Assembly: GCF_037414475.1 (NCBI RefSeq)
Contig: NZ_CP147913.1
Span: 744,001 to 808,000 of the forward strand
From: Myxococcus stipitatus
GTDB taxonomy: Bacteria > Myxococcota > Myxococcia > Myxococcales > Myxococcaceae
Direction: 5' to 3'
DNA length: 64,000 nucleotides
Shown here: piece by piece, positions 1 to 64,000 of the stretch
Layout of the letters: each line of letters begins with the position of its first letter
How positions within the stretch are numbered: the first letter of the stretch is position 1
Notes under the pieces: model-generated
The model's database searches: none
Seen by the model: only the letters and a program-made list of their open reading frames with translations
What the model was told of the DNA's origin: nothing
Position numbers and translations under genes: made by a program

Positions 1-190
1 TTCGTACAGGCCCGGCTGCCCTCACCGTGGAACTTTCGTTCCCTGTGACGGCGCCGTAACGCCCTCGTCACGACGTTTGCGCGCCGGGTCGTGCGCGCGC
101 GGTGCGCTGGGCCGTCCTCCACCCGACGTTGCCGTACCGGGCACCGCAGTTGCACAACGCCTCTGCCGGCTGCGACGGGGAGGCGGGGAC

Positions 191-1396
191 ATGGGCGGGA
201 GGTGGAGGATTCTTCGCGGGAAAAGGGGCCTCCTCGTCGCGGTCCTCATGAGCGGTCCGGTGCTGGCGGCGCCCCCGGACGCGGCGGAGGACTCACTCTC
301 CGGTGGCGTGGTGGATGGCGTCGAGCCCACGGAGAGCGGCCCGCCCGAAGGCGCCGAGCCCCTGGAGCCTTCCACGGCCCTGCCGGAGGACGCGGTGGCG
401 CAGGTGATGCCGCCGCCCTCCCCTCCCCCCGAGAAGAAGAAAAAGAAGCCGGGCGCGCAGCAGGAGGACTCGATGGGCGAGGACTCCACCGCGCTCGACG
501 ACACACCGGCGGACGAGGTGCAGCGCGTGCGCGTCTTCGGCCGCGTCTACGCGCGGGCCAGCGCGGATGAGCGGGAGAAGTTCCAGCGCTCGTTGAGCAT
601 TCCCTCGGCGCGCGTGGGCGTGGGCACCTCGCTGCCCAACCTGGAGGCGGAGGTGAGCGCGGACCTGGCGGACGCGTCGCTGCTCAAGGACGCCTTCGTG
701 CGGCTGGCGGATGACGCCAAGCGATTCAGGCTCTACGGCGGTCAGTTCAAGGCCCCCTTCCTCCAGCGCCGGCTGGAGGGCTCGTGGAGCCTGCCCATCC
801 AGGGACGCGGCCTGGTGGAGGACTATCTCGGAGACTACGAGCTGGGAGGGCGCCGGCTGGGGTTGATGGGCGAGGTGCGCCTCAAGAGCCTCTGGGACGT
901 GCGGGTCTCCGCGGGAGTCTTCCAAGGCTCCAAGGACGAGCTGGGTGTCCGCACGAAGGAGGACGCCGCGGGGCGCGTCAGCGTGCGTCCGCTCGGGAAG
1001 ATGCTCACCTTGGGGATGAGCACCTATGTCGCGGAGTTCATGGACCGGGCTCGCCGCCACGCGGTCGCGGTGGACGCCGAATGGAGAAGAGGCGCGTGGA
1101 GCGTGACGGGCGAGGTCGTCACGGGACGACTTCCCGTCGGGCCGTTCACCGCGCAGCTCCTGCTGGCGAGTTGGACGGTGCCGGTGACGGTGGAGTGGGC
1201 GCTCCAGCCCGTGGTGGGCGTGGAGGGCTTGCAGTTGAGGGGGGACGTGGAGGGTCGAGGCCATTCGCTGTTGGGAGGCCTCAACCTGCTGTTGGGCAGT
1301 CGGTTCCGGGGGCAGTTCCAGGTGGAGCGCGCGCTGCGGCCAGGAGATGAGACGCCGGGCCTCGAATACTCGCTGCAGCTGGCGACCCGTTTCTAG
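191..1396 (+). CDS. OprO/OprP-like outer-membrane porin, first gene of the VTC operon
   Basis: Predicted 401-residue outer-membrane protein. The start at 191 is chosen because it follows a GGGGAGG-type ribosome site and begins a typical signal peptide (basic start, then LLVAVLMSGPVLAA). Residues of about 30-110 form a Pro/Glu linker with a run of five lysines. From about residue 110 to the end the sequence has alternating beta-strand character, contains YGGQFKAPF (a signature shared with phosphate-selective porins O/P, where GQFK-PF recurs), and ends in an aromatic residue (RF), as expected for a barrel inserted by the BAM machinery. It stands 15 bases ahead of the VTC-domain gene and is probably co-transcribed with it. 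Inference: it passes phosphate, polyphosphate or another anion for the downstream genes. It could instead be a non-selective barrel; the family call is moderately sure, the substrate is not. Confidence 0.65.
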   Translation: MGGRWRILRGKRGLLVAVLMSGPVLAAPPDAAEDSLSGGVVDGVEPTESGPPEGAEPLEPSTALPEDAVAQVMPPPSPPPEKKKKKPGAQQEDSMGEDSTALDDTPADEVQRVRVFGRVYARASADEREKFQRSLSIPSARVGVGTSLPNLEAEVSADLADASLLKDAFVRLADDAKRFRLYGGQFKAPFLQRRLEGSWSLPIQGRGLVEDYLGDYELGGRRLGLMGEVRLKSLWDVRVSAGVFQGSKDELGVRTKEDAAGRVSVRPLGKMLTLGMSTYVAEFMDRARRHAVAVDAEWRRGAWSVTGEVVTGRLPVGPFTAQLLLASWTVPVTVEWALQPVVGVEGLQLRGDVEGRGHSLLGGLNLLLGSRFRGQFQVERALRPGDETPGLEYSLQLATRF

Positions 1397-1411
1397 TCAT
1401 GGAGACACGCC

Positions 1412-2125
1412 ATGCTCTCGTTCTCCGAGGGGGAAGTGACCAGGATCCGGCGTGAGTTCAAGCTGGTGCTGGAGGAGCAAGCGGCGCAGGTCTTGAGCCA
1501 GCGCCTGTCCGAGGACATGGGCGGGCTGACGCCCATGCCCACGCGCATCGTCTCCGTGTACTTCGACCGGCCCGGCTGTCCGCTGGCGGAGCGCGCGCTG
1601 CGCTCCCCCGACGACTGCCTCAAGGTGCGCACGAAGGAGTACGCGCCGGACGTGGGCGCCGAGGGTGTGGAGCGCGTGGTGCTGGAGGTGAAGCGCGAAA
1701 GCCACGGCCTCACCCAGAAGCGGCGCGTCTGGGTGCCGCGCGCGGAGCTGGGGCGCGTGCTGGGAGGAGGCACGCGGCTGTTGCCGCTCATCACCGGAGG
1801 GAGTCTGTCGCCGGTGCTGGCGGTGACGTATCAGCGCCACGTGTATCCATCGCCCCGCGGCTGGCGGGTGACGGTGGACCGGGACATCGGCTACCACCAG
1901 ATTGCCCCCGAGGTGGCGATGTCACAGTTTTCCCTGACAAGCGAGCGGCTGGGTCCGCCGCGGTCTCGCGAAGGGCGCGTGGTGGTGGAGGTGAAGCATC
2001 TGGGGCAGGAGCTTCCGGACTGGCTGGCGTCGCTCAATCCTGGAGGGGTGCCGACGTACAGCAAGTTCGCGGAAGGGATGGCGAGGGTTCATGCCTTCGT
2101 CGTGGATGGGGTCGCGAGGGGATAG
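1412..2125 (+). CDS. VTC-domain protein (polyphosphate polymerase-like)
   Basis: A 237-residue protein that is almost entirely one VTC domain, the tunnel-shaped catalytic fold of the Vtc4 polyphosphate polymerase. Diagnostic blocks in order are RREFK (13-17), SVYFDR (48-53), the basic strand KVRTKEY (71-77), LEVKRE (91-96), YQRHVY (140-145), VDRD (155-158), VVEVKH (191-196) and YSKFAEGM (216-223). These supply the Arg/Lys lining and the acidic metal ligands expected of an active enzyme. No membrane segment is present, so it should be cytosolic or docked on the DUF4956 membrane partner two genes downstream. A GGAGA site sits before the ATG. Known from the family: ATP-driven polyphosphate synthesis in yeast; bacterial members are often called polyphosphate polymerase domain proteins. 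Polymerase activity here is inferred from motif conservation only. Confidence 0.85.
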   Translation: MLSFSEGEVTRIRREFKLVLEEQAAQVLSQRLSEDMGGLTPMPTRIVSVYFDRPGCPLAERALRSPDDCLKVRTKEYAPDVGAEGVERVVLEVKRESHGLTQKRRVWVPRAELGRVLGGGTRLLPLITGGSLSPVLAVTYQRHVYPSPRGWRVTVDRDIGYHQIAPEVAMSQFSLTSERLGPPRSREGRVVVEVKHLGQELPDWLASLNPGGVPTYSKFAEGMARVHAFVVDGVARG

Positions 2126-2130
2126 ACACC

Positions 2131-3846
2131 GTGTTCATCGACTTCGAGGGGATTGATGGCAGCGGCAAGACGACGCTCTCCAACCTGCTGGCCGGAAGGC
2201 TGAAGAAGCTGGGCTACCGGGTGGCGCATGCACGCGAGGGCGGCGAGCTGCGCTCGTCCACGGCCCGGCGCGTGCGGGAGCTCACGCGCGACGCGCGGCT
2301 CCTGGAGATGTCGACGCGCGCCGAGTTCTTTCTCAACCTGGCCCGGGACGCCCAGCAGTTGGAGGAAGTGGTGGCGCCCGCGCTCTCCCGGGGTGAGGTG
2401 TGCATCACCGACCGTTACCTGTACTCGCAGCTCGCGCTGAGTGGCGGCGGCCGGGGCCTGCCGCTGGCGGAGCTGCGGCCCGCGTGTGAGCTGGCCTCGC
2501 AGGGGCTGTGGCCGGACCTGGTCATCCTCGTCGACGTGGACCCGGACCTGGCGCGCTTGCGCAAGCGGCTGGGCAAGGCCCAGTCGGACCGGAGCGCGGA
2601 GAGCGACAGCCGCAAGGGCCTGGCGGGCGCGGGGCTCGCCGTGCGCACGCGGGAGGCGTTCCTCGCCCTGGCGAGAGAAGACCCCCGGCGCTGGCTCATC
2701 CTCGAGAACAACGACGTGCCGCTGCGCGTGCTGGAGCAGCGCCTGGTCGACGCCGTGGTCGCGCGGCTGGAAGGGCGCGACACGCCCGTGCAACGCATCG
2801 TCCCCTCGCCCATCGCCCCGCCTCCTCCAGGGCCGGTGCGAGTGGAGCAAGTGGAGGAGCACTTCTTCCAGACGTTGGATGCAGTGGAGCTGCGCGAGCC
2901 GGCGCTGGCGCTGTGGCTACTGGATGGCCTGCCCGGGCTCGCCGCGCACCAGCGCCGGTTGGACTTCGTGGAGCGCTTCCCCTCCCTCACGGCGCGCGGG
3001 CTCCAGGGGCTGGATGACGATGCCGCGTGGTCGCTGCGCGAGGTGCTGGCCCCGTTGGCGCCCCTCCAGGTGGCCAGCGGGCTGACAGGCTTGATGAGTC
3101 CCCGCGCGGCGATGATGCGCGAGCGGCTGTATGTCCATGCGCCCGCAGAAGTCCTCCAAGGCCTCAAGGCAGACGACTCGCCCCAGGCCTGGGCGCTGCG
3201 CGAGCGCGGCATGAGAGATGGGCGGCTGGCGGCGGTGCTGCTCGGCCTCGCGGGGATGGACAGCGAGGAGTCCTGGGTGGTGCGGGAGGCGGGCATGTCT
3301 CGCGGACTCCACGCAGAGGTCGCGCGCAGCCTGGGAGGACTGTCCGACGCGAGGGCCGAGGCGCTGCGCGAGGTGCTCCTGCCCCACGACAGGCTGGCGG
3401 TGCTGCGCGGGACACTCGGGTTGGACACCCCCGTGGCGCGCGGGCTGCGCGAGGCCTTGGCGGACAAGGCGCTGAAGCTGGTGCTGCGCTCGCTGACGGG
3501 GCTCTCGTCACGGGAGTCCTGGGCCCTGCGCGAGCGCTCCGCGCACAAGACGAAGGAGGCCTTGGACTCGGTGGACGGCATGAGCGACCCACGCGCGTGG
3601 AAGCTGCGGGTGGCGCACGCGAACCGCTGGCCCGCCACCGTGCTCTCCTCGCTCAGGGGGTTGCCGCTGGAGCCCGAGACGCGCCTGTTGATGGAGCGCA
3701 TCCTGGAGACTCATGCCACTCGGTTGCCGGTGCTGCGCAACGCGTACTCGGTCATCGCCACGGCGGCGACGCTCGACGCGCGGGGGTGGGTCTCCCGTCC
3801 GGGCCGCCCGGCCGTGGAGCCTCCGTCCCAGCAGATGGAAGTCTGA
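2131..3846 (+). CDS. Thymidylate-kinase-like P-loop kinase fused to about ten helical repeats
   Basis: A 571-residue two-part protein with a GTG start 5 bases after the VTC gene. Residues 1-215 are a thymidylate-kinase-like domain: FEGIDGSGKTT (5-15) is the P-loop, TDRYLYS (93-99) the DR-Y substrate motif, followed by GGGRG, and a lid-like basic stretch lies at about 144-163. After a proline-rich linker (about 224-236), residues 265-560 hold about ten units of 27-30 residues with the pattern G-L/M-S-x-x-x-A-W-x-L-R-E ... V-L-x-x-L, a HEAT/ARM-like helical solenoid. A housekeeping Tmk is about 210 residues and has no such tail. Known: PPK2 polyphosphate:nucleotide kinases share the thymidylate-kinase fold. 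Inference: the kinase works with the polyphosphate made by the neighbour, and the repeats act as a scaffold. A plain dTMP kinase with an extra domain is the alternative. Confidence 0.75.
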   Translation: MFIDFEGIDGSGKTTLSNLLAGRLKKLGYRVAHAREGGELRSSTARRVRELTRDARLLEMSTRAEFFLNLARDAQQLEEVVAPALSRGEVCITDRYLYSQLALSGGGRGLPLAELRPACELASQGLWPDLVILVDVDPDLARLRKRLGKAQSDRSAESDSRKGLAGAGLAVRTREAFLALAREDPRRWLILENNDVPLRVLEQRLVDAVVARLEGRDTPVQRIVPSPIAPPPPGPVRVEQVEEHFFQTLDAVELREPALALWLLDGLPGLAAHQRRLDFVERFPSLTARGLQGLDDDAAWSLREVLAPLAPLQVASGLTGLMSPRAAMMRERLYVHAPAEVLQGLKADDSPQAWALRERGMRDGRLAAVLLGLAGMDSEESWVVREAGMSRGLHAEVARSLGGLSDARAEALREVLLPHDRLAVLRGTLGLDTPVARGLREALADKALKLVLRSLTGLSSRESWALRERSAHKTKEALDSVDGMSDPRAWKLRVAHANRWPATVLSSLRGLPLEPETRLLMERILETHATRLPVLRNAYSVIATAATLDARGWVSRPGRPAVEPPSQQMEV

Positions 3847-3858
3847 GGGGACGTGCCC

Positions 3859-4566
3859 ATGGACCTCTCGCTTCCTTCCTTCTTCGAAGGCGCCAAGGCG
3901 GAGATGAACGCCTTGTCCATCACCGTGATGCTGCCGCGCATGCTCGCGGCGGCGTTCATCGGCGCGCTCCTGTCGCTGCGGCCCTGGCGGGTGCTCCTGC
4001 GCAGGCCCCTGCCGAAGTCGGACATGGTTCAGGCGCAGGTGCTGCTGTGCGCCGCGGCGGCGGTCATCACCGCCGTCATCGGCGACAGCGTGGCCAAGGC
4101 CTTTGGCCTGGTGGGCCTGGGCGGCTTCGTGCGCTTCCGCTCGGGACTGAAGGACCCTCGCGACGCGGCCATCCTCTTCTTGATGATTGGCCTGGGCATG
4201 GCGTGTGGCCATGGCAGCCTGGGGCTCGCGAGCGTGGGCACCGTCTTCGTGGCGGCGCTGCTGTTCGTGCTGGACCTGTTCAACCGCGGAGAGGTGCCCG
4301 GCACACTCAAGCAGCGGCTGCTCGTCTCCGCGCAGGCCGATGACCTGGTGACCGCGGAGGCCACGCTGAGGAGCGCGCTGGGTGAGCGCAACGTGTTGGT
4401 GAAGAGCTGCGCGCTCGACTTCGACGGGCGGCGGCTGGAGCTGGAGGTGGAGGAGCCTGTGCCCGGCTCTTTGACCGCGGCATTGGGACGTACGGAGGGA
4501 ATGCCCCTGCGGGGGCTGCGGTGGACGGCGGTGAGCCCCAAGGGGGGACGGGAGGAGCTGACATGA
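3859..4566 (+). CDS. DUF4956 membrane protein of the VTC operon
   Basis: A 235-residue membrane protein of the DUF4956 family. Hydrophobic segments lie at about residues 22-40, 58-75, 103-117 and 121-140, and the family block FVRFRSGLKDPRDAAILFLM (90-109) sits between the second and third, followed by GLGMACG. The C-terminal 90 residues form a soluble, ferredoxin-like-looking domain. The ATG at 3859 is preferred to a GTG at 3853 because GAGGGG lies 8 bases before it. Known: DUF4956 genes commonly neighbour VTC-domain genes in bacteria, often together with a CotH-type kinase-like protein. Here the third partner is the kinase-repeat fusion instead. Probable role: the membrane component or channel of the VTC system. 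The last codons overlap the next gene by four bases (ATGA), so translation is probably coupled. Confidence 0.85.
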   Translation: MDLSLPSFFEGAKAEMNALSITVMLPRMLAAAFIGALLSLRPWRVLLRRPLPKSDMVQAQVLLCAAAAVITAVIGDSVAKAFGLVGLGGFVRFRSGLKDPRDAAILFLMIGLGMACGHGSLGLASVGTVFVAALLFVLDLFNRGEVPGTLKQRLLVSAQADDLVTAEATLRSALGERNVLVKSCALDFDGRRLELEVEEPVPGSLTAALGRTEGMPLRGLRWTAVSPKGGREELT

Positions 4567-5330
4567 AGCGCTGGTGGATGGCCGCGCTCGCGGCCGGTGG
4601 GTTGCTCGTGGGTTGTGGCGGCGGCGAGAACCTGCCACGTGGCGATGGAATGGGGCCGAGGACGCCCGATGGCGACGTGGGACTCCCCGGGGAGCCGCAA
4701 GCTCCCGACACCGCCACGTCCCTGTGGCCGCTGACGGAGGGCTCCGTCTGGGTCTACGACATCCAGGACCCCGTGCATGGCCGCTTCCAGAAACACGTGA
4801 CGGTGGATGGGCCGCGCGATGTGCCGGGGGCTCCGGCGGGCACGACAGGCGTGCTCGTGCGCAGCCGGCAGGACCGCGTCGCGACGGGAGTGCTCTACGA
4901 GGAGTACTCGTGGCAGGCCGAGCAGCCCAACGGCCTGGTGGTGCGGCTGCGCGAGGAGGACCATCGGGATGGGGCGCTGGTGCGCACCACCACCTGGTCT
5001 CCCGCCACGGTGAAGTCGCTGGCGCGCGCGCCCAGCGCCCTGCCCTGGTCCTACACCAACGCGGTGAAGGAGCTCACCGTGCTGGGCGATGGCAGCCAGG
5101 AGGACGGCGACCCGACGTACGCGTGGCGCGTGGTGGAGATGGGGGTGACGGTGCAGACGCGGGCCGGCACCTTCACCAACGCCGTGAAGGTGCGGCGCGA
5201 GAAGCTCAACGACGCGGGTGAAGTGAAAGAGGGCAAGGAGCGCACGTACTGGTTGGTGCCCGGCATCGGCAAGGTGCGCGAGGAGGGAGAGCGCACCGAG
5301 GACCTCGCGTCCTACGACGTGAAGAAGTAG
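4563..5330 (+). CDS. Lipoprotein closing the VTC operon
   Basis: A 255-residue lipoprotein. The ATG at 4563 overlaps the stop of the DUF4956 gene and starts a signal peptide ending in the lipobox LLVGC, with the modified cysteine at residue 18. The mature N-terminus is Gly/Asp/Pro-rich, then a compact domain begins with LWPLTEGSVWVYD, a phrase found in many secreted bacterial proteins of unknown function (W-P-L-x-x-G-x-x-W-x-Y). The remainder is rich in beta-strand and in charged residues (RVRREK, GIGKVREEGER). No catalytic motif is seen. Position as the last gene of a tightly spaced operon suggests a periplasmic or outer-membrane-anchored accessory to the porin/VTC system. Function unknown. 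Confidence 0.8.
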   Translation: MKRWWMAALAAGGLLVGCGGGENLPRGDGMGPRTPDGDVGLPGEPQAPDTATSLWPLTEGSVWVYDIQDPVHGRFQKHVTVDGPRDVPGAPAGTTGVLVRSRQDRVATGVLYEEYSWQAEQPNGLVVRLREEDHRDGALVRTTTWSPATVKSLARAPSALPWSYTNAVKELTVLGDGSQEDGDPTYAWRVVEMGVTVQTRAGTFTNAVKVRREKLNDAGEVKEGKERTYWLVPGIGKVREEGERTEDLASYDVKK

Positions 5331-5460
5331 GCGCACGGCCGCACCTGCGTGGGGCGCGCGAGGGCTTGCCTCGCCGCCCGGGGGCCACCCGCCGCTCAGG
5401 ATGAACGTCGTGAAATAGACCGTTGGGCCTCCGTCCCGAAATGGTTCGGGAGGAGGCTGC

Positions 5461-7197
5461 ATGCATCGGAAGACCCGCTTCACCCTCATGGCCGTGGCCC
5501 TGACGCTCGTGTCGGGCATGGCCTCCGCGGGCGTTCTCGCTCGTGACCCCTACCTCCAGAAGGTTGGACCGGACACTGCCCTGGTGGCGTTCCGGCTGGC
5601 GTCCAGTTGCTCGCCCGAGGTGCGTTACGGCACGGGCGCCGTGAGCGAGGTTGCTCGCTCGGAGACCACAGGCCGCAATCACGCGGTGGTGCTGACGGGC
5701 CTGAAGCCCGGCACCGAGTACACGTATGAAGTGAGTGCCTGCGGCACCACGACACCCCCCAAACGATTCACCACCGCCCCCGAGCCGGGCACCCGGCGCG
5801 TGCACTTCGCCGCCATGGGAGACTTCGGCACGGGAGGCTCGGACCAGCGCAAGGTCGTCGCGCGCATGCTCACGAACAAGCCAGAGCTGTTCGTGGCGCT
5901 CGGTGACAACGCCTACCCCGACGGCACCGAGGCCGATTTCCAGAACAACCTCTTCACGCCCATGGCCCCCCTGCTCGCGGAGGTGCCCATGTTCGCCACG
6001 CCCGGCAATCACGAATACGTGACGAACGAGGGAGAGCCGTACCTCAACAACCTCTTCATGCCCACCAACAACCCGGCGGGCTCCGAGCGCTACTTCTCCT
6101 TCGACTGGGGACACGTGCACTTCGTGTCCATCGACTCCAACTGCGCGCTCGGCCTGTCGGCGCCGAACCGCTGCACGCTGGCGGCCCAGAAGGCGTGGCT
6201 GGAGACGGACCTGGCCACGACGAAGCAGCCCTGGAAGGTCGTCTTCTTCCACCACCCGGCCTGGTCCAGCGGCGAGCACGGCTCGCAGCTCACCATGCGC
6301 CGCCAGTTCGCGCCGCTCCTCGAGAAGTACGGCGTGGACCTGGTGCTCACGGGGCACGACCACAACTACGAGCGCAGCAAGCCCATGAAGGGTGATGGCA
6401 TCGCCTCGTCGGGTGGCATCCCGTACCTCGTCGTGGGCGGTGGAGGCGCGGCCCTGCGGCCGTTCGCCGGAGGCCAGCCCGACTGGAGCGTCATCCGCGA
6501 CAGCAAGGCCTACGGCTACCTGGACGTGGAGGTCGTCGAGGGCGTGCTCAACGCGAAGCTCGTCACCGTCGACAACAAGGTGCTCGACAGCTTCACGCTG
6601 CGCAAGGACCTGCCCCCCGTGGAGCAGCCGCCTCCGGCCGCCGCGCTGACCATCAACGTGGAGGGCCAGCGCGGTGTCGCCCCGCACAAGGTCCTCGTCC
6701 GCGCGACGACGTCCTCGCCGGACGTCCCGGTGCGCTGGGACTTCGGTGACGGCGGCACGGCCGAGGGACACACCGCGGAGCACGTCTACACCAAAGCCGG
6801 TCAATTCACCGTGACGGCGACCGCCACCTTCGGCGCCGTGACGCGCACGGCGACGGCCGTCGTCACCGTCAGCGAGGCCCCAGGTGGAACCCCGGATGGG
6901 GGCACCTCGCCTGGAACGGACGGAGGCACCTCGCCTGGAACGGACGGGGGCACCTCGCCTGGAACGGATGGAGGCACCTCGCCTGGGGCGGACGCGGGCA
7001 CCTCGCCCGGGACGGACGCGGGCACCGGCACGCAGCCTGGGACGGACAACCCCACCCCGCCTCCCGCCATCGCCGACAAGGACGAAGGTTCCGGAGGCGG
7101 CGGATGCTCCGCCACCTCCACCGCCACGCTCCTCCCAGCGGGCGGACTGCTGTTGTCACGGCTCCTGAGACGGCGCCGCGCGAGCCGACAGGCCTGA
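5461..7197 (+). CDS. Secreted purple-acid-phosphatase-like enzyme with PKD domain and MYXO-CTERM-like tail
   Basis: A 578-residue exported metallophosphoesterase with a GGGAGGAGG site before the ATG. After a signal peptide (1-23) comes an N-terminal fibronectin-like domain (about 28-105) typical of purple acid phosphatases, then the dinuclear-metal motifs GDFG (120-123), GDNAY (148-152), GNHE (182-185), FFHHP and GHDHNYER in the right order. Residues of about 395-470 form a PKD domain (VRWDFGDGG ... HVYTKAGQFTVT). A Thr/Ser/Pro/Gly linker of repeated DGGTSPGT units follows. The end, GSGGGGCS plus a hydrophobic stretch plus RLLRRRR, matches the MYXO-CTERM type of surface-sorting tail. Likely role: release of phosphate from organic esters at the cell surface. 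It follows the VTC operon by 130 bases, reinforcing the phosphate theme, but may have its own promoter. Confidence 0.88.
   Translation: MHRKTRFTLMAVALTLVSGMASAGVLARDPYLQKVGPDTALVAFRLASSCSPEVRYGTGAVSEVARSETTGRNHAVVLTGLKPGTEYTYEVSACGTTTPPKRFTTAPEPGTRRVHFAAMGDFGTGGSDQRKVVARMLTNKPELFVALGDNAYPDGTEADFQNNLFTPMAPLLAEVPMFATPGNHEYVTNEGEPYLNNLFMPTNNPAGSERYFSFDWGHVHFVSIDSNCALGLSAPNRCTLAAQKAWLETDLATTKQPWKVVFFHHPAWSSGEHGSQLTMRRQFAPLLEKYGVDLVLTGHDHNYERSKPMKGDGIASSGGIPYLVVGGGGAALRPFAGGQPDWSVIRDSKAYGYLDVEVVEGVLNAKLVTVDNKVLDSFTLRKDLPPVEQPPPAAALTINVEGQRGVAPHKVLVRATTSSPDVPVRWDFGDGGTAEGHTAEHVYTKAGQFTVTATATFGAVTRTATAVVTVSEAPGGTPDGGTSPGTDGGTSPGTDGGTSPGTDGGTSPGADAGTSPGTDAGTGTQPGTDNPTPPPAIADKDEGSGGGGCSATSTATLLPAGGLLLSRLLRRRRASRQA
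6913..7026 (+). repeat. 24-bp tandem repeat encoding the Gly/Thr/Ser/Pro linker
   Basis: About 4.75 direct copies of a 24-bp unit (first unit 6913-6936, then 6937, 6961, 6985 and a partial from 7009) encode GTDGGTSP-type repeats between the PKD domain and the sorting tail of the phosphatase. Copies differ by a few silent or Gly/Ala changes. Copy number of such units is expected to vary between strains by slippage. Confidence 0.9.
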
Positions 7198-7328
7198 ACC
7201 CCCGCGCCTTCCCTCCTGGAAGGCGCACCTCTTGCCCGGGTGGACCGGTGGACCCACAGTCCCCGGCCACCCGGGTTTGTTTTCCCCGCTTGTCAACCAG
7301 CCCTGGGGATGCAAAGGCCCCTGCCGAC

Positions 7329-8756
7329 ATGGCTCAGAAATCCAGATTCCGTCCCAGCGCTCGCCCCGCCGCGAAGAAGTCCTCCGCCCCGCCGCGAGGG
7401 AAGAAGCCCACGCTCTCCGAGAGGGAGCGCTCCACGCGACCGCTGCGCGAGGACCTGGTGCTGCAGGCCTGCCTGGAGGCCTACGCGCTGGTGCGCCATG
7501 AAGGGCGCCTGTCGGACCGGGCGCTGGACTTCACCTTGCGCCGCAAGGCCAACCTCTATTCATCGGAGCGCCGCGCCGTGGCCGAGCGCGTCTACGCCCT
7601 GCTCCGCCGCCAGCGCACGGTGGACTTCCTGCTGGGCCGCGCCCATCCCCGCTTCGACGCGCTGGACGCCACGCGCCAGGACGTGCTGCGGCTTGCCACC
7701 TCGCGCGTGCTCCACGGTGAGCCCCTGGCGGACGTGGCGCGCACGTCGTCGCTGGCGCCCTCGGACGTGTCCGCCCTGAACGCCCTGCCCCAGGCCGCCG
7801 CGGCGCTGGAGGCCCTGCCGGAGAAGAAGCGCTTCCCCATCGCCGCCTCGCTGCCGGACTTCCTCGCCGAGCGGTTCCTCGCGCTCTACGGCCCGGACGC
7901 CGCGCGCGCCGCCGAGGCGATGAACGAGCGCGCCCCGCTCACCGTCCGCGCCAACCTGCTCAAGGAGGACCGCGACGCGCTGGCCAAGCGGCTCGCCGCC
8001 GAGGAGGTCGAGTCCAAGGCCACACCCCTGTCCCCCATGGGCCTGCACCTGGAGACGCGCCTCAACGTCTTCTCGCTGACCAGCTTCCGCGAGGGCTTTG
8101 TCGAGATTCAGGACGAGGGCAGCCAGCTGCTCGGCATGCTGGTGGATGCGCCGCCCACGCGCGTGGTGGACGCGTGCGCCGGGGCGGGCGGCAAGACGCT
8201 CCAGTTGGCCGCGCAGATGAAGAACCGGGGCGACCTGCACGCGCTGGACATCGACGAGCGGCGCCTGGACGACTTGAAGAAGCGAGCGCGCCGGGCGGGT
8301 GTGCACAACGTGCGCGCGCAGCTCATCCCCGCGGAGGGCCCGGAGGTGGACTCGGCGCTGGAGGCGCTGGTGGGCAAGGCGGACCGGGTGCTGGTGGACG
8401 CGCCGTGCAGCGGCACGGGCACCTTCCGCCGCAAGCCGGACGCGCGCTATCGCCTGACGCCCCAGGACCTGGAGCAGCACGTGGCGCGGCAGAAGCTGCT
8501 GCTGGAGCGCTTCTCCCGCATGGTGAAGCCCGGCGGCCGGCTCATCTACGGCACGTGCAGCGTGCTGCGCGAGGAGAACGAGGCCGTCATCGAGGACTTC
8601 CTCTCGCGGCACCCTGAGTACACCGTGCGCCCGGTGGCGGAGCTGTTGGGCGCGGAGCTGGGGGCGAAGGTGGGACCGGGCCCGTACCTGCGGCTCGCAC
8701 CCCACAGCCACGGCACGGATGGCTTCTTCGGAGCCGTTCTCGTCCGGGCGAAGTAG
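7329..8756 (+). CDS. rsmB: 16S rRNA (cytosine-967 C5)-methyltransferase RsmB
   Basis: A 475-residue RsmB/Sun-family enzyme that methylates C967 of 16S rRNA using S-adenosylmethionine. The start at 7329 (MAQKSRFRPS) gives a short basic leader followed by a NusB-like helical domain (about 45-180) and the Rossmann methyltransferase domain. The AdoMet site is VDACAGAGGKT. The two functional cysteines are both present: Cys360 in DAPCSGTG (motif IV, product release) and Cys410 in YGTCS (motif VI, nucleophile). The basic, alanine-rich first 40 residues are longer than in E. coli. It is followed 23 bases later by the M61 peptidase gene. Recognition is confident; the exact C967 target is taken from the family and from the NusB-like fusion that separates RsmB from RsmF. 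Confidence 0.9.
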   Translation: MAQKSRFRPSARPAAKKSSAPPRGKKPTLSERERSTRPLREDLVLQACLEAYALVRHEGRLSDRALDFTLRRKANLYSSERRAVAERVYALLRRQRTVDFLLGRAHPRFDALDATRQDVLRLATSRVLHGEPLADVARTSSLAPSDVSALNALPQAAAALEALPEKKRFPIAASLPDFLAERFLALYGPDAARAAEAMNERAPLTVRANLLKEDRDALAKRLAAEEVESKATPLSPMGLHLETRLNVFSLTSFREGFVEIQDEGSQLLGMLVDAPPTRVVDACAGAGGKTLQLAAQMKNRGDLHALDIDERRLDDLKKRARRAGVHNVRAQLIPAEGPEVDSALEALVGKADRVLVDAPCSGTGTFRRKPDARYRLTPQDLEQHVARQKLLLERFSRMVKPGGRLIYGTCSVLREENEAVIEDFLSRHPEYTVRPVAELLGAELGAKVGPGPYLRLAPHSHGTDGFFGAVLVRAK

Positions 8757-8779
8757 CCTCCGGGGAGAAAGGCCCGGCC

Positions 8780-10555
8780 ATGTCCCACACCGTCCGTTAC
8801 CGCGTTTCGATGCCTCGGCCCCACACCCACCTGGTGGAGGTGGAGGCCTCGTTCCCTGGTGGCGCCGCCACCCTCGACGCGAGGATGCCGGTGTGGACAC
8901 CGGGCAGCTACCTGGTGCGCGAGTTCGCCCGCCACGTCCAGGATGTCTCGGCGGCGGCCCCGGACGGGACGGCGCTGCCGGTGCGGCGCATGGACAAGCA
9001 GACGTGGCGCGTTCACGCCGGGGGACAGGCCGTCACCCTGCGCTACCGCGTCTACGCCAACGAGCTGACGGTGCGCACCAGCCACGTGGACGGCACCCAC
9101 GCGTACCTCAATGGCGCCACCGTGTTCCTCTACACGGACGCCACGAGGGACGCGGAGCACCACGTCACGGTGGACGCGCCAAAGGGCTGGAGCACCTTCT
9201 GCGCGCTGGACTCGCGCGACGGAGCGTTCATCGCGCCGGACTATGACGCGCTGGTGGACAGCCCCTTCGAGGTGGGGCCCCACACCCCGCTGACCTTCAC
9301 GGTGGCGGGGGTGCCGCACGACATCGTCGTCTGGGGCGACAGCGTCGCGGACCCGGAGCGGCTGTGCGCCGACTTCCAGCGGCTGTGCGAGGTGCAGGCG
9401 CGGCTGTTCGGCGGGCTGCCCATGCGCCGCTACCTGTTCCTGCTGTACCTGACGGACAAGGGGCGCGGAGGACTGGAGCACCAGGCCAGCACCGCCCTGC
9501 TCTTCCCCCGCACGGCGCTGGCCACGAACCGGGGTTGGGAAGACCTGCTGACCCTGGCCGCGCACGAGTACTTCCACCTGTGGGTCGTCAAGCGGGTGAA
9601 GCCCCGGACGCTGGTGCCCTTCGACTACACGCAGGAGAACTACACCTCGCTGCTGTGGGCCTTCGAAGGCACGACCGCGTACTACGACAACCTCATCGTC
9701 CGGCGCTCGGGGCTGATGTCCGCGCAGCGCTACCTCACCCGGTTGGGAGAGACGCTCACCACGCTCCAGTCCACGCCGGGCCGGCGCACGCAGACGCTGC
9801 TCGAGGCGTCGATGGTGAGCTGGGTGAAGCACTACCGGCCGGATGAGAACTCCCCCAACAGTGCCATCTCCTACTACTTGAAGGGCGAGGTGGTGTCGGC
9901 GCTCCTGGACCTGGAGATTCGCCGGGCCACGCAGGACACACGGGGCCTGGACGACGTGCTGCGACTGTTGTGGGCGCGCCATGGCGACGGCTCGGGCGTG
10001 GACGAGGAAGGCGTGGAGGCCGCGGCGAGCGAGGTGGCCGGCGTGGACCTGAAGGCCTTCTTCGACCGGGCGCTGCGCACCACGGAGGAGTTGGACTACT
10101 CGGTGCTCTCTCACGTGGGGCTGGAGGCCAGCTTCCGGCCCCGCGAGTCCCCGGGAGACCGCGGGGGCACACCGCCCAAGAGCAGGACGGGCGAGGCGAA
10201 GCCCCGAGGGTGGCTGGGCATCACCCTCAAGGGAAGCGCCACGGTGGCCTCGGTGCTGGACGGCTCCCCGGCGCAGGACGCGGGCCTGTATGCCGAGGAC
10301 GACGTGGTGGCGCTGGACGGCTGGAAGGCGGACGGCAACGCGCTCGTGAGCCGGTGCGAGGACCGCAAGCCCGGGGACACGGTGCGCGTGACGGTGTTCC
10401 GCCGGGACAAGCTGATGGAGGTCCCCGTGGTGCTGGGGACGAAGCCCGCGGAGGCGGTGTGGCTCGCGCGCGTGGACAAGCCCACGGACGCGCAGAAGGC
10501 CGCCTACCAATCCTGGCTGGGAGCCCCCTGGGACGAGGCCCCTGGCGCGACGTAG
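8780..10555 (+). CDS. M61 family metallopeptidase (glycyl aminopeptidase-like) with PDZ domain
   Basis: A 591-residue peptidase of family M61. The N-terminal half is a beta-rich domain (to about residue 180). The gluzincin site follows: HEYFH at 262-266 supplies the two zinc histidines and the catalytic Glu263, and WAFEGTTAYY (about 293-302) carries the third zinc ligand, Glu296. The C-terminal region from about 470 is a PDZ domain (GWLGITLKG ... GSPAQDAGLYAEDDVVALDG). No signal peptide is visible, so it is probably cytoplasmic, as for several M61 enzymes. The family prefers N-terminal glycine or alanine substrates in the characterised Sphingomonas enzyme; specificity here is unknown. All catalytic residues are intact. 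It is followed 12 bases later by a membrane protein gene in the same direction. Confidence 0.9.
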   Translation: MSHTVRYRVSMPRPHTHLVEVEASFPGGAATLDARMPVWTPGSYLVREFARHVQDVSAAAPDGTALPVRRMDKQTWRVHAGGQAVTLRYRVYANELTVRTSHVDGTHAYLNGATVFLYTDATRDAEHHVTVDAPKGWSTFCALDSRDGAFIAPDYDALVDSPFEVGPHTPLTFTVAGVPHDIVVWGDSVADPERLCADFQRLCEVQARLFGGLPMRRYLFLLYLTDKGRGGLEHQASTALLFPRTALATNRGWEDLLTLAAHEYFHLWVVKRVKPRTLVPFDYTQENYTSLLWAFEGTTAYYDNLIVRRSGLMSAQRYLTRLGETLTTLQSTPGRRTQTLLEASMVSWVKHYRPDENSPNSAISYYLKGEVVSALLDLEIRRATQDTRGLDDVLRLLWARHGDGSGVDEEGVEAAASEVAGVDLKAFFDRALRTTEELDYSVLSHVGLEASFRPRESPGDRGGTPPKSRTGEAKPRGWLGITLKGSATVASVLDGSPAQDAGLYAEDDVVALDGWKADGNALVSRCEDRKPGDTVRVTVFRRDKLMEVPVVLGTKPAEAVWLARVDKPTDAQKAAYQSWLGAPWDEAPGAT

Positions 10556-10567
10556 GCTTTCGGGAGA

Positions 10568-12010
10568 ATGCCCTCTCCCGCCGCCATCATCTGTCAGACA
10601 CACCGCGGTGCCCTCGCCGGCTGGCGCTGCCTGGCCTGCCAGGCCTCGCTCTGTCCCGAGTGCGCGGAGGGCCAGCGCATCCAGACGGTGGAGCTGTTCA
10701 AGTGCGGCCTGTGCGGCGGGGACGCGGAGGTGCTGCGCATCCATCGCGGCGTGGTGCCACTGTCCCACCGGCTGAAGAGCGCCTGGCGTTATCCCTTCAC
10801 GCAGGCGGCCGCGCAGTTGCTGCTGGCGCTGGGCGCGTTCCTCGGGGTGATGAGCTGGATGTCGGAGATTGTCCCGGTGGTCATCCGGATGCCCGTCACC
10901 CTCCTCTACGCCGGGGCCTTCTGGGCCACCTTCTTCGGCCTCGTGAGGGAGTCGGCGCGGGGTGACACGTCGCTCGACATCCCGGAGTTCGCCGAGTTCG
11001 GAAGGGACATCCTCCTCCCCGCGCTGAGGGGGACGATGGTGTTCCTGGTCGCGAGCCTCCCCGCGCTCGTCTACGTCCTGGTCACCTACTCCGGCGTGAG
11101 CGCGTCCCTGGATGCCTTCTCGTGGTTCATCCGCTGGAACCTGCCACCGGCGCTGGCGCGCGACGCGCGGTTCTGGCTCCTGCTCTTGGCCGGCGCGGTG
11201 TGGCTGCCCATGGGACTCCTGCTCGCCGCGAGCCACCAGCCCGTGTGGCAGATGCTGAATCCGCGGATGGCGCTCCGCGTGATGCGGGGCCTGGGCTCCG
11301 ACTATCTGGTCGCCACCGCCGCGCTCGCGGGATTGGTGCCCGTGCATCTCGTGGCGCACCTCCTGGCCGCGGGGGTGCGGCTGGTGAAAGTCCCCTTCCT
11401 CCCCCACCTCGTGGCCGAATGCCTCACGCTGGTGGCGCCGCTGCTCGCCGCGCACGTGCTGGGCCTGTTGCTCTTCGTGCGAGGCGACCAGGTGGGCTAT
11501 GGCGAGCCGCGTGAGTACCTGGAGCCCGTGCTGGGAGGAACCCGGCCCGTGCGGGACGCACCTCCGCTCGTCGAACACATGGCGATGGGCACCACGGCCC
11601 ATGCCGCCGCCGACCAGGGCGCCGAGCGGGACGAGGCCCTCCTCGCGGCGCTCACCCAGCTGACCTCGGCGGTGGACACCCGCGACGTTCCGCGCGCGCT
11701 GTCGCTGTATACCGAGCTGGAGCAATTTCCCGCCGCACGTGTGCCCGCGGCGTTCCACTTGTTCATCGGACAGGCCGCGGCCGTGGAAGAGAACTTCCCA
11801 CTGGCGGTCACCGCGCTGGAGCGCGCCGCGGACGTCGCGCCGGATGCGGACACCGCGCCCCGGGCGCTGGTGCTGCTGGCGCGTGTGCTGGGCGAGCGCA
11901 TGAACGAAACAGCGCGCGCGGCGGAGGTGTATCGCTACGTGCAACACCGCTATCCGGAGACATCCGCCGCTCGCTTCGCGAGCAAGCACGCACGCTACGA
12001 GCCCGAGTGA
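10568..12010 (+). CDS. B-box-type zinc-finger membrane protein with C-terminal TPR region
   Basis: A 480-residue protein. Residues 9-50 carry a Cys/His cluster of the B-box kind (CQTHRG ... CLAC ... LCPEC) plus a further CGLCGG pair, enough to bind two zinc ions. From about residue 75 to 310 there are roughly six hydrophobic segments (for example LLLALGAFLGVMSW and LLLLAGAVWLPMGLLLA), resembling a DUF4013/Yip1-like membrane domain. The last 110 residues are helical and look like two or three TPR units (VPAAFHLFIGQAAAVEENF ... ALVLLARVLGERM), the last one ending near a YRYVQHRYPET pattern. It probably sits in the inner membrane with zinc and TPR domains in the cytoplasm as protein-binding modules. 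No enzyme motif is seen and the function is unknown. Confidence 0.75.
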   Translation: MPSPAAIICQTHRGALAGWRCLACQASLCPECAEGQRIQTVELFKCGLCGGDAEVLRIHRGVVPLSHRLKSAWRYPFTQAAAQLLLALGAFLGVMSWMSEIVPVVIRMPVTLLYAGAFWATFFGLVRESARGDTSLDIPEFAEFGRDILLPALRGTMVFLVASLPALVYVLVTYSGVSASLDAFSWFIRWNLPPALARDARFWLLLLAGAVWLPMGLLLAASHQPVWQMLNPRMALRVMRGLGSDYLVATAALAGLVPVHLVAHLLAAGVRLVKVPFLPHLVAECLTLVAPLLAAHVLGLLLFVRGDQVGYGEPREYLEPVLGGTRPVRDAPPLVEHMAMGTTAHAAADQGAERDEALLAALTQLTSAVDTRDVPRALSLYTELEQFPAARVPAAFHLFIGQAAAVEENFPLAVTALERAADVAPDADTAPRALVLLARVLGERMNETARAAEVYRYVQHRYPETSAARFASKHARYEPE

Positions 12011-12049
12011 GGCATTGCGGCGGCCAGACACCGTCCTCACCTTGGCCCC

Positions 12050-12442
12050 ATGCTTCGAACGCTTGGAGTCTGCTGGCTCATCGGTCTTGGCATGCTGACG
12101 GGTTGTGACGAGTCCCCTTCGGGAGCGCGTGCATTGGGGCCCGAAGCGGAGTGCGCGGCGACGCTGGCGGCTTTGCGCGTGGTGGTCCTCTCCACAGAAG
12201 GCGTGCGGGTGCGCGGCGCCACCGTCACCGCCACCAACCTCACGTCGAGCGTCAGCATCTCCGGCGTCACCGACTCGGACGGCGTCACCACTGCCATCAA
12301 TGAAACACTCGCCCCCAGCCCGGTGCGCGTGGTGGCCGTCTCCGGGGCCCGCGTGTCGCCCGCGTCCCGCGTCGACTGGGTGTGCGACACGTGCAACTGC
12401 GTCCCCGAGCCCTCGGAGCTGACGCTGGAGTTGGCCCCGTAG
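12050..12442 (+). CDS. Small lipoprotein with carboxypeptidase-regulatory-like domain
   Basis: A 130-residue lipoprotein. The signal peptide ends in LTGC (lipobox, Cys at about 20). The mature part contains a single Ig-like/transthyretin-like fold of the carboxypeptidase regulatory-like type: VRGATVTATN ... SGVTDSDGVTT is the usual signature of these domains. A cysteine cluster near the C-terminus (CDTCNC) may form a disulphide or metal site. It is preceded by 39 bases after the membrane-protein stop, so it may be the last gene of that run. Role unknown. Confidence 0.7.
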   Translation: MLRTLGVCWLIGLGMLTGCDESPSGARALGPEAECAATLAALRVVVLSTEGVRVRGATVTATNLTSSVSISGVTDSDGVTTAINETLAPSPVRVVAVSGARVSPASRVDWVCDTCNCVPEPSELTLELAP

Positions 12443-12723
12443 AACGTCGTCGGGCCCCCAACTTCCCAGGGTTGGCACGGATTTCCGCGCGAGAAAGCAA
12501 CGGGAGAGGTTGTCTTGGGACTGCCGGCTGCGGTACGGCTGAGACATGCGAGAGACCCGCATGTCCGCCCCCTTCCGCCTTGCCCTCGTCCTCGGAGCCT
12601 CCCACCAGTCGGGCGCTCTGAAGTGTACGGTGGCGGGGACGTGTCGTGGCGGGAGCCGCGTTCCCCCTTGGGGGGGTGTATCTCGGCGCTCTACCGTTCC
12701 GGTAGCTCCTCGGGTCCGCCAGC
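12443..12723 (+). other. Leader region of rnhB with an 8-bp hairpin
   Basis: This 281-base gap has no convincing gene. It holds a perfect inverted repeat GACATGCG (12543-12550) and CGCATGTC (12558-12565) with a 7-base loop, and a C5-TT-G7 tract near 12664-12677 that could also fold. A CTGAGA ... ACCC pattern recalls part of a TPP riboswitch, but the rest of that fold is absent. The promoter of rnhB is expected here; no clear -35/-10 pair was found. Confidence 0.35.
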
Positions 12724-13605
12724 ATGTCCAGCCATAGTCCGGAACAGTGGCTTCAGTGCTCGCTCGGAGAGCTGACCGAGCGTTTCGTCACCCAGGCGGA
12801 CCCCGTCCCCTCCGGCCTCCTGGAAGCGCTCGACGCGGACCCGCGCAGGGGCGCTCAATCGCTTGCCCGGCGTATCCGGGCCCGCCAGGAGCGCAACCGC
12901 TCCGAGGGCCAGCGCCTGCGCCACCTGCTGCGCTTCGAGATGGAGCTGTGGGAGCAGGGGCACACCCACGTGGCGGGCGTGGACGAGGCGGGCATGGCGC
13001 CGCTCGCAGGCCCCGTCGTCGCGGCCGCCGCCGTGTTGCCCAAGAGCTACCGGCTCAAGGGGCTGGACGACTCCAAGAAGGTGTTGGACGCGGAGAAGCG
13101 TGAGGCGCTGGCGGTCGCCATCAAACGCGACGCGGTGGCCTGGGCCGTGGGCCACGCGGAGGTGGAGGAGATCGACCGCATCAACATCTACCACGCGGGC
13201 CTGCTGGCCATGCGCCGCGCGGTGGAGGGCCTGGGGCTGAAGCCAGACTTCGTGCTGGTGGACGCGCGCACCATCCCCGAGTGCCCCGCGCCCCAACGCG
13301 GCATCATCAAGGGCGACTCGCTCTCCATGAGCATCGCGGCGGCCTCCATCCTCGCGAAGACGACGCGGGACAGGCTGATGGGAGAGCTGGACTCGCGCTA
13401 CCCGGGCTACGGGCTGGCCGAGCACAAGGGCTACCCGACTCCGCGCCACATCCAGGCGCTGAGAGACAAGGGCGTGCTGCCCATCCACCGCCGCAGCTTC
13501 GGCCCCGTGCGAGAGGCGCTGGGGCTCCTGGCGCCCGCGGTCCCCGCGCCCGCGCAGGCGGAGTTGTTCGCCATCGAGCCCGCCCCCGTGAGGAGGAGGC
13601 CATGA
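12724..13605 (+). CDS. rnhB: Ribonuclease HII with altered GRG motif
   Basis: A 293-residue RNase HII, which nicks the RNA strand at ribonucleotides in DNA. It is longer than usual (about 200-230) because of an 85-residue N-terminal helical extension. Conserved blocks are VDEAG (86-90, with acidic ligands Asp87 and Glu88), [27 protein letters not shown] and HKGYPT. The motif after DEAG normally reads GRGPLAGP, in which Gly-Arg-Gly helps recognise the ribonucleotide junction. Here it is GMAPLAGP, with Met91 and Ala92 in place of Arg-Gly. The extension and this change suggest altered substrate recognition, or a lineage-specific variant. The stop codon overlaps the start of the DUF2325 gene. Confidence 0.92.
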
Positions 13606-14237
13606 GCTCGGACCGGGACATCGACGGGTGGCTGTCGGACCGGGGCATCACCCTGACCGAGGCGCGGCAGCGCGCGCGCGCGGTGCTCGAGGACGCGGGC
13701 CTCACGCGCCCTGGCAAATTGCGCATGAGCGAGCCGAAGCTGCTCAAGGCGGCGGAGGTGCTCGACGGGCGCTTCTTCCCCGTCTGCGCGGACGGCGCGT
13801 GCCTCAAGGTGGCGCAGGCCAGCGGACGCGAGCCCCTGCGGGTGGAGCCGCGCAGCCACTGCGCGCGGTGCGGAGGCTCGGCCAACCACCGCGCGGAGGT
13901 GGCGTTCGTGGAGAGCTGCCGCCGCCACGACGTGCGCCGGGTGGTGGTGGTGGGAGGCTCCCCCGCGGTGCGCGAGGAGCTGGAGGCGAAGCTGGCGCGC
14001 CACATCGACCTGCGCATGGTGGATGGCACGGAGCGGCGCACGGCGGACCGGGCGCGAAGCGACCTGGACTGGGCGGACCTGGTGCTGGTGTGGGGCGCCA
14101 CGGAGCTGCACCACAAGGTGAGCGGGCACTACACCCACGGCGGTCCGGCCTACAGCCACAAGGTGGTCCACGTGGTGCGCCGGGGCGTCGCGGCGCTGCT
14201 CGAGGAAGGGATGACCCACCTGGAGCGCTCGCGCTGA
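13602..14237 (+). CDS. DUF2325 domain protein with zinc-binding region
   Basis: A 211-residue protein. The ATG at 13602 overlaps the rnhB stop (ATGA), so the two are translationally coupled. The first half is helical and then holds cysteines at [12 protein letters not shown] and HCARCGG, a likely zinc site. The second half fits DUF2325: [15 protein letters not shown], a variable middle, then [20 protein letters not shown] and a histidine-rich end. That fold looks like a small Rossmann-like domain that senses or binds a ligand. Function is unknown; linkage to RNase HII hints at a nucleic-acid role but is only contextual. Confidence 0.75.
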
Positions 14238-14298
14238 GCCGAGGACAGAACCCCACGCCGGCCTTGCTCCGGCGGGGGCTGGCGGTCAGGCTTTCCGC

Positions 14299-14928
14299 AT
14301 GAAGACCGAGCTCATCCTGCTGCGGCACGGCGAGACGGAGTGGAACGCCCTGGGGCTCCTCCAGGGCCACCTCGACAGTCCGCTCAGCACCGAGGGCCTG
14401 CGACAGGCGGACGCGCTCGCCGCGCGCCTGTCCACCCTGTCCTTCAGCGCGCTGTACAGCAGCGACCTGGGCCGCGCCCTCGAGACGGCCCGGCGCATCG
14501 CCACTCGCACGGGCCACGAGGTCCACCCGGACGCCCGGCTGCGGGAGCGCGGCCTGGGCCTCCTCGAGGGACTCACCCGCGAGGAGGCTCGCCAGCGCCA
14601 CCCCGAGATTTTCGGCGAGTACGCCACCAACGCCCCGGACTACGTCGTGCCCGGAGGCGAGAGCTCCGCCCAGCGCCTGAGCCACGCGGTGCAGTGCCTG
14701 GGCGACGTGGGCAAGCGTCACCCGGGTGAGCGCGTGGTGGTCGTCACCCACGGCGGAGTGCTGAGCAGCTTCTTCCGCCACAGCCTGGGGATTCCCCCCA
14801 ACACGCCGCGCGCGTTCAGCGTCCGCAACGCCTGCTGGAACCAGTTCGACTACCACCAGGGCGCCTTCACCCTGGTGACGTGGGGCGACCTCACCCACCT
14901 GCGCGCCACCAGCCGCGACGACCCCTGA
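14299..14928 (+). CDS. Histidine phosphatase family protein (phosphoglycerate mutase-like)
   Basis: A 209-residue member of the histidine phosphatase superfamily. The catalytic LLRHGETEWN motif is at residues 6-15 with His9 as phosphate acceptor and Arg8 as binding residue, SDLGRALETA provides the second arginine, the catalytic acid Glu lies in RERGLGLLEG, and the second catalytic histidine is in VVVTHGGVL near residue 151. Length and motifs match broad-specificity phosphatases of the GpmB/CobC type rather than a true cofactor-dependent glycolytic mutase. No cobalamin genes are nearby, so CobC is unlikely. It faces the alpha-oxoamine synthase gene with only 24 bases between the stops. Confidence 0.85.
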   Translation: MKTELILLRHGETEWNALGLLQGHLDSPLSTEGLRQADALAARLSTLSFSALYSSDLGRALETARRIATRTGHEVHPDARLRERGLGLLEGLTREEARQRHPEIFGEYATNAPDYVVPGGESSAQRLSHAVQCLGDVGKRHPGERVVVVTHGGVLSSFFRHSLGIPPNTPRAFSVRNACWNQFDYHQGAFTLVTWGDLTHLRATSRDDP

Positions 14929-14952
14929 CCTCCCGGGCCGAAAGGCTCTGCC

Positions 14953-16308
14953 TCACGCCCGGGCGCGCTGGTCCTCTCCAGCGCGCGCGGCGCGCAGGGG
15001 GCTCGGACGCGGAGCCTCCAGCATCCCACGCGCCTCCTCGACGGCGTCCATCACCACCTGGGCGCCGTGCCGCATCTGCTCCACGGAGTGGGACGACATC
15101 ACCTGCATGCGGAAGCGGGACTCGCGGATGCGCACCGCGGGGTACTCCACCAGGTTGGGGAACACGCCGCGCTCGAACACCAGCTTGGACGCCACGCGCG
15201 CCACCTTCGGGTCCCCCAGCGGCACCGGCACCACGTTGGACGGCTCGCCCAGGCACTTCACCCCGCGCTCGGCGAACGCGGCGCGCAGCGCGAGGATGTT
15301 CTCCAGCGCCTTGGCGCGCAGCGTGTCTCCCTCCGGCGAGCGGACGATGCGCAGCGACTCCAGCGCCACGGCCGCCTGCACGGGGAGAATCGCGTTGGAG
15401 AAGATGTGCGGCCCGCCCATGACGCGCACGAACTGGCGCACCGCCGCCGAGCGTGTCGCGACGAAGCCCCCGTTGGACGAGAACGTCTTGGAGAACGAGC
15501 CCACCACCAGGTCCACCTGGCCCAGCAGGTTCTGCGCGCCCAGGCTGCCGGTGCCCGACGGGCCCAAGGCGCCCAGGTCATGCGCCACGTCCACCAGCAA
15601 CGTCGCGCCGTGCTCGTGGCAGATGGACTGGAGCTCTTCGATGCGAGGCACGTCCGAGTCCATGGAGAACAAGCCCTCGGTGACGACGAGGATGCCGTTC
15701 TGCGCGTCGCTGGCGCGCAGCTCTTGGAGCTTGCGCCGCATCGCGCGGTTGTTCAGGTGCGGCACCCGGCTCACCTTCTGCGTCGCCGCGCTGGCGCCCT
15801 GCTGAAGGCTCGCGTGGGACAACGCGTCCAGCACCACATGGTCCTCGGAGCGCACCAGCCCCGCGATGGCACCGAAGCCCGCGCCCCACCCCGTCGCGAA
15901 CAGCGCCACGTACGGCATCCGCAGGTGCTCTCCGAGCGCCTGCTCCAACCGCAGCCCCGGCGTCGTGTTGCCGCCAAACATGCCGGAGCCGGCGCTGTGC
16001 ACCCCGAAGTCACGGATGGCCCGGTGCGCCGCCTCCACCACCGCGGGATGTGTGGACAGCGACAGGTAGTCCTGCGAGCCGAAGTTCAATCCCTGTCGAG
16101 CCACTCCCGACTCGCTGCGCACGGCGCACTCCGCCGTGGGCGCCCCCTCCAGGCTGCGCGAGTATGGCCAAAGCCCCGACTGACGCCGCGACTCCTGCCA
16201 TTGAAAGAACGCCTCGGTGCGCGCCAGCAGGTCCGGCCCCGTGGGGTGTGTGTAATTGGCGATGAAATGCGTGAACAAGGGCGAGTCGAGCTGATCGCGT
16301 AGATCCAT
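14953..16308 (-). CDS. Alpha-oxoamine synthase family PLP enzyme (serine palmitoyltransferase candidate)
   Basis: A PLP-dependent fold-type I enzyme of the alpha-oxoamine synthase family (serine palmitoyltransferase, KBL, BioF, ALAS), about 451 residues from ATG 16308; a GTG at 16320 is an alternative start but lacks a ribosome site. Key blocks are NFGSQDYLSLSTHP, HSAGSGMFGGNT, LSHASL, EGLFSMDSD, VDVAHDLG (Asp binding the pyridine nitrogen and the adjacent His) and SFSKTFSSNGG with the PLP lysine. The 55-residue N-terminal extension and length are closer to bacterial serine palmitoyltransferases than to BioF or KBL (about 385-400). Myxobacteria make ceramide lipids, so condensation of serine with an acyl-CoA is a reasonable guess. 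Specificity cannot be read from the sequence. The gene is monocistronic, with a promoter-like region upstream. Confidence 0.8.
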   Translation of the reverse strand: MDLRDQLDSPLFTHFIANYTHPTGPDLLARTEAFFQWQESRRQSGLWPYSRSLEGAPTAECAVRSESGVARQGLNFGSQDYLSLSTHPAVVEAAHRAIRDFGVHSAGSGMFGGNTTPGLRLEQALGEHLRMPYVALFATGWGAGFGAIAGLVRSEDHVVLDALSHASLQQGASAATQKVSRVPHLNNRAMRRKLQELRASDAQNGILVVTEGLFSMDSDVPRIEELQSICHEHGATLLVDVAHDLGALGPSGTGSLGAQNLLGQVDLVVGSFSKTFSSNGGFVATRSAAVRQFVRVMGGPHIFSNAILPVQAAVALESLRIVRSPEGDTLRAKALENILALRAAFAERGVKCLGEPSNVVPVPLGDPKVARVASKLVFERGVFPNLVEYPAVRIRESRFRMQVMSSHSVEQMRHGAQVVMDAVEEARGMLEAPRPSPLRAARAGEDQRARA

Positions 16309-16383
16309 GTACACATCCACTGAGGAGGGGGAACGACGCAGGCGGGGACCTGGAGCGTCGCGCTCGGGCGATGAGCGCGGCCT

Positions 16384-16412
16384 TTAATGCCCCTGCATCT
16401 TTCCAGTGTCAA
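16384..16412 (-). promoter_or_regulatory. Candidate sigma-70-type promoter of the alpha-oxoamine synthase gene
   Basis: Reading the minus strand, TTGACA (complement of 16407-16412) is a perfect -35 hexamer, and after a 17-base spacer lies CATTAA (complement of 16384-16389), which matches three of six -10 positions. The surrounding 80 bases are clearly more AT-rich than their neighbours. It would give a leader of roughly 65-75 bases before ATG 16308. Confidence 0.4.
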
Positions 16413-16584
16413 CAACTCCTCATAAAACGATTATTTCTGATTGTTAGCGATTGGCAGGCATTGGGCATTGAAGCCATCCTGTTTCACTTGCAACCCGAAA
16501 CACCGTTCATGGCGCGGCGCAAGAACAGACGCCCGCGGGTGGGCGGAGGGCACGAGGCGCTCCGGCCCCCCGGGAGCCAAAGGG

Positions 16585-18543
16585 CTACTCGTCGTTCTGC
16601 TGGAGGGCCGCGAGGACGTTGAGGTCCTCGAGCGTGGTGGTGTCCTGCGAGGACTGCTTGCCCGCGGCGACGTCACGGAGCAGCCGCCGCATGATTTTTC
16701 CGGAGCGCGTCTTGGGCAGCGCCTCCGCGAAGCGAATCTCGTCCGGGCGGGCGATGGCGCCAATCTCCTTGGAGACGTGCTGCGCCAGCTCCTTCTTGAG
16801 CTCGGCCGAGGGCGCGTTTCCGTTCTTCAGCGTGACGAAGGCGACCAGCGCGGTGCCCTTCAAGTCGTCGGGGCGGCCCACCACGGCGGCCTCGGACACA
16901 CGCGAGTGTGCGACGAGCGCGCTCTCCACCTCGGCGGTGCCCAGGCGGTGTCCGGCCACGTTGACGACGTCATCCACGCGGCCCATCAACCAGAAGTAGC
17001 CGTCCGCGTCCGTGCGCGCGCCGTCGCCGGTGAAGTACTTGCCGGGCAGTTCGCTGAAGTACGTGCGCACGTAGCGCTCCGGGTCGCCGTACACGGTGCG
17101 CAGCATGGAGGGCCATGGGCGGGTGATGAAGAGCAGGCCGCCCTGCCCTCTGGGCACCGCGTTGCCCTGGCGGTCCAATATCTCCGCGTGGATGCCCGGC
17201 AGAGGCAGCGTGGCCGAGCCGGGCTTGGTGGGCGTGGCGCCGGGCAGCGGCGAAATCATGATGGAGCCCGTCTCCGTCTGCCACCATGTGTCCACCACGG
17301 GGCAGCGGCCCTGGCCGATGACGTCGCGGTACCACATCCACGCCTCGGGGTTGATGGGCTCACCCACGCTGCCCAGCAAGCGCAGCGAGGACAAATCCTT
17401 CTGGCGCGGGATGTCGTCGCCCAGCCGCATGAAGGCGCGGATGGCGGTGGGCGCGGTGTAGAGGATGGTGGCCTTGTAGCGCTCGATGATGTCCCAGAAG
17501 CGGTCCGGCCCCGGGTGCGTGGGCGCGCCCTCGTAGATGACGGTGGTCACCCCGTTCATCAGCGGCCCGTAGACGACGTAGCTGTGTCCCGTCACCCAGC
17601 CCACGTCGGCGGTGCACCAGTAGATGTCGTCCTCGCGCAGGTCGAACACCCAGCGCGTGGTGAGCGACGCATTCATCGCGAAGCCCGCGGTGGTGTGCAG
17701 CACGCCCTTGGGCTTTCCGGTGGAGCCGGAGGTGTAGAGGATGAACAGCGGGTGCTCGCTCTCCACCCACTCCGGCTCGCACGTGTCGGACTGGCCCTTC
17801 ACCAGCGCGTCCCACGCCATGAAGCGGGGGCCCGGCAAGGCGGGCGCGCCCGTCGAGGTGCGCTGGGCCACCACGACCTTCTCCACGGAGGGCATGTTCC
17901 TGAGCGCCTGCTCCACGTTCTTCAGGAGCGGAACCACCGCGCCCTTGCGCCAACCTCCATCCGCGGTGAGCACCACCTTGGCGCCCGCGTCGTTCATGCG
18001 CTCCTGGAGGGCCTCGGCGGAGAAGCCTCCGAACACCACCGAGTGCACCGCGCCGATGCGCGCGCACGCCAGCATGGCGACGACGGCCTCGGGCACCATG
18101 GGCAGGTAGATGCCCACGCGGTCGCCCTTCTTGATGCCCAGCGACTTGAGGCCATTGGCCAGGCGGTTCACCTCGGTGAAGAGCTCACCGTAGGTGACTC
18201 GGCGGCGGTCTCCCGGCTCGCCCTCGAAGAGGATGGCGGGCTTGTCGCGGCGCGTGGCGAGGTGCCGGTCCAGACAGTTGTAGGCCAGGTTGGTGCGCCC
18301 CTCGACGAACCACCGCGCGTGGGGCGGCTTCCAGTCGAGCACCGTCTGGAAGGGCTCCTTCCAGTAGAGCTCCTCGCGGGCGCGGTCTCCCCAGTACTTG
18401 TCCGGGTCGCGCGCGGCCTCGTCCCAGAGCCGCCGGTAGTCCTCCATGCTTCGCAGGTGCGCGCGCCGGGAGAACGCCTCGGGCGGGGGGAAGACGCGGG
18501 CCTCGGTGAGGACCGAGACAATCTCGTGCTGCGTTTCAGCCAT
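16585..18543 (-). CDS. acs: Acetyl-CoA synthetase
   Basis: A 652-residue acetate-CoA ligase (AMP-forming), the full family length. It activates acetate to acetyl-AMP and then acetyl-CoA in the cytoplasm. Diagnostic motifs are the P-loop-like [20 protein letters not shown], the substrate region [26 protein letters not shown] (adenine and acetate pocket), the hinge [20 protein letters not shown] and the C-terminal [13 protein letters not shown], whose lysine is the catalytic residue controlled by acetylation in other bacteria. All are intact. It stands alone on the minus strand; the promoter should lie between 18544 and the next gene. A propionyl-CoA synthetase is less likely because WWQTETG and overall pattern fit Acs. 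Confidence 0.95.
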
Positions 18544-18609
18544 GGGCTCCTCCGCAGAATGGGCGACAGCCCCTCTGTTCTAGGAACCCACGCGTCCAGG
18601 CTCAAGCCG

Positions 18610-19101
18610 CTATTCGCAGCGTTTGGCTTCCTTGACGGCTTCAAAACGCATCCACAGCTCACAGACGCATTCGGTCGGCCGCTGCTCGGCCTCGTAGCGC
18701 ACGCGCATCACCCCGTCGAAGCGCGTGTGGCACTGCGTCGTCGCGTCGATGTGGATGCTGGCCTCATCCAGCCGGCACTCCTGTCCCCGCACCGAGGCCA
18801 CCGCGCTCACCACGTTGCCGTCGATGGAGAAGTCATCCCCTTCCGCGAGGAAGTACCCGATGAGCTGGGTGTCGAGCAGCCCGAAGTCCAGGCGGACGAC
18901 GCGGCCGGTGACTTGGAGGGTGCCGTGGAACTTGTCCTGGTTGGCGGTGTAGAGGCCGCACTCGTCGCGGAAGATCTCCACGGGAGTGAAGACATAGTCG
19001 CCCCCGTCCTGGTCGAAGGGCAGGCAGCCCGACATGACGCTCACGAGGACGGCGGGCACGAGCAGGCGGAAGCGTCTCACGGTGGACACGGCGCGCACCA
19101 T
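18610..19101 (-). CDS. Putative lipoprotein
   Basis: A 163-residue protein with a basic N-terminus, a hydrophobic core ([14 protein letters not shown]) and a lipobox cysteine at about residue 26. The mature part has paired cysteines (DECGLY, GQECRLD, TQCHT, CVCELW, and the terminal KRCE) that suggest disulphides, and a beta-rich pattern. No known domain was recognised. It is divergent from the Nudix gene, with 58 bases between starts that must hold both promoters. Confidence 0.7.
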
Positions 19102-19159
19102 ACCTCACGAACGCATCGAGTGCAGTGCGCTCGGGGCGGTCGAGGGTAGACTGGGGGCC

Positions 19160-19582
19160 ATGCCCGAATATCGCAACCCCAAGCCCACCGTGGACTGCAT
19201 CATCGAGCTGTCGGGTGAACGCATCGTGCTCATCCGCCGCGCGAATCCCCCCATCGGGTGGGCGCTGCCGGGTGGCTTCGTGGACGAGGGCGAGCCCCTG
19301 GACGCGGCGGCCATCCGCGAGGTGAAGGAGGAGACGGGACTGGACGTGAAGCTGGTGGAGCAGTTCTTCACGTACTCGGACCCCAAGCGGGACCCGAGGC
19401 AGCACACGTTGTCGACGGTGTACATCGGCACGGCGCAGGGCGAGCCCCAGGGCTCCGACGACGCGGCGGAGGCGCGGACCTTCCGGCTCGATGCCCTGCC
19501 CAAGGACCTGTGCTTCGACCACGGCACCATCCTCGCTGACTACCTGGCCTACAAGCGGACCGGGCAGCGGCGGAAGCTCTAG
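19160..19582 (+). CDS. Nudix hydrolase
   Basis: A 140-residue Nudix pyrophosphatase. The ATG at 19160 is chosen because the Nudix fold starts directly there ([16 protein letters not shown]). The Nudix box runs from GGFVDEGE through REVKEETGL with all required Gly and Glu residues. The pattern around it ([27 protein letters not shown]) resembles the ADP-ribose/NADH-type Nudix enzymes, and the QFFTYSDP(x)RDPR phrase is shared with NrtR-like and ADP-ribose pyrophosphatase families. Here no winged-helix domain follows, so this is a catalytic protein. The substrate is not determined. It lies 15 bases before the M50 protease gene and is probably co-transcribed with it. Confidence 0.88.
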
Positions 19583-19597
19583 GAGGCATCGTCCCGG

Positions 19598-21439
19598 ATG
19601 CACTACGCGCTCGTCCTGCTCGCCCTGGGGGGGCTGCTGGCCTTGCATGAACTGGGGCACCTTGTCGCCGCGCGGTTGCTCGGCGTGCGGGTGCCGAGGT
19701 TCGTGTTCGGGTTTGGTCCACCCATGGCGTCCTTCCGGTTGGGCGGGACGCAGTTCGTCGTGGGCGCGGTTCCGCTGGGTGCGACGGTGCACATCCAGGG
19801 GATGAATCCCCATCGCGCGGACGCGAGCGAGGCGGCGAGCTTCCAGACGCTGGGGCCGGTGCGGCGCGCGCTCATCATCCTGGCGGGGCCACTGACCAAC
19901 TACCTCTTCGCGCTGGGGGTCCTCTTCGCGCTGTACACGTCCGGCACGCACGTGGTGGTGCCGATGACGGTGGGCACGGTGAAGCCGGGCTCGGAGGCCG
20001 CTCGGGCGCAGCTTTTGCCGGGTGACCGCATCGACATGGTGGATGGTCAGTCGCCGCGGACCTGGACGGAGTTCGTGGAGAAGGTGGCCGTGGGCGTGGG
20101 GCGCTCGCTCGATTTGCGAGTGGAGCGGGCGGGTGAGGCGCGCACGGTGACGGTGCGTCCGCGTCCGGACGAGCGGGGCGAGGGGCGCATTGGAGTGAGT
20201 CAGCAGTACGTGTACCGCACGCATGCGCCCGGCGAAGCGCTGAGGCACGCGGTGGTGCACACGATGAACATCGCCTCCGAAGGGGTGACGATGTTCATGA
20301 GGCTGGCGCGGGGTGACCAACCGCATGGAGGCCCCACGGGGCCGGGCGCGCTGGTGAGGCAGGAGTCTTCGGACGCGGCCTCGTCGGGTTTGGATTCGGT
20401 GTTGAGAGCCCTGGTGGCGGCGTCGGTGGCGCTGGCGTTGCTGACCCTGCTGCCGGTTCCCGGCCTGGATGGCGGGCGCGTGTTGCTGTTGATGATTGAG
20501 GCCGTGAGTGGGCGCAGGCTGCCGCCACGCGTGGAGACACTCGCGCAGACGGTGGGGTTCCTCGCGATTTCGGCGGTCATCGTCGTGGTGGCGGCCACGG
20601 AGATTCGGACCGCGTTGCCGGAGCGGTTCAAGACCAAGCCCGCGACGGCATCCACGGAGGCTTCCGCGCAGGGGCCAGGGGTGCCCGCCGCGACGGGACC
20701 TGGAGGAACGGCGGCACCGGCGAGCCCAGGGGGTTCCGCTGTCGCGTCCCCCGGTACTACGACCGCGACACCGGTGCTTCAGACCGGTACGACAGGGGTT
20801 GCACCAGCAGCGGGCGCGACCTCCGCGACTCCGTCATCTGGCGTGGGCTCGGCTTCTCCGTCTCCGGCAAACATCCCGGGGACGACGCCCGCGGCTTTGT
20901 CACCGGCAGCAGGCATCGCGCCTGCGGTTCCCGCGAGCACATCCGGGGCGACACCCGCGACTCCGTCCACGCTCACAGGCACACCTGCCCCCTCGGCAAA
21001 CACTCCAGGGGCGAAACCAGCAACGTCGTCACCGGCAGCGGGTGTGGCACCTGCAACCGCCACAAGCACGACGGGGGCGTCATCCGTCATCCCGGCCAAA
21101 GCGACTGGGGCGCAAACTCCAACACCGTCACCGTCTAGCGCCAAGGGAACATCAGCTCCCGGCGCACCATCAACGATGGTCGTGGCACCTGCCGATGCGG
21201 CAGTGGCACCGATTGCGACGCCGCCGAAGACGGGACCGACGTCTCCCAGCACCACGTCAGCACCGACGGGAACGCCCTCGACCGCCACGGCCCCCCCGAC
21301 AACAGGAGCAACACCTTCGCGCACCATGACGGGTGCTACGCCACCGGCCATAGCCCCCTCCAGCGCGGTGCCACCCTCGATGGCATCGACGCCCGCGTCG
21401 AGCGGTGCGCCCAGCACGAGTGGCGCCCCCACGCGTTAG
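19598..21439 (+). CDS. M50 site-2 protease (RseP-like) with a 260-residue low-complexity tail
   Basis: A 613-residue membrane metalloprotease of family M50. The zinc site HELGH is at residues 18-22 in the first transmembrane helix, the PDZ domain runs over about 125-205, and the second catalytic element LLPVPGLDGGRVLL lies near residue 290, followed by a last membrane segment near 330. So the protease core (1-345) is complete. Residues of about 350-613 are a low-complexity tail of Pro, Ala, Thr, Ser and Gly with irregular PATSTPA-like repeats, almost free of charge. Such tails are unusual in site-2 proteases and would lie on the outer face if the C-terminus is periplasmic. It differs from the RseP of the uppS operon, so it may cut another membrane-bound anti-sigma factor. 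Confidence 0.88.
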   Translation: MHYALVLLALGGLLALHELGHLVAARLLGVRVPRFVFGFGPPMASFRLGGTQFVVGAVPLGATVHIQGMNPHRADASEAASFQTLGPVRRALIILAGPLTNYLFALGVLFALYTSGTHVVVPMTVGTVKPGSEAARAQLLPGDRIDMVDGQSPRTWTEFVEKVAVGVGRSLDLRVERAGEARTVTVRPRPDERGEGRIGVSQQYVYRTHAPGEALRHAVVHTMNIASEGVTMFMRLARGDQPHGGPTGPGALVRQESSDAASSGLDSVLRALVAASVALALLTLLPVPGLDGGRVLLLMIEAVSGRRLPPRVETLAQTVGFLAISAVIVVVAATEIRTALPERFKTKPATASTEASAQGPGVPAATGPGGTAAPASPGGSAVASPGTTTATPVLQTGTTGVAPAAGATSATPSSGVGSASPSPANIPGTTPAALSPAAGIAPAVPASTSGATPATPSTLTGTPAPSANTPGAKPATSSPAAGVAPATATSTTGASSVIPAKATGAQTPTPSPSSAKGTSAPGAPSTMVVAPADAAVAPIATPPKTGPTSPSTTSAPTGTPSTATAPPTTGATPSRTMTGATPPAIAPSSAVPPSMASTPASSGAPSTSGAPTR

Positions 21440-21648
21440 CCCACCTGTGAGCCGTCGTCACACGGGCGCCCCGTCCCCATGCTCGAGACCTCATCGAGCA
21501 CATCCACCGCCGCCCCGTTATCCGTTCCCGGAACCCGCGTGGGCCCCAGGTTGTCCGGAGAGCGGGCGGGCACGCGGTGTCCACCCGTGGGCTTCCAAGC
21601 GCGTTGCCGAGGCCAGGAGCCATCAGGACGCATATGCTGACTCGTGAG

Positions 21649-22308
21649 ATGAGCACCAAGGCGGACGGCGGGCTGTACTTCGAGTTGTACTGGGGCGAGA
21701 ACCTCGCGGAAGCCTGGAGCTACGGCCCGGAGCTGGCGCAGGTGCTCGCCGCTCCCGATGAGCACGCGCCCCTGCCCCTCTATGGCTTCACGCTGCCAGA
21801 GGAGCCCTTCCTCATGGCCGAGCGAACCCAGAACGGCTGGCGCATCCACCTTCCGCCCAAGGTCCTCGCGGAGCGCAAGGCGCGCGGAACCCTCTTCGCC
21901 CCCGTCCCCAGCGAACACCTCGTCGAGGCCCAGGGCCGAACCTCCGTGGTGCTCGGTGAAGGCACGACGCTGCGCCTCACCGAAGGACAGCTCTCGCTGC
22001 TCGTCCAGCCCTCCGTCGTCAAGGAGCGCGTCGGCCCTCTCCAGTGGAAGGACTTCGGCTGGCTGGCCATCGTCGGAATGCTCTTCCTGAGCCTGCCCCT
22101 GGGCTTCCTCCTCGCGGGCCCCACGCCCGAGCGCGCCGCCGAGAACAACGCCCGCGCCCTGCAACAAGCCGCCGAGAAAGAAGCCGAGCGCCGCAAGGCC
22201 ATGGGACTCGACACCCCCATGCGCCCCATCACCGACACGGAGCGGGCCCAGCAGCAGACCGACGCAGGCCCCGAGCTCCACGTCCCAGCGACCTTCCGGG
22301 TCCGCTAG
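21649..22308 (+). CDS. Single-pass membrane protein of unknown function
   Basis: About 219 residues from ATG 21649; an in-frame ATG at 21634 would add five residues. Residues of about 10-120 form a beta-rich soluble domain starting GGLYFELYWGENLAEAWSYG and containing LPLYGFTLPEE and TTLRLTEGQLSLLVQP. This resembles, weakly, the small N-terminal domains of myxobacterial AgmX/GltG-type proteins, but the match is not firm. One hydrophobic helix (LAIVGMLFLSLPLGFLLA) follows near 145-162, then a charged helical C-terminus with AAEKEAERRKAM, probably a short coiled coil. No catalytic motif was seen. Function unknown. Confidence 0.6.
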   Translation: MSTKADGGLYFELYWGENLAEAWSYGPELAQVLAAPDEHAPLPLYGFTLPEEPFLMAERTQNGWRIHLPPKVLAERKARGTLFAPVPSEHLVEAQGRTSVVLGEGTTLRLTEGQLSLLVQPSVVKERVGPLQWKDFGWLAIVGMLFLSLPLGFLLAGPTPERAAENNARALQQAAEKEAERRKAMGLDTPMRPITDTERAQQQTDAGPELHVPATFRVR

Positions 22309-22320
22309 GCACACACGCCC

Positions 22321-22995
22321 TCAGGGTCCCAGCCCGACCCAGACCTCACCATCCTCGAAGAACTCCTTCTTCCAGATGGGCACGTCCTGCTTGAGCCGCT
22401 CAATCGTGTACTCACACCCGCGGAACGCTTCCCTGCGATGCGCGGACGCGGTGGCGATGACCACCGCCAGCTCCCCTGGAACCAGCGTGCCCACGCGGTG
22501 GACCACGGCCAGCCGGACTCCCGGCCACAGCGTGGAGACTTCCGCGCCAATCTCCGCCAGCTTCTTCTCCGCCATCGGCGCGTAGGCCTCGTACTCCAGC
22601 CGGAGCACCCTGCGACCCTTCGTCCGATTGCGCACGGAGCCGCTGAACGTGACGAGCCCGCCATACGACTCGCCGCCGACGGCCTCCACCACTTCCTCCA
22701 ACCGCAGCGGCCGGTCCACCACTCGGAACAACCCCGGTGAACCTCCCGCCACGGGAGGAATCAGCGCCACCTCCGCGCCCGGGCGAACCGGCGCGTCCAC
22801 CCCCACGAACTCCTGGTCCACCGCCACGCGAAGGTGCGGTAGCAACGGCTCCAATCCTGGATGAGCGGCCGAGAGCAACCGAAGGACGTCGCGCACCGTC
22901 GCCCCCTCCGCCACCGGAAAGGACTCACGCGCCTGCCCCGCCCGCTCACGCGCAGCGGCGAAGTAGAGCACCGTGATGGGGCCCCCGGAGCTCAT
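22321..22995 (-). CDS. moaE: MoaD-MoaE fusion: molybdopterin synthase both subunits
   Basis: A 224-residue fusion of the two molybdopterin synthase subunits. Residues 1-85 are MoaD-like (ubiquitin fold, ITVLYFAAARERAG), ending with the Gly-Gly pair at 84-85 that in free MoaD is thiocarboxylated. Residues 88-224 are MoaE-like: GGLVTFSGSVRN, TKGRRVLRLEYEAYAPMA, VHRVGTLVPGE, ASAHRREAF and DVPIWKKEFFEDGEVWVG. The ATG at 22995 overlaps the stop of the preceding lipoprotein gene. In the fusion the Gly-Gly is internal (followed by SPGLF), so either processing frees it or the fused MoaD domain no longer carries sulphur. A functional sulphur-carrying MoaD may be encoded elsewhere. Confidence 0.88.
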   Translation of the reverse strand: MSSGGPITVLYFAAARERAGQARESFPVAEGATVRDVLRLLSAAHPGLEPLLPHLRVAVDQEFVGVDAPVRPGAEVALIPPVAGGSPGLFRVVDRPLRLEEVVEAVGGESYGGLVTFSGSVRNRTKGRRVLRLEYEAYAPMAEKKLAEIGAEVSTLWPGVRLAVVHRVGTLVPGELAVVIATASAHRREAFRGCEYTIERLKQDVPIWKKEFFEDGEVWVGLGP

Positions 22996-24839
22996 CGCCA
23001 CCCCTGCCCGCCCCGAGCCCCCTCACGCAGCTGCAAGCCCCCCTTCAACCGGGCCCCGCCCTCCGCGAGGGAGAAGTCCATGAAGGCCGAGTCCATCGGA
23101 ATGAAGCGCTCCAACACCGCCTTCACGAGCCCCTGCGCCGAAGCGAGCCGCTCCGCGGACACCCCCGCCACCGAGTGCTGCGCGTCCAGGTCCGCGCGAA
23201 GCTGCCCCAGGTCCGCCATCATCGACTGGTGCCCCGCGCCAAAGGCCTCACCGCCCAGGCGCTCGCGAAGGGCTCGGCCCACGTCACCGCGAGGGCGCCC
23301 GTCCAGCGACTCGCCCGCGAGCAACGTCGCCCGCTGAGCCCCCACCATGAGCTGCACCGGGAAGCCCCGGAGCATCGTCCGGTACAGCTTGCCGCCCGGG
23401 ACATTCTCCACGCGGAAGCGCAGCAGCGAACCATCGAGGTGCTCATCCAGCAGCCGCAGCACGGGCTCCGCCGACGTGAGCCCCGCGTCAATCAACACCG
23501 TCCCTCGCGGCTCCGGCCGGTGATTCTGGACGAAGCTCTTCAGGAACCCCGGCGCGTCGAAGTACACCAGCACGGCCACGTCGCCACGCAGGGCCTTCAA
23601 CAAGGCCTCCGGGTCCAACCCACGCGAGCGCCACCGCTCCACCACGCGCTCCCGCAGCGGCGAGCCCGGAGCACCGAACACCAGCTTCGCCAGCTCCTCG
23701 GGAGGAACGGAGAGCTGCGCGGCCGCCACCGGCCCCAGCGCGCTGTCCGCCAGGAGCGCCGACGCGGGGGCGTTCGCGCCCTGGAACAGCGGCCGCGACG
23801 ACGCGAGGAACCCATCCAACGACGCGCGCCCGGATTGAATCGCCAGCGAGGCCATGAAGCCGCGCACCGGAGACTCCTTCTCACCGGCATCCGCCCCCGC
23901 CTTCAACGCGCCCGAGTACAGATAGGCATGACCGTCGGCGACCTTCGGGCGGAGCTCATGGAACAGCGCGGACTCGGAGAGCCCGGGGCCCGTGAAGTCC
24001 CTCACTGCGCCGCGCGCCACCTCGACGTCCGCGACCGCCGGCTCCACGGCCAACACCGACACCGGCTCGCCGGCCTCCTCCTCGCCCCCCGCCGAGTCGG
24101 GCATCGCCAGGTACAGGTAGCCCCGGTCGACGAACAACAGCATCGGCTCGCCGGAGTCCGAGGGCACCACCCGCATGGCGCCGTCACCCGTCGGCGACAC
24201 CTGATGCCCGGCGCTCTCCAACTCCTGAGCCACCGCCTGCATCGCGGCCTCGGGCTCCGTCACCCCCAGGAGCGCCACCACGCCGTCGAACGACGGCAGC
24301 AGGAAGAGGCCAAAGCCCTCCTCCGGGTCGACGACACCCGAGCCCTGAGCCAGATTCTCCAGCACCATCGCCACGAGCGGCGCATCCCGGAGCGCGTTCT
24401 CGGATTCCTCGGGGCCCACGAGCCGCTCGTAGAAATCCACCAGCACTTCCAGGTTGCCCCGCAGCGTGGGCATCCACAGCACCGTCTGCGCATCCGCGGG
24501 CACCGCTCTCAAGAGCGGACGCGGCACGACGGTGAGCCGCACCTGCCCCACTTCCTGGCCCTCATGCAGCGCGCGCACCGTGTACACACCGGGGCGGGCG
24601 AACGCATGGGTCAGCCTGGGGCCCTGCTGGGACGGCGTCCCGTCTCCAGGCTCCCAGGCGAGGACGGGAGCTCCCTCCTCGCGTGAGCCCAGCTCCACGG
24701 GAACACCCGCCTCCACCACGCGGTCCGTGCCCAGGTCCGCGCGGATGGCGCGCCGGCAGCCGGAGGCCCAGGGGCCCACGGCGGCCATCAACACGAGAAG
24801 CGCGGCGACAGAACGAGCGGAGCGAGGAACAAGCGGCAT
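22992..24839 (-). CDS. PKD-domain lipoprotein of unknown function
   Basis: A 615-residue exported lipoprotein. The signal peptide ends in PWASGC (Cys28). Residues of about 35-105 are a PKD domain (APVLAWEPGDGT ... THAFARPGVYTVRAL). The remainder, about 510 residues, has the alternating helix-strand pattern seen in large secreted proteins that start PADAQTVLWMP, comparable to the DUF3352 type (bacterial proteins beginning PADT ... in which a long beta-alpha domain is repeated). Two related halves are suggested. No catalytic residues were recognised. It lies between the MXAN_2562-like barrel gene and moaDE, with a 4-base overlap to moaDE and 6 bases to the barrel gene, so the group is one operon. 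Confidence 0.75.
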   Translation of the reverse strand: MPLVPRSARSVAALLVLMAAVGPWASGCRRAIRADLGTDRVVEAGVPVELGSREEGAPVLAWEPGDGTPSQQGPRLTHAFARPGVYTVRALHEGQEVGQVRLTVVPRPLLRAVPADAQTVLWMPTLRGNLEVLVDFYERLVGPEESENALRDAPLVAMVLENLAQGSGVVDPEEGFGLFLLPSFDGVVALLGVTEPEAAMQAVAQELESAGHQVSPTGDGAMRVVPSDSGEPMLLFVDRGYLYLAMPDSAGGEEEAGEPVSVLAVEPAVADVEVARGAVRDFTGPGLSESALFHELRPKVADGHAYLYSGALKAGADAGEKESPVRGFMASLAIQSGRASLDGFLASSRPLFQGANAPASALLADSALGPVAAAQLSVPPEELAKLVFGAPGSPLRERVVERWRSRGLDPEALLKALRGDVAVLVYFDAPGFLKSFVQNHRPEPRGTVLIDAGLTSAEPVLRLLDEHLDGSLLRFRVENVPGGKLYRTMLRGFPVQLMVGAQRATLLAGESLDGRPRGDVGRALRERLGGEAFGAGHQSMMADLGQLRADLDAQHSVAGVSAERLASAQGLVKAVLERFIPMDSAFMDFSLAEGGARLKGGLQLREGARGGQGWR

Positions 24840-24845
24840 CCGCCG

Positions 24846-25574
24846 CTAATAGTCCAGCGCGAGTCCAAACATCCAGCGTCGGCTCGAGAGCACCAGGCCC
24901 TTCCCGCCGAAATTGTCCACATCCGCGTAGGTGTACTCGGCGAACAGGTAGCTGTGGTTGACACCCAGCCCCGAGTCGAAGTCACGCGCGAAGCGCGGCT
25001 GCAGCACGTCCAGCAGGAAGGAGACTCCGGCCGTCGCGCCCCAGCCCCACTTGCCACCACTGCCCTTGCGGCCGTCGGTGTTCTCGGTGTCGTCGCCCTT
25101 CGTCACCCACCACGGCGAGTAGATGAGGCCCAGCTTGCCGTAGGGCACCAGCGGGATGCCCCACTCGAAGGCCGCGTAGTCGAACTTGTAGAAGGCGTTG
25201 AGCCCCAAGGGCACCACCTTCAACGCCGTCTTCTCCGCCGCGTCGCCGCCCTCCTCGAGCTTCGCGTTCGCGTACTTCTCACCGTAGCCCGCCGACACGC
25301 CCAGGCCCGCGGTGCCGATGCCCTGGTAGAAGAAGAACTGCAGCTCCACCTCGGCGAGCAGCAGCGACGAGTCGCCGAAGGTGTTCTTGTACGGCGTCCC
25401 CGTCAGGCCCTTCTCGGTGTCGATGCGGGGCTTGTAGCCCCCCAGCCGGAAGATGAGTGCACCCGAGCGTGGCGAGGAGAAGTCCTCGGGGTCCACGCTG
25501 CCCACGACGTCCTGCGCCCACGCCGGCATCCCGGCGACCACCATGGCCACACCCAGCGCCCATGCCCGACTCAT
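24846..25574 (-). CDS. MXAN_2562-like outer-membrane beta-barrel protein
   Basis: A 242-residue protein with a signal peptide cut after GMPAWA and a beta-barrel body with many aromatic residues at strand ends (VELQFFFYQGIG, YGEKYANAK, LGLIYSPWWV, GWGATAGVSFLL), finishing in FGLALDY. It resembles the family named after M. xanthus MXAN_2562. The next gene upstream on this strand resembles the MXAN_2561 family, so the pair is conserved. The ATG overlaps that gene's stop by four bases. Function is unknown; the barrel is too small for a porin trimer of the classical type and may be a structural or gated pore. The family name comes from recognition of the pattern, not from a search. Confidence 0.75.
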   Translation of the reverse strand: MSRAWALGVAMVVAGMPAWAQDVVGSVDPEDFSSPRSGALIFRLGGYKPRIDTEKGLTGTPYKNTFGDSSLLLAEVELQFFFYQGIGTAGLGVSAGYGEKYANAKLEEGGDAAEKTALKVVPLGLNAFYKFDYAAFEWGIPLVPYGKLGLIYSPWWVTKGDDTENTDGRKGSGGKWGWGATAGVSFLLDVLQPRFARDFDSGLGVNHSYLFAEYTYADVDNFGGKGLVLSSRRWMFGLALDY

Positions 25575-26467
25575 GACTGCTTCCTCCGCGACGTCAGCCA
25601 GAACCCCAGGGCGGCCATGGCGGCGCCCACGGCGAGACCACCACCACCCGCGCCACAGCCACCCGTCTCCTGGCCGTTCGCGCCGACATACTCGTCGAAG
25701 AAACCGTTGCTGGGAATGGGCGCGCCCGTCGCCAGCGCCGAATCGGCGCTCTGATTGCCCGCCTTGTCGAAGGCGATGGCTCGCACGCCGTAGGTCTTGC
25801 CGTTCTGCAGCCCGTCCATGCGGAACACGTTGTTGGGCGTCACCTGCTCCCGGGAAGTCACCACGGTGCCCGGAGTGGCGCTGCCGCCATCATCGCCCTG
25901 CGTCACCTCCACCACCTCCACCTTCACCCGCGCCGTGTCGCTGGTCGGCGACACGCTGACGCTCAGCGCGCTGTCCAGCCCCGTCACCGTGGGGGCCGGC
26001 GGCGCGGTGGGCGCGACCGGGTCCAGGACGAAGGAGACATTGTTCCCGATGCTCACCAGGGTCGACTCGCATTGCCCCAGCGTGCCGCTCTGCCGCGTCG
26101 TCGAAGCGCAGAGCTTGAAGGTCCGGTTCGCGGTCTGATCCGCACACACCTGACCCCGCTGGGCGAGCGCCTTGCTCATCTGCAGATCGACGGTCCCCGT
26201 CGTGATGGTGTCGTTCTGCTTGAGCTCCTTGAGCACCTGATTGCCCGCCGCGTCCGGCTTGTCCGTGCAGCTCCCCTCGGTCAGGAACAGGGTGGCATCG
26301 GCACACGGCAATGTGCCCGACCTCGTCCAGGTGACTTGGTTGATCTTCTCGCAGTTGGCCAAGGAGACGGAGACTTCGCCATTCTGGATGGCCGCGCCGG
26401 TGAAGGACACGGTCTGCCCCAGGGCGGTCGACGCGGTGAGCAGAAGCACGACGAGTATGTGGCGCAT
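25571..26467 (-). CDS. MXAN_2561-like protein with MYXO-CTERM-type anchor
   Basis: A 298-residue secreted protein. It has a signal peptide (MRHILVVLLLTASTALG), an N-terminal domain with disulphide cysteines (NCEKINQ, PCADATL, GSCTDK), a fibronectin type III-like domain around residues 155-245 (PPAPTVTGLDSALSVS ... YGVRAIAFDKAGNQS), and a C-terminal GGCGAGGGG, hydrophobic stretch and SRRKQS that match the MYXO-CTERM anchor pattern. It is the first gene of the operon running through the barrel, PKD lipoprotein and moaDE. It is probably presented at the cell surface together with the barrel protein. Function unknown. Confidence 0.75.
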   Translation of the reverse strand: MRHILVVLLLTASTALGQTVSFTGAAIQNGEVSVSLANCEKINQVTWTRSGTLPCADATLFLTEGSCTDKPDAAGNQVLKELKQNDTITTGTVDLQMSKALAQRGQVCADQTANRTFKLCASTTRQSGTLGQCESTLVSIGNNVSFVLDPVAPTAPPAPTVTGLDSALSVSVSPTSDTARVKVEVVEVTQGDDGGSATPGTVVTSREQVTPNNVFRMDGLQNGKTYGVRAIAFDKAGNQSADSALATGAPIPSNGFFDEYVGANGQETGGCGAGGGGLAVGAAMAALGFWLTSRRKQS

Positions 26468-26593
26468 GGGTAGTCCGACGCTAGCAAGCGGGGGGCCACA
26501 CTCAACACCTTCTGGTGTGCCCCGTTCTGGCCCTGGAGTGCCGCTCCAGGAACGCCAAACAGACAGGACGGCCGGGGGCCGCGTGCCAAAATG

Positions 26594-27628
26594 TCAGCCC
26601 GCGCGCTCCCGCTCGGCCAGCTTCAACCCGGCCTCCACGAGGTTGAGGGCAGCGCCCCGGGTGGCGTTGTCCACGGCGGCGAAGAGCGTCACCCACTCGG
26701 GGGCCTGCGGGAAGGCGCGCACGCGTCCCACATGGACCGAGGGGTCCGACGTCACCAGCATGGGCATGGGGTAGACGCGCTCCCCCGGCGCATCCAGCAC
26801 CTTGAGGGCGGGGGACGTCTTCAGCGCGGCCCTCACCTGCTCCACCGGGCCGGCCTTCTTGAGCTGCACGTTGATGACCAGGCCGTGCCCGTAGAAGCTG
26901 GGCACCTGCACCGCCGTGCCCGCGATGACGGGAGCTTCGCCCCGGCCCGCGAACAGCCGCGCCGCCTCCAGCGTCCAGCCCGCCTCCTCCTCCGTCCACG
27001 GCGAGCCCGCCATGAAGCCGCCCACCTGGGGCACCAGGTTGAAGCCCACCCGGTGCGGGAAGGCGTGCGGCTCCGGCTCGCGCCCGGACATCAGGTCCGC
27101 CGTCTGCTTCTCCAGCTCCGCCACGCCGCGCACGCCCGCGCTGGACACGCCCATCATCGCCGTCACCTGCGCACGCGCCACGCCGAAGGCCCGGCGCAGC
27201 GGCTCCACCACGTGCACCGCCGCCGTCGTGACGGCGCCCGGCAGGCACACCACCCGCCCCTTCGTGACGCCGCCGAGCGCCTCGGTGTTGAAGCCCGGCA
27301 GCACCAGGGGGACGTTACCGTCGCCCCGGAACGCGGAGCTGACGTCCACCACCCACGCGCCCGCCGCCTGCGCCGCGGGAGCCAGCGTGCGAGACACCTC
27401 GCCCGGCGTGGCCAGCAGCACCAGCCCCACGCCCCGGAAGGCATCCGGCGCGGCGCGCTCCACCTCCAGCGAGTCCTCGCCGTACTCGACCTCCAGCCCC
27501 TTCGAGCGCTCCGAGCCGAAGGCCCGCACCTGTTCGGCGGGCACGTCGCGCGCGTACAACCCGGCCAGCACCTCACGGCCCACCACGCCGGTGGCGCCCA
27601 CCACGGCAATCTGCAAATCGTCTTTCAT
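26594..27628 (-). CDS. Aspartate-semialdehyde dehydrogenase paralogue lacking the catalytic cysteine (USG-1-like)
   Basis: A 344-residue protein with the fold of aspartate-semialdehyde dehydrogenase: NAD(P) site VVGATGVVGREV (9-20), VDVSSAFR (94-101), dimer region and FNLVPQVGG. In true enzymes the nucleophile lies in an A-N-P-N-C-S/T-T block. The matching stretch here is CLPGAVTT (128-135), so the catalytic position is Ala132 and a cysteine occurs only four residues earlier, at an otherwise Ala position. The later SFYGHGLVINV keeps a histidine. The same loss defines the USG-1 proteins of gamma-proteobacteria, which lack dehydrogenase activity. So a role in lysine/threonine synthesis should not be assumed. 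It follows tsaB on the same strand. Confidence 0.82.
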   Translation of the reverse strand: MKDDLQIAVVGATGVVGREVLAGLYARDVPAEQVRAFGSERSKGLEVEYGEDSLEVERAAPDAFRGVGLVLLATPGEVSRTLAPAAQAAGAWVVDVSSAFRGDGNVPLVLPGFNTEALGGVTKGRVVCLPGAVTTAAVHVVEPLRRAFGVARAQVTAMMGVSSAGVRGVAELEKQTADLMSGREPEPHAFPHRVGFNLVPQVGGFMAGSPWTEEEAGWTLEAARLFAGRGEAPVIAGTAVQVPSFYGHGLVINVQLKKAGPVEQVRAALKTSPALKVLDAPGERVYPMPMLVTSDPSVHVGRVRAFPQAPEWVTLFAAVDNATRGAALNLVEAGLKLAERERAG

Positions 27629-27676
27629 GACGCGTCCTTGTGCGTGCGTCGCCCGAGCGCGGATGCGCCCGACGCT

Positions 27677-28411
27677 TCAGTCGTCCTTCAAGCGCGCCGT
27701 GGGCGCGGGCCCCGGCAGCGGAGGGAACTTCGGATTGCGCTCCGGCTCGGAGGCGCGCACGTAGTGCGGCTCCATGGCGAAGAGCGCCTGGAGCGAGAAC
27801 ACCTCTGGGAAGCGCGCCAGCCGGGCCAGCGCCACCGCCGAGGGGAAGTCATGCCCCGTCAGGAGCCGCTCCGCCGACACACCGTGCGACACCAGCGCCG
27901 CGCGGTAGTCCACCAGCGCCGGCCCCAACGCCACCGCGCCCGGCTCCGCGGCCATGCGCGCCGCCACGTCCTGGGGCGACATGGCCGTCTCCGGCTCCAG
28001 CGCCTCCACCGCCCCGCCCCGCCGGACGTAGGCGCCCAGGTACAGGTCATCCTTGCGCGCCACCGCCAGACAGTAGAGCGGCACGTCCTCCGGGCCCTCC
28101 AGCGCGAGGGCCGCCAGCGACGAGGCCCCCGCCACCTTGAGGCTCGCCGCGTACGCCAGCGACTTCACCGTCGCGAGCCCGATTCTCAGGCCCGTGAAGG
28201 AGCCCGGCCCCAGGCCCACCACCAGGCCCTCCAGGTCCGCCAGCCGCGTGCCGTGACGGGCCAGCAGCTCCCCTACGACGCCTGGCAGCGCCTCGCTCTG
28301 CTTGACGGGAGGGCGCACCACCAGGTGCTCCACGGCGCGCACGCCGTCCGGCCCGCGCTCCACCAGGGCCAGCGACATGGTCAACGTAGAGGTGTCCAGC
28401 GCGAGAAACAT
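27677..28411 (-). CDS. tsaB: tRNA threonylcarbamoyladenosine biosynthesis protein TsaB
   Basis: A 244-residue TsaB (YeaZ), the non-catalytic ASKHA-fold partner of TsaD in making the t6A modification of ANN-decoding tRNAs. Recognisable blocks are LALDTST (3-9), VKQSEALPGVVGELL, and the family hallmark GLGPGSFTGLRIGLATVKSL (68-87), followed by the usual SSLAALA. The C-terminus is longer and Pro-rich (ERNPKFPPLPGPAPT), a tail that replaces the short E. coli end. Length is close to the E. coli protein (231). It lies between rlpA and the Asd-like gene in the same direction, with 9 bases to rlpA. Partners tsaC, tsaD and tsaE are not in the window. Confidence 0.92.
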   Translation of the reverse strand: MFLALDTSTLTMSLALVERGPDGVRAVEHLVVRPPVKQSEALPGVVGELLARHGTRLADLEGLVVGLGPGSFTGLRIGLATVKSLAYAASLKVAGASSLAALALEGPEDVPLYCLAVARKDDLYLGAYVRRGGAVEALEPETAMSPQDVAARMAAEPGAVALGPALVDYRAALVSHGVSAERLLTGHDFPSAVALARLARFPEVFSLQALFAMEPHYVRASEPERNPKFPPLPGPAPTARLKDD

Positions 28412-28420
28412 GGGGGCTCC

Positions 28421-28903
28421 CTACACCGGAGCGGCCCACATTGCGCGGGGAATCTCCGACACGTTGTCGGCGCAGCGATACAAACGCACCCGCACCACGC
28501 CTTTGTCCAACATGCCCAGCTTGGTGGCCGCGGCCTGGGAGACATCGACGATGCGCCCCTCGACGAAGGGGCCCCGGTCATTGACGCGCACCTCCACCGA
28601 GCGCCCGTTCTCCATGTTCACCACCCGCAGGCACGAACCGAACGCCGCCTTGCGGTGCGCCGCGGTGAGCGCGTTCTGGTTGAAGCGCTCCCCGCTCGCG
28701 GTGGGGCGGCCATGCAGCCCCGGGCCATAGAACGAGGCCAGCCCCTCGCCCAGATAGGAGCGGGGCATCTGCGAGCGCTTCGTCACCCGGGGCGAGCCCG
28801 GCTCCGGCCCCTCGTCCTCGGACCGGTCCGGCTTCGCCGCGCGCGAGGCACACGCCGTGGAAAACCCCAGCGCCAGCAGGAGGACAAGGGTGCTCGGGCG
28901 CAT
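28421..28903 (-). CDS. rlpA: RlpA family septal-ring-like lipoprotein
   Basis: A 160-residue lipoprotein. The ATG at 28903 opens a signal peptide with lipobox FSTAC (Cys near 18). The mature part holds the double-psi beta-barrel of RlpA: EGLASFYGPGLHGRPTASGE, FNQNALTAAHR, then VNDRGPFVEGRIVDVS, with the catalytic-type Asp in VNDRGP and the histidine in the AAHR block. No SPOR domain follows, so this is the short form. RlpA proteins are lytic transglycosylases or structural proteins acting on denuded glycan at division sites. The gene starts 8 bases after the rseP stop, so it is in the same operon. Confidence 0.88.
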   Translation of the reverse strand: MRPSTLVLLLALGFSTACASRAAKPDRSEDEGPEPGSPRVTKRSQMPRSYLGEGLASFYGPGLHGRPTASGERFNQNALTAAHRKAAFGSCLRVVNMENGRSVEVRVNDRGPFVEGRIVDVSQAAATKLGMLDKGVVRVRLYRCADNVSEIPRAMWAAPV

Positions 28904-28910
28904 GCGGCCT

Positions 28911-30095
28911 CTAACGGGTGATGTCGTTGGTGAAGACCAGCAGCATGAGGAGGATGAGCAGCGCCAGGCCCACCATGTTGGCGGCCTCGCGCACGCGCAC
29001 GGGGATGGGGCGGCGGCGGATGCCCTCCCACGCGGCGGACAGCAACGCGAAGCCATCCAGCACCGGGATGGGCAACAGGTTCATCACGCCCAGGTTGATG
29101 GAGATGATGGCCATCAGGTTGAGGAAGGAGTCCAACCCCTGCTCGGCGCTCTTCGCCGCCAGCTGATACATCATGATGGGGCCACCCACCGTGCTCAGCG
29201 GCACGTCGCGCGTCACCAGCCCCGCGAGCACCTTCACCATCTGCCCCACGATTTTCGGGACGACCACGGCGGCCTGCTTCAACGCGGCGCCGGGCCCCAG
29301 GTGCACCGTCACCTCGTCCGCCTTCGCCACGTCCGCGTCCAGGAGCGCCCACCCGCGCGCCCCCAAGGACAGCTTCGTGGTCTCCTGGCCCATGGAATCC
29401 TCGGCCGTCAGCGGCGCCTGGGACAGCGTCTGGGTCTGCTCGCCCCCCGCGCCCCGCCACGTCAGGGAGAAGGGCTTCGCCTCCGCCCCGCTCAGCTTCA
29501 CGTCCAGCATCCGGAAGGACGGCAGCGCCTCGCCGTTGAGGGACACCACGCGGTCTCCCTGCTTCAGCCCGGCCTTGTCCGCCGCGCTTCCCGGCACCAC
29601 CGTCGCCACGTACAGGTCCGCGGGCTCCGCGCCCAACGCCGCCAGGCCCACACCCGGCTGACGGGGCACCGTCACCTCCACCACCTTCGCCGCCTGCCCC
29701 GTCACCGCGCCGGCCTGGACCCCTTCCATGCGCCGCACGACGACCTTGAGCGGCTCACCCTCCGGGTGCCGGCCCAGCTCCTGATACAGGCGGGCCTCGT
29801 CCGGAACATGCGCACCGTTGACGCTCAACACGCGGTCGAAGGTGCGAAGCCCCGCGGCCTCGGCCGGGGAACCCGGGGGCACCCCCACCATGGGCGGCTT
29901 GGCCAGCGGAAGGACCCCGATGAGCCCGCGCTCCACCGTGTCGATGGGCGACGTCTCCGTGCTCTTGATGGGCGAGACGGTGAGCGTCACCGGCTTGCCG
30001 TCGCGCTCGACGACGACGGGAATCGGACGCTCGAAGCGGCCGACGAAGGTGTCCCGCATGTCCTCGAACGTGCGCACCGGCACGCCTTCCACGGA
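28911..30095 (-). CDS. rseP: RseP C-terminal fragment (N-terminus lost in the AT-rich block)
   Basis: About 394 residues of an RseP-type site-2 protease remain. Homology begins abruptly near 30095 with VEGVPVRTFEDMRD, the start of the first PDZ domain, and continues with a second PDZ (GVPPGSPAEAAGLRTFDRVLSVNG), a third PDZ-like unit (VVPGSAADKAGLKQGDRVVSLNG), and the membrane part with NLLPIPVLDGFALL, the catalytic Asp element. The first membrane helix with HExxH is missing, and upstream codons read into low-complexity sequence. As written it cannot be an active protease. Gene order (uppS, cdsA, then rseP) shows it should follow dxr. The break is probably in the sequence, not the organism. 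Confidence 0.88.
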   Translation of the reverse strand, partial: SVEGVPVRTFEDMRDTFVGRFERPIPVVVERDGKPVTLTVSPIKSTETSPIDTVERGLIGVLPLAKPPMVGVPPGSPAEAAGLRTFDRVLSVNGAHVPDEARLYQELGRHPEGEPLKVVVRRMEGVQAGAVTGQAAKVVEVTVPRQPGVGLAALGAEPADLYVATVVPGSAADKAGLKQGDRVVSLNGEALPSFRMLDVKLSGAEAKPFSLTWRGAGGEQTQTLSQAPLTAEDSMGQETTKLSLGARGWALLDADVAKADEVTVHLGPGAALKQAAVVVPKIVGQMVKVLAGLVTRDVPLSTVGGPIMMYQLAAKSAEQGLDSFLNLMAIISINLGVMNLLPIPVLDGFALLSAAWEGIRRRPIPVRVREAANMVGLALLILLMLLVFTNDITR

Positions 30096-31275
30096 CGTAG
30101 AAAAGAGTAGGATAAGAGTAACAGGAACGAAGGCCCGAGGAGGGAGGGAGGGATGCCCGGATCACAAATAAGGAAAAAAACAAGGGTAGGAAAAGATCGC
30201 TGAAGTGGAGAGGCGAAAGCAAGGAAAGCAGGCGAAGAAATAGACGATGAAAGGGGAAGAGTGGGAGGTTGTGAAGGAGGACAGAAGGAAGATGAGATAA
30301 AGGAGACATAAAGAGGGGGGATAGAAGTGGATAAAAGGAATAACTCGATATGGGATAAGTTTATGGTACAGCTAAAAATGGTGTGAGGAATGTCGCGTCC
30401 GAATCTTCACGAGACTAGAGAGGGGGAGATGATTTCTATTATTATACTCCTCTCACCTTGACCGAAGCGATTATCTTGTTTCCTAATCTATGTGATGTAT
30501 AACTTAGTGACTTAACTCATTCCTTCTCCTATTAAGAATTTCGAGATCTTGCACTTTACTATCACTTATCAAATTATTAATATACCTTTTTTCTAATTTT
30601 TATTTTTCAATATTGTAATCTTATCATTATTAAAATAATCTTTTTTTCATCATTCGTTTATTCCCCTTCTATTATTTCATCCATTTCGATACCCTATATT
30701 TTATATCTCCTACCTTTTGTTCATTTTTCATCTCTCTAGTTCGCTGAGTTCTTTTTTCTTACTCTCTTTCCTTTATAGTCGCTCCTCTTTCACTCCTTAC
30801 TCTCTTTCACTCTCTTCCACTTTTCACTTGTGCTCTACTACCTGTCGATCTTCTCTTTTCTCTTTCTCACCTTGCTGCTGTCTTCGCCCTTTTTGTCATC
30901 CTTGTACCTTGCAACTCTCTCTCTACTGTCTCATCGCTCTATCTGTTCCTATATCCTCATATGTTGTTCTCTAATTATTGTCTTTTCTCCTGTGTTGCGA
31001 ATGAATCCCAGTTCTTCACTCTTTGTGTCTCTTCCTTCTTCCTTTTTTCTTCTCTCTCAGCTTCCCTCTGTGTCCTATACTTCTTTCTTCTCGCCTCTCC
31101 ACTCTCCACTCACTGTTCTACTAACTCCTTACTGTGTCAATGGCATCCCCTCTTTCTCTACATAGCTCTATAAGACACAGCTAAATACGCTACCACTAAC
31201 TAACACGGACTATGTGCTATACTGGAGCCTCCGACGACATAGAGCGTGGGGGCGTCTATACAGATGAACAACGCG
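30096..31275. other. AT-rich, strand-asymmetric low-complexity block replacing cdsA end, dxr and rseP start
   Basis: About 1.18 kb with a composition unlike the rest of the window. From 30096 to about 30415 the plus strand is mostly A and G. From about 30420 to 30700 it is strongly AT-rich, with runs of T and A. From about 30700 to 31200 it is mostly T and C. Composition changes gradually from both edges to the centre. No gene, insertion-sequence end, tRNA or phage feature was found. The only open frames (for example 30717-30974) encode Ser/Leu/Phe-rich low-complexity peptides. It stands where the missing 3' part of cdsA, all of dxr and the 5' part of rseP should be. Confidence 0.85.
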
Positions 31276-31766
31276 AAGCGGCCGAAGAAGTAGGCGGCGG
31301 TGTCATTGGCCCAGGTGATGGTCAGCGCGCAGATGACCCACGCGAGGCCATGCTCGGGCAACAGGCGCAGGGCGGACAGCGCGGTGAGGCCCACGGCGCC
31401 GTAGAGGAAGCCGTTGACCAGGTGGGCGGTGCGCGTGGGGGCCTCGGCGAGGGGGCCCTTGAAGAGGTGGTAGATCCACGCGAAGAACGCGAAGACGACG
31501 GTGAGCCAGAAGGCCGTCTCCCCCGTGCGCGCGGCGTCCTTGAGCGGCAGGAAGGGCATCACGGCCGCGAAGGCCATGCCCACCCACGCGGCCACGGTGA
31601 GCCGCTTCTGCACGATGAGGTAGTACTCCGCCACGCACGCGGCGGCGGCGAGGCCCAACAGGCCCGCGCTCCACACACCACCGAGGAAGAGCAGCAGCAC
31701 CACGAGCGGCAGGAGCGTCAGCGCCGTCACGATGCGCACGACGAGGTTTCGGTTCTTGTCGTTCAC
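31200..31766 (-). CDS. cdsA: Phosphatidate cytidylyltransferase CdsA, N-terminal fragment
   Basis: An open frame of 188 codons with a GTG start at 31766 that overlaps the uppS stop by four bases. Residues 1-165 are CdsA: LVVRIVTALTLLPLVVLLL is the first membrane helix, four more hydrophobic segments follow, and WANDTAAYFFGR (about 153-164) is the conserved block before the family signature. After this the sequence leaves the family at about 31275 (ALFICIDAPTLYV ...) and stops at 31200. The C-terminal third, with the S-x-K-R-x-x-K-D signature that carries catalytic residues, is missing. Full CdsA makes CDP-diacylglycerol for phospholipid synthesis. The truncation coincides with the AT-rich block. 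Confidence 0.85.
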   Translation of the reverse strand: MNDKNRNLVVRIVTALTLLPLVVLLLFLGGVWSAGLLGLAAAACVAEYYLIVQKRLTVAAWVGMAFAAVMPFLPLKDAARTGETAFWLTVVFAFFAWIYHLFKGPLAEAPTRTAHLVNGFLYGAVGLTALSALRLLPEHGLAWVICALTITWANDTAAYFFGRFALFICIDAPTLYVVGGSSIAHSPC

Positions 31767-32554
31767 GCCTTGGCCCGCTGGGGGGTGTCCTCCCGCTGGA
31801 CCTGCGCGGAAGTCAGACCGAAGCGCCGCTCTCGCTGCTGGTACTGGGACACGCAGCGGAGAAACTCATCGGTGCGGAAGTCCGGCCAGAGGGCGTCGCT
31901 GAAGCACAGCTCCGCGTACGCCATCTGCCAGAGGAGGAAGTTGGAGATACGCTGCTCGCCGCTGGTGCGAACCACCAGGTCCAGCGGGGGCAGCCCATTC
32001 GTCCAGAGAAAGGACTCGAAGTCGGACTCTTCCACCCGGCCCGCGGACAGCTCGCCCCGGGAGATGGCTTCCGCCATCCGGCTGGCGGCGTGGAGAATCT
32101 CCTCCCGCCCTCCATAGGACAGCGCCAGCGACAGCACCATGCCGGTATTGTTCGCCGAGTCGGCGATGAGCCGATCCAGCGGATCCCTCACGAACCGAGG
32201 CAGCCGCCCCACGTCTCCCACCGCGTTGAGCCGGATGCCGTTGTCGAGGATTTCAGGCCGCTCGCGCTCCAGGTAGTCGCGCAGCAGGTCCATCAGCCCC
32301 GCGACCTCCTCCGCGGGGCGGGCCCAGTTCTGTGAGGAAAAGGCGTAGAGGGTCAGTGCCTGGATGCCCAGGCGGCGCGCGGTGCGGGTGACTTCGCGTA
32401 CACTGGCGCTGCCCTCGCGGTGCCCCTCCAGTCGCTCCAGACCCCGAGACTCCGCCCACCGACCGTTGCCATCCATGATGATGCCCACGTGGCGCGGCAC
32501 GGGCCGGGCCTTGACCTGCGTTTCGAGGGCGGAAACCACTTGGGGGCGTTCCAT
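31763..32554 (-). CDS. uppS: Isoprenyl transferase (undecaprenyl diphosphate synthase)
   Basis: A 263-residue cis-prenyltransferase that makes the C55 carrier lipid for cell-wall synthesis. The start region holds HVGIIMDGNGRWAESRG, with the catalytic Asp of MDGNGRWA and the diphosphate-binding Gly/Arg, then the GHREG block, TLYAFSSQNWARP (substrate loop), LALSYGGREEI, and the C-terminal RTSGEQRISNFLLWQMAYAE, which supplies the Arg residues for isopentenyl diphosphate and the metal-binding Glu. All are intact. It is the first gene of the uppS-cdsA-(dxr)-rseP-rlpA-tsaB run on the minus strand. The gene is preceded by about 160 bases without a gene, where the operon promoter should lie. Confidence 0.95.
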   Translation of the reverse strand: MERPQVVSALETQVKARPVPRHVGIIMDGNGRWAESRGLERLEGHREGSASVREVTRTARRLGIQALTLYAFSSQNWARPAEEVAGLMDLLRDYLERERPEILDNGIRLNAVGDVGRLPRFVRDPLDRLIADSANNTGMVLSLALSYGGREEILHAASRMAEAISRGELSAGRVEESDFESFLWTNGLPPLDLVVRTSGEQRISNFLLWQMAYAELCFSDALWPDFRTDEFLRCVSQYQQRERRFGLTSAQVQREDTPQRAKA

Positions 32555-32716
32555 TCAGGCCGCGCACCCTACTGGCGGCGCCGCGCCGCGTCCACGGCAG
32601 CGTGGGCCAACCGTCACCCGGAGCCCCTGGCTGGTCGCGACAGCGCCGCGAGCGGCCCGCGCCCCTTGATCCATGTAGGCCAAGGTGCGCGAGCCATGAA
32701 GCAGGGGGAGTGAGCC

Positions 32717-33679
32717 CTACTCCTCCGGCCAGTTGGGGCGGACGCTCTCGATGGGGCTCTCACGCCAGGAGAAGTAGGCGGCCTCGTCCGCGACGCGGTA
32801 GGGGGCGTTCGGGTAGGCGCGGGCGAAGTGGTCTCCCCAGTGAGGCCGGGAGCCATCCAGGTCGGTGAAGCCGTACTCGCGCGACAGGGCCCAGGAGCTG
32901 AGGACGCGGCCGGCCTTGGAGGCGACGTTCGGGTCCGCGGCGAGCGCGGCCACGGCGCGGCCGACGAAGCCTGGCGACTCGGAGGCGATGAAGTCCGGCT
33001 CCTTCCGGGTGGCGTCGCGCCAGTTGGCCTCGGTGACCTCGAAGAGGTCGAGCATCTCCTCGGAGCGCAGGAAGCCGGGTGTCACGGCGAGCGCGGTGAT
33101 GCCCGTGCGGCGCAGGTCTCTCGACATGGAGAAGGCCATGCGGATGACGCTCATCTTCGCGAGGTCGTAATAGAGGCTGCCCCGGTAGCCGAAGTGGTCC
33201 CCGTCGGTGATTTCGACGATGAGCCCCTGGTTGCGAGGGAGCATGACGGGGACGAGATACCGGCTGGTGATGAGGTGGGTGAGCACCGCGCGCTCCAGCA
33301 TGGTGCGTGCGTGGTCCGGGTTCAGCTTCCAGAAGGCCACGCCCAGTTCGGCGATGCTGTCGCAGCCCCAGATGTCGTTCACCAGGATGTCGAGCCGGCC
33401 CTGCTCCTTCTGGATGCGGTCTCGCAGGGCGATGACCTGTTCGTCGACGGTGTGGTCACACCGCACGGCGATGCCCTTGCCGCCCAGGGCCGTCACCTGT
33501 TCGGCGGTGTCCTCGATGGTCTCCGGGCGCTTGGCGCCGGACGCGGGCTGGCCTCGAACGCTGCGGCCCGTGCAGTAGACGGTGGCCCCGGCTTCACCCA
33601 GCCGAGTGGCGATGCCTCGCCCGGCGCCGCGAGTGGCGCCAGCGACCAGGGCGATGCGTCCTTCGAGTGGCTTCTTCAT
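32717..33679 (-). CDS. Short-chain dehydrogenase/reductase (SDR)
   Basis: A 320-residue SDR starting at ATG 33679, behind a GGGAGAC ribosome site. The nucleotide-binding GATRGAGRG is at 14-22, the second block is LDILVND, and the active-site Tyr-x-x-x-Lys is YYDLAK within GSLYYDLAKMSV. The usual preceding serine is replaced by a looser ITDGDH region. Residues TGRSVRG after strand two suggest NADP preference. The C-terminal 80 residues (DLDGSRPHWGDHFARAYP) extend beyond a classical 250-residue SDR and match a subgroup annotated as SDR oxidoreductases of unknown substrate. It is divergent from a WYL-type regulator, with a palindrome between them, so the regulator probably controls it. Confidence 0.88.
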   Translation of the reverse strand: MKKPLEGRIALVAGATRGAGRGIATRLGEAGATVYCTGRSVRGQPASGAKRPETIEDTAEQVTALGGKGIAVRCDHTVDEQVIALRDRIQKEQGRLDILVNDIWGCDSIAELGVAFWKLNPDHARTMLERAVLTHLITSRYLVPVMLPRNQGLIVEITDGDHFGYRGSLYYDLAKMSVIRMAFSMSRDLRRTGITALAVTPGFLRSEEMLDLFEVTEANWRDATRKEPDFIASESPGFVGRAVAALAADPNVASKAGRVLSSWALSREYGFTDLDGSRPHWGDHFARAYPNAPYRVADEAAYFSWRESPIESVRPNWPEE

Positions 33680-33755
33680 GGTGTCTCCCAGGCCGGCGGG
33701 GTGAAGCGCGAACGCGCGGTTCGCCGGCGACGAGAGGCACCCTAGTGGGGTGAAT

Positions 33756-33772
33756 ATGACAACAACTGTCAT
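33756..33772. promoter_or_regulatory. Palindromic operator between the SDR gene and its divergent regulator
   Basis: A perfect inverted repeat, ATGACA (33756-33761), five bases, TGTCAT (33767-33772), lies in the 117-base gap between the SDR gene (start 33679) and the regulator gene (start 33797), 24 bases before the regulator start and 76 bases before the SDR start. It is locally AT-rich in a GC-rich gap. It is the obvious binding site for the DeoR/WYL-type regulator. Confidence 0.6.
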
Positions 33773-33796
33773 GATTCTCCGCGTAGGGTTTCGCCC

Positions 33797-34762
33797 ATGC
33801 GCGCCGACCGACTCGTCAGCCTGATGATGCTGTTGCAGACGCGGCCGAAGCTGACGGCGGGAGACCTGGCGCGCGAACTCCAGGTCTCCGAGCGGACCAT
33901 CCACCGGGACCTCGACGCCCTGTCCGCTTCGGGGGTGCCGGTCTACGCGACGCGGGGGGCCTCCGGAGGCGTGGCGCTGGTGGAGGGGTGGAAGACGCAG
34001 CTCACGGGGTTGAATCGCGCGGAGCTGCAAGCGCTGGCGGCGCTGGGTGGAGCGCCCGGCCGGTTGGGGGAATTGGGGTTGTCGGGGCCGCTGCGCAGCG
34101 GATTGGTGAAGCTCGCGGCGGCGCTGCCCGCGTTGCAGCAACCGGCGATGGAGTATGCGCGGCAGCGGCTGCATGTGGATGCGTCGGGGTGGTTCGCGGC
34201 GAAGGATGAGGTGCCACACCTGGAGATGCTTCGCGAGGCGGCGTGGCAGAACCAGCGGGTGGCGCTGACGTATGAGGACTCGGATGGAAAGCGGAGCCGC
34301 CGGGAGGTGGAGCCCTATGCGCTCGTGCTCAAGGCGGACCGCTGGTACCTCGTCGCGGGGACGGAGGCGGGGACGCGGGTCTACCGGGGCTCGCGCATCG
34401 CGGGGGCGAAGATGCGCGCGGAGACCTTCGAGCGGCCCGAGCGGTTCGACCTTCCCTCGTTCTGGCGGGAGTGGTGCTCGAGGTTCTTGGAGAAGCGCGC
34501 GAGGTACGAGGTGACGCTTCGGCTGACTCCGGAGGCGGAGGCCGCGCTGCGTCACATCCGGCCTGCTTCGGAGGGAGGACGCTTCGACGAAGGACGTGTC
34601 GAGGGGGGTCGAAAGACAGTCGTCGTGGACTTCGAGCGTGAATCCATCGCGCTGGGACAGCTCTGTGATGTGGCGCGTGGGTTTGAAGTCGTGGCCCCGG
34701 AGAGTCTGCGGGCTCGGTTCATTGCCTTGGCGTCGGCGGTGCTCGTGGCGCACCAAGATTGA
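33797..34762 (+). CDS. HTH (DeoR-type) transcriptional regulator with WYL domain
   Basis: A 321-residue YafY-family regulator. Residues 1-60 form a DeoR-type winged helix (RADRLVSLMMLLQTRPKLTAGDLARE ... SERTIHRDLDALSASG), with the recognition helix around SERTIHRDL. The middle has the helical linker typical of YafY proteins. From about 140 to 235 is the WYL-type domain (WQNQRVALTYEDSDGKRSRREVEPYALVLKADRWYLVA, quoted here in part: the key residues are W-Y-L near 199-201), with the C-terminal WCX extension after it. WYL domains sense nucleic-acid or other ligands. It probably controls the divergent SDR gene and itself through the palindrome at 33756-33772. Confidence 0.88.
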   Translation: MRADRLVSLMMLLQTRPKLTAGDLARELQVSERTIHRDLDALSASGVPVYATRGASGGVALVEGWKTQLTGLNRAELQALAALGGAPGRLGELGLSGPLRSGLVKLAAALPALQQPAMEYARQRLHVDASGWFAAKDEVPHLEMLREAAWQNQRVALTYEDSDGKRSRREVEPYALVLKADRWYLVAGTEAGTRVYRGSRIAGAKMRAETFERPERFDLPSFWREWCSRFLEKRARYEVTLRLTPEAEAALRHIRPASEGGRFDEGRVEGGRKTVVVDFERESIALGQLCDVARGFEVVAPESLRARFIALASAVLVAHQD

Positions 34763-34784
34763 TTTTCAAGATATACTCCATTTC

Positions 34785-36980
34785 ATGGAGATTCAGCTTT
34801 CCGAGAGACATCACAAGCAGTTCTCCTCCGTGTGCATCCAACGAGGGCATGGACGGAGGTTGCTCGTCTTGTCCGTCTTGCTCGCCACGTCCTGCACGGT
34901 GCCGAGCCTGGATGAGCTCTATGCGGAATGTGATCAGCCCTTCGACGCCGCGACCGTGATCGACGGAAAGCCCGCGGACGTGCTGATGGGGAACAAGTCG
35001 TCGTGCCGGAGCATCAAGGCCACCGTGGAGTTCAAAGGCTTCGTCCCTGGCTGTCTTGTCGTTCGAGCCACGGACACCAAGAGCGGGAAGGAATTGACGC
35101 AAAACTACTCCGCGCCTGTGGGTCAGCGCCCAGCCTCCATTCACGTGGCCGTTCTCCCTCCTTCGGGATGGGGGGTCAACGTGGAGGTGAGCACGGAGGC
35201 CTTTGAACGGCAGTGCGAAGGCAAGGTGATTGACAGCAGCACACGGAGCGCCGCTCTCGCATACAAGAAGCAGGTTCCCATCGCGCTGAGTGTTCAGGCC
35301 TTGGATGTGGACCAAGACGGATACGTGGGCGTGACGAGTGGCGGAACGGATTGCAGCGACGGTAACCCCAGAATCCATCCGGGTGCGGAAGAACGCTGCA
35401 ATGACACGGACGACAACTGTGATGGCGTCACAGATGAGGTGCACTTCATGCTGAATCAAGAGTGCTCCCTCAGCGCGGACTGCAAGGGCATCTTCCGGTG
35501 CAACCCGGTGACCCAGACTCTGTCCTGCGACAGTCCGACCGCGAAAACGGTGTACCCGGATGCCGATGGGGACAAGTACGGCCAGAAGGGGTCGGAGGGC
35601 CGCATCATCTGCAGCGCCGTTCCCGCTGGATACACTGACGGTCCACCCACGGACTGCCGGGACGACGCGTTCAGCATCAACCCTGGAGCCCAGGACCTCT
35701 GCGATGGAGAGGACAACAACTGCGACGGCACGAGCGATGAGTCCTTCCCCTCCAAGGGCCAAACCTGCACGAACGTGCCAACCCAGTGTGAGGGTACTCA
35801 GCAGTGTAGCGCCGACAAGCAGCGTCTCGAGTGCGTGTCATCTCCAGCGCCCAAGTGGTACCTGGACGAAGATGGTGATGGATATGGCGGAGTAACTTCC
35901 GTCGAATCTTGCGTGAAGCCCACGGGGCCCTACGTCCAGCAACCGGGCGACTGCGACGATGGGAACCCCTACACCAACCCCGGCGCCCCAGAGATTTGTG
36001 ATGATCTTGATAACAATTGCGATGCAGTGAGGGAGACGGTCGCGCAGTGCCCTGGTCAGGCAGTTCCGACCTGGGTATTGAAAACTGTGGAATCGGACAG
36101 CACTTGGCTGTCCGCCTCTTCGTGGGGCACGAGGACCACAGGTGGTGTCTGGGTCGCTGGCACCAACAATCGCCTCGCGCGAATGACCTTCCCCGAGATG
36201 ACGTTCACAGTGCTAGCGGCCACCAATTGCGGCGCCCTCGACACCGTATGGAGCAGCGTCTGGGGCGACCCCACCAATGGTCAAGCATGGCTCGGTAGCC
36301 AAGGGGGAAAAAAAGGCTATCTACCCCAAAGCTCCACGAACTGTGTCGCCGTCCATGACGACAATCTAGAAATCTTTGGATTGGTGGGCCTGAGAGTAAA
36401 TAACGTCCTCTCTCTTTATGGCGCCTCGGCGTCCACTGCCGCCGGCGAAGGACTCGCGTTCACATGGGATGGCTCGGGATTACCCACCTACAATAGTGCC
36501 AGCAACGTTCTCAGCGAGGTCTTCGACGTCCACGCTCACAGTCCCGAGCACGTCTTGGTGGTGGGAGGTGTCTCTGCCATTCCACGTGCACGTATCTATC
36601 GCTTCGAGCCCTCTTCACGCCGATGGACTCAAGAGACGGTGCCGAACGGAGATCGACTCAGGGGCGTCTGGGTGGTCAACGACAGGGTCGCATTCGCCGT
36701 GGGAGACGCAGGTACCGTGCTCAGGAAGACGAACGGGACACAGTGGGTCGCCATATCCAAACCTCCTGATATCCACAACCTGACTTCAGTCATCGCCTTT
36801 GGTGCGAACTCCGCCTACGCCACTTGTACCAATGGCCATATATACCGGTTCAATGGCACGAGTTGGACAAGGGTCTACAGCGGCAACCTCCGATTCAATG
36901 ACATCACAGGCACAGGCCCAGACGACATCTGGGCCGTAGGCAATAGCGGACGCATCGTCCGCTGGCCATACTGGCCTTGA
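34785..36980 (+). CDS. MopE-repeat lipoprotein with beta-propeller-like C-terminus
   Basis: A 731-residue lipoprotein. From ATG 34785 there is a 24-residue basic leader, then LLVLSVLLATSC with the lipobox Cys at 37. Residues of about 185-420 carry three MopE-type putative metal-binding units of the form DC-DDG(x)NP...PGA(x)E(x)C-D(x)DNNCD, each with paired cysteines and Asp/Asn clusters. The C-terminal half (about 430-731) has repeated phrases such as RGVWVVNDRVAFAVGD and ITGTGPDDIWAVG, the beta-propeller-like unit common in myxobacterial surface proteins. Codon use is much less GC-biased than in neighbouring genes (many A/T third positions), suggesting recent acquisition or relaxed selection. 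It probably sits on the cell surface and binds calcium or copper; function unknown. Confidence 0.78.
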   Translation: MEIQLSERHHKQFSSVCIQRGHGRRLLVLSVLLATSCTVPSLDELYAECDQPFDAATVIDGKPADVLMGNKSSCRSIKATVEFKGFVPGCLVVRATDTKSGKELTQNYSAPVGQRPASIHVAVLPPSGWGVNVEVSTEAFERQCEGKVIDSSTRSAALAYKKQVPIALSVQALDVDQDGYVGVTSGGTDCSDGNPRIHPGAEERCNDTDDNCDGVTDEVHFMLNQECSLSADCKGIFRCNPVTQTLSCDSPTAKTVYPDADGDKYGQKGSEGRIICSAVPAGYTDGPPTDCRDDAFSINPGAQDLCDGEDNNCDGTSDESFPSKGQTCTNVPTQCEGTQQCSADKQRLECVSSPAPKWYLDEDGDGYGGVTSVESCVKPTGPYVQQPGDCDDGNPYTNPGAPEICDDLDNNCDAVRETVAQCPGQAVPTWVLKTVESDSTWLSASSWGTRTTGGVWVAGTNNRLARMTFPEMTFTVLAATNCGALDTVWSSVWGDPTNGQAWLGSQGGKKGYLPQSSTNCVAVHDDNLEIFGLVGLRVNNVLSLYGASASTAAGEGLAFTWDGSGLPTYNSASNVLSEVFDVHAHSPEHVLVVGGVSAIPRARIYRFEPSSRRWTQETVPNGDRLRGVWVVNDRVAFAVGDAGTVLRKTNGTQWVAISKPPDIHNLTSVIAFGANSAYATCTNGHIYRFNGTSWTRVYSGNLRFNDITGTGPDDIWAVGNSGRIVRWPYWP

Positions 36981-37011
36981 CCACACAGTCAGCCCAACGC
37001 ATCCCTCAACC

Positions 37012-39261
37012 CTACTCTTCGTAGAAGTTGAACTTGATGAGGTTGGGCTTGCCGGCCTTCACCGGATACTCCTTGACCTTGGTGAGATTCAGCTCGGCGT
37101 TCTTGAAGGTGATCAGGACCGTGCCCTCATCTACCTCGACATCCTGCTCGATAGGCGTCCCGCCGATGAACTTTCCACCGATGTAGATGTCGGCGTAGGG
37201 GCGAACACGGAACTCCAGCTTCGCCTTGGCCTTCCGCGTTGATGCCCGCGTCGCACGCGGCGCCGTAGCAGGCGTCTTCACACCGGACGCGACCTTCTTC
37301 GCGCCGACGGGTGTGGCGGCACCAGGAGAAGCAACGGGTTGCTCCACCTGCGCGGGCCCCTTCTCCGCGGGCGCAACGCCCCCTGCGCCTCCCGTCTGGG
37401 ATTGAACTGGCGCAGCGGCCTGAACATCGGTCTTCCCACCCTGAGGCGCCGTCGCCTGTACAGGCGTAGGAGCCACCTCGGCCCCACTCCCCACCGCCTG
37501 AACGCCATCACTCCCCGCTGCCTGCACCACCGCCGGAGAACCCACCTTCCCCACGGCCGGAGCCACCTCTGACTTCTCCGTGTGCCCCGGCACACTCCCC
37601 TGACCCACCACCTGCGCTACCTCGGACTTCTCTGGACTCCCCTGCCCCGCCACCTGCGCCTGAGGGCTCGCGGGCACCTTCTCCGGCACCTTCGCCACCA
37701 CGGGCCCACGAACCTCGCTCGGAGCCTGCCCACCTGCACCGGCCTTCGCGGAGCTCGGCAGCGGGGGCGGGTTCACCGGAATCGGCTGCGTCCCCCGCAA
37801 GGCAAACCACCCCAATCCCCCAATCCCCACGATGCCGCCCGCCACGAGCGCCGCGACGACCACCCCAGGCACCCTGCTCCCCAACTGAGGACGCGCCTGA
37901 GCCCCCGTGGAGATGTGGTCTTCATCCGCCACCTCCTCGTCCGGCTCCTCACGCCGCGCCCGCGACGCCTCCCCTCGACGCGACTCCACCGGAGGCGCTC
38001 CCGGCACACCCGACGCACTCCACCCCTCACGCGTCCCTCGGACCTCGGGAACCACACCCTCGTGCGCCGGCAACATCGGACGCGAACCTGTCTTCCGCCG
38101 CGACCCAACGGGCCTCGTCGCGTGCTCCCGCCCCTCCGCCCCCTCACCCGCGGGCGGAACCTCTCCTCCCGTCAACACCATTCGCGCGAGCTGCGGTGCC
38201 GGCGTCGTCGGCAACGTCTCATCCATGGACAGCGACTCCGCCACGAGCGGCTTCGACTCCACGGGAACCGCCATCGACCGCGGCGCGGACCCGGGCTTCG
38301 ACCCAGGCCCCAGCACCCCATGCGCGGGAGAACCCACCACCACGCCCCCCACTCCCTCCGCCACCAGCCGCCCCACGAACTGAGCGATCTGGTACGCCCC
38401 CACCGGCTCACCCGCCGACATCAGATACCGCTCCAGGTCCGCCTGGAACGCGCGGCAGTCCGGGTAGCGCTCGTCACGCTCCTTCGCCAACGCGCGCTGG
38501 AGAATCTCCTGCAGCGCCACCGGCACATCCGCCCGCCGCTCCACCACGGGCGTGAAGGGCTCGAACAGGATGGCCTGCATCGTGCTCGCCTCGGTCGTCG
38601 CGTCGAACGGACGCTTCCCCGTCAGGAGCTCGTACAGCACCACCCCCAGCGCATACACATCCACTCGCCGGTCCAGCGGGAGCGTGCGCAACTGCTCTGG
38701 CGGCATGTACGCGACCTTCCCCTTCATCACTCCCGTCTGCGTGCGGTGCCCCTGCCCCGCCACCTTCGCAACACCGAAGTCCACCACCTTCACCGCGCCC
38801 TGCCGCGACACCAGGATGTTGTCTGGACTCACGTCCCGGTGGATGAGCCCCAGGGGCTCTCCCGTCACCGGATCACAGAAGTCGTGCGCGAACGCCAACC
38901 CCTCCGCCGCGAGCGCCACCAGCTTCGCGCACATCACCGGCGGCAATGCCTGCTCCGCCGCCCGCTTCACCAGCCGACGCAGCGTGGGCCCGTCGATGAG
39001 CTCCATCGCCAGGAAGTAGCTGCCGTCCGCCTCGCCGAAGTCGAAGATCTGCACGACGTTCGGATGCTCGAGCTGCGCGGCCAGCCGCGCCTCGCCCAGG
39101 AACATCTCGACGAACGCCGGGTCCTCCGCCAGATGAGGAAGGATCCGCTTCAGGACCAGCGTCTTCTCGAACCCCATCGGGCCGGCGGCCTTCGCGAGAT
39201 AGACCTCCGCCATGCCCCCCGAGGCAATCTTCCGAACGAGCTCGTACTTCCCCACGCGCAT
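37012..39261 (-). CDS. Ser/Thr protein kinase with membrane segment and PEGA domain
   Basis: A 749-residue Hanks-type kinase. The ATG at 39261 is chosen because the kinase domain begins at once (MRVGKYELVRKIASGG); an upstream in-frame GTG at 39339 would only add a leader. Kinase landmarks: glycine loop near 13-20, Lys38 in VLKR, HRDVSPDN catalytic loop, DFGVAK, and PPEQL. All are intact. A long Pro/Val/Gly/Ala-rich stretch and one membrane helix (VVVAALVAGGIVGIGGLGWF) separate it from a Pro/Ala-rich linker and a C-terminal PEGA domain (KAKLEFRVRPYADIYIGG), which would be extracytoplasmic. The arrangement is a sensor kinase that reads an envelope signal. It is divergent from another kinase gene. 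Confidence 0.92.
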   Translation of the reverse strand: MRVGKYELVRKIASGGMAEVYLAKAAGPMGFEKTLVLKRILPHLAEDPAFVEMFLGEARLAAQLEHPNVVQIFDFGEADGSYFLAMELIDGPTLRRLVKRAAEQALPPVMCAKLVALAAEGLAFAHDFCDPVTGEPLGLIHRDVSPDNILVSRQGAVKVVDFGVAKVAGQGHRTQTGVMKGKVAYMPPEQLRTLPLDRRVDVYALGVVLYELLTGKRPFDATTEASTMQAILFEPFTPVVERRADVPVALQEILQRALAKERDERYPDCRAFQADLERYLMSAGEPVGAYQIAQFVGRLVAEGVGGVVVGSPAHGVLGPGSKPGSAPRSMAVPVESKPLVAESLSMDETLPTTPAPQLARMVLTGGEVPPAGEGAEGREHATRPVGSRRKTGSRPMLPAHEGVVPEVRGTREGWSASGVPGAPPVESRRGEASRARREEPDEEVADEDHISTGAQARPQLGSRVPGVVVAALVAGGIVGIGGLGWFALRGTQPIPVNPPPLPSSAKAGAGGQAPSEVRGPVVAKVPEKVPASPQAQVAGQGSPEKSEVAQVVGQGSVPGHTEKSEVAPAVGKVGSPAVVQAAGSDGVQAVGSGAEVAPTPVQATAPQGGKTDVQAAAPVQSQTGGAGGVAPAEKGPAQVEQPVASPGAATPVGAKKVASGVKTPATAPRATRASTRKAKAKLEFRVRPYADIYIGGKFIGGTPIEQDVEVDEGTVLITFKNAELNLTKVKEYPVKAGKPNLIKFNFYEE

Positions 39262-39392
39262 TTGCCCAAGGGTTCTCCCAGGTTTCCCCGGAAAAGTGAA
39301 ATGCCCGCGTGAATGTTCTGCGATGAACCCTGCAACCAAGCGTCATCTAGTTTGACCCTGACGCGACGGGGTCCGTAGGATCCGCGCCACGC

Positions 39393-40526
39393 ATGCCCCC
39401 GAAGGTCATCGGTCCCTACCGCGTCCTCCAGACGCTCGGCAGCGGCGGCGCGGGCACCGTGTACCGGGCCCTGGACCGCCGCAGCAACGACGAAGTCGCC
39501 CTCAAGCTGCTCTCGGCCGGCCCGACGCTGGACGAACGCGCGGCTCGACGGCTCGCGCGCGAATTCGAGACCCTGGCGGACCTGTCCCACCCCAACGTGG
39601 TCAAGGTCTTCGAAGCCGGTGTCCACCAGGGCTGGCCCTACCTCGCCATGGAGCTCATCGAGGGCCTCACGCTGCGCCACTACCTGGACATCCGAGGGGA
39701 CGACCTGGTGTCGCCCCTCACCACGTCCACGCCTCGCGGGCTGCTCTCCGTGCGGCGCACCGCGGACGACGACTTCGGCCCGGGCAGCGACAGCTTCTCG
39801 GACTCGATGGGAGAACCCCGCCCGGCCATGGAGGGGCTCTTCAGCATGGACGCCTTCAACGAGGAGCCGCCCAGCGAGGACCTCGACAGCTACGGCGCGT
39901 CGGACCCGCTCGAGGCCGAGCCCGGCTCCTCCGACGAGTCGATGGACGGGTTCGACCTGCCGCTGCCTCCGCCTCGCAAGCCCGCGGACACGGCTCGGGC
40001 GCCGCGCGAGGAGGAGCTCAACCGTCCGGAACGGATGGGCCGGCTGAAGGACACCATGCTCCAGCTCTGCGAGGCCCTGGCCTATATCCATGGGCACGGG
40101 CTGGTGCACCGCGACCTCAAGCCCTCCAACGTGATGGTGGACGAGGACCGGCAGGTGCGGTTGATGGACTTCGGGCTGGCCAAGTTCCTCGCGGACGACG
40201 TGGCCATCACCGAGGCCGGCAAGCTGGTGGGCACCTACCGCTACATGGCGCCCGAACAGATTCTCGGTGAGCCGCTGGATGGACGCTCGGACCTGTACAG
40301 CCTGGGCGTCATCCTCTATGAGCTGCTCAGCGGGCGGCCCCCCTTCGATGCGAAGACGCCGCACGAGCTGTGGCGGCAGGTGCTGGAGACAGAGCCTCCG
40401 CCGGTGCTGGCGCTGAACCTTCATGGGGACCCGCAGTTCGCACGCGTGGCCCACCGCCTCATCCGCAAGGAGCCGGACGACCGGTTCCAGACGGCCGAGG
40501 AAGTCTACGAGGCTCTTTCCGAGTGA
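39393..40526 (+). CDS. Ser/Thr protein kinase with acidic insertion in the catalytic domain
   Basis: A 377-residue soluble kinase. Landmarks: GSGGAGTV (16-23), Lys38 in [14 protein letters not shown] (239-246), MDFGLAK (258-264), and MAPEQI. Between the hinge region (LRHYLDI, about 95-100) and the helix leading to the catalytic loop (about 213) lies a 110-residue insertion rich in Asp, Glu, Ser and Pro with no predicted fold. The two lobes on either side are otherwise normal, so the kinase should be active. There is no membrane segment or C-terminal sensor domain. The GTG of the RluA-type gene overlaps its stop, so the two are coupled. It is divergent from the PEGA kinase, with 131 bases between starts. 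Confidence 0.9.
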
Positions 40527-41482
40527 ACCCCTCCAAGCTTCACACCTTCACCGTGGACGCCGCCAAGGCGGGCCAGCGGGTGGACCTCTTCGTGGGCGAG
40601 GCGCTGAGCCTGTCGCGCGCCCGCCTCAAGCGGCTCTTCGAGTCCGGCGCGGTGAAGGTCAATGGCCGCCCGGCGAAGAAGGGCCTCACCCTGGTCGCCG
40701 GGCAGAGCGTCGCCGTGGTGCTGGAAGAGGAGACCCGCGAGGCGCTGCCCGACGAGGACTTCCCGCTCACCGTGCTGCACGAGGACTCCGCGCTGGTGTT
40801 CGTGGACAAGCCCGCGGGCCGGCCCTCGCATCCGCTCCAATCCGGCGAGACGGGCACGGTGGCCAATGCGCTCGTCGCGCGTTTCCCTGAGTGCGCGCAG
40901 GCATCGGTGGACCCTCGTGAAGGAGGGTTGTGCCATCGCCTGGACGTGGAGACGTCGGGCGTGGTGGTGGCCGCGAGAACCCGGTCCGCGTGGAACACGG
41001 TGCGCGACGCGTTCAGCGAGCGCGCGGTGGACAAGCGCTACCTCGCGTTGGTGACGGGGCCGCTGGTGGATGAGGGCGACATCGACCTGCCCCTGCGCCA
41101 CCATCCGCGCCATCCTGACCGGGTGGAGCCCGCGCCCCACGGCGCCGAGGACGCCCGCGAGGCCATGTCCCGCTTCCGGGTGCTGTCTCGCGTGGGAGAG
41201 CACAGCCTGGTGGAGGTCCGCATCCTCACGGGGGTGCTGCACCAGGTGCGAGCCCACATGGCGGGCATCGGCGCGCCCATCGTCGGCGACACGCTCTACG
41301 GAGGACGCGAGGCGCCGGAGCTCGGGCGCTTCTTCCTGCACGCACGCGCGTTGGGGCTGGCCCATCCCGAGTCGAAGAAGCCCCTGCACGTCACCAGTCC
41401 CCTGCCGCCGGAGCTGCGCGCGGAGCTGGAGCGGCTGGGGCTGCCGCTGCCGCGCGGCGAGAAGGAAGCCGCGACGGAGTGA
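40523..41482 (+). CDS. RluA-family pseudouridine synthase
   Basis: A 319-residue pseudouridine synthase with a GTG start overlapping the kinase stop by four bases. Residues 10-75 are an S4 RNA-binding domain ([31 protein letters not shown]). The catalytic domain follows: [10 protein letters not shown], then [12 protein letters not shown] with the catalytic Asp, [26 protein letters not shown] and GDTLYGG. Length and S4 domain match RluD/RluC rather than the short RluE/RluF types. The target (23S rRNA or tRNA) cannot be told. It is convergent with the YjbQ-like gene, 10 bases apart. In quoting motifs longer than needed, only the key residues are given. Confidence 0.88.
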
Positions 41483-41492
41483 CGGGAGCGAG

Positions 41493-41906
41493 CTATTCGC
41501 CCATCACCTTCACGATGACGCGCTTGCGGCGCTGGCCATCGAACTCCGCGTAGAAGACCTGCTGCCACGGGCCCAGGTCCAGCTTGCCCGTGGTGACGGG
41601 GATGATGACCTGGTGGTGGACGAGCATGGACTTGAGGTGGGCGTCGCCGTTGTCCTCGCCCGTGCGGTGGTGGCGATAGTCCGGCCCCGAGGGCGCGAGC
41701 TCCTGGAGCCACTCCCAGATGTCCTCGTGGAGTCCGGACTCGTCATCGTTGACGAAGACGCCCGCGGTGATGTGCATGGCCGAGACGAGCACCATCCCCT
41801 CCTGGATGCCGCTCTTGCGCACCAGCGAGGCCACCGTGTCGGTGAGGCGGACCAGCTCACGCCGCGCTTTCGTCTCGAACCAGAGGTACTCCGTCAGGGT
41901 CTTCAT
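41493..41906 (-). CDS. YjbQ/UPF0047 family protein
   Basis: A 137-residue protein of the YjbQ/UPF0047 family. The hallmark histidine/acidic pattern is present: [40 protein letters not shown], and [22 protein letters not shown], close to the C-terminus. These residues form the metal-like pocket of the trimeric fold. E. coli YjbQ has weak thiamine-phosphate-synthase activity in vitro; the true role is unknown. The length is normal. It is on the minus strand and convergent with the pseudouridine synthase gene. Confidence 0.88.
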
Positions 41907-41968
41907 CCCAGGTCACCCTTCACGCGCCAGGGACCGCGGAGCGAGCCTCCGCGGTCCACCGGCATGAC

Positions 41969-42571
41969 TCAGTACGTGTAGTAGACCGCCGGCGTGGTGC
42001 TGGTGAAGAAGTTGTAATACGTCGCCACCCAGTTGGACTTGTTGCCGACCTCGCCCGGGAGCGCGCCGGTCTTCGTTCCGTAGGCCACCAGCGTGGTGCC
42101 GGCGTCCGTCTGGTCCAGCCGGCAGCCGTAGACACTGCCCGCGCCGAAGTTCGCGCCGATGAACGCGTCGCGAATCGAGGTCAGCGTCGCCGGGTCGATG
42201 TGCTTGACGTAGCAGACCGTGGGGGAGCTGCCACTGATGCCCGACTTGATGGAGAACGACGCAGACAACCCCACCGCGGTGCCCAGCACGTTGAGGTCAG
42301 GCGTGTTGTAGGACCGCCCCAGCTCCACGGTCTCCGCGGGATACGGACATGTTCCAGAGGCCTGGCGCGTCAGCTTGACGGCGTAGACCGGAGGATAGGG
42401 CGGAGCAATCGTCACGTACGAGATGGTGAAGGTGCAGCCACCAAACGACGTCGTGGTCAACGCGGACTGCTGCTCGCCCAGCGACTCCTGCGCGGGGGAC
42501 TCCTCGGGCGCACCACAGGCGGCGAGCGACGCGGCGGCACAAACCCAGACAGCACGCTTGAAGACATTCAT
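41969..42571 (-). CDS. Putative lipoprotein
   Basis: A 200-residue exported protein. The ATG at 42571 begins a lipoprotein signal (VWVCAAASLAAC, Cys near 18), followed by an Ala/Glu/Ser-rich stretch (APEESPAQESLGEQQSAL), as in many secreted proteins, then a beta-rich domain with cysteines in GGCTFTIS, GTCPYP, TVCYVKHID and YGCRLD, probably two disulphides. No known family was recognised. Its upstream region holds a 19-base palindrome. Confidence 0.7.
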   Translation of the reverse strand: MNVFKRAVWVCAAASLAACGAPEESPAQESLGEQQSALTTTSFGGCTFTISYVTIAPPYPPVYAVKLTRQASGTCPYPAETVELGRSYNTPDLNVLGTAVGLSASFSIKSGISGSSPTVCYVKHIDPATLTSIRDAFIGANFGAGSVYGCRLDQTDAGTTLVAYGTKTGALPGEVGNKSNWVATYYNFFTSTTPAVYYTY

Positions 42572-42654
42572 GTGTGAACTCCGTTGCGGGGAAGCCCAGA
42601 CTCTACCGCCTCCCGCCAACGACTCACAACGCAACTCCTCATCACAGCCGCATC

Positions 42655-42673
42655 ACATTATTATCAATAATGT
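42655..42673. promoter_or_regulatory. 19-bp palindrome upstream of the lipoprotein gene
   Basis: Perfect inverted repeat ACATTATT, ATC, AATAATGT, in the upstream region of the minus-strand lipoprotein gene (84 bases from its start). It stands out in a 65-70% GC background and resembles a repressor or activator binding site. Which regulator binds is unknown. Confidence 0.55.
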
Positions 42674-42863
42674 CTCTCGGACCTCCGGACCATGACCCAG
42701 ACGTGAGTCATTGGGCACTCCACGCGGCCCGAAGCCCTCCCTCTCGCGCGACCTCCCCTCGGGATGAGAAACACCCACGCCACGCCGCGCCCACGAGTCC
42801 ACCCTGCCCCACTCGCCATCCGCCTTGACCCCACGCCTTCTTCTGCGGTACTGATCTTGAAAT

Positions 42864-42878
42864 TGATACTGATTCTCA
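42864..42878 (+). promoter_or_regulatory. Fur/Zur-family 7-1-7 box upstream of the S4 paralogue
   Basis: TGATACT-G-ATTCTCA matches the Fur-family 7-1-7 consensus TGATAAT-N-ATTATCA at 12 of the 14 defined arm positions, 48 bases before the S4 start. A candidate -35 TTGAAA (42857-42862) lies just upstream, and a weak -10 AATCAA (42880-42885) sits 17 bases after it, so the box would cover the spacer, a classic repressor position. Given the gene product, Zur is a likelier regulator than Fur. Confidence 0.55.
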
Positions 42879-42926
42879 AAATCAACTGAACCCAAAAGAC
42901 AGATTGGGCCGGAACGGAGATGCGAG

Positions 42927-43559
42927 ATGGCGCGAGAACTGGGGCCGAGGGGAAAGCTGTGCCGCCGGCTGGGGATTCCCCTCTCGAGAATCAGCGCGAA
43001 GGACCCGGACAAGGACCCGGTGCTGCGGCGGCCCTATCCCCCTGGCCAGCACGGCGCGACGGCGCGCATGGGCAACAGCGACTTCGCGCGGCGGCTGAGG
43101 GAGAAGCAGAAGCTGAAGCTGTACTACGGCCTGCAGGAGAAGCAGTGCCGGCGAGCGTTCATGGAGGCACGGCGGTCTCCGGGCAACACGGGCACGGTGT
43201 TGTTGCAGCTCCTGGAGAGCCGGCTGGACGCGCTGGTGCTGCGCGCGGGATTGGCCACGAGCATCCGCCAGGCGCGGCAGTTCGTCCGGCACGGGTATTT
43301 CCAGGTCAACGGCTCGGCCACGGACATTCCCAGCTTCCGCGTGAAGCCAGGCAGCGAGGTCCGCTTCCACGCCACACACCTGAAGCTGCTCATCGTACGG
43401 GAGTCGTTCGAACGGATGAAGGGGCGCTCCGTGCCGCCCTATCTTCAAGTGTTGGGTGAGGGAGAAGGAATGCGATACCTGCGCCTCCCCGAGCGGGAGG
43501 AGATTCCCGTCGACGTGAACGAGCCGTTCATCGTCGAGTTCTACGCCCAGCGAAGCTGA
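42927..43559 (+). CDS. rpsD: Ribosomal protein S4 paralogue lacking the N-terminal zinc ligands
   Basis: A 210-residue S4-family protein. Conserved S4 features are [10 protein letters not shown], the S4 RNA-binding domain ([20 protein letters not shown] ... GYFQVNG), and the C-terminal [16 protein letters not shown]. The primary S4 of many bacteria binds zinc through four N-terminal cysteines. Here only Cys12 (KLCRR) remains in the first 60 residues, so this is a zinc-independent (C-minus) type. It is alone, not in the rpsM-rpsK-rpsD-rpoA operon, so it is probably a second copy used when zinc is scarce. A Fur/Zur-type box lies 48 bases upstream. A weaker alternative is that this is the only S4 gene; the window cannot exclude that. 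Confidence 0.88.
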
Positions 43560-43647
43560 GGGATTCTCGGCCCCGGCGCTCGCAATCGCAGGCCCCCTGA
43601 TGCGTTTGGATTGTCGAAGTCCGCAATCTCAGCCTCAAGGGGACGCA

Positions 43648-45117
43648 ATGAAACACTCGCACCGACACACCCCATCCATCGCCGCATGGTTCCTATCAGC
43701 AGCGCTGTTGTTGCAAGCGTGCGGCGGCACGGGCCTGGTGGAAACCCCAGACATGGGGGCGCCACGTCACCCGACGACGAGCGCACTGACGGATGAAGCA
43801 GAAGCTTCCGAGGATCTCCTCACCCAGCTCCAGGCCGTCCCTGGCCTCACGGTGGAGGGGGAAATCAACTCCCCCATTCCGGGGACACGCTTCTTCCAGC
43901 TCGCCTTGGAACAACCCGCGGACCACCGGCGCCCCTCGGGAGAGCGCTTCCAGTTGCGCCTGTGGCTCCTGCATCGCTCCGTCACGGCTCCGATGGTCCT
44001 GTTCTCCACCGGTTACGGCGACTTTCCCTTTCCCGTCCAGGTTGAGCCCACGGCGCTGCTCGGCGCGAACCAGATAGCCGTGGGGCACCGATTCTTCGGC
44101 AGTGCACGCCCCGCTTCCAACAACTGGAGGCAGCTCGACATCTGGCAGGGGGCCAACGACCTGCACCGGCTCGTCCAGGCCCTCAAACCCCTCTACCCCC
44201 AACGCTGGCTCACCACGGGGATCAGCAAAGGAGGAATGACCTCCGTCTACCACCGTTACTTCTTCCCCCACGACGTGGACGCCACGGTTGCTTACGTCGC
44301 CCCCAGCTCTCACGGAGTGGACGATGCACGCTACGTCCGCTTCCTCCATCAGGTCGGAGACGAGGCCTGCCGAGCGAGACTACGCGACCTCCAGGTGGAC
44401 GTCTTGCGGCGGCGTGAGCAACTGCTTCCTGTCTTGGAGCAATGGGCGGTGGCCCAGGGCGTGACGTTCCATCACCTGGGCTTGGATCGAACGTTGGAGA
44501 TCACCACCACCGAGCTGCCGTTCTCCTTCTGGCAGTACTCCGGCGACTGGCGGTGCACGGAGATTCCGCTTCCGGGTGCGCCGCTCGAGGAGGTCTTCGC
44601 CTTCCTCGACGACATCGTCCCGTTCGCGACCAGCTTCAGCGACTTCGCCATCGCGTACTTCGAGCCCTACTACTACCAGGCGGCCACGGAGCTCGGCACC
44701 TACCGGCTCCCCACGCGGCACCTGAGGGGCCTGCTCCGCTACCCAGGCCAGAACACTCCCGCCACCTTCGTGAGATTCCCCATCACGGAGGACTTCGATG
44801 AGGACCTGATGCCGCGCGTGGAGCACTGGGTCCGGCACCAAGGGAACCGGATGTTGTTCATCTACGGCGAGAACGACCCCTGGTCCGCCGGCGCCTTCGA
44901 CGTGCGCGAGCGCAACGACTCCTTCCGGTTCTACGTACCAGGTGGCAATCACAACACCGCTGCAATCACCACACTTCCGGAGGCGCAGCGCGCACGAGCG
45001 CTGGAGCGCCTCTACTCGTGGATGGGCGTGTCGCTTCCTTCGGCCGAACGCCACACCCGAATGAACGAGGCCACTCTCGCCCCCACGCCCCTCCTGGAAG
45101 GCCGCTTCCGGATGTAG
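43648..45117 (+). CDS. S37-family peptidase lipoprotein (PS-10 type), copy 1
   Basis: A 489-residue lipoprotein of peptidase family S37, serine peptidases resembling Streptomyces prolyl tri/tetrapeptidyl aminopeptidase. The ATG at 43648 follows AAGGGGAC and begins a signal peptide ending in LLLQAC (Cys near 25). Catalytic triad candidates: Ser193 in TGISKGGM, Asp410 in YGENDPWS, and His435 in PGGNHNT, in the right order for an alpha/beta hydrolase. Two disulphide-like cysteines lie at DEACRA and WRCTE. It probably acts on peptides at the cell surface. A near copy follows 193 bases later. The two share the same length and about two-thirds of residues by eye. Confidence 0.88.
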   Translation: MKHSHRHTPSIAAWFLSAALLLQACGGTGLVETPDMGAPRHPTTSALTDEAEASEDLLTQLQAVPGLTVEGEINSPIPGTRFFQLALEQPADHRRPSGERFQLRLWLLHRSVTAPMVLFSTGYGDFPFPVQVEPTALLGANQIAVGHRFFGSARPASNNWRQLDIWQGANDLHRLVQALKPLYPQRWLTTGISKGGMTSVYHRYFFPHDVDATVAYVAPSSHGVDDARYVRFLHQVGDEACRARLRDLQVDVLRRREQLLPVLEQWAVAQGVTFHHLGLDRTLEITTTELPFSFWQYSGDWRCTEIPLPGAPLEEVFAFLDDIVPFATSFSDFAIAYFEPYYYQAATELGTYRLPTRHLRGLLRYPGQNTPATFVRFPITEDFDEDLMPRVEHWVRHQGNRMLFIYGENDPWSAGAFDVRERNDSFRFYVPGGNHNTAAITTLPEAQRARALERLYSWMGVSLPSAERHTRMNEATLAPTPLLEGRFRM

Positions 45118-45124
45118 CCCGCCC

Positions 45125-45200
45125 CGCCCCGAACGCGAGGAGATTCCCGTCGATGTGAACGAGCCAGACATCGACGAGTCCCACGCCCAGCGCAGCTGAG
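45125..45200 (+). pseudogene. Remnant of the 3' end of the S4 gene between the two S37 copies
   Basis: Positions 45131-45200 align without gaps to 43491-43560, the last 70 bases of the S4 paralogue including its stop codon, with about 60 identities. The remnant still reads [11 protein letters not shown] ... HAQRS in one frame. It has no start and is not a gene. It shows that the duplicated unit was S4 tail plus peptidase. Confidence 0.85.
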
Positions 45201-45310
45201 GACCTGGGCCCCCACCATGGGGTGCCCAGCCTCGTACGAATTTCCCGCTATGTCATGCCCCCTTGGACGTTTGGCTTGCCGGAGCCCACCACCTCAACCT
45301 CGGGGAAGTC

Positions 45311-46780
45311 ATGAGACATCCGCACCGACCCTGCCCATCCACTGTCGCATGGGTCTTTTCCGCCGCACTGCTTCTACAAGCGTGCGGCGACCCGGCAGCG
45401 GTGGAGGTGGAGTCCACGAACCTGGAGGCTCCGCGACAACACGCGACACGCCCCCTGACGACGGGAGTGGGGGCGTCCGAGGACATCCTCACGCAGCTCC
45501 AGTCGATTCCAGGCCTCACCGTGCTCGCGGAGGAGCCCGCCCCCTACCCCGGGACACGCTTCTTCAAGCTCAGCCTCGAGCAACCGACGGACCACCTGCG
45601 TCCACAGGGGGAGCGGTTCCCGTTGTTGATGACCCTTCTCCATCGCTCAATCACCGCGCCCATGGTGCTCGCCTCCACCGGCTATGGCAGCGACGACTTC
45701 TATTACGAGGAAGAACCCACGAAGCTCCTCGAAGCAAACCAGCTCGCCGTCGGGCATCGCTTCTTCACTCCCTCACGCCCGGCCTCCAGCAACTGGAAGC
45801 ATCTCAACATCTGGCAGTCCGCCAATGACTCTCACCGCATCGTCCAGGCCTTCAAGCCGCTGTATCCCCAGCGGTGGCTTCACACGGGAGCCAGCAAGGG
45901 AGGCATGGCCGCCGTCTACCACCGTTACTTCTTCCCAGACGACGTGGACGCCACCGTCGCGTACGTGGCCCCCAACTCATACGGCGTCAGCGATGTCCGC
46001 TACGTCCACTTCCTCAATCAGGTCGGGGATGAGGCATGCCGCGCGAAACTCCGCGGCTTCCAGCGAGAGGTCCTGATTCGCCGCGAGGAAGTGCTTTCCG
46101 TCATGGAGCAATGGGCCGCGACCAAAGGGTTGACCTTCCATCAACTGGGAATGGACCGGGCCTTCGAGTTCTCCGTCCTCTCGGGACCGTTCATCCTCTG
46201 GCAGTTCGGCGGCGCGAGGGCGTGCGCACTGACACCTCCACCCGGCGCGCCGGCGGCGGACCTCTTCGATTTCCTCGTGGGAATCTCGATACCGCAGGGG
46301 CTCAGTGACACCGAACTCCCAAGCATCGAGCCCTATTACTACCAGGCCGCCACGGAGCTGGGCTCCTTCCGCCCTCCTACTCAACATCTGAGTGGTTTGC
46401 TCCGCTACCCCGGGCAGTACACTCCCGCCGCCCTGGTGTCGTTCCCCATCACGGAGCGCTTCAACCACGGCCTCATGCGCCGCGTGGAGCACTGGGTCCA
46501 TCACTGGGGCGAACGGATGCTGTTCGTCTATGGGGCGAACGACCCATGGTCCACGGGGGCATTCAGCGTCCGCGAGCGCAACGACTCCTTCCGCTTCGAC
46601 GTGCCGGGCGGCAATCACCGGGCGAACATCACCCGGCTCCCCGAAGCGGACCGCGCCGTGGCCCTGGAACGCCTCTTTTCGTGGATGGACGTCTCCGTCC
46701 CTCCCACCCAACTCCAGTCACGGCTGGATGAAGCCGCCCTCGCCCCAGCTCGCAGCCGGCCGCGCCATTTCCCGCTGTAA
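45311..46780 (+). CDS. S37-family peptidase lipoprotein (PS-10 type), copy 2
   Basis: A 489-residue paralogue of the preceding gene, with the same length and architecture: signal peptide ending in LLLQAC, a diverged linker, then the S37 domain. Triad candidates are Ser195 in TGASKGGM, the Asp in YGANDPWS and the His in PGGNHRAN. The residues lining the pocket differ in places (for example YGSDDFYYEEEPT replaces YGDFPFPVQVEPT), so the substrate preference may have changed. Start ATG 45311 follows GGGGAAG. It is convergent with the next gene; a hairpin lies in the 51-base gap. Confidence 0.88.
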   Translation: MRHPHRPCPSTVAWVFSAALLLQACGDPAAVEVESTNLEAPRQHATRPLTTGVGASEDILTQLQSIPGLTVLAEEPAPYPGTRFFKLSLEQPTDHLRPQGERFPLLMTLLHRSITAPMVLASTGYGSDDFYYEEEPTKLLEANQLAVGHRFFTPSRPASSNWKHLNIWQSANDSHRIVQAFKPLYPQRWLHTGASKGGMAAVYHRYFFPDDVDATVAYVAPNSYGVSDVRYVHFLNQVGDEACRAKLRGFQREVLIRREEVLSVMEQWAATKGLTFHQLGMDRAFEFSVLSGPFILWQFGGARACALTPPPGAPAADLFDFLVGISIPQGLSDTELPSIEPYYYQAATELGSFRPPTQHLSGLLRYPGQYTPAALVSFPITERFNHGLMRRVEHWVHHWGERMLFVYGANDPWSTGAFSVRERNDSFRFDVPGGNHRANITRLPEADRAVALERLFSWMDVSVPPTQLQSRLDEAALAPARSRPRHFPL

Positions 46781-46792
46781 CCCCTCACAACC

Positions 46793-46824
46793 CGAGCCCT
46801 CACGGACGCAAATGTGCGGGCTCG
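46793..46824. terminator. Weak hairpin between convergent genes
   Basis: Inverted repeat CGAGCCC (46793-46799) and GGGCTCG (46818-46824) in the 51 bases between the second S37 gene and the convergent membrane protein gene. The 18-base loop is long and there is no T-run, so this is only a possible bidirectional terminator. Confidence 0.3.
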
Positions 46825-46831
46825 AGTTGAA

Positions 46832-47566
46832 TCACCGTGAAGACAAGCGCCGGAAGAACCGGCGCAGATGCGGCAGGAAGTAGAGCCCAGAGGCCACGAG
46901 CATCAGTGTCGAGACGACCCAGAACTTCGTCGACAACTCGTCCAGTCTGTTCAAGTGCAGGCTCAAGCCGAAGAGACACACCCAGAGCCCGAGCAGCGCC
47001 CCGGTCGTCAGTCCCGAGCCCTTCTTCACTTGCCGGCGCCCCTCGAAGCTCGTGAAAGGCAGCTTCTTGCGTGCGGACATCCATTCGTCCTGCCAGGTCC
47101 CGAGGACATAGGGAATCACCTCCCACTCTCGTGGCCAGGGCAGCTCGTCCCCCACCGCCAAGCTCTTGCGCTCGACCGCGGCCTTGAGCGCCGCGGCCCC
47201 TTTCGGGTCGGAGACGTCCATCGCCTCCTCGACCTCCGCGTTCTCGAGCAGCCAGCCCTCCCAGAGCTGTGCTTTGCCCGAGACACTCCGGCAGGCGCCA
47301 TTGTTGAACTCGATGCGACGCACGACCCGGCCGGCTTCGCAGTGCAGGACATACAGCTCACTGGCCGCGGTGCGCGCCCTCACCCAAATCACCGGCCCGT
47401 GGACCTGCTCGGACAAGGTTTGCGCGGTGGCCTCGCCATCCTCGCCAACCGGCAACGTCAGCTCCACCCAGTCCACGACGGAGCGCGCCGGGCAACGGCC
47501 CTTGACCTTGGGATTGAAGCCGGGCGGCACGGCTTCGCGCACGTAGACTGCATTCACGATGTCCAT
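46832..47566 (-). CDS. Hypothetical protein with two C-terminal membrane helices
   Basis: About 244 residues from ATG 47566. The N-terminal two-thirds is soluble, with paired cysteines (GRCPARSV, LHCEAGR, NGACRSV) and a mixed alpha/beta look. The C-terminus has two hydrophobic segments (TTGALLGLWVCLFGLSLHL and FWVVSTLMLVASGLYFLP) joined by a short loop, and a basic end (RRFFRRLSSR). No family was recognised. It may be a membrane-attached protein with its soluble part in the cytoplasm. A neighbouring HAD gene is on the same strand, 62 bases upstream. Confidence 0.65.
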   Translation of the reverse strand: MDIVNAVYVREAVPPGFNPKVKGRCPARSVVDWVELTLPVGEDGEATAQTLSEQVHGPVIWVRARTAASELYVLHCEAGRVVRRIEFNNGACRSVSGKAQLWEGWLLENAEVEEAMDVSDPKGAAALKAAVERKSLAVGDELPWPREWEVIPYVLGTWQDEWMSARKKLPFTSFEGRRQVKKGSGLTTGALLGLWVCLFGLSLHLNRLDELSTKFWVVSTLMLVASGLYFLPHLRRFFRRLSSR

Positions 47567-47627
47567 GCATCCTCCGAGGCCTGGAACGGTGCCTGGCCTT
47601 GACCTTGACGAGTGGAGACGGGGCGGC

Positions 47628-48257
47628 TCACGGCAACAGCGCGGCGCGCATCGCCTCCACGGACTGGAACAGGAGCGCGGGAGAATGCCGCGCCAACGCA
47701 TCCGGCAGTGTGTAACCCCACCCCACCGCCGCGGCGGCGATGCCTGCCTCGCGGGCCGCTTCGATGTCGCGAATCTCGTCGCCGATGGACAGCGCCTCGC
47801 CCGGGGCCACGTGGGTTTTCTTGAGCATGCGGCGGAACTTCGCCGCCTTGCCGAAGAGCGCCGCGCCGCAATCGAAGTGCGTCACCGAGTCCACCAACGG
47901 CCCCATCACCGCTCGCACCGACGCCTCGGTGTCCGAGCTGATGATGGCCACCGTCACGCCCGCGGCCTTGAGCGACGCGAGCAGCTCCGGCACGCCTGGG
48001 AACAGGGGCGTCGAGGACGCCGCCGCCAGCTTCTCCTTGCGCATGTGATTGACGATGGCGGGAAGCCGCCACAGCGGCACCTTGGTGCGCGCCATGATTT
48101 CGCGCCCGGAGAGCCCTCGCAGCTCCTGGAACTCGTCCGGAGACAACCGGGAGAAGCCGAAGCGGTCCGCCACGTCATTGAACACCGACTGGAACCAGGG
48201 GAAGGAGTCGGCCAGCGTGCCGTCGAAATCGAAGATGACCAGGCGGTAGGGAGGCAT
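47628..48257 (-). CDS. HAD-superfamily hydrolase (phosphoglycolate-phosphatase-like)
   Basis: A 209-residue HAD phosphatase. The four motifs are present: FDFDGTLAD (motif I, nucleophile Asp9), IISSDTE (motif II), the Lys in GKAAKFRR (motif III), and IGDEIRDIEAAREAG (motif IV). The cap domain of about 60 residues in between is of the type seen in phosphoglycolate phosphatase and pyrophosphatases. The substrate is not known. It is divergent from dinB with 187 bases between starts. Confidence 0.85.
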   Translation of the reverse strand: MPPYRLVIFDFDGTLADSFPWFQSVFNDVADRFGFSRLSPDEFQELRGLSGREIMARTKVPLWRLPAIVNHMRKEKLAAASSTPLFPGVPELLASLKAAGVTVAIISSDTEASVRAVMGPLVDSVTHFDCGAALFGKAAKFRRMLKKTHVAPGEALSIGDEIRDIEAAREAGIAAAAVGWGYTLPDALARHSPALLFQSVEAMRAALLP

Positions 48258-48444
48258 GGGGGCGGCCCTGAGGGAAGCGGCGGCGAGTCATACCAGAAAC
48301 CCCGCATGCCACGCGCCGCGTGCTCCCGCTCCCTCGGAGACATGGGAGCGAACAGCAGGGCTTGCGGGTCAGCCCATCGCATCCACCGCGACGCGTCCAG
48401 GAACCCCTTCAACGTCAGACAGAGCCGTTAGAGTGGTTCTCGCG

Positions 48445-49653
48445 ATGCCAGCCATCATCCATGTCGACATGGACGCCTTCTATGCGTCCGTGGAGCAACG
48501 GGACAATCCATCCCTGAAGGGCAAACCGCTCATCGTGGGCGGACATGCTCAGCGGGGTGTCGTTGTCGCCGCCTCCTACGAAGTCCGCCCCTTCGGCGTG
48601 CGCAGTGCCATGCCCATGTCCCGCGCGATGAAGGCCGCGCCGCACGCCATCGTGGTGAAGCCCCGGTTCCCCGCGTACGCGGAAGCCAGCGAACAGGTCT
48701 TCGGCATCTTCGAGCGCTACACGCCGCTCATCGAGCCGCTCTCGTTGGATGAGGCCTTCCTGGACGTGACGGCCTCGGTGGGGCTGTTCGGTGCGCCGGC
48801 GGACATCGCCCGACGCATCCGCAAGGACATCGCGGACGAGCTGAAGCTGCCGTGTTCTGCGGGCATCGCCACGGTGAAGTTCGTGGCGAAGATTGCCTCG
48901 GACCTGGCCAAGCCGAACGGCCAGCGAGAGGTCCGCGCCGAGGAGACCGTGGCCTTCCTCGCCGGGCTTCCGGTGTCGCGGCTGTGGGGCGTGGGGCCCA
49001 AGACGGAGCAGGCGCTCCAGCGCTCCGGACTCAAGACGATTGGCGATGTGGCGACCAAGGACGTCGAGTGGCTGGAGGAGCGGCTGGGAACGAGCGGACG
49101 GCACCTGTGGGAGCTCTCGCAGGGCATCGATGCTCGCGAGGTCGTCCCGGACCGCGCGGCCAAGAGCGTGGGCGCCGAGGATACGTTCGAGGAGGACCTC
49201 TCCGGCGTGGACGTCTTGAAGCCTCACATCCACGCGCAAGCGCTGCGGGTGGCGCGGCGGCTGCGGCGCGCGGGAGTGAAGGGCCGCGTGGTGCAGCTCA
49301 AACTCAAGCTCGCGGACTTCACGCTCCTCACGCGTCGCACCACGTTGCGAGAGGTGACGGATGATGGACAGACGCTCTATCGCGCCGCGCTGGAGTTGCT
49401 GGAGCGAGCGCATGAAGGCAAGCCCATCCGGCTCACCGGCGTGAGCGTGCAGCTCGACGAGGTGCCGCCGCAGTTGGGGCTCTTTCCGGCTGCGTCGCCG
49501 AGGACGGCGAAGCTCAACGCCGCGTTGGACCGCATCGCGGACCGTTTTGGCAGCAAGGCCATCACCACCGCGGACATCGCGGGCAGTGACGCGCCCGCGG
49601 ACGACGGGCATCGCTCCGAGCGCCCCGTGGACAAGCGCCGCGACGGGCACTGA
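48445..49653 (+). CDS. dinB: DNA polymerase IV (Y-family)
   Basis: A 402-residue translesion polymerase. The start at 48445 is chosen because the fold begins there with IIHVDMDAFYASVEQRD; metal ligands are Asp8, and the Asp/Glu pair in PLSLDEAFLDV. The YEVRPFGVRSAMPM block, the helix-hairpin-helix region LWGVGPKTEQALQ, and the little-finger domain are all present. A beta-clamp-binding motif, QLGLFP, lies near residue 352. The last 40 residues are an extra charged tail. No SOS (LexA) box was seen in the 187-base upstream gap. It replicates past damage with low fidelity. A hairpin lies at its 3' end. Confidence 0.95.
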   Translation: MPAIIHVDMDAFYASVEQRDNPSLKGKPLIVGGHAQRGVVVAASYEVRPFGVRSAMPMSRAMKAAPHAIVVKPRFPAYAEASEQVFGIFERYTPLIEPLSLDEAFLDVTASVGLFGAPADIARRIRKDIADELKLPCSAGIATVKFVAKIASDLAKPNGQREVRAEETVAFLAGLPVSRLWGVGPKTEQALQRSGLKTIGDVATKDVEWLEERLGTSGRHLWELSQGIDAREVVPDRAAKSVGAEDTFEEDLSGVDVLKPHIHAQALRVARRLRRAGVKGRVVQLKLKLADFTLLTRRTTLREVTDDGQTLYRAALELLERAHEGKPIRLTGVSVQLDEVPPQLGLFPAASPRTAKLNAALDRIADRFGSKAITTADIAGSDAPADDGHRSERPVDKRRDGH

Positions 49654-49654
49654 G

Positions 49655-49678
49655 CGCCGCGAGGCTCAATCCGCGGCG
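49655..49678. terminator. Hairpin between dinB and the convergent transporter gene
   Basis: Perfect 7-bp inverted repeat CGCCGCG (49655-49661) and CGCGGCG (49672-49678), loop 10, spanning the 12 bases between the two convergent stops and the end of the transporter gene. There is no T-run, so termination may need Rho. Confidence 0.35.
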
Positions 49679-50595
49679 GGCACGATGTCGGGCGGAGGTG
49701 GTTGTCTCGCGGCTTCGTCGCGGGACATGACGAGCACGCCCACGAGTGCGAGCCCGCCCCCGAGGACCTGCACCCAGTCGGGCGTCTCGCCCAGGAGGGG
49801 CACGGCCCACAGCGTGGAGAGGACGGGCTCGCCCAGTGATGCCACCGCGACGAAGGGCGCGGAGAGATGGCGCACGGAGGCATTGAGGAGGGAGTGGCCG
49901 AGCAACTGAGGGACCAGGGCCAGCCCCACCAGGACCCACCAGGTGCGCGGCGTGAAGCCCGTCAGAGGCGAGTCGATGAAGAGATGCGCGGCCATCAACG
50001 CCACGGCCGCGACGGCGTAGACGACACCGACGTAGGTGCCCAGCGACATGCTCTCTCGCACGCGGCGGCCGATGACGAAGTAGACGCCGGCCATGATGGC
50101 TCCGGCCACGGCAAGCAGGTCGCCCCAGAGCGCCGTGCCTCCGGCCGCGAAGTCCCTGGCACCGATGAGGACGCTGCCCGCGAGGCACAGGGCCAGGGCC
50201 ATCAAGCCACGAGGGCCCACGCGCTCGGAGAGCGCGACCCAAGCGAACAGCGTCACCCAGACAGGTTGGGTGGTGACCAACGCCACGGAGCTCGCGACGG
50301 TGGTGTACTGAAGCGACGCGATCCACGTCGCGAAATGCAGTGCCAGCGCGAGGCCCGACAGCACCAGCCAGCCCCACGTGCGCGCGGAGAAGGACGAAAG
50401 TTCCGCGCGGCCACGCACGAGCGTCAAGGCGAGTAGAGGCACCGCCGCCAACGTCAGGCGCCACGCGGAGATGGCCAGGGAGGGCGCCTCCGCGAAGCGG
50501 ATGAGCGGCGCGGCCCAGGACACGGCCACGACGCCCAGGACCAGGCCACCATAGACTCGCGTTCGCGAGGCATCCGCGCCAACAGAAGCGCTCAC
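49666..50595 (-). CDS. EamA/DMT-family transporter
   Basis: A 309-residue inner-membrane protein with ten hydrophobic segments arranged as two EamA repeats of five. Typical features are VSWAAPLIRFAEAPSLAISAWR at the start of the first repeat, LHFATWIASLQYTTVASS, and the mirrored WALPLLGETP-like end of the second (VLSTLWAVPLLGETP). The substrate (an amino acid or metabolite, exported) is not known. The GTG at 50595 overlaps the pcnB stop (GTGA), so it is co-translated with pcnB. Confidence 0.88.
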   Translation of the reverse strand: MSASVGADASRTRVYGGLVLGVVAVSWAAPLIRFAEAPSLAISAWRLTLAAVPLLALTLVRGRAELSSFSARTWGWLVLSGLALALHFATWIASLQYTTVASSVALVTTQPVWVTLFAWVALSERVGPRGLMALALCLAGSVLIGARDFAAGGTALWGDLLAVAGAIMAGVYFVIGRRVRESMSLGTYVGVVYAVAAVALMAAHLFIDSPLTGFTPRTWWVLVGLALVPQLLGHSLLNASVRHLSAPFVAVASLGEPVLSTLWAVPLLGETPDWVQVLGGGLALVGVLVMSRDEAARQPPPPDIVPAAD

Positions 50596-52307
50596 GCCTC
50601 GCCGGCACCCGGGCCGGAGGAACCCGCCGCGGCGGAACTCTCTCCGGAGGAACGACGGCGGCGACGACGACGGCGGCGCTTGCGCGGCCCACCCGGCTCG
50701 GCTCCATCACCCTCGGCGGCATCCGCGCGCGGAGGTGGTACCTCTCCAGCCTTCCACGCCTCGAGCTGCTCGCGATGCTCGCCCGTGGCCTCCACCGTCA
50801 TCTCGAACACGGTGAGGGCTTCACCAAACAACGGATGCCGACGGAACGCCGCGCTCTTGCGCCGACGCTCACCCGACAACGTGCGCTGCGCGAGGAGCAA
50901 CATGCGGCAGCGCTCGGCGATGCGGCGGGGCAAACGCGCCGTCTGTACGAAGCCCGCGAGCAACTCCTCCACCACCTGCGACACCGACGGACGGCCCCCC
51001 TCCTGCGGCTCGGCGGGCGGCGCCGAGTGGCTGATGGGCACCAGCAGCGCCGCGAGCAGGATGGCGTCGTCGAGCGGCTCTCCCGCCGCCACGCGCCGGT
51101 CCAGCGCTTGCGCGAAGGCGTAGAAGGTCTTCTCGCCCTCCTTGCCATGCTGCTTGAGGTACGCGTTCACCGGAGGCAGCAGCAGCTTGAGCGCATCCAG
51201 CGCGTCCAGCAGCTTGAGCGCCGGCGCGGACACGCCCCCGCGGATGAGCCGGAAGGTCTCCTCCAACAGCCGCGCCGGAGCGCAGCGCGGCAGGTCCTCC
51301 ACCGCGCCCTCCATCGCCGCGTACGTCCGCGACTCGATGTCCAGGTCCAGCTTCGCCGCGAAGCGCACCGCGCGCAGGATGCGCACCGGGTCCTCGCGCA
51401 TGCGCACCTCGGGGTCGCCGATGGTGCGGATGAACCGCTCATCCAGGTCTCGCCGCCCTCGGACGTAGTCGATGACGCGGCCTTCGCTCACGTCATAGAA
51501 CAGGCCGTTGATGGTGAAGTCCCGGCGGCGCGCGTCCTGCTGCGCCGTGCCGAACACGTTGTCGTGGGTGATGAGCAGGTCATCCCCCCCGTTGTCCCCC
51601 TCCTCCTCCTGCGCCGAGGGCGACGCCGCGTCCAGCTCCGTCGGATTCGCGCGGAAGGTGGAGACCTCGATGATCTTCCCACCCTTGAAGTACACGTGCG
51701 CCAGCCGGAAGCGCCGGCCAATCAGCCGGCAGTTGCGGAAGATGGCGCGCACCTCGCCCGGATGGGCGCTGGTGGCCACATCGAAGTCCTTGGGCTTGCG
51801 GCCAAGCAACAGGTCCCGCACGCACCCACCCACCAGGTACGCCTGGTGCCCGTGCTGGTGCAGCCGCAACACGACCTTCAACGCGTCCGGGTCCAGTTCG
51901 TCCGGGTCGATCTCCGCCGGCTCGCCCGTGGAGCGGACGTGCGGCGCGTGCAACTCCCGCTCGAAGGGCGTCGGCTCGGGCTCGGGCTCGAGCACCGTGG
52001 GCACCTGCTCCACCTCGTCCTCGGCCGCGTCCGCCGCGTCCTGAGCCTCGGCGGCGGCCAGCACCTCCGCCGCCACCAGGCCCGCCTCGTCGAACCCACC
52101 GTCGAGCGCGTCGACCTCATCGTCATCGTCGCCGTCATCGTCCCCCTCGTCCTCGGCGGGGCTTGCTCGCGCGCCAGCGGAGGACGGGGATTCAGGTGAG
52201 ACGGGGGACGGGGGAATCACTTCAGAAGGGGCTGATTCAGCGGCCACGGACTCGGGGGCACTCGCCTGTTCCGAGGGGGCTGCCGTCAGCTCCAGATTGG
52301 AAGACAT
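50592..52307 (-). CDS. pcnB: Poly(A) polymerase PcnB with acidic N-terminus and arginine-rich tail
   Basis: A class-II tRNA-nucleotidyltransferase-fold protein of about 571 residues. The N-terminal 120 residues are acidic and low-complexity (EDEGDDDGDDDDEVDALDGG). The catalytic head then begins: QAYLVGGCVRDLLLGRKPKDFDVATSA (quoted motif: VGGCVRDLLLG, then DFDV with the metal-binding Asp pair), RRRDFTINGLFYD, and MREDPVRILRAVRFAAKLD. After the helical body, the C-terminus is basic with a run of ten arginines (KRRRRRRRRRR). Motifs favour PcnB (poly(A) polymerase, RNA decay) over a CCA enzyme. The ATG at 52307 is chosen for its AGAGG site; in-frame starts up to 52451 are possible. Confidence 0.88.
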   Translation of the reverse strand: MSSNLELTAAPSEQASAPESVAAESAPSEVIPPSPVSPESPSSAGARASPAEDEGDDDGDDDDEVDALDGGFDEAGLVAAEVLAAAEAQDAADAAEDEVEQVPTVLEPEPEPTPFERELHAPHVRSTGEPAEIDPDELDPDALKVVLRLHQHGHQAYLVGGCVRDLLLGRKPKDFDVATSAHPGEVRAIFRNCRLIGRRFRLAHVYFKGGKIIEVSTFRANPTELDAASPSAQEEEGDNGGDDLLITHDNVFGTAQQDARRRDFTINGLFYDVSEGRVIDYVRGRRDLDERFIRTIGDPEVRMREDPVRILRAVRFAAKLDLDIESRTYAAMEGAVEDLPRCAPARLLEETFRLIRGGVSAPALKLLDALDALKLLLPPVNAYLKQHGKEGEKTFYAFAQALDRRVAAGEPLDDAILLAALLVPISHSAPPAEPQEGGRPSVSQVVEELLAGFVQTARLPRRIAERCRMLLLAQRTLSGERRRKSAAFRRHPLFGEALTVFEMTVEATGEHREQLEAWKAGEVPPPRADAAEGDGAEPGGPRKRRRRRRRRRSSGESSAAAGSSGPGAGEA

Positions 52308-52451
52308 GGAAGAAACCTCTTGGTCACCGCGCTCGGAGCCCATTGCCGCCTCGAACGAGGCACCCTCGCGCGCGTCAATTTCGGGCGCAGGTGGCAGCGG
52401 ACCGCCGGCAGGCGGCGTTTCAGTCAAAACTCGCGTCATCACCGTGGACAC

Positions 52452-52824
52452 CCCAAACGGGGTGCTTCAGGGGCAGCCGTCTATAGCGCATCCGCCCTGG
52501 CGGGGAGTAGCGCACTTTCTGCGGGTCCACCGGACAGGTGGAGCGCTTCCACCCCACCCAGCCCTGGCCCCACCCGAAAGAGCTTGTCCGTGCGTTCAAG
52601 GAAGCGTCGAAAGGCATCCTGTTCCAGCTCGCTCCAGGGCAGTGAAAAAGAGTCCGCCACGAGTATCAACCCATGGCCCGAGGCCGGCGGAGCGGCTTCC
52701 GCCCCACCCCAAGACTCTGTTCCGTATCAACACTCAAGGCTCGTGAAACGTTCTGGAGACGTCCCAATCAGCGTGCCAGAGGCCCCTCGGACGGCGGCCC
52801 ACCAGGCTCACCCCACCCTCCCCG
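52452..52824. other. Gap upstream of pcnB without a confirmed gene
   Basis: This 373-base gap between pcnB and the App1-like gene holds no recognised gene or RNA. A small minus-strand frame (52481-52669) is listed separately at low confidence. The rest carries nothing recognisable beyond possible promoters for pcnB. Confidence 0.4.
52481..52669 (-). CDS. Possible small protein upstream of pcnB
   Basis: A 62-codon frame, ATG 52669, beginning ILVADSFSLPWSELEQDAF and ending in Ala/Leu-rich sequence. The first 30 residues look protein-like (mixed hydrophobic and acidic helix), the remainder less so. No homology was recognised. It may be a real small gene or chance. Confidence 0.2.
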   Translation of the reverse strand: MILVADSFSLPWSELEQDAFRRFLERTDKLFRVGPGLGGVEALHLSGGPAESALLPARADAL

Positions 52825-53868
52825 CTAGGTAGGCGGCTTGCCACGGCCCTTGTGGTTGCGAGGCAGGGCATGGTGGATGAGCGACACATAGTCCACCGCC
52901 TGCACGGGCGGAGGCGGGGGCGGCGTGCCCAGCGCGGCGAGCCGCTTGCTGAACGCGGAGAGGATGTCCGGCATCGGACGCATCGCCGCGAGCAACTTGT
53001 TGGGCCCTTCCAAGGCCTGCGACAGCGCCACGGCCGCCTGCTGCAGCGGCAGGCCCCGGCGCAGCAGGTCCTGGAACGAGTTGGAGAGGGTGATGATGTT
53101 GTGCCCCGCCGTCTGCACCATCTCCACCGCGATTTTCAGCACCTGCGGCGCCGACAGGTGCCCGTCCGCCAGCAGCACCAGGGCCGCCTGGAAGTAGTTG
53201 AAGATGGGCACCACCCGAGGCCCATACGGCGTGAAGTGCGCCGGCGGCGTCAGCTTGTCCAGGTGGATGAAGATGCGGCGCACCGGGTCCGAGACGGGAA
53301 TCTGCTTCCACGCCGCGCGCACGCGCTCCGCGTCGTCCGGATAGACGCCGCCCGCCTCCAGCACCTGGGACAACACGCGCTCGTCCACGCGGCCGGCAAT
53401 CAGGTCCGCGAAGAGCGAGTAGATGAACGCGTCCGCCTCCGCGTCGTCGCCGAAGAGGACTTCCTCCGCCTCGGCCGGGGCCTTCACCCGGCTCTCGAGG
53501 ATGGCGGGCAGCTTGTAGCCCACCTGCCCGCGCAGCGCCCGGAAGCGCCCGCGCAGGAGGTTGCCCACGTTGTCCTTGAGGACGAACTCGTCCCACCGGA
53601 CGCCATCGAGCTTGAGCTTCTCCTCCAGCACGGCGCGCATCTGCTTGGGGCTGCCGGAGACGATGCACAGCCGCGAGTCGCCGTTCTCCGACAGCTCGCG
53701 GATGAGCGCGCTCGCGCCCGGCACGGCGACCTTCTCGTGCGCCTTCTGGAACGCCGTGCGCAGCAGGTCGCGCAGCGAATCGAAGTCCGTCTGGAGGTAC
53801 GTCTTGTCCAGGTCCCAGCGGTAGATGCGCCGCGGCGGCCGCGGGTCGATACGGTCCGGCAGGCTCAC
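52825..53868 (-). CDS. HAD-fold App1-like protein
   Basis: A 347-residue protein with HAD motifs arranged as in App1/phosphatidate phosphatases of the DUF2183 type: YRWDLDKTYLQT with Asp19, Asp21 and Thr23 (motif I), LCIVSGSPKQ (motif II), KDNVGNLLRG with the motif III lysine region, and VLFGDDAEADAFIYS (motif IV). These are present in an active order, so phosphatase activity is likely. The C-terminal 150 residues are helical, with a Pro-rich stretch (TPPPPPPVQ) near the end. It overlaps plsX by four bases (GTGA), so it may be translated with plsX. The substrate is unknown; a link to phospholipid metabolism would fit both the family and plsX. Confidence 0.72.
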   Translation of the reverse strand: MSLPDRIDPRPPRRIYRWDLDKTYLQTDFDSLRDLLRTAFQKAHEKVAVPGASALIRELSENGDSRLCIVSGSPKQMRAVLEEKLKLDGVRWDEFVLKDNVGNLLRGRFRALRGQVGYKLPAILESRVKAPAEAEEVLFGDDAEADAFIYSLFADLIAGRVDERVLSQVLEAGGVYPDDAERVRAAWKQIPVSDPVRRIFIHLDKLTPPAHFTPYGPRVVPIFNYFQAALVLLADGHLSAPQVLKIAVEMVQTAGHNIITLSNSFQDLLRRGLPLQQAAVALSQALEGPNKLLAAMRPMPDILSAFSKRLAALGTPPPPPPVQAVDYVSLIHHALPRNHKGRGKPPT

Positions 53869-54911
53869 TTCAGGAGACCTTCCCGGATGGAGTTCCCCAG
53901 GTTGTTCGCCACCACCTTGGCGGCCACCTTGCCCGCGTTGGCGATGGCGCGCGCCTTCGAGCGCCCATGCGCCTTGATGAAGATGCGGTCAAACCCGAGG
54001 ATGGGCGCGCCGCCGTACTGGTTCCAGTCGGTGATGTCCTTGATGCGCTGAATCCCGCTGGACAGCATGGCCAGGCCCGCGCGCCACCGCAGGCTCTCCT
54101 TGTAGGCGTACTGGGCCAGCTCCACCACCGTCTCGTGCACGCCCTCCAGCATCTTCAGGCACACGTTGCCCACGAAGCCGTCCGTGACGATGACGTCCGC
54201 GGTGCCCTTGGGGATGTCGATGCCCTCCACGTTGCCGATGAAGTTGATGTCCGTCATCGCCGACAGGCGCGCGTGCGCCTCCACCACCCGGGGCGGGCCC
54301 TTCTGGGGCTCGACACCGTTCGACAGGAGCGCCACCTTGGGCCGCTCGTTGCGGGAGATGATGCGCGCGTACTGCGAGCCCATCACCGCGAACGTCACCA
54401 GGTCGTCCGCGGTGGCCTCCACCGTCGCGCCCACGTCGAGGATGAGGGAGAAGGGGTCTTCCTTCGCGCCGCGCACCGAGCGCGTCGGGTACACCGTGGC
54501 CAGCGCCGCGCGCCGCACCCCGGGGATGAGCTGGAAGTGCCGTGCGCACGCCAGCACCCCCGCGCCCGTGTTGCCCGCGGAGACCAGCGCCTGGGCCTCG
54601 CCCTCGGCCACCAGCCGGGCGGCCACCGCCACCGACGCGTGAGGCTTGCGGGCCAGCGCCTCGCCGGGCTTCTCGTCCATGCCCACGAAGTCCGCCGCGT
54701 GCTGCACGGAGATGCGCTCGCCGTTGTGCTTCACCTCCGCGAGCGCGTTGTCGATGAGCGTACGGTCCCCGACCAGCAACGCATGGATGTTCGGCGAGTC
54801 CAGGGAGAGCTGCGCGGCGCCGCGCACCACCTCCGCCGGCCCATGGTCCGTCCCCATCACGTCGAAGGCAATCGTCACGGGCTGCGGCTGCTTGACCACC
54901 ATGGCCTCCAT
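53865..54911 (-). CDS. plsX: Phosphate acyltransferase PlsX
   Basis: A 348-residue PlsX, which converts acyl-ACP to acyl-phosphate for phospholipid synthesis. Motifs: IAFDVMGTDHGPAEVV at the start (usually DAMGGD; here MGTDHG), QALVSAGNTGA, LDVGATVEA, VALLSNG, GNVEGIDI, VIVTDGFVGNVCLKMLEG and NQYGGAPILG. ATG 54911 is preferred; an ATG at 54902 is possible. The MFS transporter gene ends just before it. Its usual partner fabH is not next to it. The family assignment is firm; the altered GGD to GTD near the start is unusual but the acyl-phosphate residues are not in that block. Confidence 0.92.
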   Translation of the reverse strand: MEAMVVKQPQPVTIAFDVMGTDHGPAEVVRGAAQLSLDSPNIHALLVGDRTLIDNALAEVKHNGERISVQHAADFVGMDEKPGEALARKPHASVAVAARLVAEGEAQALVSAGNTGAGVLACARHFQLIPGVRRAALATVYPTRSVRGAKEDPFSLILDVGATVEATADDLVTFAVMGSQYARIISRNERPKVALLSNGVEPQKGPPRVVEAHARLSAMTDINFIGNVEGIDIPKGTADVIVTDGFVGNVCLKMLEGVHETVVELAQYAYKESLRWRAGLAMLSSGIQRIKDITDWNQYGGAPILGFDRIFIKAHGRSKARAIANAGKVAAKVVANNLGNSIREGLLK

Positions 54912-54912
54912 C

Positions 54913-56190
54913 TTACGACCTTTGTCCGGCCCTCGCGCCTGCCATTCTCGCCTGAGTGGCGAGGGTTGCCGCCAGAACCGTCCCCAGAATCAGCATTCCC
55001 GCCGCCGTCCCATAGGGCGCCGCCGGGCCCAAGCGGGTGAAGAGCCACCCGCCCAACGCCGGGCCTACAATCCGGCCCAGGGAGCCCGCCGCCTGGAAGC
55101 CCCCCAGCGCCGCCCCCAACCGCTCCGGCGGAGCATGCAAGGAGACCAGCGCGGACATGCAGGGGTTCGTCAACGCCGAGCCCACCGCCAACAGCCCCAT
55201 GACGGGAAACAACCACCCGTAGGTCGGCGCCACCGGCAGGAGGGCCAGGCCCACCGCCGTCACGCCGAACCCCGCCATGGCCACCTGTGCCTCGCGCCCC
55301 GTCCCGCCGCCCTCTCCTCCCACCAGCCGGCGCACCAGCCCACCCTGCACCAGCGCGCTGAGCACGCCCACCATCGCGAACAGCCAGCCCGCCCGCAGGC
55401 TTGCCTCGCGCAGCACCGCCGCGTCCGCCACCACCGGGTGCAGGAACAGGCCCCCCGAGAGCGGCACCGGCCCGGAGGAGAGAAAACGCGTGAGGAGGTA
55501 CACGGAGAACGTCCCCTCCATCTGCGCGAAGGCGGTGGTGAACAGCAGCATCAACACCAGGCACTTCGCCACGACGGGAAGGCGCAGCGCCTGGGCGGCG
55601 CTCTTCAGGGTGCGCGCATGGACCTCGGGGCCACCGGGCGCCCGGGACTCCGGCAGGAACAGGTACGTGCAGACCAGGTTGACGGCCACCAGGCCCGCCG
55701 CGAAGAGGCCGATGGCGAGGTTGCCGCCCCACGCGCCCAGCAATCCCCCGAGCGCCGGCCCCAACACGAAGCCGATACCGAAGGCCGCGCCGATGACGCC
55801 CATGCCCCGGGCCCGCTCCTCCGGACGGGTGATGTCCGCGACGACGGCCTGCGCGGTGGCGATATTGCCGCCGGATATCCCGTCGATGACCCGCGAGAGG
55901 AACAAGAGCGGCAGCGAGTGCGCTCCGGCGAACAGGAGGTAGCCCAGGAGCGAGCCCACCTGGCTCACCAGCAGCACGGGCCTGCGGCCGAACCTGTCCG
56001 ACAGCCGGCCCAGCACCGGCGCCGCCACCAGCTGCATCAACGAATAGACGGAGATGAGCAGCCCCACCGTGAATGGCGAGGCACCAAACTTCACTCCGTA
56101 CACGCCCAACTGCGGAATCAAGATGCCGAACCCGATGAGGTCCAGCGACACGATTCCGAAGACGACGCGCAGTGACGCCGTCCGGCTCAC
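54913..56190 (-). CDS. MFS transporter (TetA-like)
   Basis: A 425-residue major-facilitator transporter with twelve hydrophobic segments. It begins with LRVVFGIVSLDLIGFGILIP, has the motif A loop GRLSDRFGRRPVLL between helices 2 and 3 (about 61-74), SRVIDGISGGNIATAQAVVADI (DGISGGN, motif B/C-like region), and a second half with the related VRRLVGGEGGG loop. The TetA-like pattern (DLxGFG near the start, GRLSDRFGRRPVL) points to a drug/H+ antiporter, but the substrate is not known. It starts with GTG at 56190 and is probably separate from the glt genes, which end in a terminator. Confidence 0.88.
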   Translation of the reverse strand: MSRTASLRVVFGIVSLDLIGFGILIPQLGVYGVKFGASPFTVGLLISVYSLMQLVAAPVLGRLSDRFGRRPVLLVSQVGSLLGYLLFAGAHSLPLLFLSRVIDGISGGNIATAQAVVADITRPEERARGMGVIGAAFGIGFVLGPALGGLLGAWGGNLAIGLFAAGLVAVNLVCTYLFLPESRAPGGPEVHARTLKSAAQALRLPVVAKCLVLMLLFTTAFAQMEGTFSVYLLTRFLSSGPVPLSGGLFLHPVVADAAVLREASLRAGWLFAMVGVLSALVQGGLVRRLVGGEGGGTGREAQVAMAGFGVTAVGLALLPVAPTYGWLFPVMGLLAVGSALTNPCMSALVSLHAPPERLGAALGGFQAAGSLGRIVGPALGGWLFTRLGPAAPYGTAAGMLILGTVLAATLATQARMAGARAGQRS

Positions 56191-56214
56191 CCGTGTCTCC
56201 CTTGACCGGCCATG

Positions 56215-56253
56215 AAAAAACCGCCGGAGCGCGAAAGATAGCGCTCCGGCGGT
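56215..56253 (-). terminator. Intrinsic terminator of the gltA-gltB-gltC operon
   Basis: On the minus strand, a perfect stem of 12-13 base pairs (complement of 56241-56253 with 56220-56232, core CCGCCGGAGCGC and GCGCTCCGGCGG, 8-base loop) is followed by a T6 run (complement of A at 56215-56220). This lies 47 bases after the gltC stop. It is the clearest Rho-independent terminator in the window. Confidence 0.88.
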
Positions 56254-56299
56254 GGGAATGGCGCGGCAAGTCCGCGCCCCGCGACGATTTGACGCGTGG

Positions 56300-58348
56300 C
56301 TACAGCGCTTCCGCGGACTGGACGTTCCGGTTGGCCGTGTCGCGCTCGATGCAACCCTTGGTCAGCGTGTACTGGTACGTGCCCAACTCGTCACGCCAGT
56401 ACTCGCCCTCGTACGGCCAGTAGAGCTGGTCGTCCGACACCGCCACGGAGAACTTGTACCGCTTGACGATGGCCGTGCGGCCGCCCGCCTTGAGCTGCTC
56501 CTCGAGGAACTCCTTCTCCTTCGTGGTGGTCTCGAACTTGATGCGCAGGCCGTTGGCGAGCAGCTGCTTGAGCGCGACCAGCTCCGTCTCCAGCTTGCCC
56601 TTGGCCATGATGCCCGCCTTGGAGATGAGACCGGTGCGGTGGACCTTCAGCTCCTCCAACAGCTGCTTGGACAGCTCGGAGTACTTGAAGGTGTCGCCGC
56701 GGCTGGCGAAGGCGTCCATCTCCCCTTCCAGCTCGAGGATGGAGTCGTTCGTCTTGCGCAGGTCCTGGTCCGTCAAGGCCAGGCGCAGGATGCGCTCCAG
56801 GATGAGGTCCGTCTCGTTCTTCTCCAGCCCCTCCTTGTTCTTCTTCTGCACGTCCGCGAGCACCGAGTAGTACTCGCCCGCCTCCATGCCCTTCTTCACC
56901 AGCGACTCGAGCTGGTCATGCACCGGCAGGTACGTGCGCTCGAAGTCCTGGAGGATGATGTTGCTCTCCCGGTAGCGGCAGTTCTCGTAATAGATGACCG
57001 CCTTGAGGATGAGCGCCTCCGGGAAGTACTCCTCGCGGAAGAACGGCGACGAGAGCGTGATGAGGTTGCCCAGCGCCTGCTCGTACTGGCCCACGCGGTA
57101 GTTGGCCCAGCTCGCCTCGAAGAGCGACTCCAGCCACTGCGTGTTCCCGCGCTCCACCTTGCCCAGGTAGAAGAGCGCGTAGCGGTTCTGCTGCATGCCG
57201 TAGTGCGTCCGGGCCAGCTGCATGAACGCCAGCTCGCGCAGGGACTTGTCCGCCTTGGCCTGGTCGGCGGACTTGCCCGCCATCGGACGGGTGAGGCGCA
57301 CCACTTCCTTCATCGCGTCCACGGACGCCAGCATCTCCCCGTTGCCGCGCTTGGCCGCCGCGTCCTTCTGACGGCTGCCGTTGCGGAACGACGCCAGACC
57401 GTCCAGGTACCGCGCGCGCGGATAGAACAGGTCCGTCTTGGGAATCATCAGCGTCAGGCGCTTCACCTCGTTGAAGCTCTTGTCCGCGTCCGCGTTCTGC
57501 CCCACCTGGTCCAACGCGCGGCCTCGCACGAAGTGGTAGCGCGCCAGCAGGTAGCGGAACTCGTTGCGGTACTTCTCCGGGAACTCCTGGTTCGCGTGCC
57601 GGGCAATCTCGTCGAGGATGACGGTCTCGTTCTTCGTCTTGCGGCTGATGAAGAACAGCCACTCCAGGCTCGTCTTGAAGAACTTGGTGGAGGGCCCCAG
57701 CGCCAGCAGCTTGGAGAACTCACCCAGCGACGAGTGGTACATGCCCATGCGGTAGAGCGACTTGGCCAGCACGTAGCGCGCCTCGGTGTGCAGGCCCGCG
57801 AGCTTCGGGTCCGCCAGCAGCTCGTGCGACGCCATGGCGGCCTTCTCGTACTCGTCGTTCTTGAAGAGGCTGACGGCGATGTCCAGCCGCTGACGGTCCG
57901 CCGTCTTGCCGGACACATCCACCGCGTCGAAGGACATGGTGGGCGCGGGGGCCTTGGGGGCCTCCTGCGTCAGGTCCAGCCCGAACCCGCCGCTGCTCGG
58001 CGCGGGAGCCGGCGGCTGCGCGGGCGTGGGAGCGGGCGGCGTCGGCGTGGACGTGGCCGCGGCGGGAGACGCCGGGGTCGCGGTCGAGGCCGGAGCCACG
58101 GGAGTGGGGGCGGAGGCCTCCTCGGCGGTCTCCTCCGGCTCCGCGGCGGGCGCCTTGCCCTTCGCGTTGCGCGTCGACTTCTTCTTCGACTTGGAGGACT
58201 TGGCCGACGAGGCGCCCTTCTTCTTCTTCTTGGACTTGGACTGACCACCCAGGTCCAGTCCTTCGAAGTTCTGGGCGAAGGAAGGAGCCGACCACGCGAG
58301 CGCGAGCCCGAGGACGGCGAGACGGATGAGCCTGAAGGAGCGCATCAT
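56300..58348 (-). CDS. gltC: GltC-like periplasmic TPR protein of adventurous gliding motility
   Basis: A 682-residue protein from ATG 58348 (58345 is a second ATG). A signal peptide ends in SAPSFAQ. Residues of about 30-140 are a basic then Pro/Ala/Thr-rich linker (KSKKKKKG ...). From about 150 a helical TPR-like array extends (LDIAVSLFKNDEYEKAAMAS, YVLAKSLYRMGMYHSSLGEF, FMQLARTHYGMQQNRYALFY), then a coiled-coil-like stretch (KELEGE...). The last residues are VSVAVSDDQLYWPYEGEYW. It follows two OM barrel genes with 4-base overlaps. This is the architecture and order of M. xanthus gltA-gltB-gltC, which form the outer-membrane gliding complex. The call rests on context and architecture. Confidence 0.72.
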   Translation of the reverse strand: MMRSFRLIRLAVLGLALAWSAPSFAQNFEGLDLGGQSKSKKKKKGASSAKSSKSKKKSTRNAKGKAPAAEPEETAEEASAPTPVAPASTATPASPAAATSTPTPPAPTPAQPPAPAPSSGGFGLDLTQEAPKAPAPTMSFDAVDVSGKTADRQRLDIAVSLFKNDEYEKAAMASHELLADPKLAGLHTEARYVLAKSLYRMGMYHSSLGEFSKLLALGPSTKFFKTSLEWLFFISRKTKNETVILDEIARHANQEFPEKYRNEFRYLLARYHFVRGRALDQVGQNADADKSFNEVKRLTLMIPKTDLFYPRARYLDGLASFRNGSRQKDAAAKRGNGEMLASVDAMKEVVRLTRPMAGKSADQAKADKSLRELAFMQLARTHYGMQQNRYALFYLGKVERGNTQWLESLFEASWANYRVGQYEQALGNLITLSSPFFREEYFPEALILKAVIYYENCRYRESNIILQDFERTYLPVHDQLESLVKKGMEAGEYYSVLADVQKKNKEGLEKNETDLILERILRLALTDQDLRKTNDSILELEGEMDAFASRGDTFKYSELSKQLLEELKVHRTGLISKAGIMAKGKLETELVALKQLLANGLRIKFETTTKEKEFLEEQLKAGGRTAIVKRYKFSVAVSDDQLYWPYEGEYWRDELGTYQYTLTKGCIERDTANRNVQSAEAL

Positions 58349-59118
58349 GACTCGGGGTTGGACGAGGGGAAGAAGAAGGACACGCCCAGCTCGAACAACA
58401 GCTGGTTGCGCAGGAAGTTTTCGTTGCGGCCCTTCTCCACGTAGATGAGGTCCCGCACCTCCGTGCGCAGCGTCACCCACCGGTTGAAGAAGAAGCGCAT
58501 GCCCACGCCCACGTTGCCGCCCGGCGTGAGGTAGTTCTTCGCCAGCTTCTGGGTCGCGTCATCCAGGTCCGGCCCCCGGTACTGGACGGCCGAAGCCCCC
58601 ACGACGCCGTACAGGTCGAAGTGGACGAACGTCTCCGCCAGCAGCGACAGCTTGCCGTAGATGGGCGCCCACTGGACGTCCACGCCACCCATCATCTTGA
58701 TCTGCCCGGGCGCGTTCCCGTCCAACTCCGCCAGCTTGGGTGAGGCGCACCCGCGCGTGGAGTCGTCCGAGAACTCGCAGATCTGCGCCGCGCCGGACAC
58801 CGCGTTGAGCGCGTAGCCCGCCCGCAGGCTCACACCCACCGTCTCCACGGGGTGGTAGGTGAGCGTGCCGCCGAAGATGTACTTGGTGAAGAACGCGTCG
58901 CGCAGCGACAGCGTCGCCGAGGGGCTGAACTCGAAGCGGCCCTTCTTGAGGAACACGTGGCCCGACACGGGGCGCACGCGATCACGCAAGGGGCCCATCC
59001 GGTCCTTGTCCACCTCGGACACGTCGCCGGCCTCCTCCTCCTCGGAGGTGGACTGCGCATGCGAGAGCACCGGCGCCACGAGACACAGGGCGAGCAGCCA
59101 ACGATAGAGCGACTTCAT
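58345..59118 (-). CDS. gltB: GltB-like outer-membrane beta-barrel of the gliding complex
   Basis: A 257-residue outer-membrane barrel from ATG 59118. A signal peptide (YRWLLALCLVAPVLSHA) is followed by an acidic linker (STSEEEEAGDVSEV), the marker RVRPVSGHVFLKKGRFEFSPS (RDRV, then KKGRFE), and barrel strands with alternating residues to an aromatic end (LGVSFFFPSSNPES). The same KKGRFE(L/F)SP phrase occurs in the next gene, so the two are homologous. The stop overlaps the gltC start. Predicted role: pore-like barrel that binds GltA and GltC in the gliding motor's outer-membrane platform. As for gltC, the name rests on gene order and on homology between the pair. Confidence 0.75.
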   Translation of the reverse strand: MKSLYRWLLALCLVAPVLSHAQSTSEEEEAGDVSEVDKDRMGPLRDRVRPVSGHVFLKKGRFEFSPSATLSLRDAFFTKYIFGGTLTYHPVETVGVSLRAGYALNAVSGAAQICEFSDDSTRGCASPKLAELDGNAPGQIKMMGGVDVQWAPIYGKLSLLAETFVHFDLYGVVGASAVQYRGPDLDDATQKLAKNYLTPGGNVGVGMRFFFNRWVTLRTEVRDLIYVEKGRNENFLRNQLLFELGVSFFFPSSNPES

Positions 59119-59939
59119 TCCGCGTCCCTCCCCGTCGAGCGGAAGGGCAGGAACAGCGAGATGCCGGCGTTGAGAGTCATCATGTTCTGGATGGCCCCCT
59201 TCGCGCTGCCCAGGGGCTGATCCACATAGGTGGTGTTGATGAGCGCCACGTTCACCGCCACGAAGTCCTTGGCGACGAAGCGCATGCCCAGGCCCAGGTC
59301 CGCCGCGGGGTTGAGCCCACGGCCCTCCAGCGACGAGGTCTCCGTCTTCACCACGCCCGCGCCCGCCAGCAGGTAGCCGTCGAAGTGCAGGATGGAGTTG
59401 AGGAAGGCCACCTTGCCATACACCGGGCTCCACTCGACGTCGCCCATCGCGGACCACTCGGGCACGGAGTTGTAGATCTTCGCGAAGAAAGCGCCCTTGG
59501 CCAGGCGCACGTCATCCGAGGGCACGACCTGCATCAGCGTGCCGCGCGCGGAGATGGCCAACGTATCCGCCAGGTAGTAGGCGCCCCGCAGGGACGCGCC
59601 CACCTTCGAATAGAACGGGTCGTTGACGGAGATGCTGATGAGCGGTGACAGCTCGAACCGCCCCTTCTTCCGGTACACCTTGCGCTGGACGCTCTTCACC
59701 CGGTCCTCCTGGGTGATGTCGGTCAGCGGCAAGAAAGCCTCTGGGGGTGGAGCCTCCTCTTCGACGGAACGAGAGGCCGTCGCGGCGGGCGCGGCTTCCT
59801 CCGCCGGCGGCGGCGTGGGGGATTCTTCCGATTTGGGCGTGGTCTCTTCCGTGAGGTCGAGTCCCATGCCCTCCTGGCTCTGCGCAGGTGCCAGACCGGG
59901 CACCAGGCACAGCACGAGCAGCAACGTGTGGCGATTCAA
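59115..59939 (-). CDS. gltA: GltA-like outer-membrane beta-barrel, TTG start
   Basis: A 274-residue barrel protein. No good ATG or GTG exists in frame near the signal peptide. A TTG at 59939 begins MNRHTLLLVLCLVPGLAPAQ, a standard signal peptide, and has GGAG 8 bases ahead, so TTG is the likely start. Then come an acidic/Pro-rich linker and RKVYRKKGRFELSPLISISVNDPFYSKV, which shares KKGRFE with gltB. The barrel ends in ISLFLPFRSTGRDAE. It overlaps gltB by four bases. It is the first gene of the operon, divergent from the lipoprotein gene at 60198. Confidence 0.75.
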   Translation of the reverse strand: MNRHTLLLVLCLVPGLAPAQSQEGMGLDLTEETTPKSEESPTPPPAEEAAPAATASRSVEEEAPPPEAFLPLTDITQEDRVKSVQRKVYRKKGRFELSPLISISVNDPFYSKVGASLRGAYYLADTLAISARGTLMQVVPSDDVRLAKGAFFAKIYNSVPEWSAMGDVEWSPVYGKVAFLNSILHFDGYLLAGAGVVKTETSSLEGRGLNPAADLGLGMRFVAKDFVAVNVALINTTYVDQPLGSAKGAIQNMMTLNAGISLFLPFRSTGRDAE

Positions 59940-60197
59940 ACCGGGGGCTCCGTGGGGAGGGGGGGAAAGACTCCACCGGGGGTTCAGCGCGACTCTTCTG
60001 CTGCTCCATCCTATCGGCCACATTCCCGAGCGGCAACCGCCCTGAAGATCCCTGTCCACCCCGTATCTCTTCGGTATTCCTGAACAATTCCAGGCGGAAC
60101 ACCGCGTCGCACGGGCGTTGGCGTCACAAGGTGCTGTGCTACCCTGGCCCCGTCAGTCGTGGGTCCCCGTGCCCCCTCCCCCCATTGTCGAGGTCTC

Positions 60198-60725
60198 ATG
60201 AAGATGTCCGTGCGAGCCGCCCTCCTCGTATCCACCGCGCTGCTGCTGGGTGGGTGCAGCGTGAGCAGCGAGATTGGCAAGTCATGCAAGCTGGTCCGGA
60301 AGGCCACCCCCGAGGAGCTCGCGGCGGGCTCCGAGAAGACCGTCGATCTGCTGGAGGGCGAAATCGCGGACCAGCAGGACTTCATCTCCTTTGGTTCTCC
60401 CCTGTGTGAGGACCTCATCTGCGTGAGAGATCAGGACTTCCCTCGCGCGCGCAACCCGGACGGCTCGCTGGCCGTGGACGCCGTGGCCTTTGGCTACTGC
60501 AGCAAGCCCTGCGTGAGCGGCGCCAGCAATGCCTGCGAGGTGACGGACACGTCCGACGTGGAGCCGAACCTGCCGGGCCGCATGTCGTGCCGCTCGCTGC
60601 TGTTGGACCAGGAGACGCTCAACGCGCTGCGTGCCGCGGACGAGACCTTCTACCGGAACACCTTTGGAGAGAACAACTCGCCCTTCTTCTGCGCGGGTGC
60701 GCTTACCGCCGGGCAGGGTGGCTGA
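60198..60725 (+). CDS. Lipoprotein divergent from the glt operon
   Basis: A 175-residue lipoprotein. The ATG at 60198 (or 60204) starts a signal peptide with lipobox LLLGGC (Cys near 20). The mature protein has several disulphide-like cysteines (GKSCKLV, SPLCEDLICV, GYCSKPC, NACEV, MSCRSL, FFCAG) and no known domain. It sits divergent from gltABC, so it may belong to the same surface machinery; M. xanthus has several gliding lipoproteins (Cgl proteins) with similar size, but no match is claimed. Confidence 0.7.
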   Translation: MKMSVRAALLVSTALLLGGCSVSSEIGKSCKLVRKATPEELAAGSEKTVDLLEGEIADQQDFISFGSPLCEDLICVRDQDFPRARNPDGSLAVDAVAFGYCSKPCVSGASNACEVTDTSDVEPNLPGRMSCRSLLLDQETLNALRAADETFYRNTFGENNSPFFCAGALTAGQGG

Positions 60726-60811
60726 CACTTTCCCGCGCGGGACGTAGACCTTTTCCCGCGCTTGGTTCGTAAAGGCAGGGCCCGCGTCGCAAGCGCAAGG
60801 AGCCCTGCCTC

Positions 60812-62236
60812 ATGAACCGAACGGTCCTCTTCCTCTCCCTGGCGGGAAGCCTCGCTCTCGCCGCCCTGGTGTTGGGGTTGCCTCAGGTGACCCAATCGAG
60901 GAAGGAGCCCCCCACCGAGGTCGCGGCTCCTCCTCGGCCCCCGCCCCCGCCTCCCGTCCAGAACACGCCCGGCTCGCTGACGATGACGAGCCGCCTGTCG
61001 CATCCGTATGTGCCCTCGGGCAGCTCGGAGGTGTTCGCCACGGTGGACCTGACGGGCGCGGAGGTCCCCGGGGCCAGGCGCAGCCCGGTGAACCTGGCGC
61101 TGGTCATCGACCGGTCCGGCTCCATGTCCGGCTACAAGCTGGCGCAGGCGAAGCAGGCCGCGCGGCACCTCGTGGGCCTGCTTCGTGAGGAGGACCGGCT
61201 GGCCATCGTCCACTACGGCTCGGACGTGAAGAGCCTGCCCGCGTCGAGCGTCACGCCCGCGCAGCGCGAGCGGATGCTCCAGTACGTGGATGGCATCTGG
61301 GATGACGGCGGCACCAACATTGGAGCGGGGTTGTCCGCGGGCCGCTACCAGCTCTCCACCGCGCAGAGCGACTTCAAGGTCAACCGGCTCATCCTCATGA
61401 GCGACGGACAGCCCACCGAGGGCATCACCGACAACGATGGCCTCACCCGGCTGGTGCAGGAGCTGCGGGCCTCGGGTGTCACGGTGAGCTCCATCGGCGT
61501 GGGCACCGACTTCAACGAGGACCTGATGCAGGGCTTCGCCGAGTACGGCGGCGGCGCGTATGGATTCCTCGAGGACGCGGGGCAGCTCGCCGCCCTCTTC
61601 CAGAAGGACCTGCAGCAGGCCTCCACCAGCGTGGCTCGGGGCGTGTCGCTCACCTTCACGCTGCCCCCGGGCACGTCGCTGGGCGAGGTGCTTGGCTACA
61701 ACGCGCACCAGTCCGGCAACCAGGTCACGGTGGCGCTGCCGGACTTCTCCGCGGGCCAGCTCGAGCGCGTCGTCGTGCGGCTGGTGACGACGGGCGAGAG
61801 CGTGGGCCAGACGGTGCGGGTGCTGGACTTGAAGCTCGCGTACACGGACCTCATCCGCAACGTGGGCGCGGAGAACACCGCCGCGCTGTCCGCCGTGGTG
61901 ACGGACCGCGCCGAGGAGGTGCTCGCCCGCCAGGACAAGGATGCGACGCTGTACTCGGTGCGGGCCCGCAGCGCGGCCAACCTCAAGAAGGCCGCCGAGG
62001 CCCTGAGCGAAGGACGCCGCGAGGAGGCCGCCCTCTACATCCGCCAGAACCAGGCCATGTTCGACCAGGCCAGCACCGTGGCGGGCTCCGCGGCCGTGGC
62101 TCCGGAGAAGGCCGCGCAGCAGGCCACCCTGGATGAGTACGAGAGCGCCACCAGCGACGAGCAGATGCGCTCCGCCGTCAAGCGCTCCAAGGCCAAGGCC
62201 CTGCGCGACTTCGGGCGCGTGGGCTCCACCTACTGA
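60812..62236 (+). CDS. VWA-domain protein
   Basis: A 474-residue protein with an N-terminal signal or membrane anchor ([20 protein letters not shown]), a Pro-rich linker (residues 39-49), and a von Willebrand A domain from about 92 to 270. The metal-ion-dependent adhesion site is complete: DRSGSMS (Asp100, Ser102, Ser104), Thr in DGGTNIG, and Asp in LMSDGQP. The C-terminal 190 residues are mixed, with helical stretches in the last third ([15 protein letters not shown]). It resembles Mg-binding surface or periplasmic VWA proteins. It is distinct from CglB as far as can be judged. It follows the lipoprotein gene on the same strand. A strong hairpin lies 9 bases after its stop. Confidence 0.85.
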
Positions 62237-62244
62237 GTCCACCG

Positions 62245-62274
62245 CGCGGCACGTCCTCCACTGGACGTGCCGCG
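62245..62274 (+). terminator. Perfect hairpin after the VWA gene
   Basis: A 12-bp perfect stem CGCGGCACGTCC (62245-62256) and GGACGTGCCGCG (62263-62274), loop TCCACT, just 9 bases after the VWA stop. There is no T-run, as is common for terminators in very GC-rich bacteria. It probably ends the transcript. Confidence 0.6.
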
Positions 62275-62636
62275 TCGATGGCGGATGCACCGAGCTCTGG
62301 ATACCTCACGCGGCTCGAGGCAGCAGCGCTCGCATCGCGGCCCCGCGCCCTGCCGAGAACTCGAGTCCAGTGGCGTCCTGCGTCGAACAGTTGACGCCAC
62401 GCAGCCACGCGGCACGGGCCCCCCTCTGGAATAGTCCGGCCTGTCTGGATTGCCAGCAGACAACCGTTCGGGTGCACGGTGTGTCCACGCTGGACCGGCT
62501 GGAGCGTGAGCGGGCGTGTGCACCTGGTGTGTGCTCGAGCATGCCGGGCGACTTCCAGGTTGACCGTCGGAATCACCCCGCCCTATCTCCGCGTTCCTCC
62601 TGGCTTCGGCTGGAGAACGCACGGAGGCTGGACCGA
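62275..62636. other. Upstream region of purE
   Basis: No gene was found in this 362-base stretch. It holds an inverted repeat GTGGCGTC (62370-62377) and GACGCCAC (62393-62400), 15 bases apart, overlapping TTGACG (62391-62396), a candidate -35. It is a possible operator for the purE-purK operon. No purine riboswitch fold was seen. Confidence 0.4.
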
Positions 62637-63134
62637 ATGGCGAGCGGCAACACCCCTTGGGTCGGGGTCATCATGGGCGGCAAGAGTGACCTCGAGTACC
62701 TGCAGCCGGGCATCGATGTGCTGAAGGAGCTGGGCATCCCGCACGAGGTGCGGGTGGTGTCCGCGCACCGCACGCCGGATTGGATGATGGAGTACGCCTC
62801 CACCGCGGAGTCTCGCGGCCTGTCGCTCATCATCGCGGCGGCCGGAGGCGCCGCGCACCTGCCGGGCATGGTGTCCAGCAAGACGCTGCTGCCCGTCATC
62901 GGCGTGCCCATGCCCACCACGCTGCTCAACGGCATCGACGCGCTCCTGTCCATCGTGCAGATGCCCAAGGGCGTGCCCGTGGGGACGCAGGCCATCGGCA
63001 AGCCGGGCGCCGCCAACGCCGCCCTTCATGCCGCGTCCATCCTCGCGCTCAAGTATCCGGAGCTGCGCGAGCGGCTGGCCGCCTGGCGCAAGGCGCGCAC
63101 CGATGAGGTGCTCGCGCATCGGGAGCTGTCATGA
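62637..63134 (+). CDS. purE: N5-carboxyaminoimidazole ribonucleotide mutase PurE
   Basis: A 165-residue PurE, which rearranges N5-CAIR to CAIR in purine synthesis. The ATG at 62637 starts at the family's N-terminus. Motifs: [13 protein letters not shown] (phosphate-binding loop), [10 protein letters not shown] with the catalytic histidine, [21 protein letters not shown] and [12 protein letters not shown]. All are intact; length is normal. The stop overlaps the purK start (ATGA), so they are translationally coupled. Confidence 0.96.
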
Positions 63135-64000
63135 GTCCTCGCGTCGTGTTGCCGGGTGGAACCATTGGCATCCTGGGCGGCGGCCAGTTGGGGCGCATGA
63201 TGGCCTTGGCCGCGCGCACGCTGGGCTTCCAGGTGCAGTCGCTGGACCCGGATGCGTCGTGCCCCTCGCGCTCCGTCGTGGACCGCTGCATCACTGCGTC
63301 CTTCGCGGACACCGCCGCCGCGGAGGAGCTGGCGAAGGGCTGCGACACGGTGACGCTCGAAATCGAGAAGATCCCCCTGCCCACGCTCGAGGCCGTGGCC
63401 CGTCACACGCCCATGCGCCCGGGCGCCTCCGTGCTGCACATCATCCAGCACCGCGGCCGGCAGAAGGGCTGGCTCGCGCGCAACGGCTTCCCCGTGGGCC
63501 CGTGGCGCGAAGCCCACTCCGCCGATGAGCTGGCGCAGGCCATCGAAGCGCTCGGGGGCCGCTGCTTCGTGAAGTCCAGCGAGGGCGGCTACGACGGCCG
63601 CGGCCAGGTGGAGGTGAAGACCGCCGCCGAGGCCCCCGCCGCCTGGCGCGAATTGGGTGAGCGCTCCGTCGTGGTCGAAGCCGCGCTGGACCTCCAGTCG
63701 GAGCTGTCCGTGCTCGTGGCGCGCAGCCCCAAGGGTGAGATGGCGGTGTATCCCCCCGCCTTCAATCACCACGAAGAGCGCATCCTCGCGTGGTCGCTGC
63801 TCCCAGGTCCCCTCCCTCCCCGCGTCGCCGACCGCGCCACGGAGCTCGCGCGCGGCATCACCGAGGCACTCCAGGTGGAGGGCCTCCTGGTGTTGGAGCT
63901 GTTCCTGCTGCGCGACGGCACCGTGCTGGTGAACGAGTTGGCGCCCCGGCCCCACAACAGCTTCCACTCGACGGAGGTCGCCTGCCTCACCTCCCAGTTC
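63131..64000 (+). CDS. purK: N5-carboxyaminoimidazole ribonucleotide synthase PurK (partial)
   Basis: The first 290 residues of PurK, an ATP-grasp enzyme that makes N5-CAIR from AIR, ATP and bicarbonate. Motifs: [31 protein letters not shown] (usual form is TYEFENIP, here slightly changed), ATP-binding [28 protein letters not shown], and [20 protein letters not shown] with the metal-binding Glu and Asn. The reading frame is open to the window edge, so the C-terminus is not seen. Confidence 0.95.

Follow-up and report, generated by a model that had tools for sequence, protein, structure and literature searches.

In the available parts of three papers (PMC10657179, PMC13318637, PMC7332688), bacterial polyphosphate synthesis is ascribed to PPK1 and PPK2, and VTC to eukaryotes. 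For the yeast VTC complex, the accessible part of PMC9911596 reports that polyphosphate synthesis is coupled to membrane transit and that Vtc4 is inactivated by changing R264, R266 and E426. A CotH-PPP(VTC)-DUF4956-DUF4832 accessory set is described beside Gram-positive pel clusters in the part of PMC7112168 at hand, and a common P-loop kinase ancestry of PPK2 and Tmk is given in that of PMC8776046.

The DNA analysed here (the window) is a stretch of 64,000 nt from Myxococcus stipitatus (GCF_037414475.1, NZ_CP147913.1, forward-strand positions 744,001-808,000), and all coordinates are relative to it. It carries a five-gene operon that shares with the yeast complex (Vtc4 polymerase, Vtc1/2/3 transmembrane channel) a VTC/TTM domain with invariant active-site positions and a membrane partner. 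The bacterial VTC protein has no transmembrane segment, however, and its 237 aa leave no room for an SPX domain; its neighbour is DUF4956 and not a VTC1-type transmembrane domain, and a porin, a lipoprotein and a kinase-solenoid protein are added. With the pel accessory set, as far as described in the same part of PMC7112168, the likeness extends to VTC and DUF4956, and to CotH in the same cluster in type II and Anaeromyxobacter loci. Differences are the added porin, kinase-solenoid protein and lipoprotein, the lack of CotH in the window locus, and the lack of pel genes among the subset of neighbours scanned with Pfam. The preliminary description had known of no account of this gene combination. 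In the literature searched, this held only in respect of the porin and the kinase, as CotH, polyphosphate polymerase and DUF4956 are jointly described in PMC7112168. New are the sigma54-type promoter, the weak MgtC likeness, Na/Pi loci in which no DUF4956 was found, HlyD/OEP loci, and phosphate-transport, CotH and PPDK_N neighbours.

Operon organisation and upstream region

Direct reading of the open reading frames confirmed five plus-strand genes with intergenic gaps of 15, 5 and 12 bases followed by a 4-base overlap, as previously claimed. The first gene (191..1396) encodes an OprO/OprP-like outer-membrane porin of 401 aa with a signal-peptide-like N-terminus. It is followed by a soluble VTC-domain protein with a Vtc4-type polyphosphate polymerase fold (1412..2125, 237 aa), a kinase-solenoid protein combining a Tmk-family P-loop kinase with an alpha-solenoid (2131..3846, 571 aa, GTG start), a DUF4956 protein of the inner membrane whose C-terminal domain is ferredoxin-like and possibly MgtC-like (3859..4566, ATG start, alternative GTG at 3853), and a weakly DUF3108-like lipoprotein (4563..5330, 255 aa) whose lipobox LVGC was recognised by eye.

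The window porin gave no Pfam match at E 0.1; Porin_O_P (PF07396) was matched by 13 of the 23 aligned porins, among which the window member was counted, with a best E of 1.9e-9. Comparison of the porin alignment with PDB sequences returned weak ribosomal-protein matches only (E 0.085 and worse). The lipoprotein matched DUF3108_like at E 0.005, under the profile cut-off, and its relatives sit within operons of the Na/Pi type (L114, L116). A secreted purple-acid-phosphatase-like metallophosphoesterase with a PKD domain and MYXO-CTERM is encoded on the plus strand 130 bp downstream of the operon (5461..7197). Among the 38 loci picked by the kinase, 27 include such a gene in the locus sequence analysed; in Anaeromyxobacter it adjoins the operon in divergent orientation. 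The adjoining phosphatase goes beyond the preliminary description, as do the promoter and palindrome upstream (29-154) and the CotH, Na/Pi, PiT and HlyD/OEP partners in relatives.

A sigma54-type -24/-12 promoter, GGCACCGCAGTTGCA, was located at 140..154 on the plus strand, with the GG-N10-GC spacing of the sigma54 consensus. The motif occurred once in the window against 0.14 matches expected, upstream in all 19 Myxococcaceae type I loci in which a porin was called (L036-L054), and also at L056, L058 and L061. Scans before eight CotH starts of type II loci, the porin genes of L057 and L062, the VTC starts of L055, L059 and L060 (loci lacking a called porin) and the type III VTC genes of L072, L073 and L075 (20 bases only in L075) did not find it; some of these starts may be mis-called. 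The palindrome GGAACTTTCGTTCC (29..42, plus strand), a candidate enhancer-binding-protein site, is separated from the -24 element by 97 bases. It matched exactly once in the window, with one further match at 2 mismatches, and GGAA-N6-TTCC was present upstream of 16 of the 19 Myxococcaceae type I porins scanned. The combined palindrome-plus-promoter pattern was a single site in the whole 10.3 Mb genome (reversed control, 0); as this pattern had no second genomic site, no regulon was drawn. In the lineage of the window, transcription of the five genes probably starts at a sigma54 promoter that is controlled by an enhancer-binding protein of its own, both sigma54 use and its activator being predicted beside the computed conservation of the motif.

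Features of the VTC, DUF4956 and kinase-solenoid proteins

The VTC protein matched Pfam VTC (PF09359) over profile positions 2-235 of 235 (E 5e-16; 59.3 bits against a cut-off of 23). In the active-site alignment, the equivalents of eight Vtc4 positions (R264, K281, K294, R361, E426, K428, S457 and K458) were invariant in 26/26 VTC proteins; K281, K294, R361, K428, S457 and K458 are presumably catalytic. The equivalent of R266 varied: 17 of the 26 proteins, including that of the window, have Lys, 7 have Tyr and 2 have Arg. A polyphosphate polymerase is predicted from these positions; no activity of any bacterial VTC was found in the literature searched. The host genome also encodes PPK1 and two PPK2 genes, the latter away from the operon, and VTC is thus not the only enzyme on which polyphosphate would depend. 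A hydrophobicity scan revealed no hydrophobic segment in the VTC protein, hence no transmembrane domain on the same polypeptide, and the missing part may be supplied by DUF4956.

The DUF4956 protein matched PF16316 (E 5e-11; 43 bits against a cut-off of 30.6), as did 27/27 aligned members at E 0.01. MgtC (PF02308) was matched by 24 of these 27 at E 0.01, and by the window member with 19.7 bits, under the cut-off of 31.4; this places it in the DUF4956 family proper and not in MgtC/SapB. The structure model was of moderate quality (pLDDT 74). Foldseek gave no match at E 0.001, and MgtC C-terminal domains were found among structural matches that tied with many unrelated ferredoxin-like folds. The MgtC likeness is therefore weak, and a pore is proposed on a moderate model.

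The kinase part of the third protein (residues 1-210, approximately) matched Pfam Thymidylate_kin at E 1e-24, and its score of 93.3 exceeded the TIGR00041 cut-off of 83.25. A separate Tmk at 9.04 Mb scored better (146.6 bits against 90.5 for the operon kinase), which rules out the operon kinase as main or sole Tmk of the cell and answers a doubt raised in the preliminary description. It resembles Tmk in P-loop, DR motif and overall family; the P-loop Lys and the DR motif were kept in 30/30 fused kinases. The Tyr-Gln following the DR motif in Tmk has a role in the dTMP site. It was present in 21/21 ordinary Tmks and lost in 30/30 fused kinases, which have Leu (28), His (1) or Thr (1) at this site, then Ser, Ala or Thr. 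The fused kinases also have a distinct LID motif (SRKGL-G-GL) and the fused solenoid, and formed their own clade apart from ordinary Tmk in the tree (support 100/99). The database name dTMP kinase is probably wrong for the substrate of the kinase-solenoid protein, as judged from these residues. Assignment to PPK2, the polyphosphate:nucleotide kinases, was ruled out: there was no PF03976 match at E 0.1, the motifs are of the Tmk type, and the PPK2 genes of the genome lie elsewhere.

The C-terminal part (about residues 240-545) was modelled with high confidence as an alpha-solenoid of 11 hairpins, for which Foldseek gave no match at E 0.001. Rpn1/Rpn2 chains, which represent PC-repeat/HEAT-type solenoids, were top-ranked with VIA-align (Z up to 14.8, rmsd 4.9, 296 aligned; next group about 11); since the typical best Z of this tool for mostly helical models is 14, the likeness is only a lead. 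The earlier idea of a scaffolding kinase was retained from the solenoid model as a possibility only. One kinase relative (L071 of G002) has no VTC or DUF4956 nearby.

Loci of relatives and proposed function

A set of 38 loci was picked by the kinase motif alone (42 pattern matches minus four unconfirmed). VTC adjoined the kinase in 36 of them, and the exact five-gene order was kept in 26, so that the loss of gene togetherness in relatives named beforehand as grounds against the operon was not observed. DUF4956 was present in 94/94 genomes with a Pfam VTC match and in 16/101 others, in a phylum sample of 195 genomes that are related and do not represent 195 independent cases. A chance cluster was ruled out by these VTC and DUF4956 counts. 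The kinase-solenoid was missing from 24 of the 94 VTC genomes and is accordingly dispensable for VTC-DUF4956 function in general. Loci L124, L129, L133-L135 and L155 were scanned in six frames, the gene caller being tuned to GC-rich DNA.

The preferred reading, which we regard as evenly poised, is that of a phosphate/polyphosphate envelope module. Its computed basis consists of gene order and conservation, family membership, active-site positions, promoter motif conservation and the solenoid model; polymerase activity, complex formation, translocation and its direction, and the kinase substrate are predicted. On the cytosolic side, the soluble VTC protein would build the polymer from the phosphate of ATP. 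DUF4956 would be its inner-membrane partner and most likely pass or gate the nascent chain, comparable to the transmembrane channel of yeast VTC, and the OprO/OprP-type porin and the lipoprotein would carry the path on across the periplasm and the outer membrane. The kinase, derived from Tmk, would phosphorylate nucleotides in the cytosol through an altered acceptor site and would be docked by its solenoid to VTC/DUF4956, where it would tune nucleotide or phosphate supply. Of the envelope-spanning polyphosphate system suggested in the preliminary description, the module is upheld by co-conservation, intact VTC positions, Porin_O_P relatives, and Na/Pi, PiT/DUF47 and HlyD/OEP partners; use of polyphosphate by the kinase, likewise suggested there, is hypothetical. 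Weighing against the preferred reading are the variable R266 equivalent, the moderate DUF4956 model, the presence of PPK1 and PPK2, the kinase relative with neither VTC nor DUF4956 nearby, and the VTC genomes in which the kinase-solenoid is missing. If this reading is true, a bacterial VTC with intact active-site positions, a constant membrane partner and outer-membrane parts would represent a second polyphosphate route and a possible polyphosphate export path, and DUF4956, so far an unassigned family, becomes testable as VTC membrane partner. For myxobacteria, which are predatory soil bacteria, the operon points to putative machinery for the synthesis and transport of phosphate polymers at the envelope.

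A rather unlikely alternative is phosphate capture and storage, in which the secreted phosphatase and the porin would bring Pi in, VTC would lock it up as cytosolic polyphosphate, and DUF4956 would be an MgtC-like regulator, with no export. It is consistent with the weak MgtC likeness of DUF4956 and with Na/Pi cotransporter, PHO4/DUF47 and metallophosphatase neighbours. Four distant kinase-VTC loci carry a Na/Pi cotransporter, two of which (L117, L118) also carry PhoU_div/DUF47; no DUF4956 was found in these four with our own profile and with Pfam on 20 further neighbours, larger neighbours being left out; in L134 and L135 our profile missed neighbours that were detected with Pfam. Several type II loci have PhoU_div on the downstream side, accompanied by PiT in L149. 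Capture and storage leaves unexplained the CotH and PPDK_N lipoproteins of these loci and seven loci in which HlyD directly follows VTC-DUF4956, with OEP next in six and a contig end in the seventh; this arrangement suggests export. The Na/Pi, PiT and phosphatase neighbours are compatible with import as well as export.

Still less probable is that VTC, as a TTM-fold enzyme, has a different function, either as a triphosphatase or in making a donor with which CotH would phosphorylate surfaces or modify polysaccharides; the genes would then form a cell-surface modification system, as suggested for those beside Gram-positive pel clusters. The pel association (PMC7112168) fits this, and so does CotH, which is encoded on the VTC strand no more than 4 kb from VTC in 21 of the 72 VTC loci, these loci having been partly chosen by DUF4956. 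The invariance of the eight mapped Vtc4 positions and the recurrence of phosphate transporters argue against it, and none of the three CotH genes of the window genome lies in the operon, the nearest being about 182 kb off. An ordinary second dTMP kinase in a cluster without joint function is highly improbable: it agrees with the TIGR00041 score but not with the loss of Tyr-Gln, the separate clade or VTC in 36/38 kinase loci.

The envelope module could be extended by an improbable proposal in which extracytoplasmic kinases draw their energy from exported polyphosphate. VTC would make the polymer, DUF4956 with porin or HlyD/OEP would export it, lipid-anchored CotH and PPDK_N would use it to phosphorylate surface targets where ATP is scarce, and the kinase-solenoid would couple the system to the nucleotide pool. 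As the window operon has neither CotH nor PPDK_N, the CotH proteins supplied by it would have to be those whose genes lie at other places in the genome. Lipid anchoring of these users was derived from a recognisable lipobox in 15/24 CotH and 8/9 PPDK_N proteins of the loci tested.

Gene content and conservation of the operon

The window corresponds to G000:C1:744001-808000 within the 10.31-Mb single-contig genome of the strain (G000). Direct reading confirmed the five plus-strand genes (191-5330) of the preliminary description, with their gaps and overlap: porin, VTC, kinase-solenoid (a Tmk-family P-loop kinase fused to a C-terminal alpha-solenoid), DUF4956 and lipoprotein. The VTC, Thymidylate_kin and DUF4956 assignments were backed by Pfam, and the lipobox of the lipoprotein was recognised by eye. 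The porin assignment held through relatives (Porin_O_P in 13 of 23 aligned members), but the window member itself gave no match.

Conservation of the five genes together had been proposed as a check, and the set proved to be a real, strongly conserved module. A LID motif of the kinase was scanned against 84,980 species genomes, resulting in 42 matching stretches and 38 confirmed loci; because the scan relied on one 10-residue pattern, more distant kin could be missed. These loci contained VTC (36), porin (35), DUF4956 (34), lipoprotein (30), the phosphatase found downstream in the window at 5461-7197 (27), CotH (5) and a Na/Pi cotransporter (4). The exact five-gene order was present in 26 of them and four genes in order in 3 more, two of which (L086 and L098) lie on short contigs ending soon past DUF4956. 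Myxobacterial names were attached to 36 of the 38 loci, the exceptions being labelled Comamonas and Proteobacteria. The record labelled Comamonas sp. KCTC 72670 (L088) carries the myxobacterial operon and seems to be the same as G057, a member of the window's genus; its label is probably wrong.

The motif-scan loci overlap with the sampled genomes, and the two counts were not summed. In the order-level sample (117 genomes), DUF4956 was found in 66 and VTC in 59 genomes; kinase-protein matches occurred in 97, the weaker ones spanning the kinase domain alone, like ordinary Tmks. Of the 195 genomes in the phylum sample, 94 had VTC, 110 had DUF4956 and 75 had the solenoid domain. All 94 VTC genomes carried DUF4956, 24 of them had no solenoid kinase, and 70 of the 75 solenoid-bearing genomes had a Pfam VTC match. 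In G012 (L059), G035 (L060) and G057 (L042), a diverged VTC gene adjoins the kinase, though without such a match; in G059, a further solenoid genome without it, the contig starts within the kinase gene. Near the kinase-solenoid gene of the solenoid genome G002 (L071; 37% identical), flanked by SIR2, MetK, methyltransferase-like and TldD genes, neither VTC nor DUF4956 was found. Fisher tests of co-occurrence were extreme, with p-values that are not independent evidence because the genomes share kinship. By our own profile, 63 of 72 VTC loci, a set partly selected by DUF4956, have DUF4956 on the same strand and no more than 4 kb away; the Pfam profile detected it additionally in L134 and L135.

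The open-access literature was searched, chiefly at listing level, and neither a functional study of bacterial VTC nor a mention of the kinase-porin combination was found. The preliminary claim of novelty thus stands, within these searches, for that combination, but not for CotH, polyP polymerase and DUF4956, which, with DUF4832, are described as adjoining pel clusters in PMC7112168. A Clostridium perfringens locus with VTC-domain and CotH genes is listed in PMC2879425.

Properties of the encoded proteins

Equivalents of R264, K281, K294, R361, E426, K428, S457 and K458 of the yeast polyP polymerase Vtc4 (numbering presumes an offset of 3 in 5iiq) were invariant in all 26 aligned VTC proteins. 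At the R266 position, 17 of the proteins, including that of the window, have Lys, 7 have Tyr and 2 have Arg. K281, K294, R361, K428, S457 and K458 are presumed to have active-site roles. Vtc4 is inactivated by changing R264, R266 and E426, according to PMC9911596. A polyP or phosphate theme is likely for the module. Whether VTC would synthesise polyP in the cytosol, with DUF4956 handling the chain at the inner membrane and the porin and lipoprotein continuing the path, is an evenly balanced proposition.

PF16316 was matched by all 27 aligned DUF4956 members, and 24 also matched MgtC at E 0.01 (best 9.7e-7). In the DUF4956 model (pLDDT 74), helices precede a ferredoxin-like domain. Among the structural matches of this domain, 7qa5 and 2lqj, both C-terminal domains of MgtC, scored Z 9.2, level with ribosomal S6 and numerous other structures. 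These two weak, concordant lines from profile and model are a lead that DUF4956 and MgtC may be related.

The P-loop Lys and the DR motif were kept in 30 of 30 fused kinases. Nearly all fused members have SRKGL in the LID. Where 21 of 21 ordinary Tmks (one from the window's genome, 20 picked from other genomes) have Tyr-Gln, which we take to be a dTMP contact, the fused kinases have Leu (28), His or Thr (others), followed by Ser, Ala or Thr. Both groups formed separate clades (support 100/99) in a tree in which the program flagged long branches, L071 among them. PPK2 and thymidylate kinases are assigned common ancestry in PMC8776046. The model of the C-terminal 306 residues (pLDDT 96) consists of 11 helical hairpins, each about 27 residues long, and structure searches returned no clear solved-structure relative for it. 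In 19 of the 21 ordinary Tmks (L002, L159-L178), Thr takes the place of the P-loop Lys (GAGTTT or GSGTTT); some of these Tmks come from genomes in which the kinase-solenoid gave no match (G116, G084, G044 and G022).

Predicted promoter

A candidate sigma54-type promoter with -24/-12 geometry, GGCACCGCAGTTGCA (140-154, plus strand), was predicted by match to the consensus, with one match in the window versus 0.14 expected. The motif occurred at all 19 Myxococcaceae loci (L036-L054) that have the window's gene order (type I) and a called porin, as well as at L056, L058 and L061; it was not found at the eight type II starts. A GGAA-N6-TTCC palindrome lay about 70-150 bp upstream (start to start) in 16 of these 19 loci and in L056, L058 and L061. 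Palindrome and motif combined gave one site in the genome and 0 in the reversed control. Upstream of most type I operons examined, a Ser/Thr protein kinase gene (L036:11688-13967 and kin) is located on the opposite strand, just outside the window.

Locus types and associated kinases

Anaeromyxobacter loci were of type I plus CotH on the opposite strand, with the phosphatase called full-length beside the operon in 4 of 5. Type II has the order CotH-VTC-porin-kinase-DUF4956, with a kinase about 40% identical, and is split between two places in genomes G097 and G148; PhoU_div follows downstream in several loci, in L149 adjoined by a PHO4/PiT gene. Type III is VTC-DUF4956-HlyD without kinase-solenoid; OEP is next in 6 of 7 loci, and the seventh is truncated by the end of its contig. 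L151 has DUF4956-HlyD-OEP at the start of a contig. In the deeper loci L122 and L123, VTC-DUF4956 occurs together with porin, CotH and PPDK_N. A distant type (L114, L116-L118) combines kinase, VTC and Na/Pi cotransporter; DUF4956 was not found there with our own profile or with Pfam on 20 further neighbours.

A PPDK_N protein (pyruvate phosphate dikinase ATP-binding; about 620-700 aa) is a repeated feature of the VTC loci, encoded in L063, L072, L073, L116, L123, L139, L140, L146, L152 and L157. A recognisable lipobox was present in 15 of 24 CotH and 8 of 9 PPDK_N proteins tested. Because of these lipoboxes, exported polyP was considered as the energy currency of an extracytoplasmic CotH/PPDK_N kinase system, which is quite improbable. 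The window's genome has three CotH genes, all away from the operon, one (L078) with a lipobox by eye.

In L117 and L118, VTC-Na/Pi cotransporter-kinase adjoins arsenic genes: both loci have ArsD and ArsA, to which L117 adds ArsR and L118 an SBF family member. PhoU_div and a response regulator of the OmpR type are also present. This set perhaps serves phosphate/arsenate discrimination. An OmpR-type regulator gene is also found near the type II loci L142, L145, L149 and L150 (one member per cluster scanned), beside a histidine kinase in L142, L145 and L150.
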